A stretch of 64,000 nucleotides of DNA from Treponema putidum (GTDB lineage: Bacteria > Spirochaetota > Spirochaetia > Treponematales > Treponemataceae): the NCBI RefSeq assembly GCF_000755145.1, contig NZ_CP009228.1:553826-617825 (forward strand), written 5' to 3'. Below, in pieces: positions 1 to 64,000 of this stretch. Both the position numbers and the translations under genes were made by a program. The first letter of the stretch is position 1; each line of letters begins with the position of its first letter. The notes beneath the pieces are model-generated. The model saw only the letters and a program-made list of their open reading frames with translations. It made no database searches and was not told where the DNA came from.

Positions 1-1
1 A

Positions 2-811
2 GAAAGACGGAACGAGCTTTATTCTCAATATGGATATGACAAATCTCTTTTTACTCAATATATAGTTTTTTGGAAAAATCTTTTGGTTAAGGGCGATTTG
101 GGTACGTCTCTTTATTACAGAGGGAGACTTGTTACCGATGTAATAAAAACCCATGCTCCTATTTCGGCAAGGCTGGGACTTCAAGCCTTATTTTTCGGAG
201 TTTCCGTAGGTTTGGCGTTAGGGATTTTAGCAGCTGCGAACCGCGGAAAAAAAATCGAATACAGTGTTATATTAATTGCAGTAATAGGAATATCCGTTCC
301 TAATTTTGTTCTAGGTCAAATGCTGCAATACTTTTTAGGTATCAAATATAATCTTCTTCCGATTACAGGCTGGGGAGGTTTTAAATATACCGTCCTGCCT
401 TCTTTAGCCTTGGCGATAGGCCCTATTGCAAAATACTCCCGCTACATGCGTTCCAATTATTTGGATATTATAAACCAAGATTACATTTTAACTGCAAGAG
501 CCAAAGGAGCTTCAAAGCTAAGAATTATAAAAAGTCATATTCTACGGAACGCTTTTTTACCGATCATAACGATGCTGGGCCCTCAAATAGCCTTTACATT
601 CACGGGCACTTTTATAATAGAAAATATTTTTTCGGTTCCCGGTCTAGGTTCCTATTTTGTGCGTTCAATTTCAGAAAGAGATTATACAATGGTAATGGGG
701 CAAACTATTTTTATTTCTTTTTTATATGTAGCATCTCTCATTATAGTAGATATAGCTTATAACCTGCTCGACCCGAGAATTAAGGTGCAAGCAAAAAATG
801 AGGTTCTTTAA
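2..811 (+). CDS. oppB: Peptide ABC transporter permease, OppB/DppB type (5' truncated by window edge)
   Basis: Inner-membrane permease of a peptide/nickel-type ABC importer. The reading frame is open from base 2 without a start, so the gene begins upstream of the window. The visible part has at least five hydrophobic segments and the cytoplasmic EAA loop (ILTARAKGASKLRIIKSHIL) that docks the ATPases. The C-terminus ends in the family-typical NLLDPRI. It lies 2 bp upstream of the second permease gene, so the two are co-transcribed and should form a heterodimeric pore. The exact peptide substrate cannot be read from the sequence. Confidence 0.93.
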   Translation, partial: ERRNELYSQYGYDKSLFTQYIVFWKNLLVKGDLGTSLYYRGRLVTDVIKTHAPISARLGLQALFFGVSVGLALGILAAANRGKKIEYSVILIAVIGISVPNFVLGQMLQYFLGIKYNLLPITGWGGFKYTVLPSLALAIGPIAKYSRYMRSNYLDIINQDYILTARAKGASKLRIIKSHILRNAFLPIITMLGPQIAFTFTGTFIIENIFSVPGLGSYFVRSISERDYTMVMGQTIFISFLYVASLIIVDIAYNLLDPRIKVQAKNEVL

Positions 812-813
812 AT

Positions 814-1779
814 ATGGATGAAAAAAAAATAACTCAAAACTATGATAGTCCCGCTATAGAGCCTGATTTAAATCCATCGGATTTTGAACCGGTTATAAGA
901 ACAAAAAAAACACTTCAAACAACAAGAGTCAGTATAGGCTTTTGGGAGGATGTAAGACGGAGGTTTAAAAAAAGTAAAAGAGCTCTTTTCTCATGTGTAG
1001 TTTTAGGCTTAATTATTTTGATATGTTTATTCGGCCCGATTTTAAGCGGCCGATCAGCTGATGACGGAAACTTAAAAGAAAAAAATTTAGGGCCCTCTTT
1101 TTCTTATCTTTTCGGAACCGATGAATTGGGGCGGGATATATTTACAAGGGTCTGCAAAGGCGGGAGGGCATCTCTTATAATCGCAATTATAGGAGCCGCA
1201 ATCGACATGAGCATAGGCTTAATTTATGGAGGCATTTCGGCATATTCAGGCGGAAGGACAGACACAATTATGATGCGTATAGTCGAAATACTTTCAAGTA
1301 TTCCCTATTTAATTACGGCTATTTTAATTTCTCTTATTTTCGGCAAGGGGATTTTTTCGATTATCATCGCAATGACCATTACAGGCTGGTGCTTTACGGC
1401 ACGGCTTGTACGAGGCCAAGTCTTGCAGATAAAAAATCAGGATTTTATTTTGGCGGCGCAGGCCTTAGGCACAAGTTCATTTAAAATTATAATAAAGCAT
1501 TTACTTCCCAACACTGTGAGCATTATGATAATCGCCTTAACTTTTGATATACCTTCATTTATTTTCGGGGAAGCCTTTTTATCGTATATCGGCTTAGGAA
1601 TTCAACCTCCATATACAAGCTGGGGAGTTTTGGCATCGGAAGCCCAAAAGACAATGCTCTTTTATCCTTACCAATTATTTTTTCCTGCCCTATTTATAAG
1701 CCTGACAATTTTATCCTTGCAAATTATCGGCGATGCTTTACGGGATGCAATGGACCCTCATTTAAGGAAGTACAAATGA
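814..1779 (+). CDS. oppC: Peptide ABC transporter permease, OppC/DppC type
   Basis: Second inner-membrane subunit of the peptide importer, 321 aa. A hydrophilic N-terminal stretch of about 55 residues precedes the first membrane helix, as is usual for OppC. It is followed by the GTDELGRD motif and an EAA loop (AAQALGTSSFKIIIKHLLPN) near residue 220. The protein ends with DAMDPHLRKYK, typical of the family. The stop overlaps the start of the downstream ATPase gene as ATGA, which implies translational coupling. The partner substrate-binding protein is not in the window and probably lies upstream. Confidence 0.94.
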   Translation: MDEKKITQNYDSPAIEPDLNPSDFEPVIRTKKTLQTTRVSIGFWEDVRRRFKKSKRALFSCVVLGLIILICLFGPILSGRSADDGNLKEKNLGPSFSYLFGTDELGRDIFTRVCKGGRASLIIAIIGAAIDMSIGLIYGGISAYSGGRTDTIMMRIVEILSSIPYLITAILISLIFGKGIFSIIIAMTITGWCFTARLVRGQVLQIKNQDFILAAQALGTSSFKIIIKHLLPNTVSIMIIALTFDIPSFIFGEAFLSYIGLGIQPPYTSWGVLASEAQKTMLFYPYQLFFPALFISLTILSLQIIGDALRDAMDPHLRKYK

Positions 1780-2774
1780 AACCTATTTTACAAGTTAAAG
1801 ATTTATCGGTTACCTTCAAAAATTACGGCGGAACAATTTATGCGGTAAACGGTATCTCTTTTAATCTATACGAGGATGAAACTCTTGTACTTGTCGGCGA
1901 GTCCGGATGCGGCAAAAGCGTTACGGCTCATTCAATCTTAAAATTATTACCCGGAAAAAAAACACGTATACATGAAAAGTCTCAAATTATTTTTGAAGAT
2001 AAAAATATCTTGGAATATACTGAAGAACAGATGCAGAATATAAGGGGAAATGAAATATCCATGATATTCCAAGACCCTATGACTTATTTAAACCCTACAA
2101 TGCCCATAGGCAAGCAGGTTATGGAAAGCATTTTAATTCATCAACGGATAAGCAAAAAAGAAGCCTTAGAGCAAACCGTAAAAATTTTAGAGCTGGCTCA
2201 AATTCCTGATCCCGAAAAAAGGCTCAAGCAATACCCTCATGAATTTTCGGGCGGAATGAGGCAGAGAGTTTTAATATCGATAGCCCTTGCAAGCAATCCT
2301 AAAATCCTAATTGCAGACGAACCTACAACGGCACTGGATGTTACAATTCAAGCCGAAATTTTAGGGCTGATAAAAAAAATTCAAAAAGAAACAAATACGG
2401 CAATAATGCTAATCACACATGATTTAGGAGTTGCAGCCGAAGTTGCAGACCGCATTCAAGTTATGTATGCCGGAAAAATAATCGAACGCGGAAGAGCTAA
2501 ACATATTTTTAAAAATCCCAAACATCCGTACACAAAAGCTCTGCTTGCTGCAGTTCCTTCAATAGACCAATTAAAAGAAAGCAAACTTTATGCACCCGAG
2601 GGCAATCATCCCGATATGCTTTCTATTTCAGCAGGCTGTGCCTTTGCCGACAGATGTGAAAAATGTATGAAAGTCTGTCTTACGCATAAACCTCCCGAAA
2701 TGAAGGTTGATGATGAACACTTTACGTCCTGCTGGCTTCAACATGAATTTGCAAAAGGAAAAAACAATGACTGA
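1776..2774 (+). CDS. oppD: Peptide ABC transporter ATP-binding protein, OppD type
   Basis: Cytoplasmic ATPase energising the importer, 332 aa. Visible motifs are Walker A (GESGCGKS), the Q-loop (MIFQDPMTYLNP), the ABC signature (FSGGMRQR), Walker B (LIADEPTTALD) and the H-loop (ITHDLG). The C-terminal oligopeptide extension has the cysteine cluster GCAFADRCEKCMKVC, which in this family can bind an iron-sulfur cluster. It starts inside the stop region of the upstream permease gene and overlaps the next ATPase gene by 8 bp. Confidence 0.95.
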   Translation: MKPILQVKDLSVTFKNYGGTIYAVNGISFNLYEDETLVLVGESGCGKSVTAHSILKLLPGKKTRIHEKSQIIFEDKNILEYTEEQMQNIRGNEISMIFQDPMTYLNPTMPIGKQVMESILIHQRISKKEALEQTVKILELAQIPDPEKRLKQYPHEFSGGMRQRVLISIALASNPKILIADEPTTALDVTIQAEILGLIKKIQKETNTAIMLITHDLGVAAEVADRIQVMYAGKIIERGRAKHIFKNPKHPYTKALLAAVPSIDQLKESKLYAPEGNHPDMLSISAGCAFADRCEKCMKVCLTHKPPEMKVDDEHFTSCWLQHEFAKGKNND

Positions 2775-3729
2775 TGTTCTTTTAGAAGTTTGCAATTTAA
2801 AAAAATATTTTACTCTGGGCCGTAAAGAAATTTTACATGCAGTAGATGATGTAAGCTTCACAGTAAACCGAGGAGAAACGGTAGGCATTGTAGGCGAATC
2901 GGGCTGCGGAAAAACGACTTTAGGCAGAACAGTACTCGGTCTTTACCGTCCTAATGCCGGAAAAATAATTTTTGACGGAACTGAAATCGGCTCTGCATCA
3001 AAAAAAGAACTGCATTCATTTAAAAAGAAAGCTCAAATAATTTTACAAGACCCTTTTGCTTCTTTTAATCCCCGCATGACAATTTCGCAAATTATTTCGG
3101 AGGGCATGGAAGCTCATAATTTATATAAAACAAAAAAAGAAATGGAAGAGGCCGTATACGGTCTTCTTGAAACCGTAGGTCTTGTTCCCGAACATGCCAA
3201 TAGGTTTCCTCATGAATTTTCAGGGGGCCAAAGGCAAAGAATAGGAATCGCAAGGGCCTTGGCAGTGGAACCAGATTTTATAGTTTGTGATGAACCTATT
3301 TCTTCCCTCGATGTTTCAATCCAAGCCCAGATAATAAATTTATTGATAAGGCTTCAAAAAGAATTTAAAATGACTTATCTGTTTATTGCCCATGATTTAT
3401 CCATAGTAAAATATATTTCCGACAAGGTAGGCGTTATGTATTCGGGAAAACTTGTAGAATTCGCAAAAAGTGCCGACCTATATAAAAATCCGCTTCATCC
3501 TTATTCTCAAGCCTTAATTTCTGCAATCCCAAGCACCGATATAGACTCCCCCATGTCGGCACGGCGTATTCATATTAAAGGAGAAATAAGCAGTGCAATC
3601 AATCCCCCTCAAGGCTGCCGATTTTATAAACGCTGCTCAAAAGCCTTTGAAAAGTGTAAATTAATTTCACCGGAATTAATCGAAACTGAAAAAGGGCATT
3701 TTACAGCCTGCCATTTAATCAAACATTGA
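2767..3729 (+). CDS. oppF: Peptide ABC transporter ATP-binding protein, OppF type
   Basis: Second ATPase of the importer, about 320 aa. Motifs are Walker A (GESGCGKT), signature (FSGGQRQR), Walker B (IVCDEPISSLD) and H-loop (IAHDLS), followed by the C-terminal cysteine-containing extension (GCRFYKRCSKAFEKC). I place the start at ATG 2767 (MTDVLLEVCNL). It follows an AGGA ribosome site and overlaps oppD by 8 bp; an in-frame ATG at 2707 would add 20 unrelated residues and a 68-bp overlap. This is the last gene of the opp operon. Confidence 0.94.
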   Translation: MTDVLLEVCNLKKYFTLGRKEILHAVDDVSFTVNRGETVGIVGESGCGKTTLGRTVLGLYRPNAGKIIFDGTEIGSASKKELHSFKKKAQIILQDPFASFNPRMTISQIISEGMEAHNLYKTKKEMEEAVYGLLETVGLVPEHANRFPHEFSGGQRQRIGIARALAVEPDFIVCDEPISSLDVSIQAQIINLLIRLQKEFKMTYLFIAHDLSIVKYISDKVGVMYSGKLVEFAKSADLYKNPLHPYSQALISAIPSTDIDSPMSARRIHIKGEISSAINPPQGCRFYKRCSKAFEKCKLISPELIETEKGHFTACHLIKH

Positions 3730-3754
3730 TTTTATTATTTTATTTTGATATAAT
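3726..3754 (+). promoter_or_regulatory. Sigma70-type promoter of the CDF gene
   Basis: TTGATT (3726-3731), a 17-bp spacer and a perfect TATAAT (3749-3754). The -35 box overlaps the oppF stop codon. The predicted transcription start (about 3761) is one base before the ATG at 3762, so the mRNA would be essentially leaderless. Confidence 0.7.
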
Positions 3755-3761
3755 AAGATTG

Positions 3762-4706
3762 ATGGATAGTGATAAAAGAATAAAGCTTGTGAGAATTGCA
3801 TCTCTTACAGCCCTCATAGGAAACATAATAATCTGTATTGCAAAACTTGTTATAGGAATTTATGCACAAAGTCTTTCGGTACTTGGTGACGGATTAGATT
3901 CGGCAACCGACGTTATAATATCGGTTATTACACTTGCGGTAAGTTTTATAATAAACAGGCCTTCAGATAAAGAACATCCTTGGGGTCATCAACGGGCTGA
4001 AACAATGGCCGCTCTAATTCTATCTTTTATAATTATGACAGCAGGCTTTCAGCTCTTTCTTACGGCAGCAGGAAAACTGATAAATGTTTATAAAGGAACC
4101 GTAATTATTATAATGCCTCACATACTTGCCGCTATTGTTACGGTATCTTCAATTATAGTAAAACTTCTTTTAGCCTTAAACCAGTATATTATGGGTAAAA
4201 AAGCCGGCAGTATGATGATTCAAGCCAATGCAAAAAATATGACAAATGATGTTATCCTTTCTTCTTCGGTTTTAACGGGTCTTGCAATCTCTTATTTTTT
4301 TAATGCACCGATTTTTGATGCAATTACGGCTCTTTTGGTAAGTGCTTGGATTATAAAATCAGGCCTAGGACTTTTTATAGAATTAAATGTTGAGTTAATG
4401 GACGGAAATACTAACGAGCTTTTGTACAAGCTGCTATTTGAAGCCGCCAATTCCGTTGAAGGAGCTCATAATCCTCACCGAGCAAGAATCAGACGAATGG
4501 CCAATCTTCTGGATATAGATTTGGATATTGAAGTTGATCCGTCAATCACGATTTGCGAAGGCCATAACATTGCAGAAAAAGTTACTTCAGCAATTAAAGA
4601 AAAAATGGAAAATGTTTATGACGTAATGGTACATATCGAACCTTATGGGATTCACACTCATGAAGAAGAGGGATTCGGTTTATCGGAAAAAGACATAAAA
4701 GTTTAA
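3762..4706 (+). CDS. Cation diffusion facilitator (CDF) family metal transporter
   Basis: Metal-ion/proton antiporter of the inner membrane, about 314 aa, with six predicted membrane helices and a C-terminal cytoplasmic domain. The helix-2 metal site reads DSATD (DxxxD). The helix-5 site reads NMTND (NxxxD) instead of the common HxxxD or DxxxD, so the substrate (Zn, Fe or Mn) is uncertain. I choose ATG 3762 (MDSDKRIKL); a TTG at 3726 is possible but has no ribosome site. There is no Shine-Dalgarno sequence before 3762 either, and a consensus promoter ends 7 bases upstream. Its stop codon overlaps that of the convergent VanY-type gene. Confidence 0.9.
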   Translation: MDSDKRIKLVRIASLTALIGNIIICIAKLVIGIYAQSLSVLGDGLDSATDVIISVITLAVSFIINRPSDKEHPWGHQRAETMAALILSFIIMTAGFQLFLTAAGKLINVYKGTVIIIMPHILAAIVTVSSIIVKLLLALNQYIMGKKAGSMMIQANAKNMTNDVILSSSVLTGLAISYFFNAPIFDAITALLVSAWIIKSGLGLFIELNVELMDGNTNELLYKLLFEAANSVEGAHNPHRARIRRMANLLDIDLDIEVDPSITICEGHNIAEKVTSAIKEKMENVYDVMVHIEPYGIHTHEEEGFGLSEKDIKV

Positions 4707-5500
4707 TTAAGTTTTTCTTTTTTCCAAAGGTCGATAAATTCCAACATATATTGTTGGATATCACCGAACCATTCTTTTTGAAACTTGCAAGCCTCAACTC
4801 CCAAATACCTATAATGCCAGCACTCCCATTTATAGCCGGTAATATGCTCCATATTTTTAGGATAAGATAAAGACCAGCCGTACTTCCACGCATTATTAAG
4901 CATCCATTTACCTTCAGGCGTATCGGCATAAGAATCATCAATAGTGGCGAAATCAATGACAGTACCCAGTTGATGCTGACTTGCTCCGGGAGGAGCCGAA
5001 AAAGACAGAGCATTTTTTTTACCATACTCCTTTTCATATTTTGAAAAAAGCTTAGTTTGGTAGCTATAAGACCGATAACCTGAACTTACCATTATTTCTA
5101 GTCCAGTCTTTTTTGCATCTTCTGCCATTTTTTGTAAGGGACGTTCCGCAATTTTTGCAAGATAGATATTGGTACGATCAAGAACATATTTTCTGTCTTT
5201 TATATTTACCAATAATATAATATTTTTGGGTTTATAATTTTCATCAAGACGGTTAAGTTTATCCACCAAAATCAATTCATCTTCTTTTTCATTTTTCAGA
5301 ACAATATTTAAATCCTTAAAAAATTCTCTCCGATTATTGTTTATTTTATTAAAAATTTGTTTAGGAAAGCGTCTTGAAATATATGTATAAACTTTTTTAT
5401 ATATATCTTCATCGTCACTTGATTTGTCTTCCGTATACCCGACAATTAATAAAACAAAAAATAAAATAATAAATATATTTCTTTTTAGATTAAAATACAT
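4703..5500 (-). CDS. D-alanyl-D-alanine carboxypeptidase, VanY/M15 family
   Basis: Predicted exported zinc peptidase that trims the D-Ala-D-Ala end of peptidoglycan stem peptides, 265 aa. An N-terminal hydrophobic segment (IFIILFFVLLIVGY) acts as a signal or anchor. The catalytic core shows SSGYRSYSYQ, then SQHQLGTVIDF with the His and Asp zinc ligands, and ECWHYRYLG with the catalytic Glu and third ligand His. It is the last gene of a minus-strand run with the STAS and PP2C genes, 24 bp after the STAS gene, so it may be co-expressed with that signalling module. Its end overlaps the convergent CDF gene by 4 bp. Confidence 0.9.
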   Translation of the reverse strand: MYFNLKRNIFIILFFVLLIVGYTEDKSSDDEDIYKKVYTYISRRFPKQIFNKINNNRREFFKDLNIVLKNEKEDELILVDKLNRLDENYKPKNIILLVNIKDRKYVLDRTNIYLAKIAERPLQKMAEDAKKTGLEIMVSSGYRSYSYQTKLFSKYEKEYGKKNALSFSAPPGASQHQLGTVIDFATIDDSYADTPEGKWMLNNAWKYGWSLSYPKNMEHITGYKWECWHYRYLGVEACKFQKEWFGDIQQYMLEFIDLWKKEKLN

Positions 5501-5524
5501 ATTTAATCCTTGAGAAAAAATTAT

Positions 5525-5848
5525 TTATATTTCGTCAATTGAATGAATAATTCTAAACACATCGGAAAAACCCGTCGAATCCAAAGCCATCTTGACATCC
5601 TTGGCAGGGTTTAACATATACATCTTATGACCATTTTCTTCGCTTTCGTTATGAGCCGTCATTAAAACACCTATTCCCGATGACGAAAGAGCTTGTACCT
5701 TAGACAAGTCTAAGATAACATCATTGTCCTTAATTGCAGTATATACTTTTTTTTCAAAATCACCTGATGTATATAGATTAACGGTTCCTTCAATAGCCAA
5801 TAATAAACACCCCGATACTTTCGATTCAGTAATAATCAAATTTTCCAT
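5525..5848 (-). CDS. STAS-domain anti-sigma-factor antagonist (SpoIIAA-like)
   Basis: Small cytoplasmic STAS protein, 107 aa. It contains the family phospho-acceptor loop DLSKVQALSSSGIGVL, in which one of the serines is the expected phosphorylation site. In partner-switching systems a kinase phosphorylates this protein and a PP2C phosphatase reactivates it. Two PP2C phosphatase genes lie directly upstream in the same direction (10-bp gap), which fits such a switch. No anti-sigma kinase gene is in the window. Confidence 0.9.
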   Translation of the reverse strand: MENLIITESKVSGCLLLAIEGTVNLYTSGDFEKKVYTAIKDNDVILDLSKVQALSSSGIGVLMTAHNESEENGHKMYMLNPAKDVKMALDSTGFSDVFRIIHSIDEI

Positions 5849-5858
5849 AGCACGTCCT

Positions 5859-7985
5859 TTATATATGTTTGAATGTCATAATAGTGATATCATCTTCAAT
5901 TTCATGAGCAATATAATCCAAGAAAGTTTTATATATAGCATTCGAAATTTCACTTGCCGACTTTGTCTTATTTGCAGCAATCAAACGGCTTACTCTATCA
6001 TTTCCGAATTTATCTCCTTTTAAGTTTTTAGAATCCAATAAACCGTCAGTAACAAAAACAATAATATCATTACGGTTCATTGTTATTTTTCTTACCTTTA
6101 AAAACGGCCTTATATTTTTTACAAAACCTAATACCCTTCCCTCTCCTTGAATTTCAATAACATTTTTATAAGAATCAATGTACATCGACATAAGAGGAAT
6201 ACCGCAGTTAAGATAATATATTGTAGATTCTTTAAAATCGATAATTCCAAAAAGTCCTGCAAGAAAAGTTCCTTTCGGAAGATTATCTTTAATAAAAGAA
6301 TTTATTTTTACAACCAGCTCTTTAAAATCAGGAGTTTCCGAAAGGTAAGTATGAATAACAGATTTTAAAATTACCATAGACATACTTGCGCTCAATCCCT
6401 TACCGGAAACATCCCCTATCAAAAATAAATACCGATTTTCAGATAATCTAATAAAATCGGTAAAATCTCCGCCCAATTGGTGAGCAGAAAAAGCTACAGA
6501 GTCCACTTCTATTGATTTTTTTTCAACAATATCTATATTCTTTTGAATTGAGCCGATAATTTGATCCGACATTTCTATTTCTCTGTCAAGAATGAGAACT
6601 ATATCCTGCTTCGCTATATTTCTTAAATAATAAACAACCAAAAAGAAGTAAGAATAAAGATTCTTTAATACATCAAAATCATATGAAGTGTAGGCCTCTT
6701 TTCGTTTTTTTGCAGACACGGAAATGACACCTATCAATTTTTGTCCCTCACGAACACAAATCAATATTTCAGCATATGTACTGTTCATAAAACCGATCAA
6801 GTCACTTCTCACGTCCGCAAAATCAGGGTTTGTCAAAACTTGGGACCGCATTATAACCTGAATATTTTCATTTAATAAAAATTCAAAAACAGGTTTGTTA
6901 GTATTAAAAGTAGACGTTACATTTAATGTAGAATAAACAGGTTCCAATATCTCATTTTCGCCGGCAATTAAAATACTAAGAGAACTGGTATGTAAGTGTT
7001 CCAATAAAATATTTGAAAAGTTCTCCATGACTTTTTCACGGCCTTCAGTATAATCAATGTGCTGTAATTTTTCTTCTATAACTTTTGCGTATTCGGAAGT
7101 ATCGCCCAAAAGCCATTTAAATTTTTGTGATACAAAATTTCTAATAACAAAAAAAACAGCAGCACCTATCATCAGCAAAACAATCTGAATATAAAAACTA
7201 CGAATAGAGGTTAAAACTAACGAAGCCCAAAACCCTGTAATTGCAGCAAAAATTAAAATAAAGATCAGGAACCGCAATAAGGCAAAAGCTATTTGTTTTC
7301 TGTCGTAAACCATTGAGGTAGAAAAACCTGATGAGGTAAAAAAAACTAAAAGCAAATATCCCAAGGGCGTTATAGCTATTGCCCATGAAAAAATAGTAGA
7401 AAGATAATATACAAAGCCCCAAAGAATTGCGCTAAAAAAAAGTGCTGCAAAATATATTATCATCTGCTGCCTATAAATTCCGCTTTTTTCTTTAAAAATT
7501 TTATAAATTGAAATCAGCATGGCAAAAAAAGGCATAGCCAAAAGGATTGTCATCAAAAAAATATCTGCAACAGGAATTCCTGCAATCATCTCTGAATTGA
7601 ATTTAAAACCTGATAGAGCATTCCAAAAAAAGCCTCTTATAAATAAAACTGCAAGAACAGCAATCCCTAAATGTAAAATAGAGTTAAACACCGTAAACGG
7701 AATATTTTTTTTACGCTCAAAATAAGGCATTTTTACGGTAAATTGCAAGGTGAAAAATGAGACAAAAACCATTCCAACTATAAATATTTTAGAAAGAATA
7801 ACAATTACGCTCGAAAAGTTAAAATACAGGGCTAATATTAAAAGCAAAAATAGCAAAGTTGTTATGACTATAGTACCTGCGATCATAAAAAGGTCTTTTG
7901 CATAAGGGGCCTTTTTGTAAACTAGGTTTATCGCCAATATAGCTAAAACTACAAGAAAAAAGAATACAAAAACAATCAGTCCCAT
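5859..7985 (-). CDS. Membrane-anchored SpoIIE-type PP2C serine phosphatase with GAF-like region
   Basis: 708 aa. The N-terminal half (about residues 1-290) carries eight or so hydrophobic helices. A GAF-like sensor region follows (about 320-460), then a short coiled linker and the PP2C/SpoIIE domain (about 490-708). The metal-binding motif LIGDVSGKGLSASMSM and the C-terminal FVTDGLLDSKN and DDITIM motifs are intact, so it should be active. It probably dephosphorylates the STAS protein encoded 10 bp downstream in response to a membrane or ligand signal. It is 3 bp downstream of the second phosphatase gene. Confidence 0.9.
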   Translation of the reverse strand: MGLIVFVFFFLVVLAILAINLVYKKAPYAKDLFMIAGTIVITTLLFLLLILALYFNFSSVIVILSKIFIVGMVFVSFFTLQFTVKMPYFERKKNIPFTVFNSILHLGIAVLAVLFIRGFFWNALSGFKFNSEMIAGIPVADIFLMTILLAMPFFAMLISIYKIFKEKSGIYRQQMIIYFAALFFSAILWGFVYYLSTIFSWAIAITPLGYLLLVFFTSSGFSTSMVYDRKQIAFALLRFLIFILIFAAITGFWASLVLTSIRSFYIQIVLLMIGAAVFFVIRNFVSQKFKWLLGDTSEYAKVIEEKLQHIDYTEGREKVMENFSNILLEHLHTSSLSILIAGENEILEPVYSTLNVTSTFNTNKPVFEFLLNENIQVIMRSQVLTNPDFADVRSDLIGFMNSTYAEILICVREGQKLIGVISVSAKKRKEAYTSYDFDVLKNLYSYFFLVVYYLRNIAKQDIVLILDREIEMSDQIIGSIQKNIDIVEKKSIEVDSVAFSAHQLGGDFTDFIRLSENRYLFLIGDVSGKGLSASMSMVILKSVIHTYLSETPDFKELVVKINSFIKDNLPKGTFLAGLFGIIDFKESTIYYLNCGIPLMSMYIDSYKNVIEIQGEGRVLGFVKNIRPFLKVRKITMNRNDIIVFVTDGLLDSKNLKGDKFGNDRVSRLIAANKTKSASEISNAIYKTFLDYIAHEIEDDITIMTFKHI

Positions 7986-7988
7986 AAC

Positions 7989-9440
7989 TTACCCCTTAAT
8001 CTTAGCGCACATTATTGTAATGTCATCCCTCATAGGCTGATCACCGGTATGAGCATAGGCCATATTTACAATATTTTCTACAATATCTTTTGCACTACCT
8101 TGAGCAAAAGATTTTATAGAGTCTATATATGTCTCCGTTTCACTTAATTCAACACCGGCATGATTCATAGCTTCAGGAATACCATCTGTCATCATCAAAA
8201 TTACATCACCTCGATAAAGAGGCCTTTCTTTAACTTCTATTTTATCAAAATCAATAATCCCGACAATACTGCACGTAGACTCAAGTATCTTTACCTTGTA
8301 TCCGTCGGGTGCTTCCGTAAGAATCATTGGGTCTTCCATTGAAGCATTAACATATTTTATCGTCATTTTTTCAGTGTCAATCAAGCCTAAAAATAAAACC
8401 GTATATTTATCCAAAAGTCCCATTCTTTTTATTGCACTATCGACTGCAAGAACAAGGCCGGAAAGGTCTTCTTTATTTTTTGCTATCTTAATTGTATTTA
8501 CCACGACACCCATAACCAATGCAGCTGAAAGTCCCTTACCGGAAACATCTCCTACAATTAAAAGGGTCTTATGCTCATCAACTTTTATAGCATCATAATA
8601 GTCACCTGAAACATTTACAAGAGGTTTAAAATAAGAAGCAATTTCAAGCATAGGCATATCAGGCAGTTGCTGAGGCAAGAAAGCCCTCTGCGTACTAGCA
8701 ACCATGTCCCATTCTTGGCTTAACTCCGAAAAATATAAAAGTTGTTCAAGAGTAGAAACCCTGTTTTGATAACTCACAAATTCCGAAAACATTGTATTAA
8801 AAATTTCGGGTTCTACTTCATTAAAGTATCCGCAAATAACAAAAAAATGAATATCTTTTAAAATTACGGCAGCGATGCGGGCTTTTTTAATTTTGCATTT
8901 TTGCATATCGGCATTAAAAAAATAAACCCCGGGTTTATACTCTGCCGTGATTTCATGGAGGGAAGTAAATGTTTCGGGGGAAGAAACAAACCTTGAGCTG
9001 CTGTTATATAAAACAATATTTTCTTTGGGATCTATGAGCATTACAGAGCAATCACCGGAATACTCAAGTTCATTTTGTGCGGCTTCTATCAGGTTTTCGA
9101 GAGTATAGCAGAATCTCATCTTCTCCAAAAAACCGTCAAATATTTTATTTTTAGGTCTATCGTATTCTTTATTTTCTACTGTTTTATAAAAACTTCGCAA
9201 AAGATAATCCGTAAAGATTGCAACAATTACAAAAACCAAAGCTCCTATAATAAAACGGTGCACTTGAGTTATTTCAGGAATCCTTGCTAATCGGCTTAAA
9301 GCCAAAGTCATATCATTCGCCGAGTAAAATTTACCTAAAAACAAAAACCTTGGGCTTACAAATATCATAAAAAGAGCAAAAACGCTGCCCATTGCAAAGC
9401 TTATCAGAATATTTGAAAGCAATTTTCGTAATTTAATCAT
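7989..9440 (-). CDS. SpoIIE-type PP2C serine phosphatase with two membrane helices
   Basis: 483 aa, first gene of the operon. Two N-terminal membrane helices (about 10-30 and 60-85) are followed by a sensor-like region. The SpoIIE phosphatase domain begins near residue 265, with motifs DYYDAI, IVGDVSGKGLSAALVMG, MMTDGIPEAMN and DDITIM. A paralogous phosphatase and a STAS protein follow, so the locus could integrate two signals on one switch protein. A TATAAT box at 9464-9469 (minus strand) lies upstream; its -35 box is poor. Confidence 0.9.
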   Translation of the reverse strand: MIKLRKLLSNILISFAMGSVFALFMIFVSPRFLFLGKFYSANDMTLALSRLARIPEITQVHRFIIGALVFVIVAIFTDYLLRSFYKTVENKEYDRPKNKIFDGFLEKMRFCYTLENLIEAAQNELEYSGDCSVMLIDPKENIVLYNSSSRFVSSPETFTSLHEITAEYKPGVYFFNADMQKCKIKKARIAAVILKDIHFFVICGYFNEVEPEIFNTMFSEFVSYQNRVSTLEQLLYFSELSQEWDMVASTQRAFLPQQLPDMPMLEIASYFKPLVNVSGDYYDAIKVDEHKTLLIVGDVSGKGLSAALVMGVVVNTIKIAKNKEDLSGLVLAVDSAIKRMGLLDKYTVLFLGLIDTEKMTIKYVNASMEDPMILTEAPDGYKVKILESTCSIVGIIDFDKIEVKERPLYRGDVILMMTDGIPEAMNHAGVELSETETYIDSIKSFAQGSAKDIVENIVNMAYAHTGDQPMRDDITIMCAKIKG

Positions 9441-9519
9441 TATGACCTCTCAGCTTAGGAGATATTATACCATAAAACAAAATAAAGATAAAGCCTAAAT
9501 TAAAAAAGCCTATCAAATT

Positions 9520-10656
9520 TTAGGGTAAATCTTTTAAAGGGATAAGGTTAGGATTTTCATTTTCGCCTTCCAGTGCCGAAATTTCCTGCAAAAGTTTTTT
9601 TGAATTTGATGACAATTTTGAAGGAATTTGCACTTGAATTTGAATGTATAAGTCTCCCTTTCGGCCTATCCCTGTAGGAACGCCTTCACCTCGAATCCTT
9701 AACAGTTTTCCATTCTGTGTCCCGGCCGGGATTTTAAGTTTTAAGGTTTTATCGTCGAGAGATTTGATGTTTATTTCTCCTCCTAAAGCCGCTTGAGTCA
9801 TTGAGATGGGAACAGCACAGTAGAGGTCTATTCCGTTCCGTTCAAAATAAGGATGAGCTTGAACAAAGATAAAGACAAAGAGATCTCCATAGTCTCCTCC
9901 GGCTTGGCCTGCATTTCCTTGACTGGGAATAGTAATCCGTTTTCCGTTTTCTACACCGGCGGGAATGGTAACTATTATGCGCTGCTTTTTGCGTTCCAGG
10001 CCGCTTCCTCCGCATTTTTTACACGGCTTTTCGATTATGGAGCCTTCGCCGCCGCAGGTAGGACATGGTCTCGATATAGAAAAGAAACCTGTACTTTGAC
10101 GCACTTGTCCGGTACCCTTACAGTCGGGGCACATTTTTTTTGAACTTCCGCTTTCGCTTCCGGTTCCGTGACATTCGGAACATTTTTCATTACGGGTATA
10201 GCTTAACTCGGCCTTTTTACCATAAACGGCATCAACAAAAGATATTTGAAGATCATAACGAAGGTTGGAACCGCGGATCGGCCCTGCATGACGGCCTGAA
10301 AAACCTGATGAATGAGCAAAGCCTCCTCCAAAAAGATTTTCAAAAATATCCGAAAAATTACCTCCGAAGATATCTTCAAAGCCTTGGAAGGCCGAAGGAT
10401 CAAAGCCTCCCCCTCCGGACATTCCATCTACACCGGCATGTCCGTACTGGTCATACATGCTGCGTTTTTTTTCGTCGATAAGAATTTCATAAGCTTCCGT
10501 AGCTTCTTTAAACTTTTCTTCAGCAACCTTGTCCCCTTGGTTTTTATCGGGATGATATTTGATTGCTAATTTTCGATATGCTTTTTTTATGTCATCGTTT
10601 GAGGCTTTTTTATCTACGCCCAAAACCTCATAATAATCTCTTTTAGATGCCGGCAC
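9520..10656 (-). CDS. dnaJ: Chaperone protein DnaJ
   Basis: Hsp40 co-chaperone that stimulates DnaK ATPase and delivers unfolded proteins, 378 aa from the start chosen here. It has the J domain with HPD ([10 protein letters not shown]), a Gly/Phe-rich linker, four CxxCxGxG-type zinc-finger repeats ([32 protein letters not shown]) and the C-terminal substrate domain. I use the GTG at 10656 ([13 protein letters not shown]), which has a GGGAG ribosome site. The in-frame ATG at 10692 lies inside a strong hairpin and would add 12 unusual residues. Confidence 0.95.
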
Positions 10657-10683
10657 TAAAAACTCCCAATATAAAAATGGCGA

Positions 10684-10724
10684 GTTTTTCATAAGCCTTT
10701 ACAGAAAAACGGCTTATGAAAAAC
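10684..10724 (-). other. 14-bp perfect hairpin between dnaK and dnaJ
   Basis: GTTTTTCATAAGCC (10684-10697) and its exact complement GGCTTATGAAAAAC (10711-10724) flank a 13-nt loop in the dnaK-dnaJ spacer. There is no long T-tract right after it on the minus strand, so it may be an mRNA processing or attenuation structure that lowers DnaJ relative to DnaK rather than a full terminator. Confidence 0.75.
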
Positions 10725-10751
10725 ATCGCAAATAAGATTAAGTCTTAAAAT

Positions 10752-12695
10752 TTATTTATCATTATCATCATTTACGACTTCATAGTCAACATCATCGGCT
10801 GTTCCGGTTTTATGACCTGAAGTACCGTAATTGGTTCCTCCCTGCTGGGCTCCTTGAAAACTGCCGGCGTTAGGATCGGCACCAGCTTGAGCTCCCTGCT
10901 GCTTGTACATTTCTTCTGCAATTTTATAAGCGGCTTGTTGGAGACTTTCGGTCTTTGCCTTGATGTCCGCAGTATTATCTGAATTAAGGGACTGTCTCAA
11001 GTCCGCTATTGCAGCTTCAATTTTTTGCTTATCGGCAGCTCCTATTTTGTCTCCCATTTCTTTGAGGGTCTTTTCGGTTTGATAAATAAGAGAGTCGGCA
11101 TTATTTTTTACTTCAACCTTTTCTCTTTCCAGTTTATCATTTTCTGCATTGGCTTCAGCTTCTTTTACCATTCTGTCGATTTCGCTCTCGCTTAAGCCGC
11201 TTGAGCTTTCGATGCGGATGTGCTGTTCTTTTCCGGTTCCGAGGTCTTTTGCCGAAACGTGCACAATACCGTTTGCGTCAATATCAAACGTAACTTCAAT
11301 CTGCGGAACTCCGCGCGGTGCCGGAGGAATGCCTACGAGGTCAAAATTGCCGAGGGTTCTGTTTTGGCTGGCCATACCCCGTTCTCCCTGCAATACATGG
11401 ATAGAAACGGCAGTTTGTCCGTCAGCGGCTGTAGAGAATACCTGACTCTTTCTTGTCGGGATCGTAGTATTTCGGTTGATAAGAGGTGTAAATACGCCTC
11501 CCATAGTTTCAATACCTAAAGAAAGAGGAGTAACGTCCAAGAGAAGAACGTCCTTAACATCTCCGCCCAAAATACCGCCCTGAATAGCGGCACCCATTGC
11601 TACGGCTTCATCGGGGTTTACGCTCTTAGAGCCTTCTTTTCCGAAAATTTCCTTTATAATCTGCAAAATTTTAGGCATTCGAGTTGAACCGCCGACCAAA
11701 AGAATTTCATCGATTTTATCGGGGGTGATACCCGCATCTTTTAAGGCCTTTCTGCAAGGCTCCTTTGTTCTTTCAAATAGGTCTTCAGTCATTTGCTCAA
11801 ACTTAGCCCTGGATAAGCTCTTTTGTAAGTGCTTAGGTCCGTTTGCATCGGCTGTAATAAAAGGAAGATTTATATCTGTGTTTGCAACCGAAGAAAGCTC
11901 AATCTTTGCCTTTTCAGCGGCTTCACGCAAGCGCTGTAAGGCCATTCTGTCTTTAGACAGGTCAATTCCGGTATCTTTTTTAAACTCATCAACCAGCCAG
12001 TTTACTATTCTGTTATCAAAGTCGTCACCGCCAAGGTGAGTATCTCCGTTTGTTGATTTTACTTCAAAAACTCCGTCACCCAATTCTAGGATAGAAATAT
12101 CGAAGGTTCCTCCTCCAAGGTCATATACGGCGATTGTTTTTTCTTTTTTAGAATCCTTGTTAAAACCGAAGGCCAAGGAAGCGGCTGTCGGCTCGTTTAT
12201 GATTCGCTTTACTTCCAAGCCGGCAATCTTTCCGGCATCCTTTGTTGCCTGTCTTTGAGCATCATTAAAATAAGCCGGAACGGTTATAACGGCTTCGGTT
12301 ACACTTTCGCCCAGATAGTCCTCGGCTGTTTTTTTCATTTTTTGTAGAATAAAGGCGGAAATTTCCTGTGTGGAATAAAGTTTTCCGTCAATGTCGATTC
12401 TTACATCTTCCCCCTGAGGTACGATTTTGTAAGGAACACGCTTTAACTCGTCTGTAAGCTCGCTGTATCGGTGACCGATAAAGCGCTTTACCGAATAAAC
12501 GGTTCTTTCAGGGTTGGTAATCATTTGGTTTTTTGCAGGCTGGCCTACAACCCTTTCATCTTTTGAGGTAAAGCCTACAATGGACGGAGTCGTTCTTCCG
12601 CCTTCAGAGTTCGGTATAACGACGGGCTCGCCGCCTTCCATTACCGATACACAAGAGTTTGTTGTTCCTAAGTCAATTCCAATAATTTTTCCCAT
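10752..12695 (-). CDS. dnaK: Chaperone protein DnaK (Hsp70)
   Basis: Cytoplasmic Hsp70, 647 aa. The nucleotide-binding domain has the phosphate loop [20 protein letters not shown] and [10 protein letters not shown]. The linker [13 protein letters not shown] leads into the substrate-binding domain and a helical lid. The tail is Gln/Gly-rich and ends in an acidic [14 protein letters not shown] stretch. ATG 12695 ([10 protein letters not shown]) is preferred because the CTCCT complement at 12705-12709 gives proper ribosome-site spacing; a TTG two codons earlier is too close. It lies between grpE and dnaJ in one operon. No CIRCE operator was seen. Confidence 0.97.
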
Positions 12696-12714
12696 TTTCA
12701 ATATCTCCTATAAG

Positions 12715-13461
12715 CTAATTTTCGTTTTTTTTATCGGCGGCTTCGCTTTCTTCCGCCTTTTTTTCATCCTGCTTTTCGGCAGGCATTAGTACCATTACCT
12801 TGGAGTGACGAATCACTCTTTCTTTTAGTTTGTAGCCTTTTTGAAGCTCTTCTCCTACAACAGCCTCTTTTACATCCGGAGACTGAATCATTGAAACGGC
12901 TTCGTGAAGGTTGGGGTCGAAGGCTTCTCCCTTTGCGGGATAATAGCTAAGCCCGTACTTTGAGCTCAGCATAGAAACCATTTGATTTTTTATCATTACA
13001 ACGCCTTCAACAAAGGCATTGTTTGAGGCCTCTCCGCCTTGAGTTTTGCCGGCATCAATAGCCCTGTCAAAATCATCGAGCACCTGTACGAGATCCAAAA
13101 GCAGATTGCTGTTTGCGTAGTCTATAGCTTCCTGCTTTTCCCTAATCATACGCTTGCGGTAGTTTTCAAAATCCGCAGCCTTGCGCAAATACTGATCCTG
13201 CCAGTCCCTGCATTTAGCTTCCAGTTCTTCAATTTTTTTTGTACATTCCAAAGCGGCATCATCTTTTTCTTTGTTTTTGTTATCAGTAGAATTGTTATGC
13301 TCTGCTTTGTCTTCTTGCGGGGTTTCTTTTGGCGCTTCGCAACCGCATCCGGCTCCTTGTTCATCTTTCACCGCAGACTCATCTTTCGGCTGAAGGTCCT
13401 TTTCAAGTTCCTCCTTAGCAGCCTCTTTTTTGTCGGCATGTTTTTCATGATTCTTCTTCAT
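12715..13461 (-). CDS. grpE: Nucleotide exchange factor GrpE
   Basis: DnaK nucleotide exchange factor, 248 aa. An unusually long, charged low-complexity N-terminus (about residues 1-75, with a CGC motif) precedes the coiled-coil dimerisation helix (EELEAKCRDWQDQYLRKAAD). The beta-domain follows, with the signature FDPNLHEAVS and the C-terminal GYKLKERVIRHSKVMV. It is the first gene of grpE-dnaK-dnaJ, and the dnaK start is about 20 bp downstream. Confidence 0.95.
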   Translation of the reverse strand: MKKNHEKHADKKEAAKEELEKDLQPKDESAVKDEQGAGCGCEAPKETPQEDKAEHNNSTDNKNKEKDDAALECTKKIEELEAKCRDWQDQYLRKAADFENYRKRMIREKQEAIDYANSNLLLDLVQVLDDFDRAIDAGKTQGGEASNNAFVEGVVMIKNQMVSMLSSKYGLSYYPAKGEAFDPNLHEAVSMIQSPDVKEAVVGEELQKGYKLKERVIRHSKVMVLMPAEKQDEKKAEESEAADKKNEN

Positions 13462-13492
13462 TTGAACTCCAACTATAACTTTATCTTATAAG

Positions 13493-13521
13493 AAGATACT
13501 AATATAAAAAAAAAGGGTCAA
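13493..13521 (-). promoter_or_regulatory. Putative promoter of the grpE-dnaK-dnaJ operon
   Basis: On the minus strand TTGACC (complement of 13516-13521) is followed after 17 bp by TATCTT (complement of 13493-13498). The site is about 30 bp upstream of the grpE ATG. The -10 match is only partial. Confidence 0.4.
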
Positions 13522-13583
13522 GAGTTTTTGAAAAATCGTGATAGAAAATTTACAAAATATTGCGGTATTGGAGGTTACCATAT

Positions 13584-13622
13584 ATAAAAAACGCCGGTTA
13601 TTCCCGCATAAGAATAACCGGC
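13584..13622 (-). terminator. Rho-independent terminator downstream of the DGR template repeat
   Basis: GCCGGTTATTC (13593-13603) pairs perfectly with GAATAACCGGC (13612-13622) across an 8-nt loop. On the minus strand the stem is followed by GTTTTTTATATA. This ends the minus-strand transcript that contains the template repeat, and insulates the heat-shock operon. Confidence 0.85.
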
Positions 13623-13660
13623 ATTAAAAAGTTTAAGGATGTACATTTTTAAGAGGCTCA

Positions 13661-13802
13661 AGGGCAGACAAGCCAGGCGGAAGCCAAGATTGTTGTTCCT
13701 GTTGTCAGGACTGTTGTTGTTCCGTTTGCCTACAGTGCAGTTGTTCGCGTTGTTGTTCCAGCTGCCGCCGCGTTTAACACGGTTAGTACCCGACGCACCA
13801 CC
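13661..13802 (-). ncRNA. Diversity-generating retroelement template repeat (TR)
   Basis: 142-bp non-coding repeat aligned without gaps to the 3' ends of the lipoprotein genes at 13986-15098 and 16523-17644. On the minus strand it has 39 adenines in its first 134 positions, mostly as AAC codons at the sites that vary in the targets. The VR at 13988-14129 differs at 17 positions and the VR at 16525-16666 at 20 within the core. Every one of these 37 differences is at a TR adenine, and none of the 95 other core positions changes. The only non-adenine changes are three in the last 8 bp of the second VR, beyond the diversified part. This adenine-only pattern is diagnostic of DGR mutagenic reverse transcription. 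The TR has its own promoter and terminator. Confidence 0.93.
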
Positions 13803-13831
13803 TTATAAAGTCCATACCGTTTTTTACTCAA
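13802..13831 (-). promoter_or_regulatory. Putative promoter of the template-repeat RNA
   Basis: Minus-strand TTGAGT (complement of 13826-13831), 18-bp spacer, TATAAG (complement of 13802-13807). Predicted initiation at about 13795 falls at the 5' edge of the template repeat. Together with the terminator at 13584-13622 this would give an RNA of roughly 200 nt. A 6-bp hairpin (AGCCGC/GCGGCT) lies just upstream at 13841-13856. Confidence 0.5.
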
Positions 13832-13899
13832 AAATTTTCGAGCCGCTAAAGCGGCTGACACAGTGCAGTTTTATTTTCAAAAATACACTGCACCACAAA

Positions 13900-13981
13900 A
13901 CACATTTTGCCTATTCGGTTTCACTGCTTCGGGCGGCTTACGCTGCGCCCTCAGCTGCTCAACCTCTCCGGCAAAATGTGT
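13900..13981 (-). repeat. Nested inverted repeat immediately downstream of VR1
   Basis: Outer arms ACACATTTTGCC (13900-13911) and GGCAAAATGTGT (13970-13981) are a perfect 12-bp inverted repeat. Inside is a 20-mer, GGGCGGCTTACGCTGCGCCC (13931-13950), that forms a GGGCG/CGCCC stem. The same 20-mer occurs in the equivalent place after VR2 with unrelated outer arms. The right arm starts 5 bp after the VR1 stop codon. Hairpins next to VRs are known to help DGR target-site recognition; this could be that element, a transcription terminator, or both. Confidence 0.75.
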
Positions 13982-13985
13982 GAAC

Positions 13986-15098
13986 TTAGGGCAGACAAGC
14001 CAGGCGGAAGCCAAGATTGTCGTCCCCGTTGCCAGGACTGTAGTAGTCCCGCCTGCCTACAGTGCAGAAGCTCGCGCTGAGGCTCCAGCTGCCGCCGCGT
14101 TTAACACGGTCAGTACCCGACGCACCACCCTGAGGATCGGTAACAATACCGCCTTGCATATAAGCAGCATCGTTTGATGCAGGGTCATCCTTATACCAAT
14201 CAAAACACCATTCCCAGACATTACCGCTCATATCGTGTAAGCCAAGTGCATTCGCTCTCTTTTTTCCTACAGGATGAGTTTTTCCTCCTGAATTACCACT
14301 ATACCACGCAACCTCTCCTGTTTCCGCAGCATCATTCCAGTCAGCTTTCGCTCCGCTTGCACTGTTTAATTTGATAAGGTATACATCGCCGTATTGTGCC
14401 GCATTTGTTTTATCGCTTCCCTGCCAACGGGCTGCATATTCCCACTCAGCTTCAGTAGGAAGTCTAAAGCCTTTTTTACTCATATCGGCATAAGCGGCAT
14501 CGCAAGAAGCTGTATCAGTCGCATTTTTTAATACCGCAATATCGATTTTGCTTTTGCGGTATACGCATTCTCCCTCGCCCATCGTCTTTGCTGTATACGC
14601 ATTACACCACACAATGCAGTCCCGCCAGCTTATAGTCGTTACAGGCTCTTTTTTTCCTGCTTCTGTGGGAGCGGCTCCTTCGGTTCCGTTATTGCCTTCT
14701 TTTCCCTTATTAGCAAAGGTGTAGCCATTACTTTCTGCCCATGTCAGTACCTCGTGCCATAACTCGTACGTTACCTCTGTTTTGCCCAGCTTGTAGGGGC
14801 TTAATTTCACCTTCCGGTCTTTAATAAATACGCCTTTCCTCCAAGCTTGATTTCCGGGTAAGGTGTAGTTAGGGTCAACGCCTGCAATGGTTGCCTCGGG
14901 AATTGCTACAAACTCGTATACAATTTCAGGGGGTGCAGGCGGCGTGGCACTGCCCGAACCGCTTCCGCCCGCATTATTCGGGCAGCCTGTAAAGACCAGT
15001 GCCAATATTGCGGCTAAGATGAGCGCCGCGGCTCTTTTCAGTGCACAGAGCCTGCCGCTTGAAGCGGCTGAGCTCTTGTTCAAATTTAATTTTATCAT
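13986..15098 (-). CDS. DGR variable lipoprotein, FGE-sulfatase/C-type-lectin fold (VR1)
   Basis: Predicted outer-surface lipoprotein, 370 aa. The signal peptide ends in the lipobox FTGC near residue 39, followed by a Gly/Ser/Pro linker. The formylglycine-generating-enzyme domain follows, with FRLPTEAEWEYAAR, GNVWEWCFDWY and RVKRGGSW. The last 47 codons (13988-14129) are the variable repeat, ending NLGFRLACLP. Residues at variable sites (GSWSLSASFCT, RRDYYSP) form the ligand face in the related T. denticola protein TvpA. The start ATG overlaps the stop of a 33-codon upstream ORF (ATGA). The paralogue at 16523-17644 shares most of the backbone. The ligand is unknown. Confidence 0.9.
   Translation of the reverse strand: MIKLNLNKSSAASSGRLCALKRAAALILAAILALVFTGCPNNAGGSGSGSATPPAPPEIVYEFVAIPEATIAGVDPNYTLPGNQAWRKGVFIKDRKVKLSPYKLGKTEVTYELWHEVLTWAESNGYTFANKGKEGNNGTEGAAPTEAGKKEPVTTISWRDCIVWCNAYTAKTMGEGECVYRKSKIDIAVLKNATDTASCDAAYADMSKKGFRLPTEAEWEYAARWQGSDKTNAAQYGDVYLIKLNSASGAKADWNDAAETGEVAWYSGNSGGKTHPVGKKRANALGLHDMSGNVWEWCFDWYKDDPASNDAAYMQGGIVTDPQGGASGTDRVKRGGSWSLSASFCTVGRRDYYSPGNGDDNLGFRLACLP
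13988..14129 (-). repeat. Variable repeat VR1 of the DGR
   Basis: Gap-free counterpart of the template repeat. 17 of the 39 template adenines are replaced (to G, T or C), and all non-adenine positions are identical, including the GC-rich 3' end that would serve as the mutagenic-homing initiation site. The changes cluster in AAC codons, which can never become stop codons by adenine mutation. Confidence 0.93.
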
Positions 15099-15196
15099 AT
15101 ATTTTCTCCTAAAAAATGATATGCTGTTTCAAGTCCGTCAGAACTGATATCGACCATACCCTTCAAATTATCATCATAACTAAATGATCTAGTCAT
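15095..15196 (-). CDS. Small ORF (33 aa) translationally coupled to the VR1 lipoprotein
   Basis: Begins MTRSFSYDDNLKGMV and ends HFLGENI. It has a strong ribosome site (GGAAGGAG) 6-7 bases before its ATG, and its stop TGA overlaps the ATG of the lipoprotein gene (ATGATAAAA), which has no good ribosome site of its own. It is therefore likely to be translated, either as a coupling leader or as the remnant of a larger gene. I recognise no family. Confidence 0.5.
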   Translation of the reverse strand: MTRSFSYDDNLKGMVDISSDGLETAYHFLGENI

Positions 15197-15266
15197 TTTT
15201 TCTCCTTCCGCATTATGCGAAGTGTACACGGAGGTACAACTGCTCAACAGCCTTCCCGCTGCCGGC

Positions 15267-15343
15267 GCATTTTTTCGTCCCATAGGCTGCTTGCGGGCGG
15301 CTTACGCTGCGCCCGCTTCACCGCCTTGCGTACGAAAAAATGC
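15267..15343 (-). repeat. Nested inverted repeat downstream of VR2
   Basis: Outer arms GCATTTTTTCGT (15267-15278) and ACGAAAAAATGC (15332-15343) are a perfect 12-bp inverted repeat. The inner GCGGGCG (15293-15299) and CGCCCGC (15310-15316) form a 7-bp stem around a 10-nt loop. The inner 20-mer (15295-15314) is identical to that after VR1 while the outer arms differ, so base pairing rather than sequence of the outer stem is kept. Confidence 0.75.
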
Positions 15344-15353
15344 TGTGTAAACT

Positions 15354-16340
15354 CTAGGGACGCGAGACCAGCCGCAAGCCAAGATTGTGGAAGCGGTCGC
15401 CGGGGTCGTCGTCGCGCCGATACGCACGAGCAGCGTAACCCGCACCATCGTTCCAGCCGCCGCCGCGCCCAACACGGTAAGTACCCGACGCACCACCCGC
15501 CGGATCTTGACCGCCTGTAGGCGTACTGTCACTATACCGGTCCCAGCACCATTCCCATACGTTCCCGCTCATGTCGTATAACCCGTAGCCGTTCGCCGAT
15601 TTCAGCTTTACTTGGTGTGTTTTGCCGTTCGCATCGCCTCCGTCATCATTTTTGTACCACGCATAGTTTTTCAGCTCGCTTTTGGTATCCGTTCCCGCCC
15701 ATTTGTCGTTTGTGCCGCCCTGTGCCGCCCATTCCCATTCAGCCTCCGTCGGTAAGCGAAACCCGTTTTTATTCCGGTCGCATACGGCATTATTCCAGTT
15801 TGTATTATTCGATGTCGGTATATTGCTAAAGTTCAGTGTATCGAAGTCTACGCCGGTAACCGTGTAACACGGATCAAGATTGCACGCCTTACTCAGCTTA
15901 TTGCAAAATGCTATACACTGATACCAATTTACCTTCTCTACCGGACGCTTTTCCTGCACTTCGCCGCTTTCAGGCGGGTTGGAACTTCCCTGAAAAATAC
16001 TCGGATTAGTGCTCATCACCGCTTGCCACAGCTCCTGCGTTACTTCGGTTTCACCTATCAAGTACGCGGTAAGGCTTACCGTGTGCGGTGCATTGTTGCT
16101 CACGTCGCTGTACCCTACGGTTCCGTTCGTTACGGCGGCGATGCCTTTCATTGTAAATTGTACGCCGCTTACCGTGTAGGTTTTGTCGGCAGGGGGCGTG
16201 CCGCCTGTACTACCGGCTCCTCCACTTGAGCCCGAACCGCCGGCACTGTTGGGGCAGCCGGTACACAGCAGTACCGCTGCCAATATTGCGGCTGTGATGA
16301 GCGCCGCGGCTCCTCTTTTCTTGTTGTTGATTGTTTTCAT
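15354..16340 (-). CDS. DGR-type variable lipoprotein, FGE-sulfatase fold (VR2, different template lineage)
   Basis: Predicted surface lipoprotein, 328 aa. The signal peptide has lipobox LCTGC and a Gly/Ser-rich linker. The FGE-type domain has FRLPTEAEWEWAAQ, GNVWEWCWDRY and RVGRGGGW, ending NLGLRLVSRP. The last 47 codons (15354-15497) align with the template repeat, but many differences are at non-adenine positions, and the TGCACTGTAGGC block is replaced. It must have been diversified from another template, or be decaying. The start ATG has an AAGGAG site. It sits between the other two variable lipoprotein genes. Confidence 0.87.
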   Translation of the reverse strand: MKTINNKKRGAAALITAAILAAVLLCTGCPNSAGGSGSSGGAGSTGGTPPADKTYTVSGVQFTMKGIAAVTNGTVGYSDVSNNAPHTVSLTAYLIGETEVTQELWQAVMSTNPSIFQGSSNPPESGEVQEKRPVEKVNWYQCIAFCNKLSKACNLDPCYTVTGVDFDTLNFSNIPTSNNTNWNNAVCDRNKNGFRLPTEAEWEWAAQGGTNDKWAGTDTKSELKNYAWYKNDDGGDANGKTHQVKLKSANGYGLYDMSGNVWEWCWDRYSDSTPTGGQDPAGGASGTYRVGRGGGWNDGAGYAARAYRRDDDPGDRFHNLGLRLVSRP

Positions 16341-16404
16341 CTTGAAAATCTCCTTAATTAAAGTTTTATCAATTTGTAATTATATAGTTCGGCTACACCG
16401 CTTT

Positions 16405-16498
16405 ACCGCCATGGACGGCGGTGGTTCCAGCATTACGATGTTTTGCCGTGAGGCAAAACTCGAAACTCAAAATCGGACACGGATGTCCGATTTTGAGT
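16405..16498 (-). repeat. Three consecutive hairpins downstream of VR3
   Basis: Perfect hairpins occur at 16465-16498 (15-bp stem ACTCAAAATCGGACA, 4-nt loop), 16440-16459 (8-bp stem GTTTTGCC, 4-nt loop) and 16405-16422 (6-bp stem ACCGCC, 6-nt loop). They start about 25 bp past the VR3 stop codon. An 8-bp stem with a 4-nt loop after the VR is the geometry known for target recognition in the Bordetella phage DGR. The template repeat has no such hairpins. Confidence 0.8.
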
Positions 16499-16522
16499 AC
16501 CTCTCCGGCAAAATGTGTAAAC

Positions 16523-17644
16523 TCAAGGCCGGCAAGCCAGGCGGAAGCCAAGATAGTAGTTCCTGAAGTCAGGACCGATGAAGTTCCGTCTGCCTACAGT
16601 GCAGAAGTCCGCGTAGTCGTCCCAGCTGCCGCCGCGCCAAACACGGTAAGAACCCGACGCACCACCCTGAGGATCGGTAACAATACTGCCTTGCATATAA
16701 GCAGTATCGTTTGATGCAGGGTCATCCTTATACCAATCAAAACACCATTCCCAGACATTACCGCTCATATCGTGTAAGCCAAGTGCATTCGCTCTCTTTT
16801 TTCCTACAGGATGAGTTTTTCCTCCTGAATTACCACTATACCACGCAACCTCTCCTGTTTCCGCCGTATTCCAGTCAGCTTTCGCTCCGCTTGCACTGTT
16901 TAATTTGGTAAGGTATACCTCACTACCACCTTCGCCGTAGTTTACCGCATTTTCGTTGTTGTTTTGCCGGCGGGCCGCATATTCCCATTCCGCTTCAGTC
17001 GGAAGTCTAAAGCCTTTTTTACTCATATCAGCATAGGCTTTATCGCAAATATATTCTTCCCCATCTTTCGCCTTCGCATTTTTTAATACGGTAGAATCGC
17101 TATCGCTTTTGCGGTATACGCATTCTTCCTCGCCCAACGTCTTTTCCGTATACGCATTACACCATACTATGCAGTCCCGCCAGCTTATATTTGTTACCGG
17201 CTCTTTTTTTCCTTCATCTGTGGGAGCTGCTCCATCAGTACCATGACTGCCTTCTCTTCCCTGATTGACAAAGACGTATCCCTTACCATTATCAGTATTC
17301 CATTTGAGTACACTATACCACAGCTCATAGGTTACCTCCGTCTTGCCTAGCTTGTAGGGGCTTAATTTCACCTTCCGGTCTTTAATAAATACGCCTTTCC
17401 TCCAAGCTTGATTTCCGGGTAAGGTGTAGTCAGGGTCAACGCCCGTAATGGTTGCCCCTTGAATGTCTACAAACTCGTATACGATTTCAGGGGGTGCAGG
17501 CGGCGTGGCACTGCCCGAACCGCTTCCGCCCGCATTATTCGGGCAGCCTGTAAAGACCAGTGCCAATATTGCGGCTATGATGAGCGCCGCAGCTCCCTTC
17601 GTTTTCAAAGCAACTGCTTTGTTGTTTGAATTACTTGTTTTCAT
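16523..17644 (-). CDS. DGR variable lipoprotein, FGE-sulfatase/C-type-lectin fold (VR3)
   Basis: Predicted surface lipoprotein, 373 aa. The signal peptide ends at lipobox FTGC, followed by a linker nearly identical to that of the VR1 protein. The FGE-type domain has FRLPTEAEWEYAAR, GNVWEWCFDWY and RVWRGGSW. The C-terminus NYYLGFRLACRP is encoded by the variable repeat. Twenty core positions differ from the template repeat, all at template adenines. An AAGGAGG ribosome site precedes the ATG. It is an ancient or recent duplicate of the VR1 gene with independent diversification. Confidence 0.9.
   Translation of the reverse strand: MKTSNSNNKAVALKTKGAAALIIAAILALVFTGCPNNAGGSGSGSATPPAPPEIVYEFVDIQGATITGVDPDYTLPGNQAWRKGVFIKDRKVKLSPYKLGKTEVTYELWYSVLKWNTDNGKGYVFVNQGREGSHGTDGAAPTDEGKKEPVTNISWRDCIVWCNAYTEKTLGEEECVYRKSDSDSTVLKNAKAKDGEEYICDKAYADMSKKGFRLPTEAEWEYAARRQNNNENAVNYGEGGSEVYLTKLNSASGAKADWNTAETGEVAWYSGNSGGKTHPVGKKRANALGLHDMSGNVWEWCFDWYKDDPASNDTAYMQGSIVTDPQGGASGSYRVWRGGSWDDYADFCTVGRRNFIGPDFRNYYLGFRLACRP
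16525..16666 (-). repeat. Variable repeat VR3 of the DGR
   Basis: Gap-free alignment to the template repeat. 20 of the 39 template adenines are substituted (mostly to T or G). No other core position is changed. Three non-adenine differences lie in the last 8 bp, at template positions 135, 137 and 141, outside the diversified core. The substituted set differs from that of VR1, so the two were mutagenised independently. Confidence 0.92.
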
Positions 17645-17720
17645 CTTGAAAACCTCCTTGTTTTAATTTGTAATTGGTAATGGGTAATTATCAATTATCC
17701 ATATTGTCTATCATTACACC

Positions 17721-17804
17721 GGTAGATTGGCTACCATTACTGTGGTAGACTGGCTACCATTATGCCGGTAGGGTGCCTACCATTACGTTTGTAGACAGTC
17801 TACC
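17721..17804. repeat. Four 23-bp tandem repeats, each with a GGTAG-N5-CTACC dyad
   Basis: Units begin at 17721, 17744, 17767 and 17790, an exact 23-bp period of about two DNA turns. Each contains a 15-bp dyad such as GGTAGATTGGCTACC, with spacer ATTAC in the first three. The array sits between the DUF4469-like gene and the VR3 lipoprotein. In-phase palindromes suggest a protein-binding array or RNA hairpins in the leader of the lipoprotein mRNA. Confidence 0.75.
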
Positions 17805-17813
17805 GGCTCCGTT

Positions 17814-18509
17814 TTATGCGGCGCACGTGAGCGGTTTGTTGAACCGGCCGGTTTTGTGCGTTTTCAGTTTTTTACCACCCATATCGATTTTTGTCCGCAC
17901 TTCGATGTAGTAGGTACCGGCCGCCAAATCGGCAGGGATTATTGCCATAAGACGCGCGGGTTTGTTTTCGGCGATGACGGCGGCACGGACGGCCTCTCCG
18001 GTTTCGGGTACAAAGAAGATGCCCTGTGCTTCGTCTTTAGCATCGAACTTGAGCCGGCTTCCGACCAGTTGTACCACCCCGCCTTTAGTCAGGGTTGTGT
18101 TTACCGCTCCCGTTACGATGTCGGTAACTTCGGTGATGTAGGGGTCGGTACTTACGCCTTCGGTTTTTTCGCACTTGACTTTGGTAACCGCATCGCGAAG
18201 GAGCGTGCCGGCGGTTATGTTCAAGTTTACCGTGTGCCGCTTTTTATCGAAGCTGTCGTTTGCTCCGTCAAATACGCCGGATATGCTCATCGAGGTGTTC
18301 ATAAGCGGTGTGTTAACGGCCGAGCCGTCTTTGATAATGGCACTTACTACCTCTCCGTAGACTTGCAAGGTTGCCGCCACATCCGCACGCGTGAGCGTGG
18401 TACCTTTTTCCATCATCAGGTCTATAATCTCGTCAAGAGTGTACGAGCGCACATCAGTTGCCTGTGCCATGTAGTCGTCCGGCGCAGGGGTGAGTAAGTT
18501 TTCGCGCAA
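17814..18509 (-). CDS. DUF4469-like protein (HU-like N-domain, Ig-like C-domain), unusual start
   Basis: 231 aa from the first usable start (TTG 18509). The N-terminal part (YTLDEIIDLMMEKGTTLTR) resembles the HU-type DNA-binding domain, and the C-terminal part (LMAIIPADLAAGTYYIEVRT) the Ig-like DUF4469 domain. The protein probably really begins five codons upstream. A perfect AAGGAG lies 6 bases before an ATA codon at 18522-18524 that reads ILKYCLRENLLTP, the usual N-terminus of this family. An ATG-to-ATA change therefore seems to have weakened translation. It precedes the variable lipoprotein genes in the same direction. Confidence 0.75.
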   Translation of the reverse strand: MRENLLTPAPDDYMAQATDVRSYTLDEIIDLMMEKGTTLTRADVAATLQVYGEVVSAIIKDGSAVNTPLMNTSMSISGVFDGANDSFDKKRHTVNLNITAGTLLRDAVTKVKCEKTEGVSTDPYITEVTDIVTGAVNTTLTKGGVVQLVGSRLKFDAKDEAQGIFFVPETGEAVRAAVIAENKPARLMAIIPADLAAGTYYIEVRTKIDMGGKKLKTHKTGRFNKPLTCAA

Positions 18510-18550
18510 ACAATACTTTAATATCTTGTTCTCCTTATATTTTTTAATTT

Positions 18551-18662
18551 AACCGCGGAGCACGCCAAGGACGCAAGGTGTTTTAAGAAGGCTTTGTAAG
18601 GCATTCTTTTATAATCCTTTGCGAAGTTGAGCGAAGCTCAAGGCTTGGCGTTCGTTGCGGTT
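18551..18662. repeat. Foldback repeat element bounded by AACCGC/GCGGTT
   Basis: The ends AACCGC (18551-18556) and GCGGTT (18657-18662), and inner arms CGCCAAG (18563-18569) and CTTGGCG (18644-18650), form a long imperfect hairpin. A central TTGAGC-GAA-GCTCAA stem lies inside. A second element with comparable ends lies at 50523-50661, so this looks like a dispersed intergenic repeat with no coding capacity. Confidence 0.55.
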
Positions 18663-18780
18663 TTTTACACGGTGTATGAAAAAAGCCCAAGGGCAGACAG
18701 TCAGTCTTTGACGGACTGCCGATCTTTGGACATGGTTTGAGTAATTGATATTTAAATTTATTTGGGCACAGCTTACCCTC

Positions 18781-18820
18781 AGCTGTGAAGCTGTGAAGCT
18801 GTGAAGCTGTGAAGCTGTGA
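18781..18820. repeat. Five tandem AGCTGTGA octamers
   Basis: Perfect 8-bp repeat, 40 bp in all. Its right edge touches the -10 box of the minus-strand promoter, so transcription would start inside the array. Slipped-strand changes in copy number would alter the mRNA 5' end. Confidence 0.9.
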
Positions 18821-18849
18821 ATTTTGCTCGATACGATGTTTTATGTCAA
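18821..18849 (-). promoter_or_regulatory. Putative promoter of the DUF4469/variable lipoprotein locus
   Basis: Minus strand: consensus TTGACA (complement of 18844-18849), 17-bp spacer, CAAAAT (complement of 18821-18826). It is the only good promoter seen upstream of the DUF4469-like and variable lipoprotein genes. Confidence 0.5.
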
Positions 18850-19033
18850 GCGCTTTTGCAAAACTTTTTACACTTTTTTTGTGAGAATGTTTATAACTGC
18901 CGGCGGTGCGTTTCCATATCATTGGTATTTAGTATACACGGTTTTGCTGCATATTGCAAGGTCGTTTTGGACTTTTTTAACAGTAGAGATACAAAGTGCG
19001 CAAAGGTAAGAATCTTAATAATGACGGAGCGGC

Positions 19034-19810
19034 CTACAATCGCTTTTCAGGTATAACAACCGGATAGCCCGCAGCGTTAAAGAGTTTAGCTTCAATATTG
19101 TAAATGCTCAAAATATTTTGAGGATTCAGCACCTCTTCGGGACTGCCTTGGGCAAAAATTTTACCCTCTTTCATTGCAAAAAGGTAGTTGCCGTAACGGG
19201 CAGCTTGATTTAAGTCGTGAAGAACCAAAACTACCGTAACCCCCGTTTCCTTGTTTAGACGGTTTACAAGCTCCAAGAATTCTATTTGATGAGCCAGATC
19301 CAAATAGGTGGTCGGCTCATCAAACAAAAGGATATCCGGCTCTTGGGCAAGGGCCATGGCGATCCAAGCTCTTTGTCTTTCGCCGCCGGACAGGGTTTCC
19401 AAGGTTTTGTCCCGCAAGGCAAAGGTATTTGTAAGCTTCATAACTTCTTCTATTATCTTTTGGTCGGAAGCTTCAAAGCCCTCAAACCATTTTTTATGGG
19501 GATAACGGCCGAAATAGACCAATTCTTCGATGCTCATATCATCCGGGTTTTTATTTTGCTGTAATAGGATAGAAACTTTTTGGGCGAGTTTTTTGGAATC
19601 CATTTTTGAGATGTCTTTTTCTTCGATAAAGATTTTACCGGAAACGGGTTTTATAATTCCTGCGATGCTTTTTAAAATGCTGGACTTCCCCGAAGCGTTA
19701 GGCCCGATTATCGAAACCACCTGCCCCTTTTTTACCCTTAGGTTTAAATTTTGAACAACAGGTTTGTCTCCGTAGGAAAGGCTTAAATCCTCTATCCTAA
19801 GCATGTCCAT
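19034..19810 (-). CDS. ABC transporter ATP-binding protein, FecE/BtuD type
   Basis: ATPase of an iron-siderophore/haem/cobalamin importer, 258 aa. It has Walker A (GPNASGKSS), Q-loop (ILLQQNKNP), signature (LSGGERQR), Walker B (ILLFDEPTTYLD) and H-loop (LVLHDLNQ). It overlaps the end of cbiJ by 14 bp, so it belongs to the cobalamin operon and may serve corrinoid or cobalt-complex uptake. No permease or binding-protein gene is next to it in the window, so it must pair with subunits encoded elsewhere. Confidence 0.88.
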   Translation of the reverse strand: MDMLRIEDLSLSYGDKPVVQNLNLRVKKGQVVSIIGPNASGKSSILKSIAGIIKPVSGKIFIEEKDISKMDSKKLAQKVSILLQQNKNPDDMSIEELVYFGRYPHKKWFEGFEASDQKIIEEVMKLTNTFALRDKTLETLSGGERQRAWIAMALAQEPDILLFDEPTTYLDLAHQIEFLELVNRLNKETGVTVVLVLHDLNQAARYGNYLFAMKEGKIFAQGSPEEVLNPQNILSIYNIEAKLFNAAGYPVVIPEKRL

Positions 19811-20555
19811 ATTTTAAAACCTCTTTTTTAAATTCTTCAAATTCGATAATACCCTCTTCTTTTCCTCGTCCGAGAATTAAGGCTATTATATTTAGAGCTT
19901 CACAGGCGGCGAGTTTTTCCCTTGTGCCTCCGGCATCCCCGCTGTCCTTCATCACAATATAGGAGGCTCCGTATTCTTTAAACATAGCTTCATTTAAATT
20001 TTGAGAAAAGGGGCCTGTCATGGCAATTATGTCCTGAGTCGCAACTCCTGCATTTTTACATTTTTCGATACTGTCCGCCGTAGGTAAAATTCTATATACA
20101 AAGCGGTTTGAGGAACGGAAGGCTTCAAAGTCCGAAACGGTTTTGGAACCTGTCGTAAAAAAAACCGTAGAAGATTTTAATTCTTTTAAAAATGAGCAAA
20201 GGCCTTCCATATCCTCAAAAGTGTAAAAGCTATTTTGCTCCAAGTCCGTTGAAGATTGCGAAGTTCCGCGGGTAAAGCGTAAATATTTTATGTTTAAGTT
20301 TTGTGCGGTTTTTTTTGCATTTTGAGAAACGATTAGGGCATAAGGATGGCTTAAATCGGCAATGAGGCTTATTTTTTCTTCAATACAAAATTGTTCCATT
20401 TGAAGAGCATCCATTCTGCCGATTTTAAGTTTATGATTTTTAAAAAAGTCCTTGCTTTCTTCTGTTGCAACGCTCATTATATAGGGCTCATTTTTTGCTT
20501 TTAAAAAATCTGCAAGGCTTCCGGCTTCGGTTGTTCCGCCTATAATCCAGATCAT
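19797..20555 (-). CDS. cbiJ: Cobalt-precorrin-6A reductase CbiJ/CobK
   Basis: NAD(P)H-dependent reductase of corrin ring synthesis, 252 aa. It opens with IWIIGGTTEAGSLADFL, the CobK/CbiJ family nucleotide-binding start. DLSHPYA and the C-terminal ASYIVMKDSGDAGGTREKL are characteristic. It overlaps cbiH by 4 bp (ATGA) and the ABC ATPase by 14 bp, indicating one operon. It acts in the cytoplasm after the C-methylation steps performed by CbiH and CbiF. Confidence 0.92.
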   Translation of the reverse strand: MIWIIGGTTEAGSLADFLKAKNEPYIMSVATEESKDFFKNHKLKIGRMDALQMEQFCIEEKISLIADLSHPYALIVSQNAKKTAQNLNIKYLRFTRGTSQSSTDLEQNSFYTFEDMEGLCSFLKELKSSTVFFTTGSKTVSDFEAFRSSNRFVYRILPTADSIEKCKNAGVATQDIIAMTGPFSQNLNEAMFKEYGASYIVMKDSGDAGGTREKLAACEALNIIALILGRGKEEGIIEFEEFKKEVLKYGHA

Positions 20556-21274
20556 TTAATCTTATATCCTCGCGGGGTAATTATTTTTCCGTTTTGAATG
20601 TAGGTGTTGCTGTTGCCTATTATTATCAGGCTGAACATATCGATTTCATCGTAATTTATTTTTTGAAGCTCGGTAACGATAATTTTTTCGTTATTACGGC
20701 AGGCATTTTTTACTATGCCTACGGGCGTTTTGGGAGCCCTGAATTTTAAGATTATATTTACGGCTTCTTCGATATAATCGGAACGGGTTTTAGATTTTGG
20801 ATTGTAGAGAGCAATTACAAAGTCGCCCTCCGCCGCTAAGCCGACTCTTTTTTTTATAACCTCGTAATCGGTGAGCCTGTCGGAAAGGCTGATAAGGGCC
20901 GTATCGTGCATTAAGGGGGCACCCAGTCTTGAAGCTGCGGCAAAGGCGGCGGAAATACCCGGAATTATTTCGACATTTAAATCGGGAGCAAGCTCCAAGA
21001 TTGGGCCTGCCATTCCGTAAAGACCGGCATCTCCCGTGCTTATAATGCTTACGGTTTTTCCTTCCTTTACCTTTGAAACTGCATACTTACATCTTTCAAT
21101 TTCGCCGGTCATTCCCGTTTGAAAAACTTCTTTACCTTCGATAAAGGGTTTTATATATTCAATGTAGCCTGAATAGCCTACAATTATCTCGGATTGCTTT
21201 AAGGCCTCGGCCGCCTGAGCCGACATATATTCCGCCCCGCCGGGGCCTATACCTACAACAAATAATTTACTCAA
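20552..21274 (-). CDS. cbiH: Precorrin-3B/cobalt-factor III C17-methyltransferase CbiH/CobJ
   Basis: SAM-dependent methyltransferase that methylates C17 and contracts the ring in cobalamin synthesis, 240 aa. The tetrapyrrole methylase start VGIGPGGAEYM, the loop IISTGDAGLYGMAG and PGISAAFAAASRLGAPL are all present. The start is TTG at 21274, with a GAGGAAA ribosome site. It is followed by cbiJ in a coupled arrangement. No riboswitch is visible upstream, where the AAA ATPase gene ends 26 bp away. Confidence 0.93.
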   Translation of the reverse strand: MSKLFVVGIGPGGAEYMSAQAAEALKQSEIIVGYSGYIEYIKPFIEGKEVFQTGMTGEIERCKYAVSKVKEGKTVSIISTGDAGLYGMAGPILELAPDLNVEIIPGISAAFAAASRLGAPLMHDTALISLSDRLTDYEVIKKRVGLAAEGDFVIALYNPKSKTRSDYIEEAVNIILKFRAPKTPVGIVKNACRNNEKIIVTELQKINYDEIDMFSLIIIGNSNTYIQNGKIITPRGYKIK

Positions 21275-21300
21275 TTTTATTTCCTCGCTTCTAACTCATT

Positions 21301-22917
21301 TTATAAAAGAGTTTCGGTTTTCCAGTCTTTTATGGTGCGTTCTTTTTCATCAAAGGATGAACCGATTAAGACAATCTTTTTACCGCTTGATTTAAAAGGA
21401 ACTGCATAGCCTTTTTCTTTTATCTGTGCTATTGCATCTGCCGAGCTTCCGTTTCCGTCAAGTTTAAATTCAAAGATATAAACCGCATCTGCCGTGTGAA
21501 CAATACAGTCTGCTCTTCCGGCTGCACAGTGTATTTCGGTTTCGACAAACTGTCCCATCAGCTTAAAAATCAAATAAACGGCCGTCTGATAGTTTTGCTC
21601 CCTAAGCTTTAATTTTTCTTTGGGAAGATTATCGTAAGGAATTCCGGCAATTATGGACTTCATTCTTTCCATAAAACCGTCCACATTTCCTGCCTTTACA
21701 TCTTCAACAAAACGCCAAACGGAAGAAGCCGTTTGATCAGCACGCAAAGAAGTATAGTCCGGCAAAAGATTTTTTAGAAACCCGTAGCGGACCTCATCAT
21801 TAGGAAAACCTAACCTGTAAAGGGCTGCTTCTCTTATATATTCTTTTATTGTTAAATATCCTGCCTGAAATAAAATCGGAAGAGGGTTCTTTGTGTCGGC
21901 TCGGTAATCGGATAAGCCGGCCTCATCAAGCTCAATATTCCCGTCTAAGTCGGGAATATTATAGTGAGCATCTTTTAGATAGTTTACCAAAAAGGTCGGA
22001 GTTCCTGTTGCAAACCAATAACTGCCGGCATTGTTTGCCGAAAAAACATTTAAAATACTGAATGGGTTATAGACGCTTTCCCCTGCGCCGGCAAACAAGT
22101 AGCCGTCATATCGCTTCTTTAAAAGCTCTACACAGGATTCATAGCTTATCTTTTCTTTTTCTGCCAAGGCCTCAATTTCAGGCTTAAAAGTAAGGTGCAA
22201 TTCTTTTTCGGTAATACCGCAAATTGAAGAGTAAGATTCGTGTAAACTTATATCCTGCAAATTATTTAAATCGCTAAAAATACTTATCTTACTGAATTTT
22301 GTTACGCCCGTTAAAAACGAAAAGCGGATATATTGGTCGCAAGTTTTTAAAACAGAATAAAAAGATTTAAGCGTGCTTCGGAATTCTTCGTTTAGGGCTT
22401 CATTTACATACATTGTCTGTAAAAGAGGCTTGTCATACTCGTCTACGAGGATAACGACCTTTTTTCCGGTTTTTTCATAAGCTGTTTGTATTAAAAAGGC
22501 AAAGCGTTTACCAAAAGACAATCTACTTGTCTTCAATCCAAGACGTTTTTCTTCATTTTGCAAAAAGAATTCAAGACTTTCGTTCAATGAATCAGGTAAA
22601 TCATAACGCCCCATATTAAAATCCAAGTATAGGACAGGGTATTCAATCCAAGGCTCTGAGCCTTCCGACTTAGCCCTTTCTTCTTCAGCCTTTTCAATAT
22701 ATAAGCCTTTAAAAAGGTCTTTCTTTCCCAAAAAATAGGCTGCAAGCGTAGAAAGGAAAAGGCTTTTTCCAAATCGGCGCGGGCGGCTTAAAAAATAGGG
22801 AGACGAGGTTAAAATCAGCCTAAAAAGATGCTCTGTTTTATCAACATAAAGATATTTATCTGTTCTAAGTTTTTCAAAACTTTGAATGCCGATAGGCAGC
22901 TTTCTATAAAGATTCAT
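21301..22917 (-). CDS. AAA-ATPase-like protein with C-terminal PD-(D/E)XK nuclease domain
   Basis: 538 aa, of a family common in treponemes and Bacteroidetes. The N-terminal ATPase-like domain has RPRRFGKSLFLSTLAAYFLG (Walker A, about residues 40-60) and VVILVDEYDKPLL (Walker B). The C-terminal nuclease-like domain contains GRADCIVHTADAVYIFEFK, with D and ExK catalytic residues. Cellular function is unknown. ATG 22917 (MNLYRKLPIG) follows AAGGAGG; the longer open frame upstream is not supported. It is divergent from the Rpn-type nuclease gene. Confidence 0.88.
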   Translation of the reverse strand: MNLYRKLPIGIQSFEKLRTDKYLYVDKTEHLFRLILTSSPYFLSRPRRFGKSLFLSTLAAYFLGKKDLFKGLYIEKAEEERAKSEGSEPWIEYPVLYLDFNMGRYDLPDSLNESLEFFLQNEEKRLGLKTSRLSFGKRFAFLIQTAYEKTGKKVVILVDEYDKPLLQTMYVNEALNEEFRSTLKSFYSVLKTCDQYIRFSFLTGVTKFSKISIFSDLNNLQDISLHESYSSICGITEKELHLTFKPEIEALAEKEKISYESCVELLKKRYDGYLFAGAGESVYNPFSILNVFSANNAGSYWFATGTPTFLVNYLKDAHYNIPDLDGNIELDEAGLSDYRADTKNPLPILFQAGYLTIKEYIREAALYRLGFPNDEVRYGFLKNLLPDYTSLRADQTASSVWRFVEDVKAGNVDGFMERMKSIIAGIPYDNLPKEKLKLREQNYQTAVYLIFKLMGQFVETEIHCAAGRADCIVHTADAVYIFEFKLDGNGSSADAIAQIKEKGYAVPFKSSGKKIVLIGSSFDEKERTIKDWKTETLL

Positions 22918-23073
22918 TATGAGCCTCCTTAGCTTTTTTTTATAATTATATAACAAAATACCCTTATGTACAAGCTGAGCTAACACGGAAACTTTAACAG
23001 GAAATCTTTCCCTAACGCTCCCTTTTAAAATACGCTCATCTGTGGTATAATACAATCAAGAGAGGGCATAGTT

Positions 23074-23979
23074 ATGACTACTTCAAACAGGAAATATAAA
23101 GACTCAGTGTTTGTCGACCTTTTCAGTGAAGATGAAAAGGCTAAGGAAAATTTCTTGTCGCTTTATAATGCTTTACATGGAACAAGTCTGCCGCTTTCGT
23201 CTCCTGTCGAAAATATACGGCTTGAGAACGTTATGTACATGAACATAATCAACGATGTTTCCTGCCTTGTAGATAATAAGATTATTGTGCTTGCAGAGCA
23301 CCAATCCACAATAAACGAAAATATGCCGTTACGCTTTTTAGAATACATCGCCCGGATCTATGAAAAACTGCAAGCACCGACAGACAGGTATTTAAGAAAA
23401 TTGTCAAAAATACCTACGCCTGAATTCTATGTTTTTTATAATGGCAAGGAAGACTATCCTGAAACTACGGTTCTAAAACTTTCGGATGCATTTATAACAA
23501 AGCCCGAACACGCTCCGCTGGAACTTACGGTTCAAGTACTTAATATCAACACGGACAAAGCAAACAAAATCTTAGCAGACTGCAAACCGCTTGAAGAATA
23601 CAGTCTCTTTGTAGAAGAGGTAAGAAAACAAACCCAACTTGACAGCGAAAACGGCTTTACCAATGCGGTAAAAATATGTATAGAAAAAGGAATCTTAAGA
23701 GAATATTTACAGCGAAAATCACGGGAGGTAATAAATATGTTAGTAGCAGAATACGACTATGATACGGATATTGCGGTACAGAGGGAAGAAAGTTTAAGGA
23801 TAGGTATCCAGCAAGGTATCCGGCAAGGTGTACAACAAGGCATACAACAAGGCTTTGCCGACGGTTCATACAAAAAAGCTCTTGAAACGGCAAAATTGAT
23901 GAAACATGCGAATTGTGAACTTGATTTTATTATGCAGATGACCGGTCTCAGTAAAGAAGAAGTGGAAGCACTGAATTAG
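23074..23979 (+). CDS. Rpn family recombination-promoting nuclease / PD-(D/E)XK transposase-like
   Basis: 301 aa, of the Rpn/PF12784-type family. The start KYKDSVFVDLFSEDE and the core VDNKIIVLAEHQSTINENMP with PLRFLEYIARIYE match the nuclease domain, in which E and Q of EHQ are the usual catalytic positions. Near the C-terminus a short internal repeat (GIQQG/GIRQG/GVQQG) is followed by a helical tail. Such genes are multicopy in treponemes and are linked to RecA-independent recombination. A TATAAT at 23046-23051 and a GAGAGG site precede the start. Confidence 0.85.
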   Translation: MTTSNRKYKDSVFVDLFSEDEKAKENFLSLYNALHGTSLPLSSPVENIRLENVMYMNIINDVSCLVDNKIIVLAEHQSTINENMPLRFLEYIARIYEKLQAPTDRYLRKLSKIPTPEFYVFYNGKEDYPETTVLKLSDAFITKPEHAPLELTVQVLNINTDKANKILADCKPLEEYSLFVEEVRKQTQLDSENGFTNAVKICIEKGILREYLQRKSREVINMLVAEYDYDTDIAVQREESLRIGIQQGIRQGVQQGIQQGFADGSYKKALETAKLMKHANCELDFIMQMTGLSKEEVEALN

Positions 23980-24092
23980 TTGATAATTGCTTAATTACAC
24001 ATTACCAATTAAATCTACCGCTTTCAAGTTGGGGTGTCTTTCGGCTTGGGGCGGTTTTTTTGTGCGCGGGTATACTGGGATAACACGTACCC

Positions 24093-24121
24093 TTGAATCT
24101 CCAACATTATGAGTATATAAT
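24093..24121 (+). promoter_or_regulatory. Promoter of the radical SAM gene
   Basis: TTGAAT (24093-24098), 17-bp spacer, TATAAT (24116-24121). An AAGGAGA ribosome site follows, so this mRNA has a short normal leader. Confidence 0.7.
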
Positions 24122-24139
24122 ATATACAAGGAGAGACTT

Positions 24140-25075
24140 ATGGAATATGAAGGTAGAATTTGCAGGCCTCCTATGGAGAGAGCCTCTTTTATGCTTCCCG
24201 TAATGGCCGGCTGTTCATATAATAAGTGTAAGTTTTGTAATTTATTCCGCAGTATAAAATATAGGGAATTACCTCTTTCGCAAATTGAAGAGGAGCTTAT
24301 ACGCGTAAAAGATTTAAACGGCAGCCTTTCAAAAATTTTTTTAGGAGACGGAAGCGCATTCAATTTAAAAACGGAACATCTTTTAAAAATATTGAATTTA
24401 ATTCATAAGTATTTTCCCGATTGTAATTGCATAAATACGGATGCTACAATTACAGGCATTTTACAAAAAACCGATACAGAATTGGAAACCCTATATGCGC
24501 AAGGTATAAGAACTCTTTATATCGGAATAGAAAGCGGTTTAGACGATGTTCTTTTATTTATGAATAAGGATCACACAAGAGCCGAAGCCGAAAAAGCTGT
24601 ATCAAAAATACAAAAGTACGGCTACAAGTTTGGCGCCCACATTATGACGGGTATTGCAGGAAAAGGCAGGAGCATTGAAAATGCCGAGTCAACGGCAGAA
24701 TTTTTAAACAAGACAAAACCCATTCGCGTTATAAATTTTTCAATGTTTCTCCACAATGAAGTTCCTCTTTATAAAGACATAAAAGCGGGAAAATATGAGG
24801 CTGCAAGCGAGATGGAAAACCTTAAAGAAGAAAAAAGATTGATCGAGCTTTTAGGCAATGAATCTTCCCCTATCTTTTATGACGGTTTCCATGATTATCT
24901 GGAGTTTAGAGTAAGAGGAATTCTTCCAAAAGATAGGGACAAGATGCTAAAAAACGTTCAAGCCAAAATTGAAAGCTATAACCCTCTACAAAATGATTAC
25001 TCTTTTGTAAGCGGAGAATGCACTCCTTCTCTTGAAAAAGCTGACGGCTCAGGCAAAATATGGAAGACTGCCTAG
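24140..25075 (+). CDS. Radical SAM protein, function unknown
   Basis: 311 aa. The N-terminal iron-sulfur motif is GCSYNKCKFC (CX4CX2C spacing), followed by a TIM-barrel-like core with FLGDGSAF, LYIGIESGLDDVL and GAHIMTGIAGKGRS, which correspond to the GGE-like and SAM-contact elements. It therefore makes 5'-deoxyadenosyl radicals, but the substrate is unknown. It stands alone between the Rpn gene and the convergent MATE transporter. A short hairpin at about 25088-25105 separates the two convergent genes. Confidence 0.85.
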   Translation: MEYEGRICRPPMERASFMLPVMAGCSYNKCKFCNLFRSIKYRELPLSQIEEELIRVKDLNGSLSKIFLGDGSAFNLKTEHLLKILNLIHKYFPDCNCINTDATITGILQKTDTELETLYAQGIRTLYIGIESGLDDVLLFMNKDHTRAEAEKAVSKIQKYGYKFGAHIMTGIAGKGRSIENAESTAEFLNKTKPIRVINFSMFLHNEVPLYKDIKAGKYEAASEMENLKEEKRLIELLGNESSPIFYDGFHDYLEFRVRGILPKDRDKMLKNVQAKIESYNPLQNDYSFVSGECTPSLEKADGSGKIWKTA

Positions 25076-25111
25076 ATAGAATCTAAGGCAAAACTCCTAG
25101 TTTGCAAATTT

Positions 25112-26494
25112 TCAATCCGTAACAGAACGGAGCCATTTACCTGACCTGATACGCCAAAGCCCCAAGAGGGCCTTAAAAGGTTCTTCGCTAAAAAGACAAA
25201 TATAAATTCCCCATGCCGGAATAGAGGTATAAATAGATAAAAAATAGGCCAGAGGAATGGAGACACACCACATAACGGCCGTATCGCAGATTATACCGAA
25301 ACGGGTATCGCCTCCGGCTCTTATTATGCCGACAAGCATACACATATTAAAGGCCTTTAACGGATAACAGCAGGCTAAAATTATAAAAAGCTTCATTACG
25401 GTCTGCAAAACTATTTCTTCTACATTAAAGAAAATCGGGGTCAAATACGAAATCGGGATAAGCATTGCACCGACAAAAGCCGCAACAAAGGGAGCAAAGA
25501 TTGAAACCTTCGCCGCATAAGTTTTTGCCTCGTCATAATTTTTCTCGCCGATTTTTTTTCCTATTAAGACACTGACTCCATTACCTAAGCCTATAAAAAT
25601 AACCCATGTCAACATAGAAACCGTGTTTGTAATATTGTAAGCGGCATAGGCAAAGGTACTGACTCCTGCAAATATTTTATGATGAAATGTAATACCTAAT
25701 GACCACAAAGATTCGTTTATTAAAACCGGTAAGACTATTGCAAAGTATTGTCTGATAAATTTAAGATCAAAGTCAAAATGATTTTTTAGTTTTCCGAGTA
25801 TGGGATATTTCTTTTTCTTTGTTACCGAAAAAAGAATTATAAGCTCGGCGACTCTGGAAGCTACAGTTGCAATAGCAGCTCCTCTGACCCCAAGAGCAGG
25901 AAAGCCCAACAAACCGAAAATCAAAATAGCATTCAGTATAAGATTTACAAAAAGTGAAACTAGTGTTGCACCGACCGCTACCCTTACCTTTTCTATAGAA
26001 CGCAGGGTAATCATAAAAATAAAGTTTACCGCAAAGGGTAAAAAACAAAACGCCGAAACACTGAGATAGTCTACTCCTTTTTCTATTACAGCCTCATCCT
26101 TTGAATAAAGGGATAAAATTTCTTTCGGGAAAATAGAGCAAGCTAAGGTAAAGAGGGTACTGAAAAAAACTGCAACAATGAGAGAAACGGTAAAGGTTTT
26201 TTGTAAGCCTTTAAAATCTTTTTTACCCCAAAATTGAGCGGTAAAAACCATACCGCCCGAACCTATGCCGTACAAAATCAAGTTCAATAAAAAGAATAAT
26301 TGATTCCCCAGCCCTACTGCCGCAAGCTCGATAGTGCCGAGCCGCCCTATCATTATTGTATCCAATATATTTACAAAAGAGCTTATAAAATTTTGCAATA
26401 TTATGGGCACGGCAATTATAAATAAGTTTTTTAAAAAAGATTTATCAGAAAATACCGATCTTAAATTTACAACCGGTTTTGAATTTACAGTCAT
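25112..26494 (-). CDS. MATE family multidrug efflux transporter
   Basis: Inner-membrane Na+/H+-coupled drug antiporter, 460 aa with about twelve hydrophobic helices in two homologous halves. Typical MATE features are the N-terminal AVPIILQNFISSFVNILDTI, GRLGTIELAAVGLGNQLFF and, in the second half, GLGNGVSVLIGKKIG. The gene ends convergently with the radical SAM gene, and a UDG-like gene lies upstream in the same direction. Substrates cannot be predicted. Confidence 0.92.
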   Translation of the reverse strand: MTVNSKPVVNLRSVFSDKSFLKNLFIIAVPIILQNFISSFVNILDTIMIGRLGTIELAAVGLGNQLFFLLNLILYGIGSGGMVFTAQFWGKKDFKGLQKTFTVSLIVAVFFSTLFTLACSIFPKEILSLYSKDEAVIEKGVDYLSVSAFCFLPFAVNFIFMITLRSIEKVRVAVGATLVSLFVNLILNAILIFGLLGFPALGVRGAAIATVASRVAELIILFSVTKKKKYPILGKLKNHFDFDLKFIRQYFAIVLPVLINESLWSLGITFHHKIFAGVSTFAYAAYNITNTVSMLTWVIFIGLGNGVSVLIGKKIGEKNYDEAKTYAAKVSIFAPFVAAFVGAMLIPISYLTPIFFNVEEIVLQTVMKLFIILACCYPLKAFNMCMLVGIIRAGGDTRFGIICDTAVMWCVSIPLAYFLSIYTSIPAWGIYICLFSEEPFKALLGLWRIRSGKWLRSVTD

Positions 26495-26514
26495 AAGTTT
26501 CCAAGCTCCTCGTG

Positions 26515-27330
26515 TTAAAAATGTAAAATTTCATTTCGATGCTTTATTCCTAAAAGAGATAAATTATTTTCAAGGCTGATACTTTGATCATAATTATCTT
26601 TTAGGTCAATCAAAAACCTGTTCATAGAAAAGTGCTGATAAAGATAAATTTGCGGTTCTTTTTTATCCGCATATAAATTCTTCATTTCATTTGCATAAGC
26701 ATAAAATAAGCCGCGGGGTTTAAGCTCACTGTAGCCCACAAGCCATATAGGGCAGCCCAGTTTTTTTTGAAGTTCAGCCGTTTTTTGAGCCGTAAAAATT
26801 TGAGACTCTTCATAGAATTTTTTAAAAGAACCGTCCTCAGCTTTTTTTAAAATATAATCGAGCTGTTTTGTCTTTGCAGTATGGATAGGCGTTTTGTTTA
26901 GGATAATAACATTCTTTCTAAAATCGATTCCGAACGAGGGATTTTTTTTAAAGAAGTTATCGGCAATCTTTCCTGCAAGACCCACAAGATATTTTTGATT
27001 TTTATGAAGCTGCTCATTTTTCCCCGGATTATCGCCCACAACGATGAGCTTGATTTCGTCATCTTCGCTGACCAAATTCCAAGAATGATTATACACAATC
27101 GGAGTTTCTACAGGATAGGGAGGAGTTTTATTAGCTAGAGCCGCCTCTTCTTGAAGCACGGCCAAGCCCTCCTTAAAAAATGAAGCATTTTCTTTTTTAA
27201 AAGATTGGGCGGCACAGTTTTCTAAAGAAGGCTCCTTATATCTATACCCTAAAATATCAAGGTAATGCATACATTCATTTTTATACTCGCTTTTAAATTT
27301 GCAAAAAGCGTTCCATTTATATTTTTCCAT
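26515..27330 (-). CDS. Uracil-DNA glycosylase superfamily-like protein
   Basis: 271 aa. The central LIVVGDNPGKNEQ resembles the GxDPG motif of UDG-superfamily enzymes. ILNKTPIHTAKT and the late YQHFSMNRF could supply the other active-site elements. No iron-sulfur cysteine cluster of family 4/5 enzymes is seen. Activity on uracil or another lesion is an inference from the fold-level motifs. It is 20 bp upstream of the MATE gene and probably co-transcribed. Confidence 0.65.
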   Translation of the reverse strand: MEKYKWNAFCKFKSEYKNECMHYLDILGYRYKEPSLENCAAQSFKKENASFFKEGLAVLQEEAALANKTPPYPVETPIVYNHSWNLVSEDDEIKLIVVGDNPGKNEQLHKNQKYLVGLAGKIADNFFKKNPSFGIDFRKNVIILNKTPIHTAKTKQLDYILKKAEDGSFKKFYEESQIFTAQKTAELQKKLGCPIWLVGYSELKPRGLFYAYANEMKNLYADKKEPQIYLYQHFSMNRFLIDLKDNYDQSISLENNLSLLGIKHRNEILHF

Positions 27331-27373
27331 CAGCGGACTATTATATCAGATTACCTATGTTTTTGAAAAGCAC

Positions 27374-27437
27374 CGTTGGTAATTGATTAATGGACAATCT
27401 GTAATGTAATTACCAATTATCCATTAAACATTACCAA
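27374..27437. repeat. Imperfect inverted repeat of the ATTACCAATTA type
   Basis: TTGGTAAT...TTAATGG pairs with CCATTAA..ATTACCAA around an AT-rich loop that itself contains another ATTACCAATTAT. Similar words occur at 17665-17700, 23980-24010 and 50625-50637, so this is a dispersed intergenic sequence family. Confidence 0.5.
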
Positions 27438-27442
27438 TTAAA

Positions 27443-29554
27443 TTATACTTTAAATTTGGAAACTTCGTTTGCCAAATTTTCAATGCTTTGCTTGTTCTTT
27501 TGACTTATTTCATTTACTTCCTGAACGGCATTGCTGATTTGTACGGCACCGGAAGCCATCTCGTTCATGCTGTCGGTGATAACGCGGGTAAGCTCATCGA
27601 GTTTTTGCATTTCTTGAGCTACATTCTCACCGCCTCGCAGCATTTCGGCGGAACCGTCATTTACCTGATTGGTTATCATATTGATGTCTCGAATAGCCGT
27701 CAAAACTTCCTTGCTGCCGTTCTCCTGTTCACGCATAGCATTCATTAGGTTTTGGCTCATCGTTCTAACTTGCTCGGAAAGGGCAAAAATAGCGTTAAAT
27801 TTTTCTTCTGCCGTTCTTGAAGAGGCTGAAAGAGTTTCAATTTCGCCTGAAAGAACTTTAAGCGTTTCGGTAATGGTTTTACCTTGCGTGCTGGATTCCT
27901 CAGCGAGTTTACGGATTTCGTCGGCAACGACGGCAAAACCTTTTCCCGCTTCGCCTGCGTGGGCGGCTTCGATTGCAGCATTCATCGCCAAAAGGTTTGT
28001 CTGGCTTGCAATGTGCTGAATGACGCTTGAAGCTTCCAAAAGGCTGCCTGACTCTTCGGCAATACGTTGGGTTACGCTGTTTGCGCCTGAAATTGTCTCT
28101 TTACCGTCTGCAGTAGCGTTTGCAAGAGTTTTTATAACATCATCCGTTTTGCCGAGGGTTTGTGTGATGGAAGCTATGTTCCCGACCATCTGCTCGATAG
28201 CCGAAGAAGATTCTGCAACGCTCGCCGCCTGATTTTCGATACTGCCGTTAAGCTGTTTTATCGTGCGGATAATTTCTTCAATAGTAGCTGCCGTTTCGCT
28301 GACGCTTGCAGCTTGTGTAAGTGTCTGCTGCTTTACACCTTCGATATTTGCACTTATTTGGTGCACGGCACTTGCGGTTTCGGTCATGTTCGACGCAAGC
28401 TCGCTGCCTATATTTTCCATATCAACAGTGTTTAGACTTACTTGTTTAACAGATGAACCTATCTTTGAAATAGTTTGGTTAAAGTATTCGGATAGGTCGG
28501 TAATCTCATCATTACCGTGAACAGGAAGCCTAACGGTAAGGTCGCCTTCACCCTGAGCAATGTTTTTAAGAACTTTAACAGCAATATTTATCGGCTTAAT
28601 CATTCCTCTGGCAACAAAAAAGACTATTACCAGCGCAGCAGATATAATCACTGTTCCGATACCTAACACCGAAGTACGCAAAGCATCGACATCTCCCATA
28701 AACTCTCTTACCGGAGCGCGGATAATAACCGACCAACCGGCTGTTTTCATCGTCGCAAAAGAAGCTATATAGGATTTACCCTGATATGTATAATAACCGA
28801 CATCGTTTTTATCGGTACTCAGAACATGCTTCAAAAAAGCGGCAGTCGAAACAAGTTCGCTGTTTGTCTTTGCTTGCTCAATAATATTAACTTGGTTTTT
28901 GACAAGCTCGTTATCGTTATCGGCTATAATAACACCTCTGTCACCCATCATATAACAATTACCGGTTTTACCTACGACGATGTCAGATATATATTCCGAT
29001 AACCGTAAGCCGTTTATGTCGGCTGATAAGACCCCGACTATATTATGCGTAGAATCGAAAATAGGAACAGCAAAGGTTGTTACGAGCGTTCCTGCAGCCC
29101 TTTCTATATAGGGTTCTGTAGCAAAGTTTTTCCCTGCAAAAGCCGTTTTAAACCATTCTCTGTCGCTTACCTGAACTGAACCTCCTGTATAATAAAAATT
29201 TCCGCTTTTATCGCTTACATTCATTTCTTTTATCTTATCATTAAAACTTGCTTCTCTCTGTAAAATAGCTACTTTTTCGCTATATGAATAAGAAGAATCA
29301 TATAAAGCGGGCATCCTTGCAACGCCTTCAAGGAATTGCCATAAGGCGGTAACACGCCCGTCAATAATTTCTGCCGTATCATTTGCCTTATCAATTAAGT
29401 GCGTTTCTACCTTTTCCGTAACGGCTCTGCGTGCTCTGCGGGTGGCAAGAAAACCTTCCGTAGAAGAGGCGATAGCTATCAATAATCCGAAGATTATGAT
29501 CAATTTATTCCGCAATGAAAAACGTTTTTTAGTTTTACTCTTTTTATTGTCCAT
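27443..29554 (-). CDS. Methyl-accepting chemotaxis protein with double-Cache sensor
   Basis: 703 aa transmembrane chemoreceptor. A first membrane helix (about 15-35) is followed by a periplasmic Cache-type sensor domain (about 40-295, with [20 protein letters not shown] and [13 protein letters not shown]), a second helix (about 300-320) and HAMP. The signalling domain has the conserved hairpin tip [20 protein letters not shown]. It relays ligand binding to CheA/CheW. Ligand is unknown, although this sensor class often binds amino acids or other small molecules. An AAGGAG ribosome site precedes the ATG. Confidence 0.93.
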
Positions 29555-29579
29555 AGTAAAAAACTCCTTACAGTTTTAT

Positions 29580-29801
29580 TTAATTTAAGGGCAGAACCCT
29601 TAAAATCTCCCATATTATTTTTAGATTGACGGGTCTCAATCTGGGTGAGAATTTATTAGGGCATAGGAAAAGCTCCCGGCTGCAAGGCATTACATAGCGA
29701 TAGAAAAGTTCATTTTGTGTTTTCATCTTCGGTAAAAATATCGGCAGATGGTCAATCGGTTTTATGCAGCAGTCTTCGTATTTTTTGTTTGCCGTACTCA
29801 T
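29580..29801 (-). CDS. Small ORF upstream of the chemoreceptor, possible Rpn-family remnant
   Basis: 73 codons, MSTANKKYEDCC to ILRVLPLN. An AGGAAA ribosome site and a TATAAT box (complement of 29823-29828) lie upstream, so it may be expressed in the leader of the chemoreceptor mRNA. Its first residues resemble the Rpn-type N-terminus at 23074 (MTTSNRKYKDS); the rest matches nothing I know. It may be a decayed 5' fragment. Confidence 0.35.
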   Translation of the reverse strand: MSTANKKYEDCCIKPIDHLPIFLPKMKTQNELFYRYVMPCSRELFLCPNKFSPRLRPVNLKIIWEILRVLPLN

Positions 29802-29892
29802 AACTTTTTCCTAACTCGTTCTATTATAGCATAGATTAGCGTATTTTAAAAGAGATAAATATAGATATTTAACAATAAAATTAAGAAAACAC

Positions 29893-30939
29893 TTAGCAAT
29901 CTTCTGCAACCGAGACGGTTACACCCTCGTGCTTAAACTTGTCTAAAATTATTTTGCCTCCGAGGAGGAAGGCGGAAGGGGCCGAAACATTATAAACTCC
30001 GACGGTTTTTTTTACAAAGTCGGACTTTTCAAAATCATCTTCTATTCTTTCTATTTGACTTTTAGAAAAAAAGACGGGATTTATTTTTAATTCTTTTGCA
30101 AATTCAAGCAAACCTTTTTCATCTTTTTTTAACTCTATCGAGGCTATCGCCTTAACTGCCTTTAAGTCTTTATTTATTGAATCAAGGGCATGCTTTACCG
30201 CCTCGGCAACCGTTTCTTTATCCACACCCTTTTTTAAGCCTATCCCTAAGTTTAAATTTTTAGGCACCAAGTGAACCATGGGAAAGGGACTGCATAATGC
30301 CGATACGTCCTTTCTTTTTTTATTTGAAACGATGATAAGGCCTTCAAGTTTTTTTTCTTCGGTTAAAGCCTTTAGCTTTGAATTAAAATTTTTTTCTTGT
30401 AAAATAAAAAGATGCGGGTAATTTATGAGCGGTGCCTTATCTTCGGAATAAAAGCCTATAGATTTTTCGTCTACCATAAGGGCGGTAATTATTTTCGCGT
30501 CCTCCATTGACAAGATAGCATAATTGTTTTTTTGAGCAAACAAGTCGACGGCTTCTATATTTCGGCCATCGGAAGCCGTTGTAATTACGCTAACAGCACC
30601 GATGGCTTTTGCTATTCTTTCAGTGAGAGCATTGGCTCCTCCCAAGTGTCCCGACAAAAGCGAGATTACAAAACGCCCCAAATCATCGATCACGATTACC
30701 GCAGGATCTTGAGTTTTATCTTTTATATAATTCTTTATCATGCGGACGGCAATACCGGTAGAAGAAATAAAAACAAGGGCATCCTTATTTTTAAAATCAT
30801 CAGGAATAAGGGAGCGGATACCTCCGGCTGTTTTTGCGTTATAAAAATGCTCAATTATCCAATCGTCTATCAAATCTGATAATTTTTCTCCCAATAAATT
30901 TCCTTTTTCGGTAAATGAATAGACCGCTATTTTTTTCAT
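29893..30939 (-). CDS. cbiG: Cobalt-precorrin 5A hydrolase CbiG
   Basis: 348 aa enzyme that removes the C20 fragment (as acetaldehyde) from cobalt-precorrin-5A in the anaerobic cobalamin pathway. The CbiG N- and C-terminal domains are both present. They contain VFISSTGIAVRMI, SLLSGHLGGANALTERIA and VITTASDGRN, and LNLGIGLKKG with FSKSQIERI and GVYNVSAPSAFL in the C-terminal part. It overlaps cbiF by 4 bp. The presence of CbiG indicates the oxygen-independent route. Confidence 0.93.
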   Translation of the reverse strand: MKKIAVYSFTEKGNLLGEKLSDLIDDWIIEHFYNAKTAGGIRSLIPDDFKNKDALVFISSTGIAVRMIKNYIKDKTQDPAVIVIDDLGRFVISLLSGHLGGANALTERIAKAIGAVSVITTASDGRNIEAVDLFAQKNNYAILSMEDAKIITALMVDEKSIGFYSEDKAPLINYPHLFILQEKNFNSKLKALTEEKKLEGLIIVSNKKRKDVSALCSPFPMVHLVPKNLNLGIGLKKGVDKETVAEAVKHALDSINKDLKAVKAIASIELKKDEKGLLEFAKELKINPVFFSKSQIERIEDDFEKSDFVKKTVGVYNVSAPSAFLLGGKIILDKFKHEGVTVSVAEDC

Positions 30940-31685
30940 TTTTCCGCTTTTCTGAATTCGTGAGAAAATTCGGGATTATAAAGCTGAGACCTTTCATAAT
31001 CTCCAGCGATAAAATTCCCTACCAAGATTTGAGCTGTTTTATTTACACCGGCTTTTTTCACTTTTTGAGCAATATTGCCGAGAGTTCCTATGATTATTTC
31101 TTGATCTTCCCAAGAGGCCTTGTAAATTACGGCAACAGGGGTAGCTTCATCCTTATAGCCCTTAAGGAGTTCTGCAACTACATTTTCTATATTTTGCACA
31201 GACAAAAAAATCGCCATCGAGGCCTTGTGTGCTGCAAGACTTGCCAGTTTTTCATCTTGAGGAACAGGGGTGCGTCCTTCCATGCGGGTCAAAATAACTG
31301 TCTGGCTTACATCGGGAAGAGTAAACTCTTTTTTGATGGCCGCCGCCGCTGCCGCATAAGAGCTAACGCCCGGGATAACCTCATAGTCTATCTTTAGCTT
31401 ATCAAGTGCATCCATCTGTTCCCTGATAGCCCCGTAAATTGAAGGGTCTCCGGTGTGGAGCCTCACAACCTGAGCACTTCGATTTTCATTCATAACTTTG
31501 ATAACTTCTTCAAGAGTCATTGAAGCCGAATTATAGGTTTTGCAATTATGCTTTGCAAACATAAGGTGCTCCGCTGAAACCAAAGACCCCGCATAAATAA
31601 TAACATCGGCTTTTTCAATCAGTTTGCGCCCTTTTACCGTAATTAAATCAGGATCCCCTGGACCCGCTCCTACAAAATAAACCAT
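30936..31685 (-). CDS. cbiF: Precorrin-4/cobalt-precorrin-4 C11-methyltransferase CbiF/CobM
   Basis: 249 aa SAM-dependent methyltransferase. The motifs VYFVGAGPGDPDLIT, VVRLHTGDPSIYGA and VIPGVSSYAAAAAAI define the CbiF/CobM group. It is first in a two-gene operon with cbiG (ATGA overlap). A TTGACA promoter lies upstream and divergent from parA. The other cobalamin genes cbiH and cbiJ are more than 9 kb away on the same strand, separated by unrelated genes. Confidence 0.94.
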   Translation of the reverse strand: MVYFVGAGPGDPDLITVKGRKLIEKADVIIYAGSLVSAEHLMFAKHNCKTYNSASMTLEEVIKVMNENRSAQVVRLHTGDPSIYGAIREQMDALDKLKIDYEVIPGVSSYAAAAAAIKKEFTLPDVSQTVILTRMEGRTPVPQDEKLASLAAHKASMAIFLSVQNIENVVAELLKGYKDEATPVAVIYKASWEDQEIIIGTLGNIAQKVKKAGVNKTAQILVGNFIAGDYERSQLYNPEFSHEFRKAEK

Positions 31686-31714
31686 AATATTCCTTTTTTG
31701 TTTTTATAATAATT

Positions 31715-31744
31715 ATTCTACTATTCTTTAAAGGGATGTGTCAA
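31715..31744 (-). promoter_or_regulatory. Promoter of cbiF-cbiG
   Basis: Minus strand TTGACA (complement of 31739-31744), 18-bp spacer, TAGAAT (complement of 31715-31720), about 30 bp before the cbiF ATG, which has an AGGA site. The leader is too short for a cobalamin riboswitch. Confidence 0.65.
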
Positions 31745-31758
31745 CGGCTAAAAACCCC

Positions 31759-31787
31759 TTACATAAATATTAAAAATCATATATAAT
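31759..31787 (+). promoter_or_regulatory. Promoter of parA-parB
   Basis: TTACAT (31759-31764), 17-bp spacer, perfect TATAAT (31782-31787). The parA ATG at 31797 is only 9 bases past the -10 box, so the leader would be about 3 nt. Confidence 0.65.
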
Positions 31788-31796
31788 AAAATAATT

Positions 31797-32552
31797 ATGG
31801 GAAAAACATTTGTTTTTGTAAACCAAAAGGGCGGGGTCGGGAAGACGACTTCCGTGATTAATTTGGGTGCATACATTGCACTGGCAGGAAAAAAAACTCT
31901 TTTAATAGACTTTGACCCTCAAGGGAATATGTCTTCCGGTGTCGGAATTCAAAAAAAGCGGCCTACCGTTTATGATGCCCTTGCCCAAAAGACCTCAATA
32001 AAAAATACTATCTACCCTACTACGGTAAAAAATTTATCGGCAATTCCGGCCTCTATAGACCTTTCAGGAGCAACAGTAGAGCTCGTGGAAGAAGCCGACA
32101 GGGAATTCTATCTTAAAAATTTAGTCGAACCCGTAAAAGGCGAATATGACTACATCTTAATCGACTGCCCTCCGTCTTTGGGCATCTTGACCTTAAACGG
32201 ATTGGCCGCAGCCGATCAAGTGTACATACCTCTCCAATGCGAATACTTTGCCCTCGAAGGATTAACCCTCCTTTTGCAGACCGTTCAAAGGGTACAGCAG
32301 AGCATTAACCCTTCACTTGAAATAGGCGGAATATTTTTTACTATGTTCGATTCAAGAACGAATCTTGCCCAAGAAGTTGTACAACAGGTATCCTCATATT
32401 TTAAGGACAAGGTTTTTTCAACCATTGTCCCGCGGAATGTAAGGCTATCCGAAGCTCCCTCACATGGAGTTCCGATTTGCAATTATGACGCAAAATGTAC
32501 GGGAGCAAGGAGTTACGAAAAACTTGCAGATGAGGTACTGAACCGTGGCTAA
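31797..32552 (+). CDS. parA: Chromosome-partitioning ATPase ParA/Soj
   Basis: 251 aa deviant-Walker ATPase that positions ParB-parS complexes. Motifs are KGGVGKTT (deviant Walker A), LLIDFDPQGNMSSG and LIDCPPSLGILTLN. It overlaps parB by 8 bp. No Shine-Dalgarno sequence precedes the ATG, and the consensus promoter abuts it, which implies leaderless translation. The gene is chromosomal by context (conserved metabolic neighbours), not part of a plasmid module. Confidence 0.95.
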   Translation: MGKTFVFVNQKGGVGKTTSVINLGAYIALAGKKTLLIDFDPQGNMSSGVGIQKKRPTVYDALAQKTSIKNTIYPTTVKNLSAIPASIDLSGATVELVEEADREFYLKNLVEPVKGEYDYILIDCPPSLGILTLNGLAAADQVYIPLQCEYFALEGLTLLLQTVQRVQQSINPSLEIGGIFFTMFDSRTNLAQEVVQQVSSYFKDKVFSTIVPRNVRLSEAPSHGVPICNYDAKCTGARSYEKLADEVLNRG

Positions 32553-33437
32553 AAAATCGGCATTAGGAAGGGGCCTTAATGCCCTCTTGGAAGAACAACC
32601 GGCAAATCAGATAGTGGAATCACTGAATGTTTCCGAAGACTCAATTATCAATATTGACCCTAAACTGCTGCAGCCGAATCCATATCAGCCCCGAAAAACC
32701 TTTGATGAAGAAAAAATAAGCGAGCTTGCAGAATCAATAAAAGAACACGGAATAATTCAGCCGATTGTAGCCGAAAAACATGAGGACAAGGGTTATTTTA
32801 TAATAGCCGGAGAAAGGCGCACAAGAGCGGCCATCAGCTTAGGCTTGGAAACGGTTCCGGTAATCCTACGCAGCTTTGAAGAAAAAAAGAAACTGGAAGT
32901 AGCCCTTATCGAAAACATTCAGCGGGAAGATCTAAACGCAGTCGATGAAGCCCTTGCCTACCAAGAGATTATGGAACTTGCAGCCATAAACCAAGAAGAA
33001 CTTGCAAAGAGAGTCGGCAAAAGCAGGTCGGCGATTACAAACAGTTTAAGAATATTAAAGCTGCCGGAAGAAATGAAAGATGCTTTGCGGGTAAATAAAA
33101 TAACGGCTGGTCATGCACGTTCTCTACTATCAATATTAAATCCTGCCGATCAAAAAATTCTTTTTTCGAGAATTTTAGAATCTGAATTATCGGTTCGCGA
33201 AGCCGAGTCAATGGCAGCCGATCTTAATTCTGGAATCGGCCGCATAACAAAAAAACAAAAAAAGAAACGCAATCGCTTTCCACCGATGATTTTGAATTAA
33301 GAGATATTGAACAGCAGTTTATAAACTCCTTAGGTACAAAGGTTCAAATAAAAGGAAACTTAAAAAAAGGAGTTGTCGAAATATCATACTTTTCAAAAGA
33401 TGATTTGGATATGCTATATAAAAAGATAAACTCTTAA
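32545..33437 (+). CDS. parB: Chromosome-partitioning protein ParB/Spo0J, interrupted by a -1 frame break
   Basis: Centromere-binding CTPase. Frame 1 (32545-33300, 251 aa) has the N-terminal ParA contact region, LLQPNPYQPRK, the CTP-binding GERRTRAA box and the HTH (ELAKRVGKSRSAITNSLRIL). At 33249-33264 two A7 runs occur and the frame ends 34 bases later. The expected C-terminal dimerisation domain continues in the -1 frame to 33437 (RDIEQQFINSLGTKVQ, KGVVEISYFSKDDLDMLY). The in-phase heptamer A-AAA-AAG at 33258-33264 would permit -1 slippage; one missing A is the other explanation. Full length would be 297 aa. The start is GTG at 32545. Confidence 0.9.
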
Positions 33438-33460
33438 ACCGGAAAAAATTGGAGGATGAT

Positions 33461-34045
33461 ATGGCAAAAAAAGCAAGCGAATCAAAAACTACAAAAAAGG
33501 CTAAGACACCGGCAAAAACCGCTGCAAAAAAAACGGCAAAGGCTCCGGCTAAAAAAACTATTTCCGCCTATAAACAGTCGACGGCCGAAAAAAAACTCGT
33601 TACCGAATTAGCGGAACTTACAAAGCAAATGGATGCTGAAGGCCTCTTATTTTTAATAGAACAGGCTCGCGTTCACTTATATAATATGCAGGTAGAAGCT
33701 CTCGAAGAAGACTTGCAGGCAATAGAAGAAAAAAGAGCCAAAACCGTCAGCGTAAAAAAAGCACAGCCTAAAAAAGATTTTAGGATTGAAAGAGCAAGCG
33801 ACGGTTCCGTGTACCACATAATAAGCGGCGGAAAATGGAAGCTGATCAATGCGGATGAACTTTTCAGTATTCTAAAAATCGTAAATGCAAAACTGGATGA
33901 CAATGAAATAAGGCTAAACCTTATTCACTGGTTTTTTAAAGAAAGGGGAGACTTTGTTTCCGATCTTGGACTTGCAGATACCCACGATCCTCGATGGCTG
34001 GAGCTTATAAAACTTTTAAAAACAAATTTTAAGATAAAGATATAA
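33461..34045 (+). CDS. Conserved hypothetical protein with histone H1-like Lys/Ala-rich N-terminus
   Basis: 194 aa. Residues 1-40 are a basic, Ala/Pro/Lys-rich tail (PAKTAAKKTAKAPAKK) like bacterial H1-type proteins, suggesting nucleic-acid binding. The remainder is a folded domain of unknown type with helical (LLFLIEQARVHLYNMQVEAL) and mixed segments. ATG 33461 is chosen because GGAGG lies 5 bases before it. It follows parB by 23 bp and overlaps the next gene as TAATG, so it belongs to the parAB operon. Confidence 0.8.
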   Translation: MAKKASESKTTKKAKTPAKTAAKKTAKAPAKKTISAYKQSTAEKKLVTELAELTKQMDAEGLLFLIEQARVHLYNMQVEALEEDLQAIEEKRAKTVSVKKAQPKKDFRIERASDGSVYHIISGGKWKLINADELFSILKIVNAKLDDNEIRLNLIHWFFKERGDFVSDLGLADTHDPRWLELIKLLKTNFKIKI

Positions 34046-34821
34046 TGAGCCCTCAATTTAAAAACCTAAAAAAAACACTTGATGCTCTTGTAGTAAAATA
34101 CGAAAAACCGGCCTTTATACCTGCCGATCCTATAAGTATTCCGCACCGTTTTTCTAAAAAAGAAGACATAGAAATTTCAGGCTTTTTTGTTTCTATTTTT
34201 GCATGGGGAAATAGAACCGCCATCTTAAAAAGTGCGGATAAACTGATGGCTCTCTTACAAAATCAGCCTCACGCATTTTTAACTCAAAGCACACCGGCTC
34301 AACTAAAAATAATAAACACTTTTTATCACCGCACACTAAACGGAGAAGACAGTCTCGCCATAGCAAAGGCTATAAGACGCATTTATTTATCGGGTTCGAA
34401 TTTTGAAGAATTATTTAAAACTAAAAATCAGGATGAGCCTTTGATAATCAGGATGAGCCGATTTAGAAAAGAATTTATCAAAAACATGGATCCGCATAAT
34501 ACAAAGCATATAGCCGATATGGAAGGCGGTTCTGCAGCAAAAAGACTGAACATGTTTTTACGCTGGATGGTAAGGTCTAAGGATAAGGGGGTCGATTTCG
34601 GTTTATGGAAAAGCGTTAAACCGTCTGAGCTCTATCTCCCTTTGGATGTTCACTGTGCCCGAAGAGGAAGAGCTCTAGGCCTTTTAACCCGCAAACAAAA
34701 CGATCGCAAAGCCGTAGAAGAAATAACGGAACGCCTTAAAGAATTTTGTCCCGACGATCCTGCAAAATACGACTTTGCTCTTTTTGCCCCCGAAGTCGAA
34801 AAGGCCTTAGCAGAAAGATAA
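34045..34821 (+). CDS. TIGR02757/DUF2400 family protein
   Basis: 258 aa. ISIPHRFSKKEDIEISGFFV, SIFAWGNRTAI and RLNMFLRWMVRSKD are hallmarks of this family of unknown function, which is found in spirochaetes and Bacteroidetes and shows distant similarity to DNA-glycosylase-type helical proteins. Its start codon overlaps the upstream stop (TAATG), implying coupling. It ends convergently 5 bp from a nucleotidyltransferase gene. Confidence 0.85.
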   Translation: MSPQFKNLKKTLDALVVKYEKPAFIPADPISIPHRFSKKEDIEISGFFVSIFAWGNRTAILKSADKLMALLQNQPHAFLTQSTPAQLKIINTFYHRTLNGEDSLAIAKAIRRIYLSGSNFEELFKTKNQDEPLIIRMSRFRKEFIKNMDPHNTKHIADMEGGSAAKRLNMFLRWMVRSKDKGVDFGLWKSVKPSELYLPLDVHCARRGRALGLLTRKQNDRKAVEEITERLKEFCPDDPAKYDFALFAPEVEKALAER

Positions 34822-34826
34822 GAGTT

Positions 34827-35744
34827 TTATCTCCACAGGAATTCGGGATAGTAGCCTTCTTTTACCTTATTTTCAAGCTCTTTTTTAACAATTTCTCTGT
34901 CTTCGGGATAGGTCATTCCGAACCATCTTTCGGTGGTAGTATAAACCTTAACCTTTCCTAAACCCTTTTTCATCATTGCCCCGACACCTTCAGGCAAAAG
35001 ACATTCGGCTTTTTCGCTTTCTGCATATTTATGGATAAAGTCTTTAAAATACTCATTCATAAAATCGAAAATTTTAGGAGAGAAGCCGAATAGGTTCATC
35101 GAGACGGTTTCCTTACCTGAAAATTCAATGTTCTTTCCCTCATGTTCGGAAATAATCTTTTCGACTGAACCTTCTTTTTTGTATGCAATATCCTTGTGTT
35201 CGGTTATTCCGATAAGGTAACCGTTTCCTACTTGGCAGACACCTCTCGAAACTGAACCGGATCGGCTCAATGTTTTATCCAAGATATAACCGACCATAGC
35301 GTGTTCCGTAGAATCGTTCGTTAGGGTTGAAAGATGGGTTGCTATCGTTTTATAAGCGGAGCGGCCGTAGTAGTCATCGGCATTTATAACGGCAAAGGGT
35401 TCATTTATCTTTAACTCCGCAGACAAAATAGCATGAGCTGTTCCCCAAGGTTTTTTCCGGTTAACAGCCCTTTTTATCTGCTCATCGGTTAAAAAACCGT
35501 CCATAGATTGGAATACATAATCGGCATTACAATTGCGTGCAATCCTATTAAAAAAACGCTCTCTAAAATCGTTTTCAATATCTTCCCTAATTATAAAGAC
35601 AACCTTTCCAAAGCCGTTATTCATAGCGTCATAAACGGCATAGTCCAATAAGGTTTCATCATGCCTGCCGACAGCAGCTATTTGTTTTACTCCTCCATAT
35701 CGGCTGCCCATTCCGGCAGCCAGAACCAAAAGAGTTGGTTTCAT
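34827..35744 (-). CDS. Nucleotidyltransferase family protein (sugar-phosphate NTP transferase-like)
   Basis: 305 aa. The N-terminal signature LVLAAGMGSRYGGVKQ and the metal-binding FAVINADDYYG place it in the GT-A fold NTP transferases that make NDP-sugars or related activated head groups. The exact substrate is unknown. ATG 35744 (MKPTLLVLAAG) follows AGGAGG; the longer frame adds 13 residues without support. It is a single gene divergent from fabH. Confidence 0.88.
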   Translation of the reverse strand: MKPTLLVLAAGMGSRYGGVKQIAAVGRHDETLLDYAVYDAMNNGFGKVVFIIREDIENDFRERFFNRIARNCNADYVFQSMDGFLTDEQIKRAVNRKKPWGTAHAILSAELKINEPFAVINADDYYGRSAYKTIATHLSTLTNDSTEHAMVGYILDKTLSRSGSVSRGVCQVGNGYLIGITEHKDIAYKKEGSVEKIISEHEGKNIEFSGKETVSMNLFGFSPKIFDFMNEYFKDFIHKYAESEKAECLLPEGVGAMMKKGLGKVKVYTTTERWFGMTYPEDREIVKKELENKVKEGYYPEFLWR

Positions 35745-35845
35745 AAATAAACCTCCTAGAAATAAAGTTAGGTTAAAATCCAACCTAAGCCATCATATCA
35801 CATAATCGGAATAAATAAAAGACATTCTCAAATTTTCCCCAAAGG

Positions 35846-35875
35846 TTGACATTATTATCAAAAAAATACTAAAAT
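35846..35875 (+). promoter_or_regulatory. Promoter of the fab operon
   Basis: Consensus TTGACA (35846-35851), 18-bp spacer, TAAAAT (35870-35875), 30 bp before the fabH ATG. Confidence 0.7.
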
Positions 35876-35905
35876 AGCCTCCATAAAATTATAAGCGAGA
35901 AAACT

Positions 35906-36841
35906 ATGGCTATTATAATAAAAACAACGGGGAAGGCTATCCCAAAAAGGATAATGCACAACAGCGATTTTCCCGCTTCCTTAGATACTTCTGATGAATG
36001 GATCAGAAGCCACACAGGGATAGGAAGCCGCTACATAGCTTCCCAAGAAGACACAAGTGCATCCCTCGGTGCCGAGGCCTGTAAGCAGGTCTTGGCAAAT
36101 GAAAATCTAAATCCTCAGGATATAGACTTAATTATCTGTGCCACAGCCACGTCAGAATACCAAGGCTTTCCGTCGAATGCCTGTCTTATCCAAAAAGAAC
36201 TTGGTGCAAAAAATGCGGCATGTTTTGACCTGTCGGCAGCATGTTCAGGCTTTTTATACGCAATAGATACGGCAGCAGCCCTCATGGAAAGGCACGGCCG
36301 GCGTTATGCCCTTGTCTGCGGCACCGAGGTTTTAAGCAAAATAATCGATTGGCAAGACCGTTCTACCTGCGTACTATTCGGAGACGGGGCCGGGGCAGCC
36401 CTCCTTGAAAACACCTTTGATAATTCAAAGAGGGGCATAGGCTCGGTAATTTTAGGTTCTGACGGAACAGGTTATGAAGCTCTTTATATGGCAGACCATC
36501 TAAAAATGAATGGAAGAACCGTCTACAATTTTGCAGTCGGCGTTATAACCGAAACCGTAAAAAGCCTTCTTCAAAAAGAAAACATCAATATGGAAGATGT
36601 AGACTTGGTTGTATGCCACCAAGCCAATAAACGCATTTTAGAAGCCGCCGCAAAAAGACTTAACACCGATATGAGCAAATTCGCATGTAATATGGAAAAC
36701 TACGGAAACACTTCGGCCGCCTCCATTCCGATAACCCTCGATGATTTGAGGCTTCAAGGAAAATTGACTGAAGGAACAACAATAATTACGGCAGGCTTTG
36801 GGGCCGGGCTCACATGGGGCGGTGCCGTAATAAGATTTTAG
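35906..36841 (+). CDS. fabH: 3-oxoacyl-ACP synthase III (KAS III) FabH
   Basis: Initiates fatty-acid synthesis by condensing acetyl-CoA with malonyl-ACP, 311 aa. The catalytic triad is visible: Cys in LSAACSGFLYAID, His in VVCHQANKRI and Asn in NYGNTSAASIP. It is first in the cluster and 13 bp upstream of fabD. Confidence 0.95.
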   Translation: MAIIIKTTGKAIPKRIMHNSDFPASLDTSDEWIRSHTGIGSRYIASQEDTSASLGAEACKQVLANENLNPQDIDLIICATATSEYQGFPSNACLIQKELGAKNAACFDLSAACSGFLYAIDTAAALMERHGRRYALVCGTEVLSKIIDWQDRSTCVLFGDGAGAALLENTFDNSKRGIGSVILGSDGTGYEALYMADHLKMNGRTVYNFAVGVITETVKSLLQKENINMEDVDLVVCHQANKRILEAAAKRLNTDMSKFACNMENYGNTSAASIPITLDDLRLQGKLTEGTTIITAGFGAGLTWGGAVIRF

Positions 36842-36854
36842 TAAAGAGAGGACT

Positions 36855-37832
36855 ATGATGAACAGTATATTTTTATTTTCGGGGCAGGGAGCCCAATTTA
36901 AGGGTATGGCTCAAGATATTGTTGATGAATACGGAGCTGCAAAGGACCTAATCAAAAAAATCAGCGATATAACCGGAGAGGATATCGATACCCTTTTACG
37001 GCACACCGAAAACGAAGAGCTTTCAAGGAGCGATAAGAGCCAGTTGGCTATAATTGCGGTTGAGACGGCTATTCTTGCCGTTTTAAAAGAAAAAGGAATA
37101 AACCCATCAGCCGTTGCAGGTTTCAGTCTGGGTGAGTTTTCAGCCCTCTATGCTTCCGGTATTTTAAGCTTTGAAGATATGATACGCATCGTACAAAAAC
37201 GAGGGGCTATTATGCAGGCAGCCTGCGATAAGATTGCAGCAAAGGCAACGGAGGGCTCCGGTGCCCTGGGTATGTCGGCTATTTTAAAACTTGAGCCCGA
37301 AAAGGTTCTGGAGCTATTAAAGCCCCATTCCGATCCCAAAAGCGGAATAGTTTTTGCCGCCAATATGAATAGTCCCGTTCAAACCGTTATTTCGGGAACG
37401 GCTGAGGGCTTAAGCCTTGCAGAAGACTTGTGCAAGGAAGCCGGAGCAAAAAGGTGTGTCCGCCTTGCGGTTGCAGGCCCCTTCCACTCACCCCTAATGG
37501 AAGAAGCGGCAAAAGAATTTGAAGAGGTCTTAAAAAGCTTCGACTTTAAAGCCCCTCAAATCCCTGTATTTTCAAACGTTACGGGCAAGCAAGTAAAATC
37601 GGGAGAAGAAGCAAAAGCAAACGCAGTCCTTCACCTTACTCATCCCGTCCTATGGACGAGCGAAGAAAGGGAAATCGCTTCTTTAAGCGGAAGCTTAAAA
37701 CCCTGCCGCCTCTTGGAAGTAGGCCCGGGAAACACCCTGTGCAATCTTTGGAGAGACAGCGGTTTTGCATCGGATGAACTCGCATGTTCACCGACAGGAA
37801 CTTTGGAACAGCTAAATAAGATTATCGAATAG
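36855..37832 (+). CDS. fabD: Malonyl-CoA:ACP transacylase FabD
   Basis: Loads malonyl groups on ACP, 325 aa. It has the oxyanion GQGAQFKGM, the nucleophile elbow GFSLGEFSAL with the active-site Ser, and AGPFHSPLM with the catalytic His. Two adjacent ATGs are possible starts. It is followed by a toxin-antitoxin pair rather than directly by fabG. Confidence 0.95.
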   Translation: MMNSIFLFSGQGAQFKGMAQDIVDEYGAAKDLIKKISDITGEDIDTLLRHTENEELSRSDKSQLAIIAVETAILAVLKEKGINPSAVAGFSLGEFSALYASGILSFEDMIRIVQKRGAIMQAACDKIAAKATEGSGALGMSAILKLEPEKVLELLKPHSDPKSGIVFAANMNSPVQTVISGTAEGLSLAEDLCKEAGAKRCVRLAVAGPFHSPLMEEAAKEFEEVLKSFDFKAPQIPVFSNVTGKQVKSGEEAKANAVLHLTHPVLWTSEEREIASLSGSLKPCRLLEVGPGNTLCNLWRDSGFASDELACSPTGTLEQLNKIIE

Positions 37833-37888
37833 AAACGGAATATGCGGTTTATAAACAAACAGCTTGAAAAAATTTAAAGGAGATGTCT

Positions 37889-38104
37889 ATGTCGGAACTT
37901 GCTTTTGAACAACTTTCAGCACAAGTTGATATGCTTTCCTATACGGAAAGAATTAGGCTGCTTGATAAAATAGTTAAGACTTTACACAAACCTGTAAAAA
38001 CTCATAAAAGGGAAGATTCAGACTTTAACGCTGCCTTTGGATTATGGAAGGACAGAAACATTTCAGTTGAAGAGATAAGAAATAAGGCATGGGGACGTTC
38101 TTAA
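37889..38104 (+). CDS. VapB-like antitoxin
   Basis: 71 aa, small and charged, directly upstream of and overlapping (TAATG) a PIN-domain toxin gene. The N-terminal helical part (LSYTERIRLLDKIVKTLHK) resembles addiction-module antitoxins, and the C-terminal segment would wrap the toxin. ATG 37889 gives a 6-base spacing to AAAGGAG; an ATG at 37883 is too close. It is inserted between fabD and fabG. Confidence 0.75.
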   Translation: MSELAFEQLSAQVDMLSYTERIRLLDKIVKTLHKPVKTHKREDSDFNAAFGLWKDRNISVEEIRNKAWGRS

Positions 38105-38475
38105 TGCTTTACCTTTGTGATACTTGTATTCTGATAGACTACCTTCGAGGGAAACTTGAGGCTCAGCAAAAACTTCAACAAGACAGAGAGCAAGGTTTGG
38201 GGATGTCTTCCGTTACTTATATGGAGTTAATGGTTGGGGCTTTGAACAAGCGTGAAGCCGGTATTATAAAAAAGGCTTTTTCGGATTTTGAGATTGTGGA
38301 AATTTCTGAAACAATTTCTATAAAGGCAAAGCACCTGATTGAAAAGTATACTAAAAGTCATGGACTTTTGATTCCTGATGCTTTGATTGCCTCTACGGCA
38401 TTAGAGTTGGGATTGCCGTTGTATACTACAAATATCAAAGACTTTCGGTTTATTACCGATTTAATTTTGGCATAG
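38104..38475 (+). CDS. vapC: PIN-domain ribonuclease toxin, VapC family
   Basis: 123 aa. PIN acidic residues are seen in LCDTCILIDYLRG, SVTYMELMVG, IPDALIASTAL and NIKDFRF, so the Mg2+-dependent RNase site is complete. VapC toxins usually cut tRNA or rRNA. The start overlaps the antitoxin stop. The pair's position within the fatty-acid operon may stabilise that locus, and reading through it would tie toxin expression to fab transcription. Confidence 0.88.
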   Translation: MLYLCDTCILIDYLRGKLEAQQKLQQDREQGLGMSSVTYMELMVGALNKREAGIIKKAFSDFEIVEISETISIKAKHLIEKYTKSHGLLIPDALIASTALELGLPLYTTNIKDFRFITDLILA

Positions 38476-38564
38476 ATTAAAATGTAAAACGATTTTATCT
38501 ATAGAGTTTTGTGAGAAAGAATTTTTTGCTAAAGCACAAAACATCGTAATTAATGGAGGTATGA

Positions 38565-39308
38565 ATGTTATTAAAAGGAAAAAAGGCATTGGTAACAGGC
38601 TCTTCGAGAGGAATCGGAAAAGAGGTTGTTAGAAGATTCATTGAAGAGGGAGCCGAAGTTTGGGGCTTATGTACAAAACCTTCTGCAAGCAAGGCGGAAA
38701 TGGAGGCTTTTGCAAAAGAAAAAGGAAGCGTATTTCATGAAATATACGCCGACTGTGGCAATGTGGAAGGCCTTACCGAAACGGTAAAAAAAGCCCTCGA
38801 AGAATCGGGCGGCTTTGATGTACTTGTAAACAACGCAGGTATTACAAGAGACGGCCTTTCATTTAGGATGAAGCTTTCCGACTGGGAAGATGTTTTACGC
38901 GTAAACTTAACAGGCGTTTTTGTCGCCTCGCAAATTGTTTCTTCCGATATGATTAGAAAAAGAGCCGGATCGATTATCAATATGACAAGTATCGTAGGCC
39001 TTCACGGTCAAGGCGGACAGGTAAACTATTCCGCAAGCAAGGCAGGCCTCATAGGTTTTACAAAGAGCCTTGCAAAAGAAACGGCAGGAAGAGGAGTACG
39101 CGTAAACGCCATCGCCCCCGGCTATATTGAAACCGATATGACCGCCGCCGTAAACGAAGAAATGCGGAAGGCATGGGTCGAGGGAATCCCCTTAAAAAGA
39201 GCCGGACAGCCCCTAGACATAGCAAATGCCGCAGTCTTTTTGGCTTCGGACTTATCGCTTTATATAACCGCCCAAGTCCTAGGTGTCGACGGCGGACTGG
39301 GAGCATAG
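38565..39308 (+). CDS. fabG: 3-oxoacyl-ACP reductase FabG
   Basis: NADPH-dependent short-chain reductase of the elongation cycle, 247 aa. It has TGSSRGIGKEV (cofactor loop), NNAGITRDG, and the catalytic Ser-Tyr-Lys in NMTSIVGLHGQGGQVNYSASKAG. A GGAGG site precedes the ATG. A hairpin at 39316-39345 follows the stop. Confidence 0.95.
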   Translation: MLLKGKKALVTGSSRGIGKEVVRRFIEEGAEVWGLCTKPSASKAEMEAFAKEKGSVFHEIYADCGNVEGLTETVKKALEESGGFDVLVNNAGITRDGLSFRMKLSDWEDVLRVNLTGVFVASQIVSSDMIRKRAGSIINMTSIVGLHGQGGQVNYSASKAGLIGFTKSLAKETAGRGVRVNAIAPGYIETDMTAAVNEEMRKAWVEGIPLKRAGQPLDIANAAVFLASDLSLYITAQVLGVDGGLGA

Positions 39309-39315
39309 GCTATTT

Positions 39316-39345
39316 GCCGGTCTACCTGCATAAGGGTTGACCGGC
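39316..39345 (+). terminator. Hairpin after fabG, possible terminator
   Basis: GCCGGTC (39316-39322) pairs with GACCGGC (39339-39345), extended by a further 3 bp after one mismatch. No T-tract follows, so termination efficiency is doubtful. Confidence 0.4.
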
Positions 39346-39433
39346 TAAATAATGTTAAGCGGACTATGCCGCGGACGAGCTCGGTTTATAGAGTAATAGT
39401 ATAAAAATCAAAAATAGAGTATAATTAATTCAC

Positions 39434-41269
39434 ATGAATAACTTGAAAACAGCTTTTGCAAAAAAAGATATTCAAAATAGATTTAATATTTCTCTTGCCA
39501 CTGTAAACAATTGGATAAAAACCGGTGTAATTCCATCGCCTAAAGACGGATATTATACAAAAGATGTATATTCAGCCTTGATAACTTCTATTGAAACAAG
39601 TACAAATAGACTACAATCAAGAGCCAATCGCTCATATCAAAATTCTTCAGATCTTATATTTTTAGGAATCAAAGATAAAAAACGAAAAGAACTTCTTGTA
39701 AAACTTATTGAGGAGTTTGAAAACAGTAATCTCTCTATTCCGGAAGCAGTCGCTTGCCTAGGAAAACAAATTCTTATAAACAATAATTTATACGATAAAA
39801 ACTCAGAAATTTTTACAAAAATAAATAGTATTTATAACGGTAAAAATATTTTCCAAAATTTTCATATAGAAAATAAGAATGATGATATTTTAGGTGCTTT
39901 TTATCAATCAGTGCAAAGCATTGCCTGTAAATCAAAGGATGGTTCATTTTACACGCCTGCTGAACTTCTTACTTCAATCGAAATTCCATTGAAAGCAAAA
40001 GTGTTAGACCCTTGCTGCGGAAGCGGAAGCATTTTAATCAATACACTCACAAAGCAGCATAATCCATCAAATATTTTTGCCTTTGATATTGATGAAACCG
40101 CTCTGTTAATCTGTTATATCAATCTTGTTATATTTTTTGAAGATGCATTTATTTCTCCTCATATTGAACGGCATGATTTAATTTTTACGGATACAAATAA
40201 TTTGTTCAACCAGAATAAGGAAAAATATGATTTTATTGTTACAAATCCGCCGTGGGGAAGTAAACTCTCAAAAGAACAGAAAGATTTTTTGTTAAATACT
40301 TATCCGCTTTTAGATACAACAGAAGTTTTCAGCATCGCTTTATATAATTCGATGCAAAAATTATCTGAAAAAGGTGAATTAAATTTCTTCCTTCCTGAAT
40401 CCATATTAAATGTTTCAACTCATAAGAATATTCGAAAATTTTTATTAAACTCTGATCGAAATATAGATATTCTACCATTGGGAATAGCATTTAAAGGAGT
40501 CCAATCAGAATGTGTGCTTTTAAAGCTTTCTGAAATTGTAAAAGGTAGTATCAAAATTACTGTTAAAAAAGAAAAAACGAACAAACTCAATATAAATAAT
40601 ATTTCTGCACCGGATTATTTTATATCTTATAATATTTCTGAAAATGATGATAAAATTTTAAATAAGATTTATTCTGAATATTCCGTGAAACTTCCCACCA
40701 ATACGAAATTTGCTTTAGGTATTGTAACAGGAAATAATAAAAAATATGTTCACAAAATCAAAGGTAAAAATGAAGAAGCTGTGTTTCGAGGAAAAGATAT
40801 ATTACCGTATAAATTAAAATCACCGGAAACTTTTATAAGTTTTACTCCTGAGATATTTCAACAGGTTGCACCCGTAGAAATGTACCGTACTAAAAAAATT
40901 GTTTATAAATTTATTTCCGACAAAATTACCTGTGCATTGGATAAAAATAATTTAGTTTTAAACAGTGCCAATGTTATTATATCTAATAATTATCCCATGG
41001 AAATCTTAGTTTGTTTGTTCAACAGCCCAATCTATTCTTTTATCTATCAGAAAAAATTTAAATCAAAAAAAGTATTAAAACAACACTTTCAAGATTTTCC
41101 ATTACCTATATTAAACAATGATCTAATTAAATTATTTTATGATGTATATGCAGACATATTGGCAGGTATAAAGAAACAGGAACATGCCGATAAAATCATT
41201 TGTTCCTATTTTAAAATATCAGAGACCGAATACAATTACATTAAGGAGAGTGTTTATGGAAACACTTGA
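39434..41269 (+). CDS. Type II N6-adenine DNA methyltransferase with N-terminal HTH
   Basis: 611 aa. An N-terminal helix-turn-helix (FNISLATVNNWIKTG) precedes the methylase core. The SAM motif is VLDPCCGSGSIL and the catalytic motif NPPW (FIVTNPPWGS), typical of gamma-class TaqI-like adenine methylases. The C-terminal part (LPTNTKFALGIVTGNNKKY, then FQDFPLPIL) is the target-recognition region. A TATAAT at 39420-39425 lies 8 bases before the ATG with no ribosome site, so the mRNA may be leaderless. The sequence is AT-richer than the fab genes around it, consistent with transfer. Confidence 0.9.
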   Translation: MNNLKTAFAKKDIQNRFNISLATVNNWIKTGVIPSPKDGYYTKDVYSALITSIETSTNRLQSRANRSYQNSSDLIFLGIKDKKRKELLVKLIEEFENSNLSIPEAVACLGKQILINNNLYDKNSEIFTKINSIYNGKNIFQNFHIENKNDDILGAFYQSVQSIACKSKDGSFYTPAELLTSIEIPLKAKVLDPCCGSGSILINTLTKQHNPSNIFAFDIDETALLICYINLVIFFEDAFISPHIERHDLIFTDTNNLFNQNKEKYDFIVTNPPWGSKLSKEQKDFLLNTYPLLDTTEVFSIALYNSMQKLSEKGELNFFLPESILNVSTHKNIRKFLLNSDRNIDILPLGIAFKGVQSECVLLKLSEIVKGSIKITVKKEKTNKLNINNISAPDYFISYNISENDDKILNKIYSEYSVKLPTNTKFALGIVTGNNKKYVHKIKGKNEEAVFRGKDILPYKLKSPETFISFTPEIFQQVAPVEMYRTKKIVYKFISDKITCALDKNNLVLNSANVIISNNYPMEILVCLFNSPIYSFIYQKKFKSKKVLKQHFQDFPLPILNNDLIKLFYDVYADILAGIKKQEHADKIICSYFKISETEYNYIKESVYGNT

Positions 41270-42008
41270 AAATGAATTGGAACTCTTGATTTCAAAAGTC
41301 AAAAACGCTGATAATTTTTGCTCTGAAATTGAAAACATTCAAAATGTATATCCGTTCAATAAATACGAGTACATTATAACAAAACTCGTTGAAGAAAAGA
41401 TTCTTTCTTATGATGATTATCTTGAACTAAGAAATGATTACATCAATAGAAACTTATATCTATATGTTTTTGAAATTTCTGCACCTAGAGGTTTCGGAGA
41501 TACATGGGGATTTAGTCATTTACTTGCCGTAGAGCCTGAATTAAAACGGCCTTCAAAGAAAATTGATTTGACTTATAAAGGTCAGTATGATTTGTATTTA
41601 CCGTACATGGGTAAGAGTATAAAAATTGAAGTAAAAGGTTCTCGTGCTGTAGATAGAAATAGACCTAATGAGCCTTTGTATATGAAAGCACTTTCTTCTA
41701 ATTCGACAAAAGATTTTCTTATGAATTTTCAACAAGTAAAACCGACTTGTTGTGATGTCATGCTTTGGTTTGCTGTTTATAGAGATTGTGTTAAATATTG
41801 GGTTTTGAAAAATACAGATATATATGATTTGAATTTTTCACCCCAGCATAGAAATGCCGAAACTGCAACTAGAAAAGAAGATTACAAAAAAACCGATATT
41901 TACGAAGGACAAGTAATGATTACTCGTGAAAATATTGATTCTATACAGAAATTTCAAGTCGAAGGTCGAGCATTAAGACAAGCAATAATTGAAAAATATG
42001 AAGAATAA
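41256..42008 (+). CDS. Putative type II restriction endonuclease (PD-(D/E)XK)
   Basis: 250 aa, overlapping the methylase gene by 14 bp. The core GQYDLYLPYMGKSIKIEVKG carries the D...ExK metal site of restriction nucleases. ATG 41256 follows AAGGAGA and replaces a longer reading frame that would begin inside the methylase gene. Specificity cannot be predicted from sequence alone. Together with the methylase it forms a complete restriction-modification system placed between fabG and fabV. Confidence 0.8.
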   Translation: METLENELELLISKVKNADNFCSEIENIQNVYPFNKYEYIITKLVEEKILSYDDYLELRNDYINRNLYLYVFEISAPRGFGDTWGFSHLLAVEPELKRPSKKIDLTYKGQYDLYLPYMGKSIKIEVKGSRAVDRNRPNEPLYMKALSSNSTKDFLMNFQQVKPTCCDVMLWFAVYRDCVKYWVLKNTDIYDLNFSPQHRNAETATRKEDYKKTDIYEGQVMITRENIDSIQKFQVEGRALRQAIIEKYEE

Positions 42009-42032
42009 TCGATAATAGTAAATTCAAATAAT

Positions 42033-42062
42033 TGGCATATGATTTTTTTATAAAATATTATA
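42033..42062 (+). promoter_or_regulatory. Promoter of fabV
   Basis: TTGGCA (42033-42038), 18-bp spacer, TATTAT (42057-42062). It gives fabV independent transcription downstream of the restriction-modification genes. Confidence 0.55.
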
Positions 42063-42086
42063 TACTATGAGGAATGGAGGTATGAT

Positions 42087-43280
42087 ATGATTGTAAAACC
42101 TATGGTTAGGAACAATATTTGTCTAAACGCCCATCCGCAAGGATGCAAAAAAGGCGTTGAGGATCAAATAGAGTACACAAAAAAGAGAATTACTGCTGAT
42201 GTAAAAGACGGAGCAAAGGCTCCTAAAAATGTGCTGGTACTCGGCTGCTCGAATGGTTACGGACTTGCAAGCCGAATAACGGCAGCATTCGGCTATGGAG
42301 CTGCCACTATCGGCGTTTCCTTTGAAAAGGCCGGAAGCGAAACAAAGTACGGCACACCCGGCTGGTACAATAATTTGGCCTTTGACGAGGCGGCAAAAAG
42401 GGAAGGTCTTTATTCCGTAACTATAGACGGAGATGCCTTTTCCGATGAAATCAAAGCACAAGTAATCGAAGAAGCCAAAAAGAAAGGAATTAAATTCGAT
42501 CTTATAGTTTACAGCTTGGCAAGCCCCGTGCGCACCGATCCCGATACAGGCGTTATGTACAAATCCGTACTCAAGCCCTTCGGCAAAACCTTTACCGGCA
42601 AAACGCTCGACCCGTTTACCGGCGAGCTGAAGGAAATTTCGGCGGAGCCCGCGAACGAAGAAGAAGCTGCCGCCACGGTTAAGGTTATGGGCGGCGAAGA
42701 TTGGGAACGCTGGATAAAGCAGCTTTCAAAAGAAGGTCTTTTAGAAAAAGGCTGCATTACCCTAGCCTATTCGTACATTGGCCCGGAAGCCACGCAGGCC
42801 CTCTACCGAAAGGGCACCATAGGAAAGGCTAAAGAACACCTTGAAGCAACAGCCCACCGCCTAAACAAGGAAAACCCGTCAATACGGGCATTCGTTTCGG
42901 TGAACAAGGGCTTGGTAACAAGGGCAAGTGCGGTAATCCCCGTAATTCCCCTATATCTCGCTTCCTTGTTTAAGGTTATGAAAGAAAAAGGAAACCACGA
43001 GGGCTGTATCGAGCAGATTACCCGTCTTTATGCCGAAAGACTCTACCGCAAAGACGGCACAATCCCCGTCGATGAAGAAAATAGAATCCGTATCGATGAC
43101 TGGGAGCTTGAAGAAGACGTTCAAAAGGCGGTTTCAGCTTTAATGGAAAAGGTAACCGGCGAAAACGCCGAAAGCCTAACCGACCTTGCAGGTTACCGCC
43201 ACGATTTTTTAGCCTCAAACGGCTTTGATGTCGAAGGCATCAACTACGATGCCGACGTAGAAAGGTTCGACAGGATTTAA
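42087..43280 (+). CDS. fabV: Trans-2-enoyl-CoA/ACP reductase FabV (Ter)
   Basis: NADH-dependent enoyl reductase, 397 aa, which performs the last step of the elongation cycle and reduces crotonyl-CoA. The sequence is what I know as the T. denticola Ter enzyme. The cofactor region VLVLGCSNGYGLASRI and the catalytic YSYIGPEATQALYRKGTIGK (Tyr-X8-Lys spacing) are present. It has its own promoter and a GGAGG site. It completes the fab set although fabZ and fabF are not in the window. Confidence 0.97.
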   Translation: MIVKPMVRNNICLNAHPQGCKKGVEDQIEYTKKRITADVKDGAKAPKNVLVLGCSNGYGLASRITAAFGYGAATIGVSFEKAGSETKYGTPGWYNNLAFDEAAKREGLYSVTIDGDAFSDEIKAQVIEEAKKKGIKFDLIVYSLASPVRTDPDTGVMYKSVLKPFGKTFTGKTLDPFTGELKEISAEPANEEEAAATVKVMGGEDWERWIKQLSKEGLLEKGCITLAYSYIGPEATQALYRKGTIGKAKEHLEATAHRLNKENPSIRAFVSVNKGLVTRASAVIPVIPLYLASLFKVMKEKGNHEGCIEQITRLYAERLYRKDGTIPVDEENRIRIDDWELEEDVQKAVSALMEKVTGENAESLTDLAGYRHDFLASNGFDVEGINYDADVERFDRI

Positions 43281-43288
43281 TTGAGGTA

Positions 43289-44320
43289 ATGGCAAAAAAA
43301 GCTAAAACGGATATTCGATCTTCGGCGGCGGAATATTTGACTTTTGTTGCAGCGGGCGGTAAAAGCGCTGAAAATATCGAAATACGGTATGAAGATGAAA
43401 ATATTTGGCTGACTCAAAAAATGATGGCTGTTTTGTATGATGTTGATGTAAGAACAGTCAACTATCATATTAAGAAAATTTTTATTGATAGTGAATTGCA
43501 GGAAAATTCAGTTATCCGAAATTTTCGGATAACTGCCGCTGACAGAAAAGACTATGACACAAAACACTACGGATTACAAATGATTATAGCCGTCGGCTTT
43601 AAGGTTAACTCTGAGCGGGCTGTGCAATTTAGAAAGTGGGTCAACCGTATTACAAAAGAGTACACAATCAAAGGCTGGGTCATGGATTCGGAACGGCTGA
43701 AAAAAGGCTCTTTTCTTACGGACAAATATTTTGAAGAACAGCTGGAGCGGGTTAGAGAAATCAGGGCAAGCGAACGCAAGTTCTATCAAAAGATTACCGA
43801 CCTGTATGCAACTGCTTTAGACTACGATAAAACAGCCGCTGCTACCAAAAGGTTTTATGCAACGGTACAAAACAAAATGCATTTTGCCGTCCACGGACAT
43901 ACGGCTGCGGAGCTTATTTATGAGCGTGCCGACAGTACGCAACCGCACATGGGACTGACTACATGGCAGGATGCTCCCGAAGGCAAAATTAAAAAATCCG
44001 ATGTTATTATTGCAAAAAACTATTTAAGCGAGACTGAACTTTCGCAGTTAAACCGGATGGTAACTTCATATCTCGACTTTGCAGAAAATATGGCGTTGCG
44101 GAAGATTCCGCTTACCATGCAAGATTGGGAAACGCGGCTTACCGGTTTTATCGAAATGTTCGAATACGGACTTTTAAAAGATGCAGGAAAGGTATCTGCA
44201 GAAATTGCAAAACTTCATGCCGAATCCGAATTTGAAAAATACCGCATCATTCAAGATAAGACCTTTGTTTCCGATTTTGACAAATACTTAGCGGAATTGG
44301 AAAATACCATTAGCGGATAA
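43289..44320 (+). CDS. RhuM family protein
   Basis: 343 aa. YEDENIWLTQKMMAVLYDVD, KIFIDSELQENSVIRNF and YGLQMIIAVGFKVNSERAVQFRKW (in sections) are the RhuM hallmarks. The family occurs on pathogenicity islands and near defence genes; its function is unknown. It begins 8 bp after fabV and is probably read from the fabV promoter. A Schlafen-like gene follows closely. Confidence 0.88.
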   Translation: MAKKAKTDIRSSAAEYLTFVAAGGKSAENIEIRYEDENIWLTQKMMAVLYDVDVRTVNYHIKKIFIDSELQENSVIRNFRITAADRKDYDTKHYGLQMIIAVGFKVNSERAVQFRKWVNRITKEYTIKGWVMDSERLKKGSFLTDKYFEEQLERVREIRASERKFYQKITDLYATALDYDKTAAATKRFYATVQNKMHFAVHGHTAAELIYERADSTQPHMGLTTWQDAPEGKIKKSDVIIAKNYLSETELSQLNRMVTSYLDFAENMALRKIPLTMQDWETRLTGFIEMFEYGLLKDAGKVSAEIAKLHAESEFEKYRIIQDKTFVSDFDKYLAELENTISG

Positions 44321-44329
44321 TTATAAAAT

Positions 44330-45718
44330 ATGGAAGATTATAATAAAGAGTTTAAAATCGATATTCCTAAAAAGCAAAGTGCACTTAAAGCTGAAATCGT
44401 CTCTTTTTTAAATAGCACCAATGGAGAAATCTATTTAGGTGTAGATGACAGCGGAACTATACATTATGATCTTATAAACGAAAAAAAGAAAAAATGGGAA
44501 GAAATACTCTCAAATTGGATTGTAAATGCTTTTAATCCCGATGTAACGAATTTAATATATATCTATCCAAATGAAACACCTTTTAGGATAAAGATTCTTA
44601 AGGGAAAAGAAAGACCTTATTTTTATAAAGACGGAGAAGGTTTTAATACAAAAGGCGTATATGTCAGAGTCGGCAGTACAAAAAGACTTGCAAGTTTTGA
44701 TGAAATTCAAAGAATGATACGGCAGCATAGTCAGCATGATTACGAGCGTTTGTTATGTCATCGGGATGATTTAACCTTTAATTATGTAGAAAATAGATTT
44801 AAAGAAAAAGGAGTCCTTTTTAACAAATATGCTCTATCCCTCATCGATAAAGATGATAAATACAATAATGCAGCTCTCTTATTGAGTGACCAAAATCCTA
44901 CTACTAGTAAATTTGCAGTTTTTCAAGGCACTACGGTGAATATCTTTTTGGATAAAAAAGAATTTACAGGTTCTATCTTAAAACAATTAGATGAAGTTCT
45001 CTATTTTGCCAATTTATCAAATCGAAAAAAAATCACCATTACCGGAAAACCTGAACGGGATGAATATTTGGATATTCCCGAAAGAGCACTCAGAGAAGCT
45101 ATCGTAAATTGTTATTGTCATAGAGATTGGACCTTAAGCGGAGATATAAAAATAGAATTTTACGATGACAGAGTGCAGATTTTTTCTCCCGGCAGCTTGC
45201 CAGACGGATTGACATTGGAAAACATAAAAATGGGCATGGTTGCAAAAAGAAATAAAATTATCGTAGATACTCTGGATAAAGCCGATGTTATTGAAAATTA
45301 TGCTTCGGGCGTACGCAGAATATTTGAAGATTATGCACATTTTAAAAAACAACCCGAATATTATATTTCCGATAACGGGGTAATAGTTACCTTATTCAAT
45401 CGAAATTATGATGTCCAAAATGACGGTCAAAGTGGCGGCCAAAATGATGTTCAAAATGATGTCCAAAATGATGTTCAAAATGATGTCCAAAATGATGTCC
45501 AAAATGATGTTCAAAAATTGAGTGCGGAACAAAGAAAAGAAAAAATCATAGAACTGATGAAATCAAATAACAAAATCACAATTGATATGATAAAATGTAT
45601 GATCAATGTATCAAAACCTACCATTGAGAGGGATATAGCTAAGCTAAGAAAAGATAATAAGATTGAATATGTAGGCAGCGCCAAAGACGGCCGCTGGATT
45701 GTAAAAGTAAATAATTAG
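44330..45718 (+). CDS. Schlafen-like AlbA_2 ATP-binding protein with NDVQ repeat and C-terminal winged HTH
   Basis: 462 aa. The N-terminal AlbA_2 domain has ALKAEIVSFLNSTNGEIYLG. A HATPase_c_4-type domain has ALREAIVNCYCHRDWT and FSPGSLPDGLTLENI. A linker of nine four-residue repeats (consensus DVQN, about residues 361-396) leads to a C-terminal HTH (TIDMIKCMINVSKPTIERDI). Members are putative transcriptional regulators or defence proteins. The repeat is encoded by 12-bp units that can change number in frame. Confidence 0.85.
   Translation: MEDYNKEFKIDIPKKQSALKAEIVSFLNSTNGEIYLGVDDSGTIHYDLINEKKKKWEEILSNWIVNAFNPDVTNLIYIYPNETPFRIKILKGKERPYFYKDGEGFNTKGVYVRVGSTKRLASFDEIQRMIRQHSQHDYERLLCHRDDLTFNYVENRFKEKGVLFNKYALSLIDKDDKYNNAALLLSDQNPTTSKFAVFQGTTVNIFLDKKEFTGSILKQLDEVLYFANLSNRKKITITGKPERDEYLDIPERALREAIVNCYCHRDWTLSGDIKIEFYDDRVQIFSPGSLPDGLTLENIKMGMVAKRNKIIVDTLDKADVIENYASGVRRIFEDYAHFKKQPEYYISDNGVIVTLFNRNYDVQNDGQSGGQNDVQNDVQNDVQNDVQNDVQNDVQKLSAEQRKEKIIELMKSNNKITIDMIKCMINVSKPTIERDIAKLRKDNKIEYVGSAKDGRWIVKVNN
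45410..45517 (+). repeat. Nine in-frame 12-bp coding repeats (GATGTYCAAAAT)
   Basis: 108 bp of 12-bp units within the AlbA_2 gene. Units alternate between GATGTCCAAAAT and GATGTTCAAAAT; two are diverged (GACGGTCAAAGT and GGCGGCCAAAAT). Gain or loss of a unit changes the linker by four residues without changing the frame. Confidence 0.92.
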
Positions 45719-45751
45719 ACATTTACATATGGAGGATTTCGATAAATAGTT

Positions 45752-46555
45752 ATGAAAAAACTTTTGATGATACCGATTACAGTATGTTTATTGTCAGGCG
45801 GTGTAAGAGCCTTTGCCTATGGAGTCAATAGCTTTACGGTTTATGATGCACAAGATAAGATTGTACACAAGATAACCGATAAAGACGAAATCAATGCGTT
45901 GTATCTGCTTTTTCAAGAATCTTTACTGATAGCAGCTGATGAAGCTTCGTTTACGGAATTGCCTAAAGACGCACAAGAGTTATACCGTTATGTTCTTTCG
46001 TATAATTACGGTGATAACGATGAGCAGGATTTTAACTTTATTGTATATAAAAATTATCCTCTTTGCCGAATTTCCGTTTCTCAATTACAGAAAACGGAGG
46101 ACATCCCAAAAGAATTAACATGGAAACTTTTTAAATACGCATACGAAATCGTCAGTAAACCTGCCGAGGTGAAAAAGCAGCTTTCTTATTCTGTGAAAAA
46201 TTCTTATATCCGCATATACGATGATAAGAACACTCTTTTGCTATTTATTACAGGGGAAAAAATTCTGGATATATTCGATACATTGTTTGGAGAAGATATT
46301 GCCGAAATCGAACCAGAAGAAAGAAATTTGAAAAGCCTTTTTACCGCCGAAAGCATTCATAATGGCCGAGAAGTCCTTGTGCATTATTCATTTATGGATG
46401 ATGACAAAATTATGAAGCTGTATCTTTACAAAAACACAAAAGAAATGAATATAACAACCGATACCGGAGTTCTAAAAGTAAACCTTTCAGAAGAAGCGTA
46501 TAGAATTTTAAGCAGCCCTAAAAGCTTTCAAAAAGAATTCGAAAAAAGAAGATGA
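45752..46555 (+). CDS. Hypothetical exported protein
   Basis: 267 aa, not recognised. It has an N-terminal signal peptide (LLMIPITVCLLSGGVRAFA, cleavage likely after AFA) and no lipobox cysteine. The rest is soluble, mixed alpha/beta, with two similar segments (residues 25-60 VNSFTVYDAQDKIVHKI and 150-175 VKNSYIRIYDDKNTLLLFI) suggesting an internal duplication. A GGAGG lies about 17 bases upstream, farther than usual. It probably acts in the periplasm. Confidence 0.75.
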   Translation: MKKLLMIPITVCLLSGGVRAFAYGVNSFTVYDAQDKIVHKITDKDEINALYLLFQESLLIAADEASFTELPKDAQELYRYVLSYNYGDNDEQDFNFIVYKNYPLCRISVSQLQKTEDIPKELTWKLFKYAYEIVSKPAEVKKQLSYSVKNSYIRIYDDKNTLLLFITGEKILDIFDTLFGEDIAEIEPEERNLKSLFTAESIHNGREVLVHYSFMDDDKIMKLYLYKNTKEMNITTDTGVLKVNLSEEAYRILSSPKSFQKEFEKRR

Positions 46556-46593
46556 TAAAAAATGAAGTTAATAGGACAGTTGGTAATAAATAA

Positions 46594-46725
46594 ATGGATC
46601 CAAGGGAAGGAACTATAACGGATTTTTCTTCTTCCGCCGAGTTAAAAGCTGCTTTTGAAGCTGCAAAGGCAAAAAACTGGAGATTCTATAAACGGGATAC
46701 AGTTGGAAATGAGGAAGAGGTTTAG
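46594..46725 (+). CDS. Possible small protein (43 aa)
   Basis: MDPREGTITDFSSSAEL to GNEEEV. It is preceded directly by an in-frame stop and has no clear ribosome site, so it may be a gene remnant between the exported protein and accB. No family recognised. Confidence 0.3.
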   Translation: MDPREGTITDFSSSAELKAAFEAAKAKNWRFYKRDTVGNEEEV

Positions 46726-46754
46726 GATGCTTAAAAATGGATTTTTATAAGGGA

Positions 46755-46784
46755 TAGACACTCTGCCCGTATAAATGATAAAAT
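46755..46784 (+). promoter_or_regulatory. Promoter of accBCDA
   Basis: TAGACA (46755-46760), 18-bp spacer, TAAAAT (46779-46784), about 46 bp before the accB ATG, which has AAGGAG. Confidence 0.6.
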
Positions 46785-46830
46785 GTCGGCCTTTGCGGTT
46801 AACTAAATAAATAAAACTTAAGGAGTTTTT

Positions 46831-47403
46831 ATGAAAGAGGATTTTATTTTAAAGGTGATAGAAAAGTTTGAAAAAGGCGATGCCGTGGTCTTGCAGATAA
46901 AGCAGGATGACTGCGAGCTTATCTTAAAAAAAGAAGGAGCTTTCCCTAAAAAGGAAGCTGTCATCCAGTCAGGTGCGTGCGGAGGAGTGCAGACAGCCTA
47001 TCCTATGCCCTATGCAGCTATGCCGGCAGGATTTCAATCCGGTTTACAGAACGGATTTCAGACAGCTCCGGCAGGAACAACCGGGCAAGCGGCAGCACCT
47101 CAAGCAGCAAGTCCTGCTGCAGAAGCTCCGGCTCAAGCCTCACCCGCCGTTTCATCGGCTAACCTACTCGAAGTAAAAAGCCCCATTGTAGGCACCTTTT
47201 ATAGGGCACCGTCTCCGGATTCTCCTCCCTATGTTGAAAAGGGCAGCACAGTAAAAAAAGGTCAGCCCCTTTGCGTGCTTGAGGCTATGAAGATGATGAA
47301 TACCCTCGAATGCGAATATGACGGGGTTATCGAGGAAATCTTAGTTTCAAACGGAGACCTTGTAGAATTCGATCAGGTCTTGTTTAAGATAAGGGCTAAG
47401 TAG
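46831..47403 (+). CDS. accB: Biotin carboxyl carrier protein AccB
   Basis: 190 aa. The short N-terminal domain is joined by an Ala/Pro/Gln-rich linker (about residues 60-110) to the biotinyl domain. The domain has the acceptor lysine in EAMKMMN and the preceding SPIVGTFYRAPSPDSPPYV thumb region. It carries carboxybiotin between AccC and AccA/AccD. It is first of the accBCDA operon. Confidence 0.95.
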   Translation: MKEDFILKVIEKFEKGDAVVLQIKQDDCELILKKEGAFPKKEAVIQSGACGGVQTAYPMPYAAMPAGFQSGLQNGFQTAPAGTTGQAAAPQAASPAAEAPAQASPAVSSANLLEVKSPIVGTFYRAPSPDSPPYVEKGSTVKKGQPLCVLEAMKMMNTLECEYDGVIEEILVSNGDLVEFDQVLFKIRAK

Positions 47404-47413
47404 GAAGGTTCCT

Positions 47414-48733
47414 ATGATTAAAAAAATACTTATCGCCAACAGAGGCGAGATAGCCGTGAGGGTTATCCGCTCCTGCCGCGAAATGGGAATAAAAACCGTC
47501 GCCGTTTACTCTACGGCGGACAAGGACTGCCTCCATGTGCTTTTAGCTGATGAGGCAGTCTGCATAGGCCCGCCCCCCTCGGCTAAAAGCTATCTTAACA
47601 GGGAAGCTCTAATCACGGCAGCCCTTTGCACTTCTTGCGAGGCCGTACATCCGGGGGTAGGCTTTTTATCGGAAAACGCAGGTTTTGCCCGCGAGGTAGA
47701 AAATGCAGGGCTTTTTTGGATAGGGCCAAAACCCGGCACAATCGAAATGCTCGGCGATAAGGTCCGTGCCCGCGAAACAGCCGTAAAAAGCGGACTTCCT
47801 GTAACCCCCGGCTCGGATGGAGCTATAAAGGAGTTGGCCGAAGCTAAAAAAACGGCCGAAAAATGCGGCTATCCTGTTATCATTAAAGCAGCCTCAGGCG
47901 GCGGCGGAAAGGGAATGCGCATCGTCTATAAAGAATCGGAATTAGCCGAAAACCTAAAAATCGCTTCCGCCGAAGCCGAAGCCAATTTTGCCGACGGCAC
48001 GGTTTATATCGAAAAATATCTGGTAGATCCGCGCCATGTAGAGCTTCAAATTCTAGGCAATGGTAAAGGAGCCGTTTCCGTTTTGGGTGAAAGGGATTGC
48101 TCTGTTCAAAAAAATCATCAAAAGCTGATAGAAGAAAGCCCCTCTCCGGCTGTAAGCGAGGAAATGCGGGAAGCCATGTGTAAGGGAGCTGTCAGCCTTT
48201 TTTCTTCCCTTAAATACCGCGGGGCAGGAACAATCGAGTTCCTCGTATCGGGCAATAATTTCTACTTTATGGAAGTAAACGCCCGAATTCAGGTAGAGCA
48301 TCCCGTTTCGGAGATGATTACCGGCACCGATATAATTGCAGAACAAATCCGTGTTTGTACAGGGGAAAATATGAAGTTTGCCCAAGGGATTTTGCCCACC
48401 AAGGGATGGGCTATCGAAGCCAGAATAAATGCCCGCTCTCCGGGGCTCATAAAGAATTTGAGGGTTCCCGGAGGAAACGGAGTGCGTTTTGACAGCTTTT
48501 TGTACCAAGGCTATTCGGTAGTTCCGTTTTATGATTCAATGACGGCTAAACTCATAGTTCACGGAACCGATAGAGCCAATGCCATTCAAAAGCTGCTTTG
48601 TGCCCTTGATGAGCTTAAAATTGAAGGCATCACTTGCAATATTGAAGAACAAAAGATTATACTTAACTCGAAAAAGTTCAAATCCGGTGTTTTCGGTACC
48701 GGACTCTATGAAGAGCTTTTTGGAAGTAAGTAA
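47414..48733 (+). CDS. accC: Biotin carboxylase AccC
   Basis: 439 aa ATP-grasp enzyme that carboxylates biotin on AccB. It begins KILIANRGEIAVRVIRSC. The glycine-rich loop is KAASGGGGKGMRIV and the active site EVNARIQVEHPVSEMITG. It lies 10 bp after accB. Confidence 0.95.
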   Translation: MIKKILIANRGEIAVRVIRSCREMGIKTVAVYSTADKDCLHVLLADEAVCIGPPPSAKSYLNREALITAALCTSCEAVHPGVGFLSENAGFAREVENAGLFWIGPKPGTIEMLGDKVRARETAVKSGLPVTPGSDGAIKELAEAKKTAEKCGYPVIIKAASGGGGKGMRIVYKESELAENLKIASAEAEANFADGTVYIEKYLVDPRHVELQILGNGKGAVSVLGERDCSVQKNHQKLIEESPSPAVSEEMREAMCKGAVSLFSSLKYRGAGTIEFLVSGNNFYFMEVNARIQVEHPVSEMITGTDIIAEQIRVCTGENMKFAQGILPTKGWAIEARINARSPGLIKNLRVPGGNGVRFDSFLYQGYSVVPFYDSMTAKLIVHGTDRANAIQKLLCALDELKIEGITCNIEEQKIILNSKKFKSGVFGTGLYEELFGSK

Positions 48734-48757
48734 GAAAGTTTTTATAGGGAGACTTAA

Positions 48758-49561
48758 ATGGATTGTCCTAGTTGTAAAGTATCATATGATGAAGAGGTGT
48801 TTACAGATAACCTGATGGTATGCCCTCATTGTAATTATCATTTACGCATAGAGCCGAGGCAAAGAATCACCTATCTAACCGATGAGAATTCTTTCAAAGA
48901 GCTTTATGCCAATCTTAAAACCTGTAATCCCATCGAAATGGAAGGTTATGAAGAAAAAATTTCGGCTGCAGAAGAAAAAGCGGCCTTAAACGAAGCCGTT
49001 ATTACGGGTTCTTGTAAGATTAAAGGAAGAGATGCCCTTTTAGCCCTCATGTCCTTTCACTTTATGGGAGGCTCCATGGGCTCCGTTGTAGGCGAAAAGA
49101 TTTCGCGCCTTATGCTAAAGGGAGCCGCTGAAAGAATACCTGTAATTATCTATGCGACTTCAGGCGGGGCACGAATGCAGGAGGGGCTTTTTTCTTTAAT
49201 GCAGATGGCCAAAACTTCAAGTGCGGCCGCCGAGCTGGATGAAAAAGGGGTTCCTCTTTTTATAATGCTTTGTGACCCGACTACGGGAGGAGTTACGGCA
49301 AGTTTTGCAATGCTCGGAGATATAACGGCAGCGGAACCGGGTGCCCTTATCGGCTTTGCAGGCCCAAGAGTTATCGAAGGCACTATACGACAGCAGCTCC
49401 CCGAAGGATTTCAGAGGGCGGAATTTCAGTTGGAAAAAGGCTTTGTGGACTGTATAGTACCGCGCCAAGAGCAAAGACAATTTTTTGCCCGTATGATTGA
49501 CGCTCACAGCCTCGGCCTTAAAGAAGCCCCTAAAAAGAAAAAGACAGCAGGAGAGAACTAA
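48758..49561 (+). CDS. accD: Acetyl-CoA carboxylase carboxyltransferase subunit beta AccD
   Basis: 267 aa. An N-terminal four-cysteine zinc finger (CPSC...CPHC, residues 3-27) precedes the crotonase-fold carboxyltransferase domain with TSGGARMQEGLFSLMQMAK and DPTTGGVTASFAMLGD. The stop overlaps the accA start by one base. It forms the heterotetramer with AccA. Confidence 0.95.
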   Translation: MDCPSCKVSYDEEVFTDNLMVCPHCNYHLRIEPRQRITYLTDENSFKELYANLKTCNPIEMEGYEEKISAAEEKAALNEAVITGSCKIKGRDALLALMSFHFMGGSMGSVVGEKISRLMLKGAAERIPVIIYATSGGARMQEGLFSLMQMAKTSSAAAELDEKGVPLFIMLCDPTTGGVTASFAMLGDITAAEPGALIGFAGPRVIEGTIRQQLPEGFQRAEFQLEKGFVDCIVPRQEQRQFFARMIDAHSLGLKEAPKKKKTAGEN

Positions 49562-50478
49562 TGAGCGGCACAGATCAAACAAACTTATTAAATAATTTAA
49601 AGGATATAGCCCAAAAAGCGGGACTTGATATAAGCGAGGAACTTGCAAAAATAAATGCAAAACTTGAAAGCTCAACAGCTCTTGCAAAAACATGGGAAAG
49701 GGTAGAACTCGCCCGCCACAGCGACAGGCCTAGAACATTGGACTACATAAATTTGATTTTCGATAATTTTACCGAACTTCACGGAGACCGTTTTTTCGGA
49801 GATGATCCCGCAATGATAGGCGGAATAGGCTTTATCGACGGAAGGCCGGTTACGGTGATCGGCACCCAAAAGGGAAGAAACTTGCGCGAAACCATTGAAA
49901 GGAACGGAGGTATGGCAAACCCTGAAGGCTACCGCAAAGCCATGCGCCTTGCAAAACAAGCCGAAAAGTTTAAAAGGCCGATTATTACCTTTATCGACAC
50001 ACAAGGTGCCTATCCCGGCCTTGGAGCCGAAGAAAGAGGAATCGGAGAAGCTATTGCCTTTAACTTACGGGAATTCAGCCGCCTAAAAACTCCCATAATC
50101 TGCATAATCATAGGCGAAGGAGGTTCCGGCGGAGCTCTCGGCATAGGGGTGGGAGATAAGATTTACATGCTTGAAAACGCCATATTCTCGGTTATATCCC
50201 CTGAAGGATGCGCTTCAATCTTATTGAGGGATTCAAGCAGGGCAAAGGATGCCGCAGCCATGCTTAAAATTACCAGCCGAGAGGTTCTTGACCTAAAGGT
50301 AATCAACGGCATAATCCCTGAACCCGAAAAAGGAGCTCACACCGATCCCAAAAAAACCGCCGATGCTATCAAGGAACAAATCCTAAAAGATTTAGCCGAC
50401 CTTACAAAACGCGACCCTGCAGTTTTGGTAAAATACCGAAGCAAAAAGATAAGAAGCATAGGAAAATATTCGGAATAA
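49561..50478 (+). CDS. accA: Acetyl-CoA carboxylase carboxyltransferase subunit alpha AccA
   Basis: 305 aa. Characteristic segments are ELHGDRFFGDDPAMIGGI, GTQKGRNLRE, FIDTQGAYPGLGAEERG and GEGGSGGALGIGVGD. Start and accD stop are coupled (TAATG). It is the last gene of accBCDA and supplies malonyl-CoA to the fab genes encoded 7-14 kb to the left. Confidence 0.95.
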   Translation: MSGTDQTNLLNNLKDIAQKAGLDISEELAKINAKLESSTALAKTWERVELARHSDRPRTLDYINLIFDNFTELHGDRFFGDDPAMIGGIGFIDGRPVTVIGTQKGRNLRETIERNGGMANPEGYRKAMRLAKQAEKFKRPIITFIDTQGAYPGLGAEERGIGEAIAFNLREFSRLKTPIICIIIGEGGSGGALGIGVGDKIYMLENAIFSVISPEGCASILLRDSSRAKDAAAMLKITSREVLDLKVINGIIPEPEKGAHTDPKKTADAIKEQILKDLADLTKRDPAVLVKYRSKKIRSIGKYSE

Positions 50479-50522
50479 ACGGAGATTTCTATAAACTAAG
50501 CGGTTAAAAATAAAAAACGAAA

Positions 50523-50661
50523 GAAACCGCAATGGACACCAAGACCGCAAAGCTGTTGAGAGGCGTACATTCTTGTACACTTCTCAACGCTATAAAGGAT
50601 ATAGAAGCGGTTTTCATATAGGCACAATTACCAATTAACCCTTTGCGGCCCCTGCGGTTTC
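50523..50661. repeat. Foldback repeat element bounded by GAAACCGCA/TGCGGTTTC
   Basis: Three nested pairs: GAAACCGCA (50523-50531) with TGCGGTTTC (50653-50661), CCGCAAAG (50545-50552) with CTTTGCGG (50641-50648), and GTTGAGA (50555-50561) with TCTCAAC (50582-50588). It fills the gap between the convergent accA and hutH genes and resembles the element at 18551-18662. It includes an ATTACCAATTA word. Confidence 0.6.
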
Positions 50662-50669
50662 ATTTCTTT

Positions 50670-52193
50670 TTACTTAACAGCATTTTCAATCATTTCAATA
50701 TTTTCATCATTTGAAATAATTTCGAGAGCTTTCATAATATCATTATAAAGAATGCGGTCTTCGGTAACCTTGGAAATGTGTTTTCGGATAAGCTTCATCA
50801 TCTCGCCGGTTCCCTTTCCGTATTTTTTTACTCCCCGTAAATCACAGGCTTGAGCAGCCGTAAGCCATTCAATAGCAAGAACATGGCGCACGTTTTTAAC
50901 GATTTCGGTTATTTTTCGGGCAGCTGTAGTTCCCATACTTACGTGGTCTTCCTTGTTCCCCGATGAGGTGATAGAGTCAACACTTGCAGGGTGAGCCAAT
51001 ACCTTGTTTTCTGAAACAAGGGATGCGGCCGTGTATTGCGGAATCATAAAGCCTGAATTTACTCCTCCGTTTTCTATTAAGAAAGCAGGAAGGCCTCCGT
51101 TTAGTTGCGGGTTTACAAGGCGCTCGATTCGGCGTTCGCTTATATTTGCCAGTTCGCTTACGGCAATGCCTAAAAAGTCCATAGTTATAGCGATTGGCTG
51201 CCCGTGGAAGTTTCCGCCCGAAATAACATCATGATTGTCGGGGAAGACGAGCGGATTATCGGTTACGGCATTGATTTCTATCTCTAAAACCTTGCGCACA
51301 TATGCAATAGCATCGGCGCTTGCTCCGTGGACTTGCGGAACACAGCGGAGGGTGTACGGGTCTTGGACATCATTTTCTCTTGTGTTGATAGAAGAGCTTC
51401 CTTTTAACATTTTGAGGATAAAGGCGGCCGTATCAATTTGCCCCTTGTGAGGGCGGGACTTATGGATTCGGGGGTCGAGGGCTGCAGTAATTCCTCTAAA
51501 GGCCTCAAACACCAAGGAGGCTCCCATGTTGGCGGTTTTTAAAAGCTGCTCGGCATCATGCAGGGCTAGGGCTCCGATACCTGACATTACGGGAGTTCCG
51601 TTAATTATGCCGAGACCGTCTTTTCCTGAAAGAACGACTGGCTTTAAACCGGCCTTTTCAAGCGCAGCTTTTCCTTCTATCAGCTTGCCTTCATAATAGG
51701 CTTTTCCTTCGCCTATCATTACTAGGGCTATGTGGGCAAGGTTTGCCAAGTCGCCGCTTGCTCCCAATGAACCTTTTTCGGGCACATAGGGAGTTACGCC
51801 CTTATTTAGCATATCTACAAGAATATCCGGAATAGACGGGGTTACACCCGAAAAACCGCTTGCATGTGTGTTTAGCCTTAAAAGCATTATGGCTCTAACT
51901 ATGTCCTCCGGGAAAGGATTGCCGACACCGCAGGCATGGCTTAAAATTAAGTTTCTCTGCAAGGCACCGTTTTGATCCTTAGTAATTGTTACGGTAGATA
52001 ATTCACCAAAGCCGGTCGAAATACCGTAGGTAGGCTTACCGCTTTTTACGATATCGTCTACAATTTTCTTTGAATCCTTGATTCTTTTTTTTGCATCTGC
52101 GGATAGTTTTACTTCCGCTCCATGGCGGGCAACAGCTACAACATCTTCGATCGTTAAACTGCTGCCGGTTACCGTTACAGGTTTTACCTTCAT
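50670..52193 (-). CDS. hutH: Histidine ammonia-lyase HutH
   Basis: 507 aa cytoplasmic lyase converting histidine to urocanate and ammonia. The Ala-Ser-Gly triad that forms the MIO cofactor is in GSLGASGDLANLAHIAL. YGISTGFGEL and SSGNKEDHVSMGTTAARK are also conserved. It is a single gene, without other hut genes in the window. Confidence 0.95.
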   Translation of the reverse strand: MKVKPVTVTGSSLTIEDVVAVARHGAEVKLSADAKKRIKDSKKIVDDIVKSGKPTYGISTGFGELSTVTITKDQNGALQRNLILSHACGVGNPFPEDIVRAIMLLRLNTHASGFSGVTPSIPDILVDMLNKGVTPYVPEKGSLGASGDLANLAHIALVMIGEGKAYYEGKLIEGKAALEKAGLKPVVLSGKDGLGIINGTPVMSGIGALALHDAEQLLKTANMGASLVFEAFRGITAALDPRIHKSRPHKGQIDTAAFILKMLKGSSSINTRENDVQDPYTLRCVPQVHGASADAIAYVRKVLEIEINAVTDNPLVFPDNHDVISGGNFHGQPIAITMDFLGIAVSELANISERRIERLVNPQLNGGLPAFLIENGGVNSGFMIPQYTAASLVSENKVLAHPASVDSITSSGNKEDHVSMGTTAARKITEIVKNVRHVLAIEWLTAAQACDLRGVKKYGKGTGEMMKLIRKHISKVTEDRILYNDIMKALEIISNDENIEMIENAVK

Positions 52194-52228
52194 TTTTTGC
52201 TCCTTGTATTTGTATTTTTATAGCTGAC

Positions 52229-53314
52229 CTATTTTATAAGTTTAAATTCTGCAATTACGGGATGGTGATCCGAAACTTCAAAATTTAAATCAATAGTTTT
52301 TACTCCGGTAATTTCAACATTGGGAGAACATATGAACCCATCTATTATCGTGGTGTAATTTTCTCCCTTAACGTAGGGCTTTTCCAAAAGACGAACTGTA
52401 GGCGTAGAGCTATCAAATCCCCATTTCCAGTCCTTTCCGATAAAATCGGCAGGAGAATATTCTATCCATTCAAGAAATTTATCAGGGGTAGTATAAGGCA
52501 TAAAAAGGCTTTTTTCTACACCCGGAAAAAGAGAATTCCAATCTCCGCCGGCAATTACCCAATGTCCATCATTATAAAATTTTAAAGCAAGGTTTTTTAG
52601 ATATTCCATTTCCTGCTTTCTTAATATGCCTGCTGCATCGTAAGCCGAAAGATGTAAGTTTATTATATAAAGATTTTTACCCGGAACATCGGTTTTAATT
52701 TCAGAAACAAGAAGGCAGCGCTTTAAGTTGACGGTTTTTAAGGGCCATGAAAAGGTGCCGGGAAGCTGATGACGTTCAGCTTTTTTTATTACGTATTTAC
52801 TTAGCGTAAAGACACCGCTCTTAACCCGACCCAAGGGATTTGACACAGGAGCGGGCACAAGGACGGCATTGTAGTTCGCTGCAAAGACTGAATCATAATC
52901 GGCAAAAAAATCGGATATGGCTTTTTCTTGATTTACATAAAAGCTGCGTTTTGATTTTAAGTCGATTTCTTGGATTAGGTTAATACCGCAATCTTCTTTT
53001 TTAAGCAGAGCTTTTACTTTTTCGAGATTATATAATACGGTTTCCTTACTTCGGGCCGTCACATTTTTTCCCCCGTCATAAAAAAAGTCGTTTTCAGCAT
53101 CAAGGCTGCAATAGCCGATGTTCCAGCTTAAAACTTTAAAGGCTTCATCAGCCTGAATGACTTCTTCTTTTGATCTTTTCGTTATATTTGCATTTTCAAT
53201 CGGTTTAGGCCGGTATTCGGCTATGGTAACAAACACAAAAAAACCGGCAGTCAAAAAAATCAATACCGCTAAAACGGCCAAGGGAATAAAAATAAATAAT
53301 TTGCGTGAAAGCAT
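52229..53314 (-). CDS. Endonuclease/exonuclease/phosphatase family protein, membrane-anchored
   Basis: 361 aa. An N-terminal hydrophobic helix (about residues 7-32) anchors or exports it. The EEP-fold motifs are KVLSWNIGY, NLIQEIDLK, IINLHLSAYD, AGGDWNSL and SDHHPVI, a complete metal and catalytic set. Substrates in this family range from DNA to phosphoinositides and sphingomyelin, so the target is unknown. It is divergent from the 628-residue hypothetical gene. Confidence 0.87.
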   Translation of the reverse strand: MLSRKLFIFIPLAVLAVLIFLTAGFFVFVTIAEYRPKPIENANITKRSKEEVIQADEAFKVLSWNIGYCSLDAENDFFYDGGKNVTARSKETVLYNLEKVKALLKKEDCGINLIQEIDLKSKRSFYVNQEKAISDFFADYDSVFAANYNAVLVPAPVSNPLGRVKSGVFTLSKYVIKKAERHQLPGTFSWPLKTVNLKRCLLVSEIKTDVPGKNLYIINLHLSAYDAAGILRKQEMEYLKNLALKFYNDGHWVIAGGDWNSLFPGVEKSLFMPYTTPDKFLEWIEYSPADFIGKDWKWGFDSSTPTVRLLEKPYVKGENYTTIIDGFICSPNVEITGVKTIDLNFEVSDHHPVIAEFKLIK

Positions 53315-53435
53315 ATCAGCCCGCCTTTTATTAAACTTATTGCTCTTTTTAGGATTATATCTAAAAAAACAGTTTTATTCAATTACAAAAGGTTAATATT
53401 AAGGGTTGATATCTGTTGAAAATTTGTTGATAATC

Positions 53436-53464
53436 TTGAATTATTAAAAAATATTGTGTATAAT
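53436..53464 (+). promoter_or_regulatory. Promoter of the 53471 gene
   Basis: TTGAAT (53436-53441), 17-bp spacer, TATAAT (53459-53464). The expected start point coincides with the A of ATG 53471, the clearest leaderless candidate in the window. Confidence 0.7.
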
Positions 53465-53470
53465 ATAGGA

Positions 53471-55342
53471 ATGACTATTTATACTGATTTACTGCATTTA
53501 CTTAGATTGTTTTCTTTACGCAGAGACAGTGCCCAAGTTACACTGCAGCCTTTTCAAGATTATCTCCATCGTTATGCACGCCGGTTTTTACAACAAAAGC
53601 CGGAACTGGCTGTCCACCTTGAAATTTCTCTTGACACTCTTTTAAATGAACTAAAAAAAATCCAAGAGGATGGAGATATCGAAATAACAACGGATAAGTC
53701 CAATACAACCATTATATTCGTTCCATATTACCACGTAGATAATATATCCCGTCAATACGCAAATCTTGAGCAGCATCCCGATATTCCTTTTCCTCTTTTA
53801 TCCGATCTGCCTAAAAATTTTCCGGGAAAACTTTTAAAGACAATCACCCTTTCAGATGACATAGCCTTAATAAATCCGGAATCTAAGGAAAGTTCTTTTT
53901 TATATGTACTAAACTATAACGGCGATATTCCGGCTCTCATCTTTCCGGGCTCTTACAAGACCGAAAAACTTTTAAATTTGGCATTAGATAAGGTTAAACT
54001 TTTTTTATCAAAAGATGAAAGCAGGGACTACATGCAAAAAAGGCTTCTGGTCGCCAATCCGGGTAAAGAATTTACGGTTAAAACTTTCATAACAAGAGCA
54101 ATGTCACACAGCGTTAATAGTTTTCAAAATGTCAAAGAATCGGGCGACAACTATATATTGTGGGGTCAACTCTGTGCCTTTATAAAACAAGAATTTGCCA
54201 AAAAGAATGAAAAACTCCCCGATGAGATAGCCTTATTACAAGCCGTCGGCATTCTGGAATATTTAAATAACTATTATAGAAACAGAGTCCAAAAAGATAT
54301 TCAAACGGACACGGCTTTAAAGAACCTCCTTCTTGCTTTTCAAAAGGCACCGTATTATTTTACAATGAAGCAAATAACCCAATTTACAGATTCCAGAGGG
54401 GTGCCCTTACTCGGACAATATTCTGAGGAAACTTTACAAAATTTTATGAAGGAAAAAACAAGCACTTCGGAAAAATACATAATTCCCGATATTCTCAGCT
54501 TTACAAATTCTTCAAATGATAGGTTTTACCTGCTTACAGAAAAAGTAGTGCCCCTTTTAATATCTCTCATAAACGAAGCAAGAAAACCCGTTAGGGAACT
54601 GTGTATAAAAAAATGGCACGAAATGCTCCTTAATTTTGAGCAAGACGAATCAATGAAAAACGATGCAGCTTTCAATGAATTGTTAAAAGAAATAGTCTCT
54701 CATTCAACTCCTAATTTATACGGTCTTTTAAATGCTCCTTTTATTTTATCCATAATTGCAGATCCCCGGTTAAATGAAATTCAAGCGATGGAGATAAACC
54801 GAATTTTTCCGGCAGGAAAACCTGCTGCCTATAATGAAATTTTAATGCTCAATAGATATGAGATTTTAAGCGACACTAAAATACTCCTTCCATTCTGGTA
54901 CACTATTCCGATAATTTCTTCGATAATTGCTTTTTTCAAACGAAAGAAAAAAAAGCCTCAGCCTGTACAGCCTGAAAAAAAAGAAACTGTCTATAAAAAA
55001 CCTAAACTCAAGTTAAAAGATGTTGCAGAAAAAATCGCTGCCGAATTTCTTCCTGAAGGCATGACAATAGATCAAGCTCTTGAAAAAAATTTGGATGAAT
55101 GGAATCACACATTGGGTCACCCTGCAAGAGAGAATCTAACTGAAGATGTAAATGCCTTAATTCGTGATTATTTACGGGGAGTAAATAGAACTATTTCAGT
55201 TACAAGTTTTACTGCTGACAGAGTAAGAGGGCTGGCTAAAACACTTTTGGAATCTCCCGGCCTTTTAAAAATAAAAGAGCGAAATGCTATCGAAAACTAT
55301 GTAGAGCTGTATATTCTAAAGCTGGTATCACAATATTCTTAA
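53471..55342 (+). CDS. Spirochaete conserved hypothetical protein
   Basis: 623 aa, no recognised domain. It is largely helical and soluble. One hydrophobic segment (LLPFWYTIPIISSIIAFF, about residue 475-492) is followed by a very basic stretch (KRKKKK), consistent with membrane attachment. The start is ATG 53471 (MTIYTDLLHLL); a TTG 15 bases upstream lies inside the promoter. It is monocistronic and ends convergently with the MoxR gene. Confidence 0.8.
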   Translation: MTIYTDLLHLLRLFSLRRDSAQVTLQPFQDYLHRYARRFLQQKPELAVHLEISLDTLLNELKKIQEDGDIEITTDKSNTTIIFVPYYHVDNISRQYANLEQHPDIPFPLLSDLPKNFPGKLLKTITLSDDIALINPESKESSFLYVLNYNGDIPALIFPGSYKTEKLLNLALDKVKLFLSKDESRDYMQKRLLVANPGKEFTVKTFITRAMSHSVNSFQNVKESGDNYILWGQLCAFIKQEFAKKNEKLPDEIALLQAVGILEYLNNYYRNRVQKDIQTDTALKNLLLAFQKAPYYFTMKQITQFTDSRGVPLLGQYSEETLQNFMKEKTSTSEKYIIPDILSFTNSSNDRFYLLTEKVVPLLISLINEARKPVRELCIKKWHEMLLNFEQDESMKNDAAFNELLKEIVSHSTPNLYGLLNAPFILSIIADPRLNEIQAMEINRIFPAGKPAAYNEILMLNRYEILSDTKILLPFWYTIPIISSIIAFFKRKKKKPQPVQPEKKETVYKKPKLKLKDVAEKIAAEFLPEGMTIDQALEKNLDEWNHTLGHPARENLTEDVNALIRDYLRGVNRTISVTSFTADRVRGLAKTLLESPGLLKIKERNAIENYVELYILKLVSQYS

Positions 55343-55368
55343 GCGCCGAATAATTTTATTTAATTTAC

Positions 55369-56337
55369 TTAAGCCTCTTTAGACCAGTCCGTTTCTTTAT
55401 CCATTTTGATCAGCACGGATTTTGTAATTTCTGCAATAGCTTCTTTTTCATTGACCTTTCTATTTTTAAAGATACATCTATGAGCTAGGACATAGGGAGC
55501 TATCATTTCAATATCAGTATCTTCAACCCAGTTCCGTCCATCAGAAAGAGCTATCGTTTTTGCAAGATGCAAAAACTGTAAAGAAGCTCTGGGAGATGCA
55601 CCTAACTCAATATCCGGATGCTCTCTTGTTTTATTGCAAATATCTATTATAGCTTTTTGTAATGCCTTGTGACAATACACCCTTTCTTGTTCTCCGCGGG
55701 ACTCAATTATATCGCCGATAGTTATAATGGGAAAAAGTTTTGAAAGAGCAAGCACACCTGGGTTGCCTTGAAGTATTTCAAGAGCCGATTCATCATCAGG
55801 ATAACCTATAGAAAGAGACAACATAAAACGGTCAAGCTGAGCAGGAGGCAGGGGATAAGTACCCAAAGTTTCCACGGGATTTTGAGTAGCAGCCGTAAAA
55901 AAAGTATCGGGCAATTTATAAGTTTGTCTTCCAACAGTTACCTGTTTTTCTTCCATAACCTCAAGAAGAGCAGCTTGAACCTTAGGAGGAGTTCTATTTA
56001 ATTCATCGGCCAAAAAAATATCGCAAAAAACAGGGCCCTTTACAAATTCAAAACTTTGAGTTTGTGCATTAAAAACATCAACACCAGTAATATCATAAGG
56101 AAGTAAGTCAGGGGTACATTGGATTCTTTTAAACTCGGCAGTGTTCTCGCAGTCTTTTTTTATTAATTTAGCTAAGGCCTTCACCATTGTCGTTTTCCCA
56201 ACACCGGGAACATCATCTATAAGAACATTGCCGCCGCTCAAAAACGCTGCAACAAAAAGACGGATAACATCATCTTTACCCTTTACAACTAAACCGATAT
56301 GTTTTGTAAGCTCATCTATTATATCTTTTGTGTTCAT
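55369..56337 (-). CDS. MoxR family AAA+ ATPase
   Basis: 322 aa. It has Walker A (DDVPGVGKTTM), Walker B (IFLADELNRTPPKVQAALLE) and sensor 1 (AATQNPVETLGTYPLPPAQLD in part). MoxR ATPases act as chaperones with DUF58 and VWA/transglutaminase partners, all encoded directly upstream here. The order DUF58, transglutaminase, TPR, MoxR on the minus strand suggests one complex. The ATG lies 7 bases after a TATACT box (complement of 56345-56350), without a strong ribosome site. Confidence 0.92.
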   Translation of the reverse strand: MNTKDIIDELTKHIGLVVKGKDDVIRLFVAAFLSGGNVLIDDVPGVGKTTMVKALAKLIKKDCENTAEFKRIQCTPDLLPYDITGVDVFNAQTQSFEFVKGPVFCDIFLADELNRTPPKVQAALLEVMEEKQVTVGRQTYKLPDTFFTAATQNPVETLGTYPLPPAQLDRFMLSLSIGYPDDESALEILQGNPGVLALSKLFPIITIGDIIESRGEQERVYCHKALQKAIIDICNKTREHPDIELGASPRASLQFLHLAKTIALSDGRNWVEDTDIEMIAPYVLAHRCIFKNRKVNEKEAIAEITKSVLIKMDKETDWSKEA

Positions 56338-56385
56338 ACCAAACAGTATAACCGAAAATAGGGTTTTGTTCTATATCACAAGACC

Positions 56386-56595
56386 TTATAACTTAAAACT
56401 AAAAATATCTTTTACCAAGACATTAATGGAATTTTTAAAATGTTTTTTATCCAATTTTTCAATTACAAAATTTTTACTATAAAGAGTATACCCGTTTTTA
56501 TCGGTTAATTTAAAAGAAAGGTTTTTATCGGAATATGTCAACTGAAGAGAAAATTTAGAATTATCATCTTCTATAAAACGGGATGATGTTATCAA
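56386..56595 (-). CDS. Likely C-terminal end of the transglutaminase/TPR protein, in the -1 frame
   Basis: 69 codons beginning at a weak TTG, with no ribosome site. The frame joins that of the large upstream ORF if one base is added to the A7 run at 56604-56610 (codons TCA AAA AAA TAA, an in-phase A-AAA-AAA heptamer). The joined sequence reads smoothly as one beta-rich domain (KINIDMDKTENIKL, then SLQLTYSDKNLSFKLTDKN). It is therefore best read as the displaced C-terminus, not a separate gene. Confidence 0.6.
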   Translation of the reverse strand: MITSSRFIEDDNSKFSLQLTYSDKNLSFKLTDKNGYTLYSKNFVIEKLDKKHFKNSINVLVKDIFSFKL

Positions 56596-56600
56596 TTTTT

Positions 56601-59537
56601 TTATTTTTTTGAATTGAGTTTTATGTTTTCGGTTTTGTCCATATCTATATTTATTTTTACTGGTAATTTTATATCATGTTCCAAAAAACCTGTAGGATTC
56701 AAATCAAAAAGAGATTCTAAGTAAAGATAATAAAGCTGCGGAGAAGTTTGTTTTGCAATCTTACTTCCTTCAGCATATAAGTTTTTAAGAGCAAATTTTT
56801 CCCATTCCGGATCCATTTTTGAAATACCTTCATTAAGCATTTTTAAATCCGATTCAATGATGCCTTTGTCTGCAAGATAAGCACCTGCACTTTGCGGAAT
56901 AAGCATAGTTTCTATAGACTCTGAATTCTTAAGATATTTAAGAGCCTTTTTTCCTTTTCCTTTAAAGGCACGATAATAATAAGTATTGGCATAAAGAGTA
57001 TTTGCAACATCCTCAGAATACCTTTTATTATTTTGTTTATATTCTTTTGCAACTTTTAAAGAATATAATCTAAAAACCGCATCATAATATTTATATTTTA
57101 ATTTGTAGTTTATTTTATTATTTAAATTTTTTATCCAATCAAAAAAGTTTAAGGTCAATCTGGTTTTTTCAAAATTATATTTACGAATGTATAATTCTCT
57201 TTTTAAATCATAAAGATTGCTTTTAAATTCATTTACACTCAAACCGTAATCTGAAATCCATGCCTCACTTATATTTTGAAGTTCATTTAAAATATACTGT
57301 TCGGCTTTTTCAATATGTCCCGTTTCCAAAAACAAATTTATAATACTTAATGTCGAAAGAGGAGTGTCATCATCGGCAGCGGCTGAAAAATAAGAAGAAA
57401 GAGCCTGTGTAAAATTATTTCTTCTTTCTTCAAGTTCTCCTATCATCATATAGCTTGAACTGCGCTCTTTCATATCTAAAGCAGCCTTTGCATCCTCTAT
57501 GGCATTTTCAAATTGATAAAACTGACTTTCTAAAATAGCTTTATTATAATAATAGATAGCCCCTGAATACTTTCTATCCAGTTTTTTTGCTTCATTTATT
57601 GCTTTTACATAAAATTCTTTTGATTTTTTATAGTCAAAGATTTCATTGTATAAGGTTCCCAAAGAATTATAAACCGATAAATCTTTTCCGTAACGCTCTA
57701 TGTTATTCAATAAAAAATTTATTCCTTCCTCAGGCCTGTGACATTTAAAACATAACCAACCGTAATTAGCGGCTGCAAAGCGGTCATGAGGAATAAGATA
57801 TAAATAATTTTTAATATACACCAAGGCTTCTTCATATTTGTTTAAGGAAGACGCACAGCCGGAAAGATAAAACAAGATGCTGCTGTTATCAGGATTAATA
57901 TCCTGGCCTTTTTTTAATATCTTATATGCCGGTTTATATAATTCTTGATTATAATAAATTTCCCCAAGCTTTAAAAACAAGCTGTCGTTTTGCGGGTACC
58001 TTTTTATTCCGTCCTGTAAAAGGGATAAAGCCCGTTCCCAATTTTCAGCTTCTATAGCCTTTTCGGCTTCAAAAAGAATAGTATCCGCATTCTCAGTATG
58101 TAGAATGAATGATAAAAAAGAGAAAGTCAATAATATAATAATTTTTCTGTTTTTGCTTTTTAAGAGTTTTTTTGCAATTTTTACATCGTCATCCGTACAC
58201 TCCGGTGCAAATTTTGCTTTTTGAATCAGAACATTCATTTGTGTACCCTCTTCAGAACTCTGTCTTTTTTTCTTAAATAATCGTCCGGCTGTAAGTACAA
58301 CCCTCCTATTATTTTTTGAAAATTTTAATATAAGATAAGGCCGTATTTTGTAAATTATAAATATTAAAACCGCAAAAATAATTATAATAAGCATAAAAAA
58401 AGACATATTTTCTTTGAAAAACCGTTTTATATATGTACCTATATTTGAAATATCATATTCTTTTTCGGTAATTTCAGTAATTTTAATTTCACTGCGTTTT
58501 TCTAAAATCTCACTTAAAAGAGAGTTAAATTCTTCACCTCCGGCATTCATACCAAAATTAATATTTTCTCCTTCTGCGAGCTGAGAAGTTGTAGGATCAA
58601 AACTGACCCAGCCTATAAACGGAAAAAAAACTTCAACCCATGCATGAGCCATGTTTGCTCTTACGGGATAATAATTCATAATTTCAGATTCGGGCTGAAC
58701 AAAAAATCCTACGGCAACACGGGATGGGATTCCTACACTCCTAAGCATAAGCGCATAAGAAAATGCAAAATAAGTGCAATAACCTTTTTTTGTTTCGGTT
58801 AAAAAATACTTTAACTGGTTACCGTCAGGAGCCTTGCCCGGTTTTAAAGAATAACGGTAATCTCCATCCGTAAAATAGAATTTAAGAGCTAGAATTTTAT
58901 CCAAATAATCCGGAATATTTTCGGTTATCTTTTCTGCCGTTTGATGCACAAGTTTAAAACTTTCATCATCAATTTTTGTATAAAAATCCAAATCTTCCTT
59001 TGACAGTCCCTCCCCATCATCCCCTGAAGGAAAGGCTTCTCCGTAAATGTCCGATGCAAAATCAAATATTGCATCGCTGAATACCTTATATCCTCCGTTA
59101 AATTTTGAACTATCCCAAATTTCATATGGAATTATTTTTGTCGGATAATCCATAGCTATAAAGGATGAAGATGATAAGTTGACAAAAAAATATTCCTGCT
59201 CGGCTTTTTCCCGCATTGAAAAAGCTCTATGTAAAATATCTTTTTGCCCCTTAGGCAAAGATGTAATTTGAGCGTTCTCAGATGGAGCTTTCTTTTCATA
59301 AAAGCCTTTTGCAGGATCCCATCCTGAAAGATACATTCTTCTTAACATATTATGCGAAAAATTTTTATCAAAATGAGTAACTAAAACAAGGTCATCACTC
59401 ATTTTGATTTCACTTTGCAGCCTCAAATAATCTGAAAAATCAAATCGAAATAGAGTCGGCTGCAATAAACCTCCATGATTAACCGATGCGGCCTCATTAT
59501 AGTTTTTCAGTACAAAAAAGATTATAAAAGAAAAAAA
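56601..59537 (-). CDS. Transglutaminase-like (TgpA-type) protein fused to TPR repeats; N-terminal part in another frame
   Basis: A long frame of about 975 codons open from the T-run at 59531-59537. The transglutaminase core (about 200-310 from TTG 59465) has Cys in KKGYCTYFAFSYAL, His in NMAHAWVEVFF and Asp in SFDPTT. A membrane helix (MSFFMLIIIIFAVLIFIIY) follows. A second hydrophobic segment (IIILLTFSFLSFIL) looks like an old signal peptide at the head of a TPR region (EKAIEAENWERALSLLQDG and on), so two genes appear fused. The N-terminal membrane domain lies in the preceding ORF, one frame away. Confidence 0.8.
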   Translation of the reverse strand, partial: FFSFIIFFVLKNYNEAASVNHGGLLQPTLFRFDFSDYLRLQSEIKMSDDLVLVTHFDKNFSHNMLRRMYLSGWDPAKGFYEKKAPSENAQITSLPKGQKDILHRAFSMREKAEQEYFFVNLSSSSFIAMDYPTKIIPYEIWDSSKFNGGYKVFSDAIFDFASDIYGEAFPSGDDGEGLSKEDLDFYTKIDDESFKLVHQTAEKITENIPDYLDKILALKFYFTDGDYRYSLKPGKAPDGNQLKYFLTETKKGYCTYFAFSYALMLRSVGIPSRVAVGFFVQPESEIMNYYPVRANMAHAWVEVFFPFIGWVSFDPTTSQLAEGENINFGMNAGGEEFNSLLSEILEKRSEIKITEITEKEYDISNIGTYIKRFFKENMSFFMLIIIIFAVLIFIIYKIRPYLILKFSKNNRRVVLTAGRLFKKKRQSSEEGTQMNVLIQKAKFAPECTDDDVKIAKKLLKSKNRKIIILLTFSFLSFILHTENADTILFEAEKAIEAENWERALSLLQDGIKRYPQNDSLFLKLGEIYYNQELYKPAYKILKKGQDINPDNSSILFYLSGCASSLNKYEEALVYIKNYLYLIPHDRFAAANYGWLCFKCHRPEEGINFLLNNIERYGKDLSVYNSLGTLYNEIFDYKKSKEFYVKAINEAKKLDRKYSGAIYYYNKAILESQFYQFENAIEDAKAALDMKERSSSYMMIGELEERRNNFTQALSSYFSAAADDDTPLSTLSIINLFLETGHIEKAEQYILNELQNISEAWISDYGLSVNEFKSNLYDLKRELYIRKYNFEKTRLTLNFFDWIKNLNNKINYKLKYKYYDAVFRLYSLKVAKEYKQNNKRYSEDVANTLYANTYYYRAFKGKGKKALKYLKNSESIETMLIPQSAGAYLADKGIIESDLKMLNEGISKMDPEWEKFALKNLYAEGSKIAKQTSPQLYYLYLESLFDLNPTGFLEHDIKLPVKINIDMDKTENIKLNSKK

Positions 59538-60100
59538 GATAAAAACAATAAAAAAAATTTCAGTTGTTTTTTTTCAAAATTAAAAGACAGAAAAAGACGG
59601 AAAATTTCAAGTACGGAAAATATTAACGAAAGGAAAACCGCATATATCGGATGTTCAAAAACAGACATTGAAAAATTTCCTTGAGTCCAAAAAAGAAGAG
59701 CAAAAATGCTAAAAAAAACTATGGATTCATAGCGGCGGTATTTTTCATTTTTACAAAAACCAATAGTAGAAATCGAAATAAAAAGGGTTTGAAGTATCAA
59801 AAAAGGAATAATAATATCTAAACGTAAATATAAAATATCAAACAATTCTATCGATATGATTTTAAATATAAATAAAATAAAGAATAAACAAATAATTACA
59901 CTTAAGCATATTAAAATAAATGCCGATGATGGTTTTATTCGTTTTTCTTGAAATTTATAACATAAAAAAATTACAATCAGAGTCCAAAAAGGAAGAATAA
60001 ATGAAGGTAAAATTTCAAACAAAAATAATGATGGAATAACACTAAGTATTATAAGCGAAAATATACGCAAAAGAAAATTAAGCTTATATCGAGTAAGCAT
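59522..60100 (-). CDS. N-terminal membrane domain of the transglutaminase-like protein (frame-broken)
   Basis: 192 codons with six hydrophobic helices, the usual TgpA N-terminus. It starts at ATG 60100 (MLTRYKLNF), which has a GGAGG site, and overlaps the DUF58 frame by 17 bp. The frame ends at 59522 just after a T7 run (minus strand, 59531-59537; codons TCT TTT TTT CTT). A -1 shift there continues as SFIIFFVLKNYNEAASVNHG into the transglutaminase frame. One missing base or ribosomal/polymerase slippage would explain this. Confidence 0.75.
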   Translation of the reverse strand: MLTRYKLNFLLRIFSLIILSVIPSLFLFEILPSFILPFWTLIVIFLCYKFQEKRIKPSSAFILICLSVIICLFFILFIFKIISIELFDILYLRLDIIIPFLILQTLFISISTIGFCKNEKYRRYESIVFFSIFALLFWTQGNFSMSVFEHPIYAVFLSLIFSVLEIFRLFLSFNFEKKQLKFFLLFLSFFLL

Positions 60101-60606
60101 AAAATCCTCCATTTCTCAATGCATATTTTATAGTTTCAATATTTTCATTCATTTGTTTTGACAAAAGACGGTATTTTTTTTGAGAAAATGTATAAAACAA
60201 AAAAGAATGTAAAATATTTTTTGGTTTATAAATTATAGTTTCAAGGCCGGTATAAAAGGCACATTCGTTTTTATAATCCGAAAAGTTTCTAAAAAACTTT
60301 TCAAAAATTTTATTACCTGATTGTACAGGCATAAAAAAATAAAGCAAATAATTTTTTTTATTTTCATCATCAATAAAGAAATTCTTTTTTAATTTAGGTT
60401 CATACTCACTCTTTTTATTCAAAATTTTAAGTTGAGGAATGGAAAAAATCCTTTTTATTGTTTCTTCGGCATCCGTCTCATCAACATACACTAATTCCGT
60501 TTCATAAGAGTTTTTTTCGTTATCATAAAAAAGAATTTTAAAACTTATTCCGTTTTGATGTAAATAAAAAGCTATCGATGAAATCAAATTAATAAACTCA
60601 TCAAAT
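60084..60606 (-). CDS. C-terminal part of the DUF58 protein (frame-broken)
   Basis: Continues the DUF58 domain in the -1 frame. From the A8 run (minus strand, 60606-60613) it reads FDEFINLISSIAFYLHQNGI and runs to RNGGFYAYSI. A stand-alone start (TTG 60587) has no ribosome site. This part corresponds to the end of the DUF58 domain that is missing from the upstream ORF. Confidence 0.7.
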
Positions 60607-61381
60607 TTTTTTTATAAAATTCAAAATCGCGGCTTACAACGGGGGTTTCAACATAAACTGTAAAAAAAGACCTCGGCGGCGGAATGTAATCACCCTGTTT
60701 TATACTAAGTTCCTGAGTATGAGCGTATAGTTTCCAATTAATCTTTCGTATATCATCCCCGGGGAAATAAGGGCGAGTATCATAAAGTTCATCAGTTCGT
60801 CTCAAATTTATCGTATGATCGGAGGTTTCATTTAAAATTGCAGGAAACGAAAAAGTTTTTATTTCACTTAATACCGGATAAATAAAAACTTGAGGTATTG
60901 ACTTTTCTTTTTTCAATAAACGGAATGAAAAAAAACCTGCAAGATCGGAAAGTTCAATATATTCTCTTTCTAAAAAAAATCTGCCTCGTTCTTCTTTTGG
61001 AATAGAAAAAAAAGTCTGTTCTCTTTTAAGTTTGATATTAAATCTTAGTCTTCGGCTTTTTTTATCATTCAAATCCGACGAAAATTCAAAAATGTAAAAG
61101 ATAATTACTCCGGGTAAAATAATAGGAAAAAGATTTTTTCCTATTCGGTTTCCTACAGGTAAAATAGAAATTTTTTCATTTTTTAGTTTTATTAAATAAT
61201 TTGTTTTTTCACATAAGAAAATAGAAATAATAAGGCACACTAAGGATAATACAAAATAAAGGCATAAACAAACGCCGCAAACAACCGCAAATAATTCGCC
61301 TCGAATACCGGCTCCCGTCAACAAGAGGATTGAAAATAGAATATAAATAATCCCGGGAACCGTAAGCTTAAAAACCTTCAT
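60584..61381 (-). CDS. DUF58 family protein, N-terminal part (frame-broken)
   Basis: 265 codons. Two N-terminal membrane helices (about 7-55) are followed by a beta-rich region and the DUF58 hallmark YFPGDDIRKINWKLYAHT. The ATG at 61381 (MKVFKLTVPG) is used because AGGA at 61391-61394 is properly spaced. The frame stops soon after an A8 run; the rest of the domain lies in the -1 frame. DUF58 proteins work with MoxR ATPases such as the one encoded downstream. Confidence 0.8.
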   Translation of the reverse strand: MKVFKLTVPGIIYILFSILLLTGAGIRGELFAVVCGVCLCLYFVLSLVCLIISIFLCEKTNYLIKLKNEKISILPVGNRIGKNLFPIILPGVIIFYIFEFSSDLNDKKSRRLRFNIKLKREQTFFSIPKEERGRFFLEREYIELSDLAGFFSFRLLKKEKSIPQVFIYPVLSEIKTFSFPAILNETSDHTINLRRTDELYDTRPYFPGDDIRKINWKLYAHTQELSIKQGDYIPPPRSFFTVYVETPVVSRDFEFYKKNLMSLLI

Positions 61382-61458
61382 CAAATACATCCTAACATTT
61401 TTTAGTTAAATAATCAAGGAATGGACAATCCGATAAACCGGTGGTGGAATAAAAAAAA

Positions 61459-61571
61459 GCCAGGCAGCATCCTACTTTCCCACTTGATCAGCAGTATCAT
61501 CGGCGTAAGAGAGCTTGACTTCCGTGTTCGGGATGGGAACGGGTATTACCTCTCCACTATGGCCACCTGGC
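61459..61571 (-). rRNA. rrf: 5S ribosomal RNA
   Basis: 113 nt. The two ends, GCCAGGTGGC at the 5' side and GCTGCCTGGC at the 3' side, form the closing helix. The conserved CCGAACACGGAAG is present. On the minus strand a T8 tract (complement of 61451-61458) follows the 3' end, giving an intrinsic terminator with the closing helix. Confidence 0.93.
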
Positions 61572-61688
61572 AATAAAAAACAAATTAAGGACTTAAAACC
61601 GTATCTTCAGTTTTAAGTGCAAGAATAAGGTAAGAGAATGAAGAAAAAAGGTTAATTTTTTATATATAGAAAAAAGAAACAATAATAT

Positions 61689-64000
<2,312 letters not shown>

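What the first reader, a model, noticed from the sequence alone, without database searches (positions are those of the whole stretch)
13661..17644. A diversity-generating retroelement template repeat with two proven-by-pattern target genes
I aligned the TR (13661-13802, minus strand) base by base with VR1 (13988-14129) and VR3 (16525-16666). VR1 has 17 substitutions and VR3 has 20 in the first 134 positions. All 37 are at the 39 template adenines and none at the 95 other core positions. Random mutation cannot give this; adenine-specific reverse transcription does. Both targets are lipoproteins with the FGE/C-type-lectin fold, the scaffold of T. denticola TvpA (established). This appears to be a surface-display diversification locus with at least two co-local targets.
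Basis: partly seen in the sequence, partly recalled or inferred. Interest (0 to 1): 0.95.

Follow-up and report, generated by a model that had tools for sequence, protein, structure and literature searches.

The report
Orphaned mutation template beside frozen targets
In the mouth spirochaete Treponema putidum, a DNA template that marks which letters of likely surface-protein genes get scrambled sits beside genes that carry that scrambling pattern, but no enzyme that could do the scrambling was found in the genome, so the system is probably a recently stranded one with its variants frozen.

Summary
TR 13661-13802 (-) against VR1: 17 of 17 substitutions at TR adenines. Against VR3: 20 of 20 in the first 134 positions, plus 3 non-A in the last 8. 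Chance is about 1e-11 and 2e-13. A third target, VR2, was missed and does not fit this TR.

A working locus is not supported. The genome is Treponema putidum OMZ 758. No reverse transcriptase, DGR HRDC gene or TR spacer was found in it. So this is an orphan TR with probably frozen targets.

It recurs: three other genomes without an intact RT (G003, G007, G067) hold an unmutated TR and leader behind a target; the four TR matches end at about position 97-149. The T. putidum and G007 units are 99.6% identical over 261 bp, while dnaK-grpE differs by 11%.

Prior work: RT-less T. denticola strains with targets but no TR (PMC4891356), DGRs with truncated RTs (PMC3521204), TR-VR pairs in RT-less gut phage genomes (PMC8241571). 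New here: recurrent RT-free template units that probably travel between species.

The parts
13654..13802 (-). Template repeat (TR): 142 nt homologous to the VRs plus about 7 nt shared with the T. denticola TR end; then the match to that DGR stops
13803..13929 (-). TR leader, with related sequence upstream of the TRs of G001, G003, G007 and (in part) G067
13590..13625 (-). Terminator-like hairpin of the grpE upstream region, where spacer, HRDC and RT would be expected
13988..14129 (-). VR1: 17 of 17 differences from TR at adenines
13986..15098 (-). Target 1, 370 aa, FGE-sulfatase (C-type lectin) domain, lipobox-like N terminus by eye
15356..15497 (-). VR2: 26 A and 22 non-A differences; written by another TR, or old
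15354..16340 (-). Target 2, 328 aa, FGE-sulfatase domain
16525..16666 (-). VR3: 20 A differences, plus 3 non-A in the last 8 positions
16523..17644 (-). Target 3, 373 aa, FGE-sulfatase domain
16405..16502 (+). Rfam TD-2 element just downstream of VR3 (listed on the opposite strand); a 15-bp inverted repeat begins 26 nt after VR3
17814..18509 (-). HU-DNA_bdg + DUF4469 protein, 231 aa, also near target genes in other species; possible cassette passenger

Best explanation
This Treponema putidum locus is a diversity-generating retroelement template repeat with three target genes, two of them differing from it almost only at its adenines, in a genome where no reverse transcriptase, DGR-type HRDC gene or template spacer was found, so its targets are most likely frozen products of a retroelement that recently lost its machinery. 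Shown: the A-only pattern, no hit to the machinery, and the same arrangement (target - leader - unmutated TR, then unrelated DNA) in three other genomes without an intact RT. Inferred: an RT used a TR of this sequence to write VR1 and VR3. Later, recombination with a breakpoint inside or just past the 3' part of the TR, where TR and VRs share sequence, cut the template off from spacer, HRDC and RT. This happened either by deletion in this lineage or because only target plus TR was taken in from another treponeme. The targets stay open and would now display fixed variants.
For: A-only pattern: 17/17 and 20/20. RVT_1 finds nothing in G000 but finds the RT of G001. The RT, HRDC and spacer queries, taken from G001 itself, find no RT, no spacer and only a 627-aa frame with an HRDC match in G000. 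In BPP-1 the spacer recruits the RT complex and primes cDNA synthesis (PMC12875486, passages), so even a borrowed RT would probably not read this template. Orphan TRs also in G003 (match ends at about 97), G007 (136) and G067 (130), besides G000 (149); no full-length RT in G003 or G007 and no RT match in G067. Their neighbouring VRs are A-biased: over all 142 positions 21 A / 2 other and 22/12 in G007. In the stretches trimmed by the scan, which penalises non-A changes, they are 21/21, 16/16 (G007), 17/17 (G003) and 12/13 (G067). Recency: 0 non-A changes at 198 sites (VR1 103; VR3 95, its last 8 positions left out). Other stages of decay: G007 keeps only two ends of its RT beside an overwritten TR; the G065 RT is interrupted by a stretch with stops.
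Against: Loss is inferred from absence: no T. putidum strain with the full element was available. The TR is unmutated and its core more conserved than its leader (G000-G067: core 109/112, leader 109/135), which could also mean that it is still in use. The VRs are as fresh as, or fresher than, those of the RT-bearing G001. Orphan TRs are not the rule: 9 of 12 family genomes with a TR-like match had an RT match, and I did not look at the templates of 7 of these 12. Only the G007 join looks like TR-VR recombination (it runs in frame into a stop codon); G003 and G067 join unrelated sequence, and G000 the grpE terminator.
Confidence: 0.82

Rival explanations
1. The targets were written in another treponeme and came in ready-made with the TR; T. 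putidum never had the RT at this site. (A route within the frozen reading, not against it.)
For: G000 and G007 share TR and leader at 99.6% over 261 bp, although dnaK-grpE is 89% identical. The HU/DUF4469 gene beside the targets is 94.7% identical in nucleotides to one in G110, of another genus, but 90.4% and 84.9% (G003) and 87.4% (G007) to those of its own genus. The site differs between species: grpE in G000 and G003, beside an EF-G gene in G007.
Against: G003 has a target of the same TR type at the same grpE site (12 A / 0 non-A against this TR) with ordinary divergence just before the VR (23 differences in 300 bp), which fits residence in both lineages followed by local rewriting.
Confidence: 0.35
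2. The DGR still works: an RT is supplied in trans by a plasmid, a phage or another locus not in the assembly.
For: VRs are fresh and the TR is pristine. RT relatives with 82-100% identity exist in public data (P0001-P0005).
Against: No RVT_1 in a genome of 99.9% completeness, plasmid included. The spacer that BPP-1 needs follows none of the four orphan TRs. No match of the TR in 50,697 phage records and no exact match of a 24-nt core in IMG/VR.
Confidence: 0.07
3. The orphan TR serves as a silent donor for ordinary gene conversion that resets VRs, as silent cassettes do in other bacteria (recalled).
For: In G007 the TR runs in frame into a stop codon, as if TR and a VR tail had recombined. 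VR1 is unchanged from TR over positions 20-46.
Against: Conversion would erase A differences in tracts; both VRs carry them over most of their length, at 17 and 20 of 39 adenines, as RT writing would give.
Confidence: 0.06
4. Artefact: the RT module was lost in laboratory passage of the type strain or in assembly.
For: Only one T. putidum genome was available here.
Against: The same truncated arrangement in three other genomes, at other sites and with other breakpoints.
Confidence: 0.05

Closest known systems
T. denticola ATCC 35405 DGR (TvpA, TR, HRDC gene, RT; PMC4891356)
   Same: TR 94% identical; homologous leader; same class of FGE/C-type-lectin targets; adenine-biased differences
   Different: ATCC 35405 has spacer, HRDC and RT next to its TR; none of them was found in T. 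putidum
RT-less T. denticola strains with leftover targets (PMC4891356, Table 1)
   Same: Targets with A-biased VRs and no RT
   Different: The paper lists 0 TR and 0 RT for its 8 such strains; here a complete, unmutated TR with leader persists
DGRs whose RT is truncated by transposon, nonsense or frameshift (PMC3521204, passages)
   Same: A-exchange pattern beside a dead RT, which the authors call possibly very recent inactivation
   Different: There an RT gene is still present; here RT, accessory and spacer are gone and the break lies at the TR end
TR-VR pairs in gut phage genomes without RT (PMC8241571, passages: 6.5% of 53,630 genomes)
   Same: TR and VR without an RT in the same genome
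   Different: Counted there by DGRscan in phages; the passages I saw do not examine them. Here bacterial, at chromosomal loci, with breakpoints compared across species
Bordetella phage BPP-1 DGR
   Same: TR/VR logic; inverted repeat downstream of some VRs
   Different: No RT, HRDC or spacer here; different target family

Membership tests
Diversity-generating retroelement (complete) | TR/VR pair differing almost only at TR adenines | tested here: met
   17/17 and 20/20
Diversity-generating retroelement (complete) | DGR-type reverse transcriptase | tested here: not met
   no hit in the genome; RVT_1 finds the RT of G001
Diversity-generating retroelement (complete) | Accessory gene (Avd or HRDC) | tested here: not met
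   HRDC: only a match in a 627-aa frame, probably a helicase; Avd was not searched
Diversity-generating retroelement (complete) | Spacer 3' of TR that primes cDNA | tested here: not met
   no match in G000; matches in G001 (source of the query) and the G007 core
Diversity-generating retroelement (complete) | 3' ends differing between TR (IMH*) and VR (IMH) | tested here: inconclusive
   VR3 differs from TR at 3 sites in its last 8; VR1 is identical over the 142 nt apart from A sites and departs right after
Diversity-generating retroelement (complete) | Hairpin downstream of VR | tested here: inconclusive
   15-bp stem after VR3 (0 of 60 shuffles); after VR1 and VR2 shuffles reach it in 32 and 5 of 60
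TvpA-type variable lipoprotein | FGE/C-type-lectin domain with the VR at its C terminus | tested here: met
   PF03781 in all three; 2y3c E 8e-42 for target 1
TvpA-type variable lipoprotein | Lipidation and surface exposure | not testable with these tools
   lipobox-like TGC motif by eye only

The most novel reading that the evidence does not exclude
In oral treponemes the DGR has split into two separately inherited parts: a portable cassette of target genes plus pristine template, which spreads between species on its own as an archive of what may vary, and a short-lived RT module that comes and goes; orphan templates are kept because they can reset or re-diversify targets when partner sequences return.
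Probability: 0.1. Interest if true: 0.8.

Novelty: new variant of a known kind. Interest (0 to 1): 0.47.

Why it matters
Several DGR surveys whose passages I saw start from the RT (PMC6199706, PMC8144416), so templates without RT are easily missed or left unexamined. A recurrent orphan TR suggests how a hypermutation system dies: the template outlasts the enzyme and recent variants freeze. These species would be natural experiments on what the variation was worth. If the cassette truly spreads without RT, the DGR is not one element but a set of parts with separate histories.

Tried and rejected
Considered and dropped. (1) T. denticola origin: contig sizes match T. putidum OMZ 758 (2,796,913 bp plus a 3,649-bp plasmid identical to pTS1). 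(2) A full DGR elsewhere in the genome: no RT hit. (3) A DGR at the T. denticola site, between an ABC transporter and an MCP gene: G000 has other DNA there; G002 has an empty site; in G007 the MCP gene is gone too and the ABC gene adjoins the next block; G003 has target sequence but no RT. (4) A phage source: no hit in the phage records or for a 24-nt core in IMG/VR. (5) VR2 as a product of this TR: 22 non-A differences. (6) The orphan TR as a cDNA insertion: all 39 adenines read as in a template, unlikely for a mutagenic RT. (7) TD-2 in the 104-motif paper: no mention in its main text (PMC2864571). (8) Literature: searches are listings, several mostly off topic; 'Treponema putidum' with 'diversity-generating retroelement' gave 0 papers. 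Following one listing up brought prior art that I had not counted at first: RT-less phage genomes with TR-VR pairs (PMC8241571) and truncated RTs (PMC3521204). I lowered interest for it. PMC6199706 and PMC8867640: passages only. I found no description of RT-free TRs in treponemes in these; subscription papers are mostly not held. The table mixed strands and was replaced.
Full report
OBSERVATION. On the minus strand, TR 13661-13802 was compared base by base with the three repeats that the repeat finder puts in one family with it. VR1: 17 differences, 17 at TR adenines. VR3: 23 differences, 20 at adenines, the other three at positions 135, 137 and 141. VR2 (not in the finding): 48 differences, 26 at adenines. 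Hypergeometric chance for the first two is about 1e-11 and, over the first 134 positions, 2e-13. The rest of targets 1 and 3 differs at 118 of 950 sites without preference for A; inside the VR 26 of 29 differences between them lie at TR adenines. A blind scan for A-only repeat pairs in 91 loci flagged 5: this window, one locus each of G001, G003 and G007, and one Opitutia locus with its own RT and HRDC match. It did not flag the T. vincentii locus L013, which has RT and HRDC; a second run flagged 1 of 8 loci, that of G067.

ORGANISM. The window lies in G000, contigs of 2,796,913 and 3,649 bp. The small contig is 100% identical to plasmid pTS1. The T. putidum OMZ 758 paper gives these sizes (PMC4208330; start of abstract, passages). 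G001 is T. denticola ATCC 35405: 2,843,201 bp, with TR and target where PMC4891356 puts them; the RT position printed there is for ATCC 35404 and agrees. That paper was read in parts 1-5 of 6.

THE MACHINERY WAS NOT FOUND. PF00078 finds nothing in G000, while it finds the RT of G001. The other queries come from G001 itself. Its RT protein finds nothing in G000 at E<=0.1. Its HRDC protein finds only a 627-aa frame, probably a helicase. Its 134-nt spacer finds nothing. After about 149 nt of TR-like sequence the locus runs into the terminator upstream of grpE, which G001, G002 and G003 share without a TR there. In BPP-1 the spacer recruits the RT complex and primes cDNA synthesis (PMC12875486, passages), so this template would probably be unreadable even with an RT.

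IT RECURS. G007 holds the same TR up to position 134 with the same leader (99.6% over 261 bp), though dnaK-grpE is 89% identical between the two. It lies at another site, beside an EF-G gene. G003 holds a T. denticola-type TR with leader, cut at about 97. G067, of another genus, holds one cut at about 130. No RT was found in G003 or G067 (RT protein only). In G007 only two ends of an RT remain (residues 1-18 and 332-364) at a further place. There they sit with HRDC fragments, the spacer and a template position that has itself been overwritten: 20 adenine and 6 other differences from the ATCC 35405 TR, and a VR-like 3' end. That could be self-homing or recombination with a VR; I cannot tell. 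In G065 the RT is interrupted by a stretch with stop codons. So of seven genomes with a TR in the alignment, two have an apparently intact RT, one an interrupted one, and four none or only remnants. This is not a random sample. The genus set is all 8 genomes held. In the family, 44 of 195 genomes matched leader+TR, 39 of them outside the genus; I tested 12 of these for RT and 9 had a match. I fetched loci of 5 of the 12 (G059, G065, G067, G071, G110); in G059 and G110 I saw no clear TR. Orphan TRs are thus recurrent, not general.

RECENCY. TR against VR1 (103 non-A sites) and VR3 (95 sites in the first 134) shows no non-A change: 0 of 198; VR3 has 3 changes at the 8 sites left out. At the same grpE site, G003 carries a target whose VR differs from the T. 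putidum TR at 12 positions, all adenines, and from VR1 at 11, all TR adenines, while the 300 bp just before the VR differ at 23 sites. So both VRs were probably rewritten from a TR of this sequence after the two lineages parted; no RT was found in either genome. The nine VRs of the RT-bearing G001 show 2 to 18 non-A core differences against their own TR in an ungapped comparison, two of them (17 and 18) hardly alike, so freshness alone does not show current activity. The TR core is more conserved than its leader (G000-G067: 109/112 against 109/135). That fits long use and recent loss but does not exclude present use.

MECHANISM. Best reading: an RT wrote VR1 and VR3 from this template; then an event with a breakpoint inside or just past the 3' part of the TR separated target+TR from spacer, HRDC and RT. 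The four orphan matches end between TR positions 97 and 149, and neither spacer, HRDC nor RT follows in any of them. TR and VRs share their 3' block, which offers homology for such an exchange; the G007 TR runs in frame into a stop codon like a target gene end, the others do not show this. Deletion here and import of a ready-made cassette remain open. The identity between T. putidum and G007, and the HU/DUF4469 neighbour shared at 94.7% with another genus, favour some horizontal exchange.

TARGETS. All three are open and carry PF03781; target 1 matches TvpA (2y3c, E 8e-42). Lipidation was judged by eye only. Surface display is taken from published predictions for TvpA (PMC4891356), not tested here.

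SIDE RESULT. Rfam TD-2 (RF03162), a motif with no function known to me, lies 4-40 bp downstream of 15 of 26 VR entries by a partial hand-copied list, 16 with G001:854193 from the list. Random placement would give about 0.1%, but the targets are paralogues and may have inherited it. The 26 include the overwritten template of G007. Of these 26, 14 have a perfect inverted repeat with arms of 12 bp or more in the next 100 nt, which 0 of 60 shuffles reach; VR1, VR2 and tvpA do not. Against a link to homing: 3 of the 4 TR entries are also followed by an inverted repeat that no shuffle reaches. BPP-1 needs a hairpin just downstream for efficient homing; in phage DGRs the distance is 4-34 bp (PMC3240598, passages and introduction). 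TD-2 has up to 72 matches per genome at E<=0.001 and may simply be a terminator.

NOVELTY. DGRs, T. denticola targets and RT-less strains with leftover targets are known (PMC4891356, which lists no TR for its 8 RT-less strains). DGRs with truncated RTs (PMC3521204, passages) and TR-VR pairs in 6.5% of 53,630 RT-less gut phage genomes (PMC8241571, passages) are in print too. What I did not find in the searches named in Tried and rejected is RT-free template units in treponemes, their shared breakpoint zone, or their near identity between species.

Noticed in passing
window 16405-16502; G000-G003 and G007: Rfam TD-2 elements lie 4-40 bp downstream of 16 of 26 VR entries; stems of 14-15 bp begin mostly 5 or 26-27 nt after the VR, with different stem sequences. 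Possible DGR homing hairpin, or a terminator inherited with the targets.
   Followed up: partly
window 17814-18509; L128, L129, L131, L192, L196, L154: An HU-DNA_bdg + DUF4469 gene lies near target genes in several species and is 94.7% identical in nucleotides between T. putidum and G110 of another genus; passenger or accessory of the target cassette.
   Followed up: partly
L134 about 5893-6625 (G007): A DGR core whose template position carries adenine mutations and a VR-like 3' end, followed by spacer, broken HRDC and an RT with its middle missing.
   Followed up: partly
L191 3654-4946 (G065): DGR RT interrupted by a stretch with several stop codons, near a TR-like sequence.
   Followed up: no
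window 15356-15497: VR2 differs from the TR at 22 non-A sites: written by another template type or long unmaintained.
   Followed up: no
window 21301-23979: AAA-ATPase_like/PDDEXK_9 and Transposase_31 genes near the cassette; Transposase_31 relatives occur in 13 other of 102 loci searched.
   Followed up: no
window 17705-17819: Imperfect repeats with a 23-bp period containing TACCATTA upstream of target 3.
   Followed up: no
L044 5142-7255 (Opitutia MAG): An FGE-type target locus with an 85-bp A-only repeat pair (18/18), HRDC and RT matches: a DGR of similar make outside spirochaetes.
   Followed up: no
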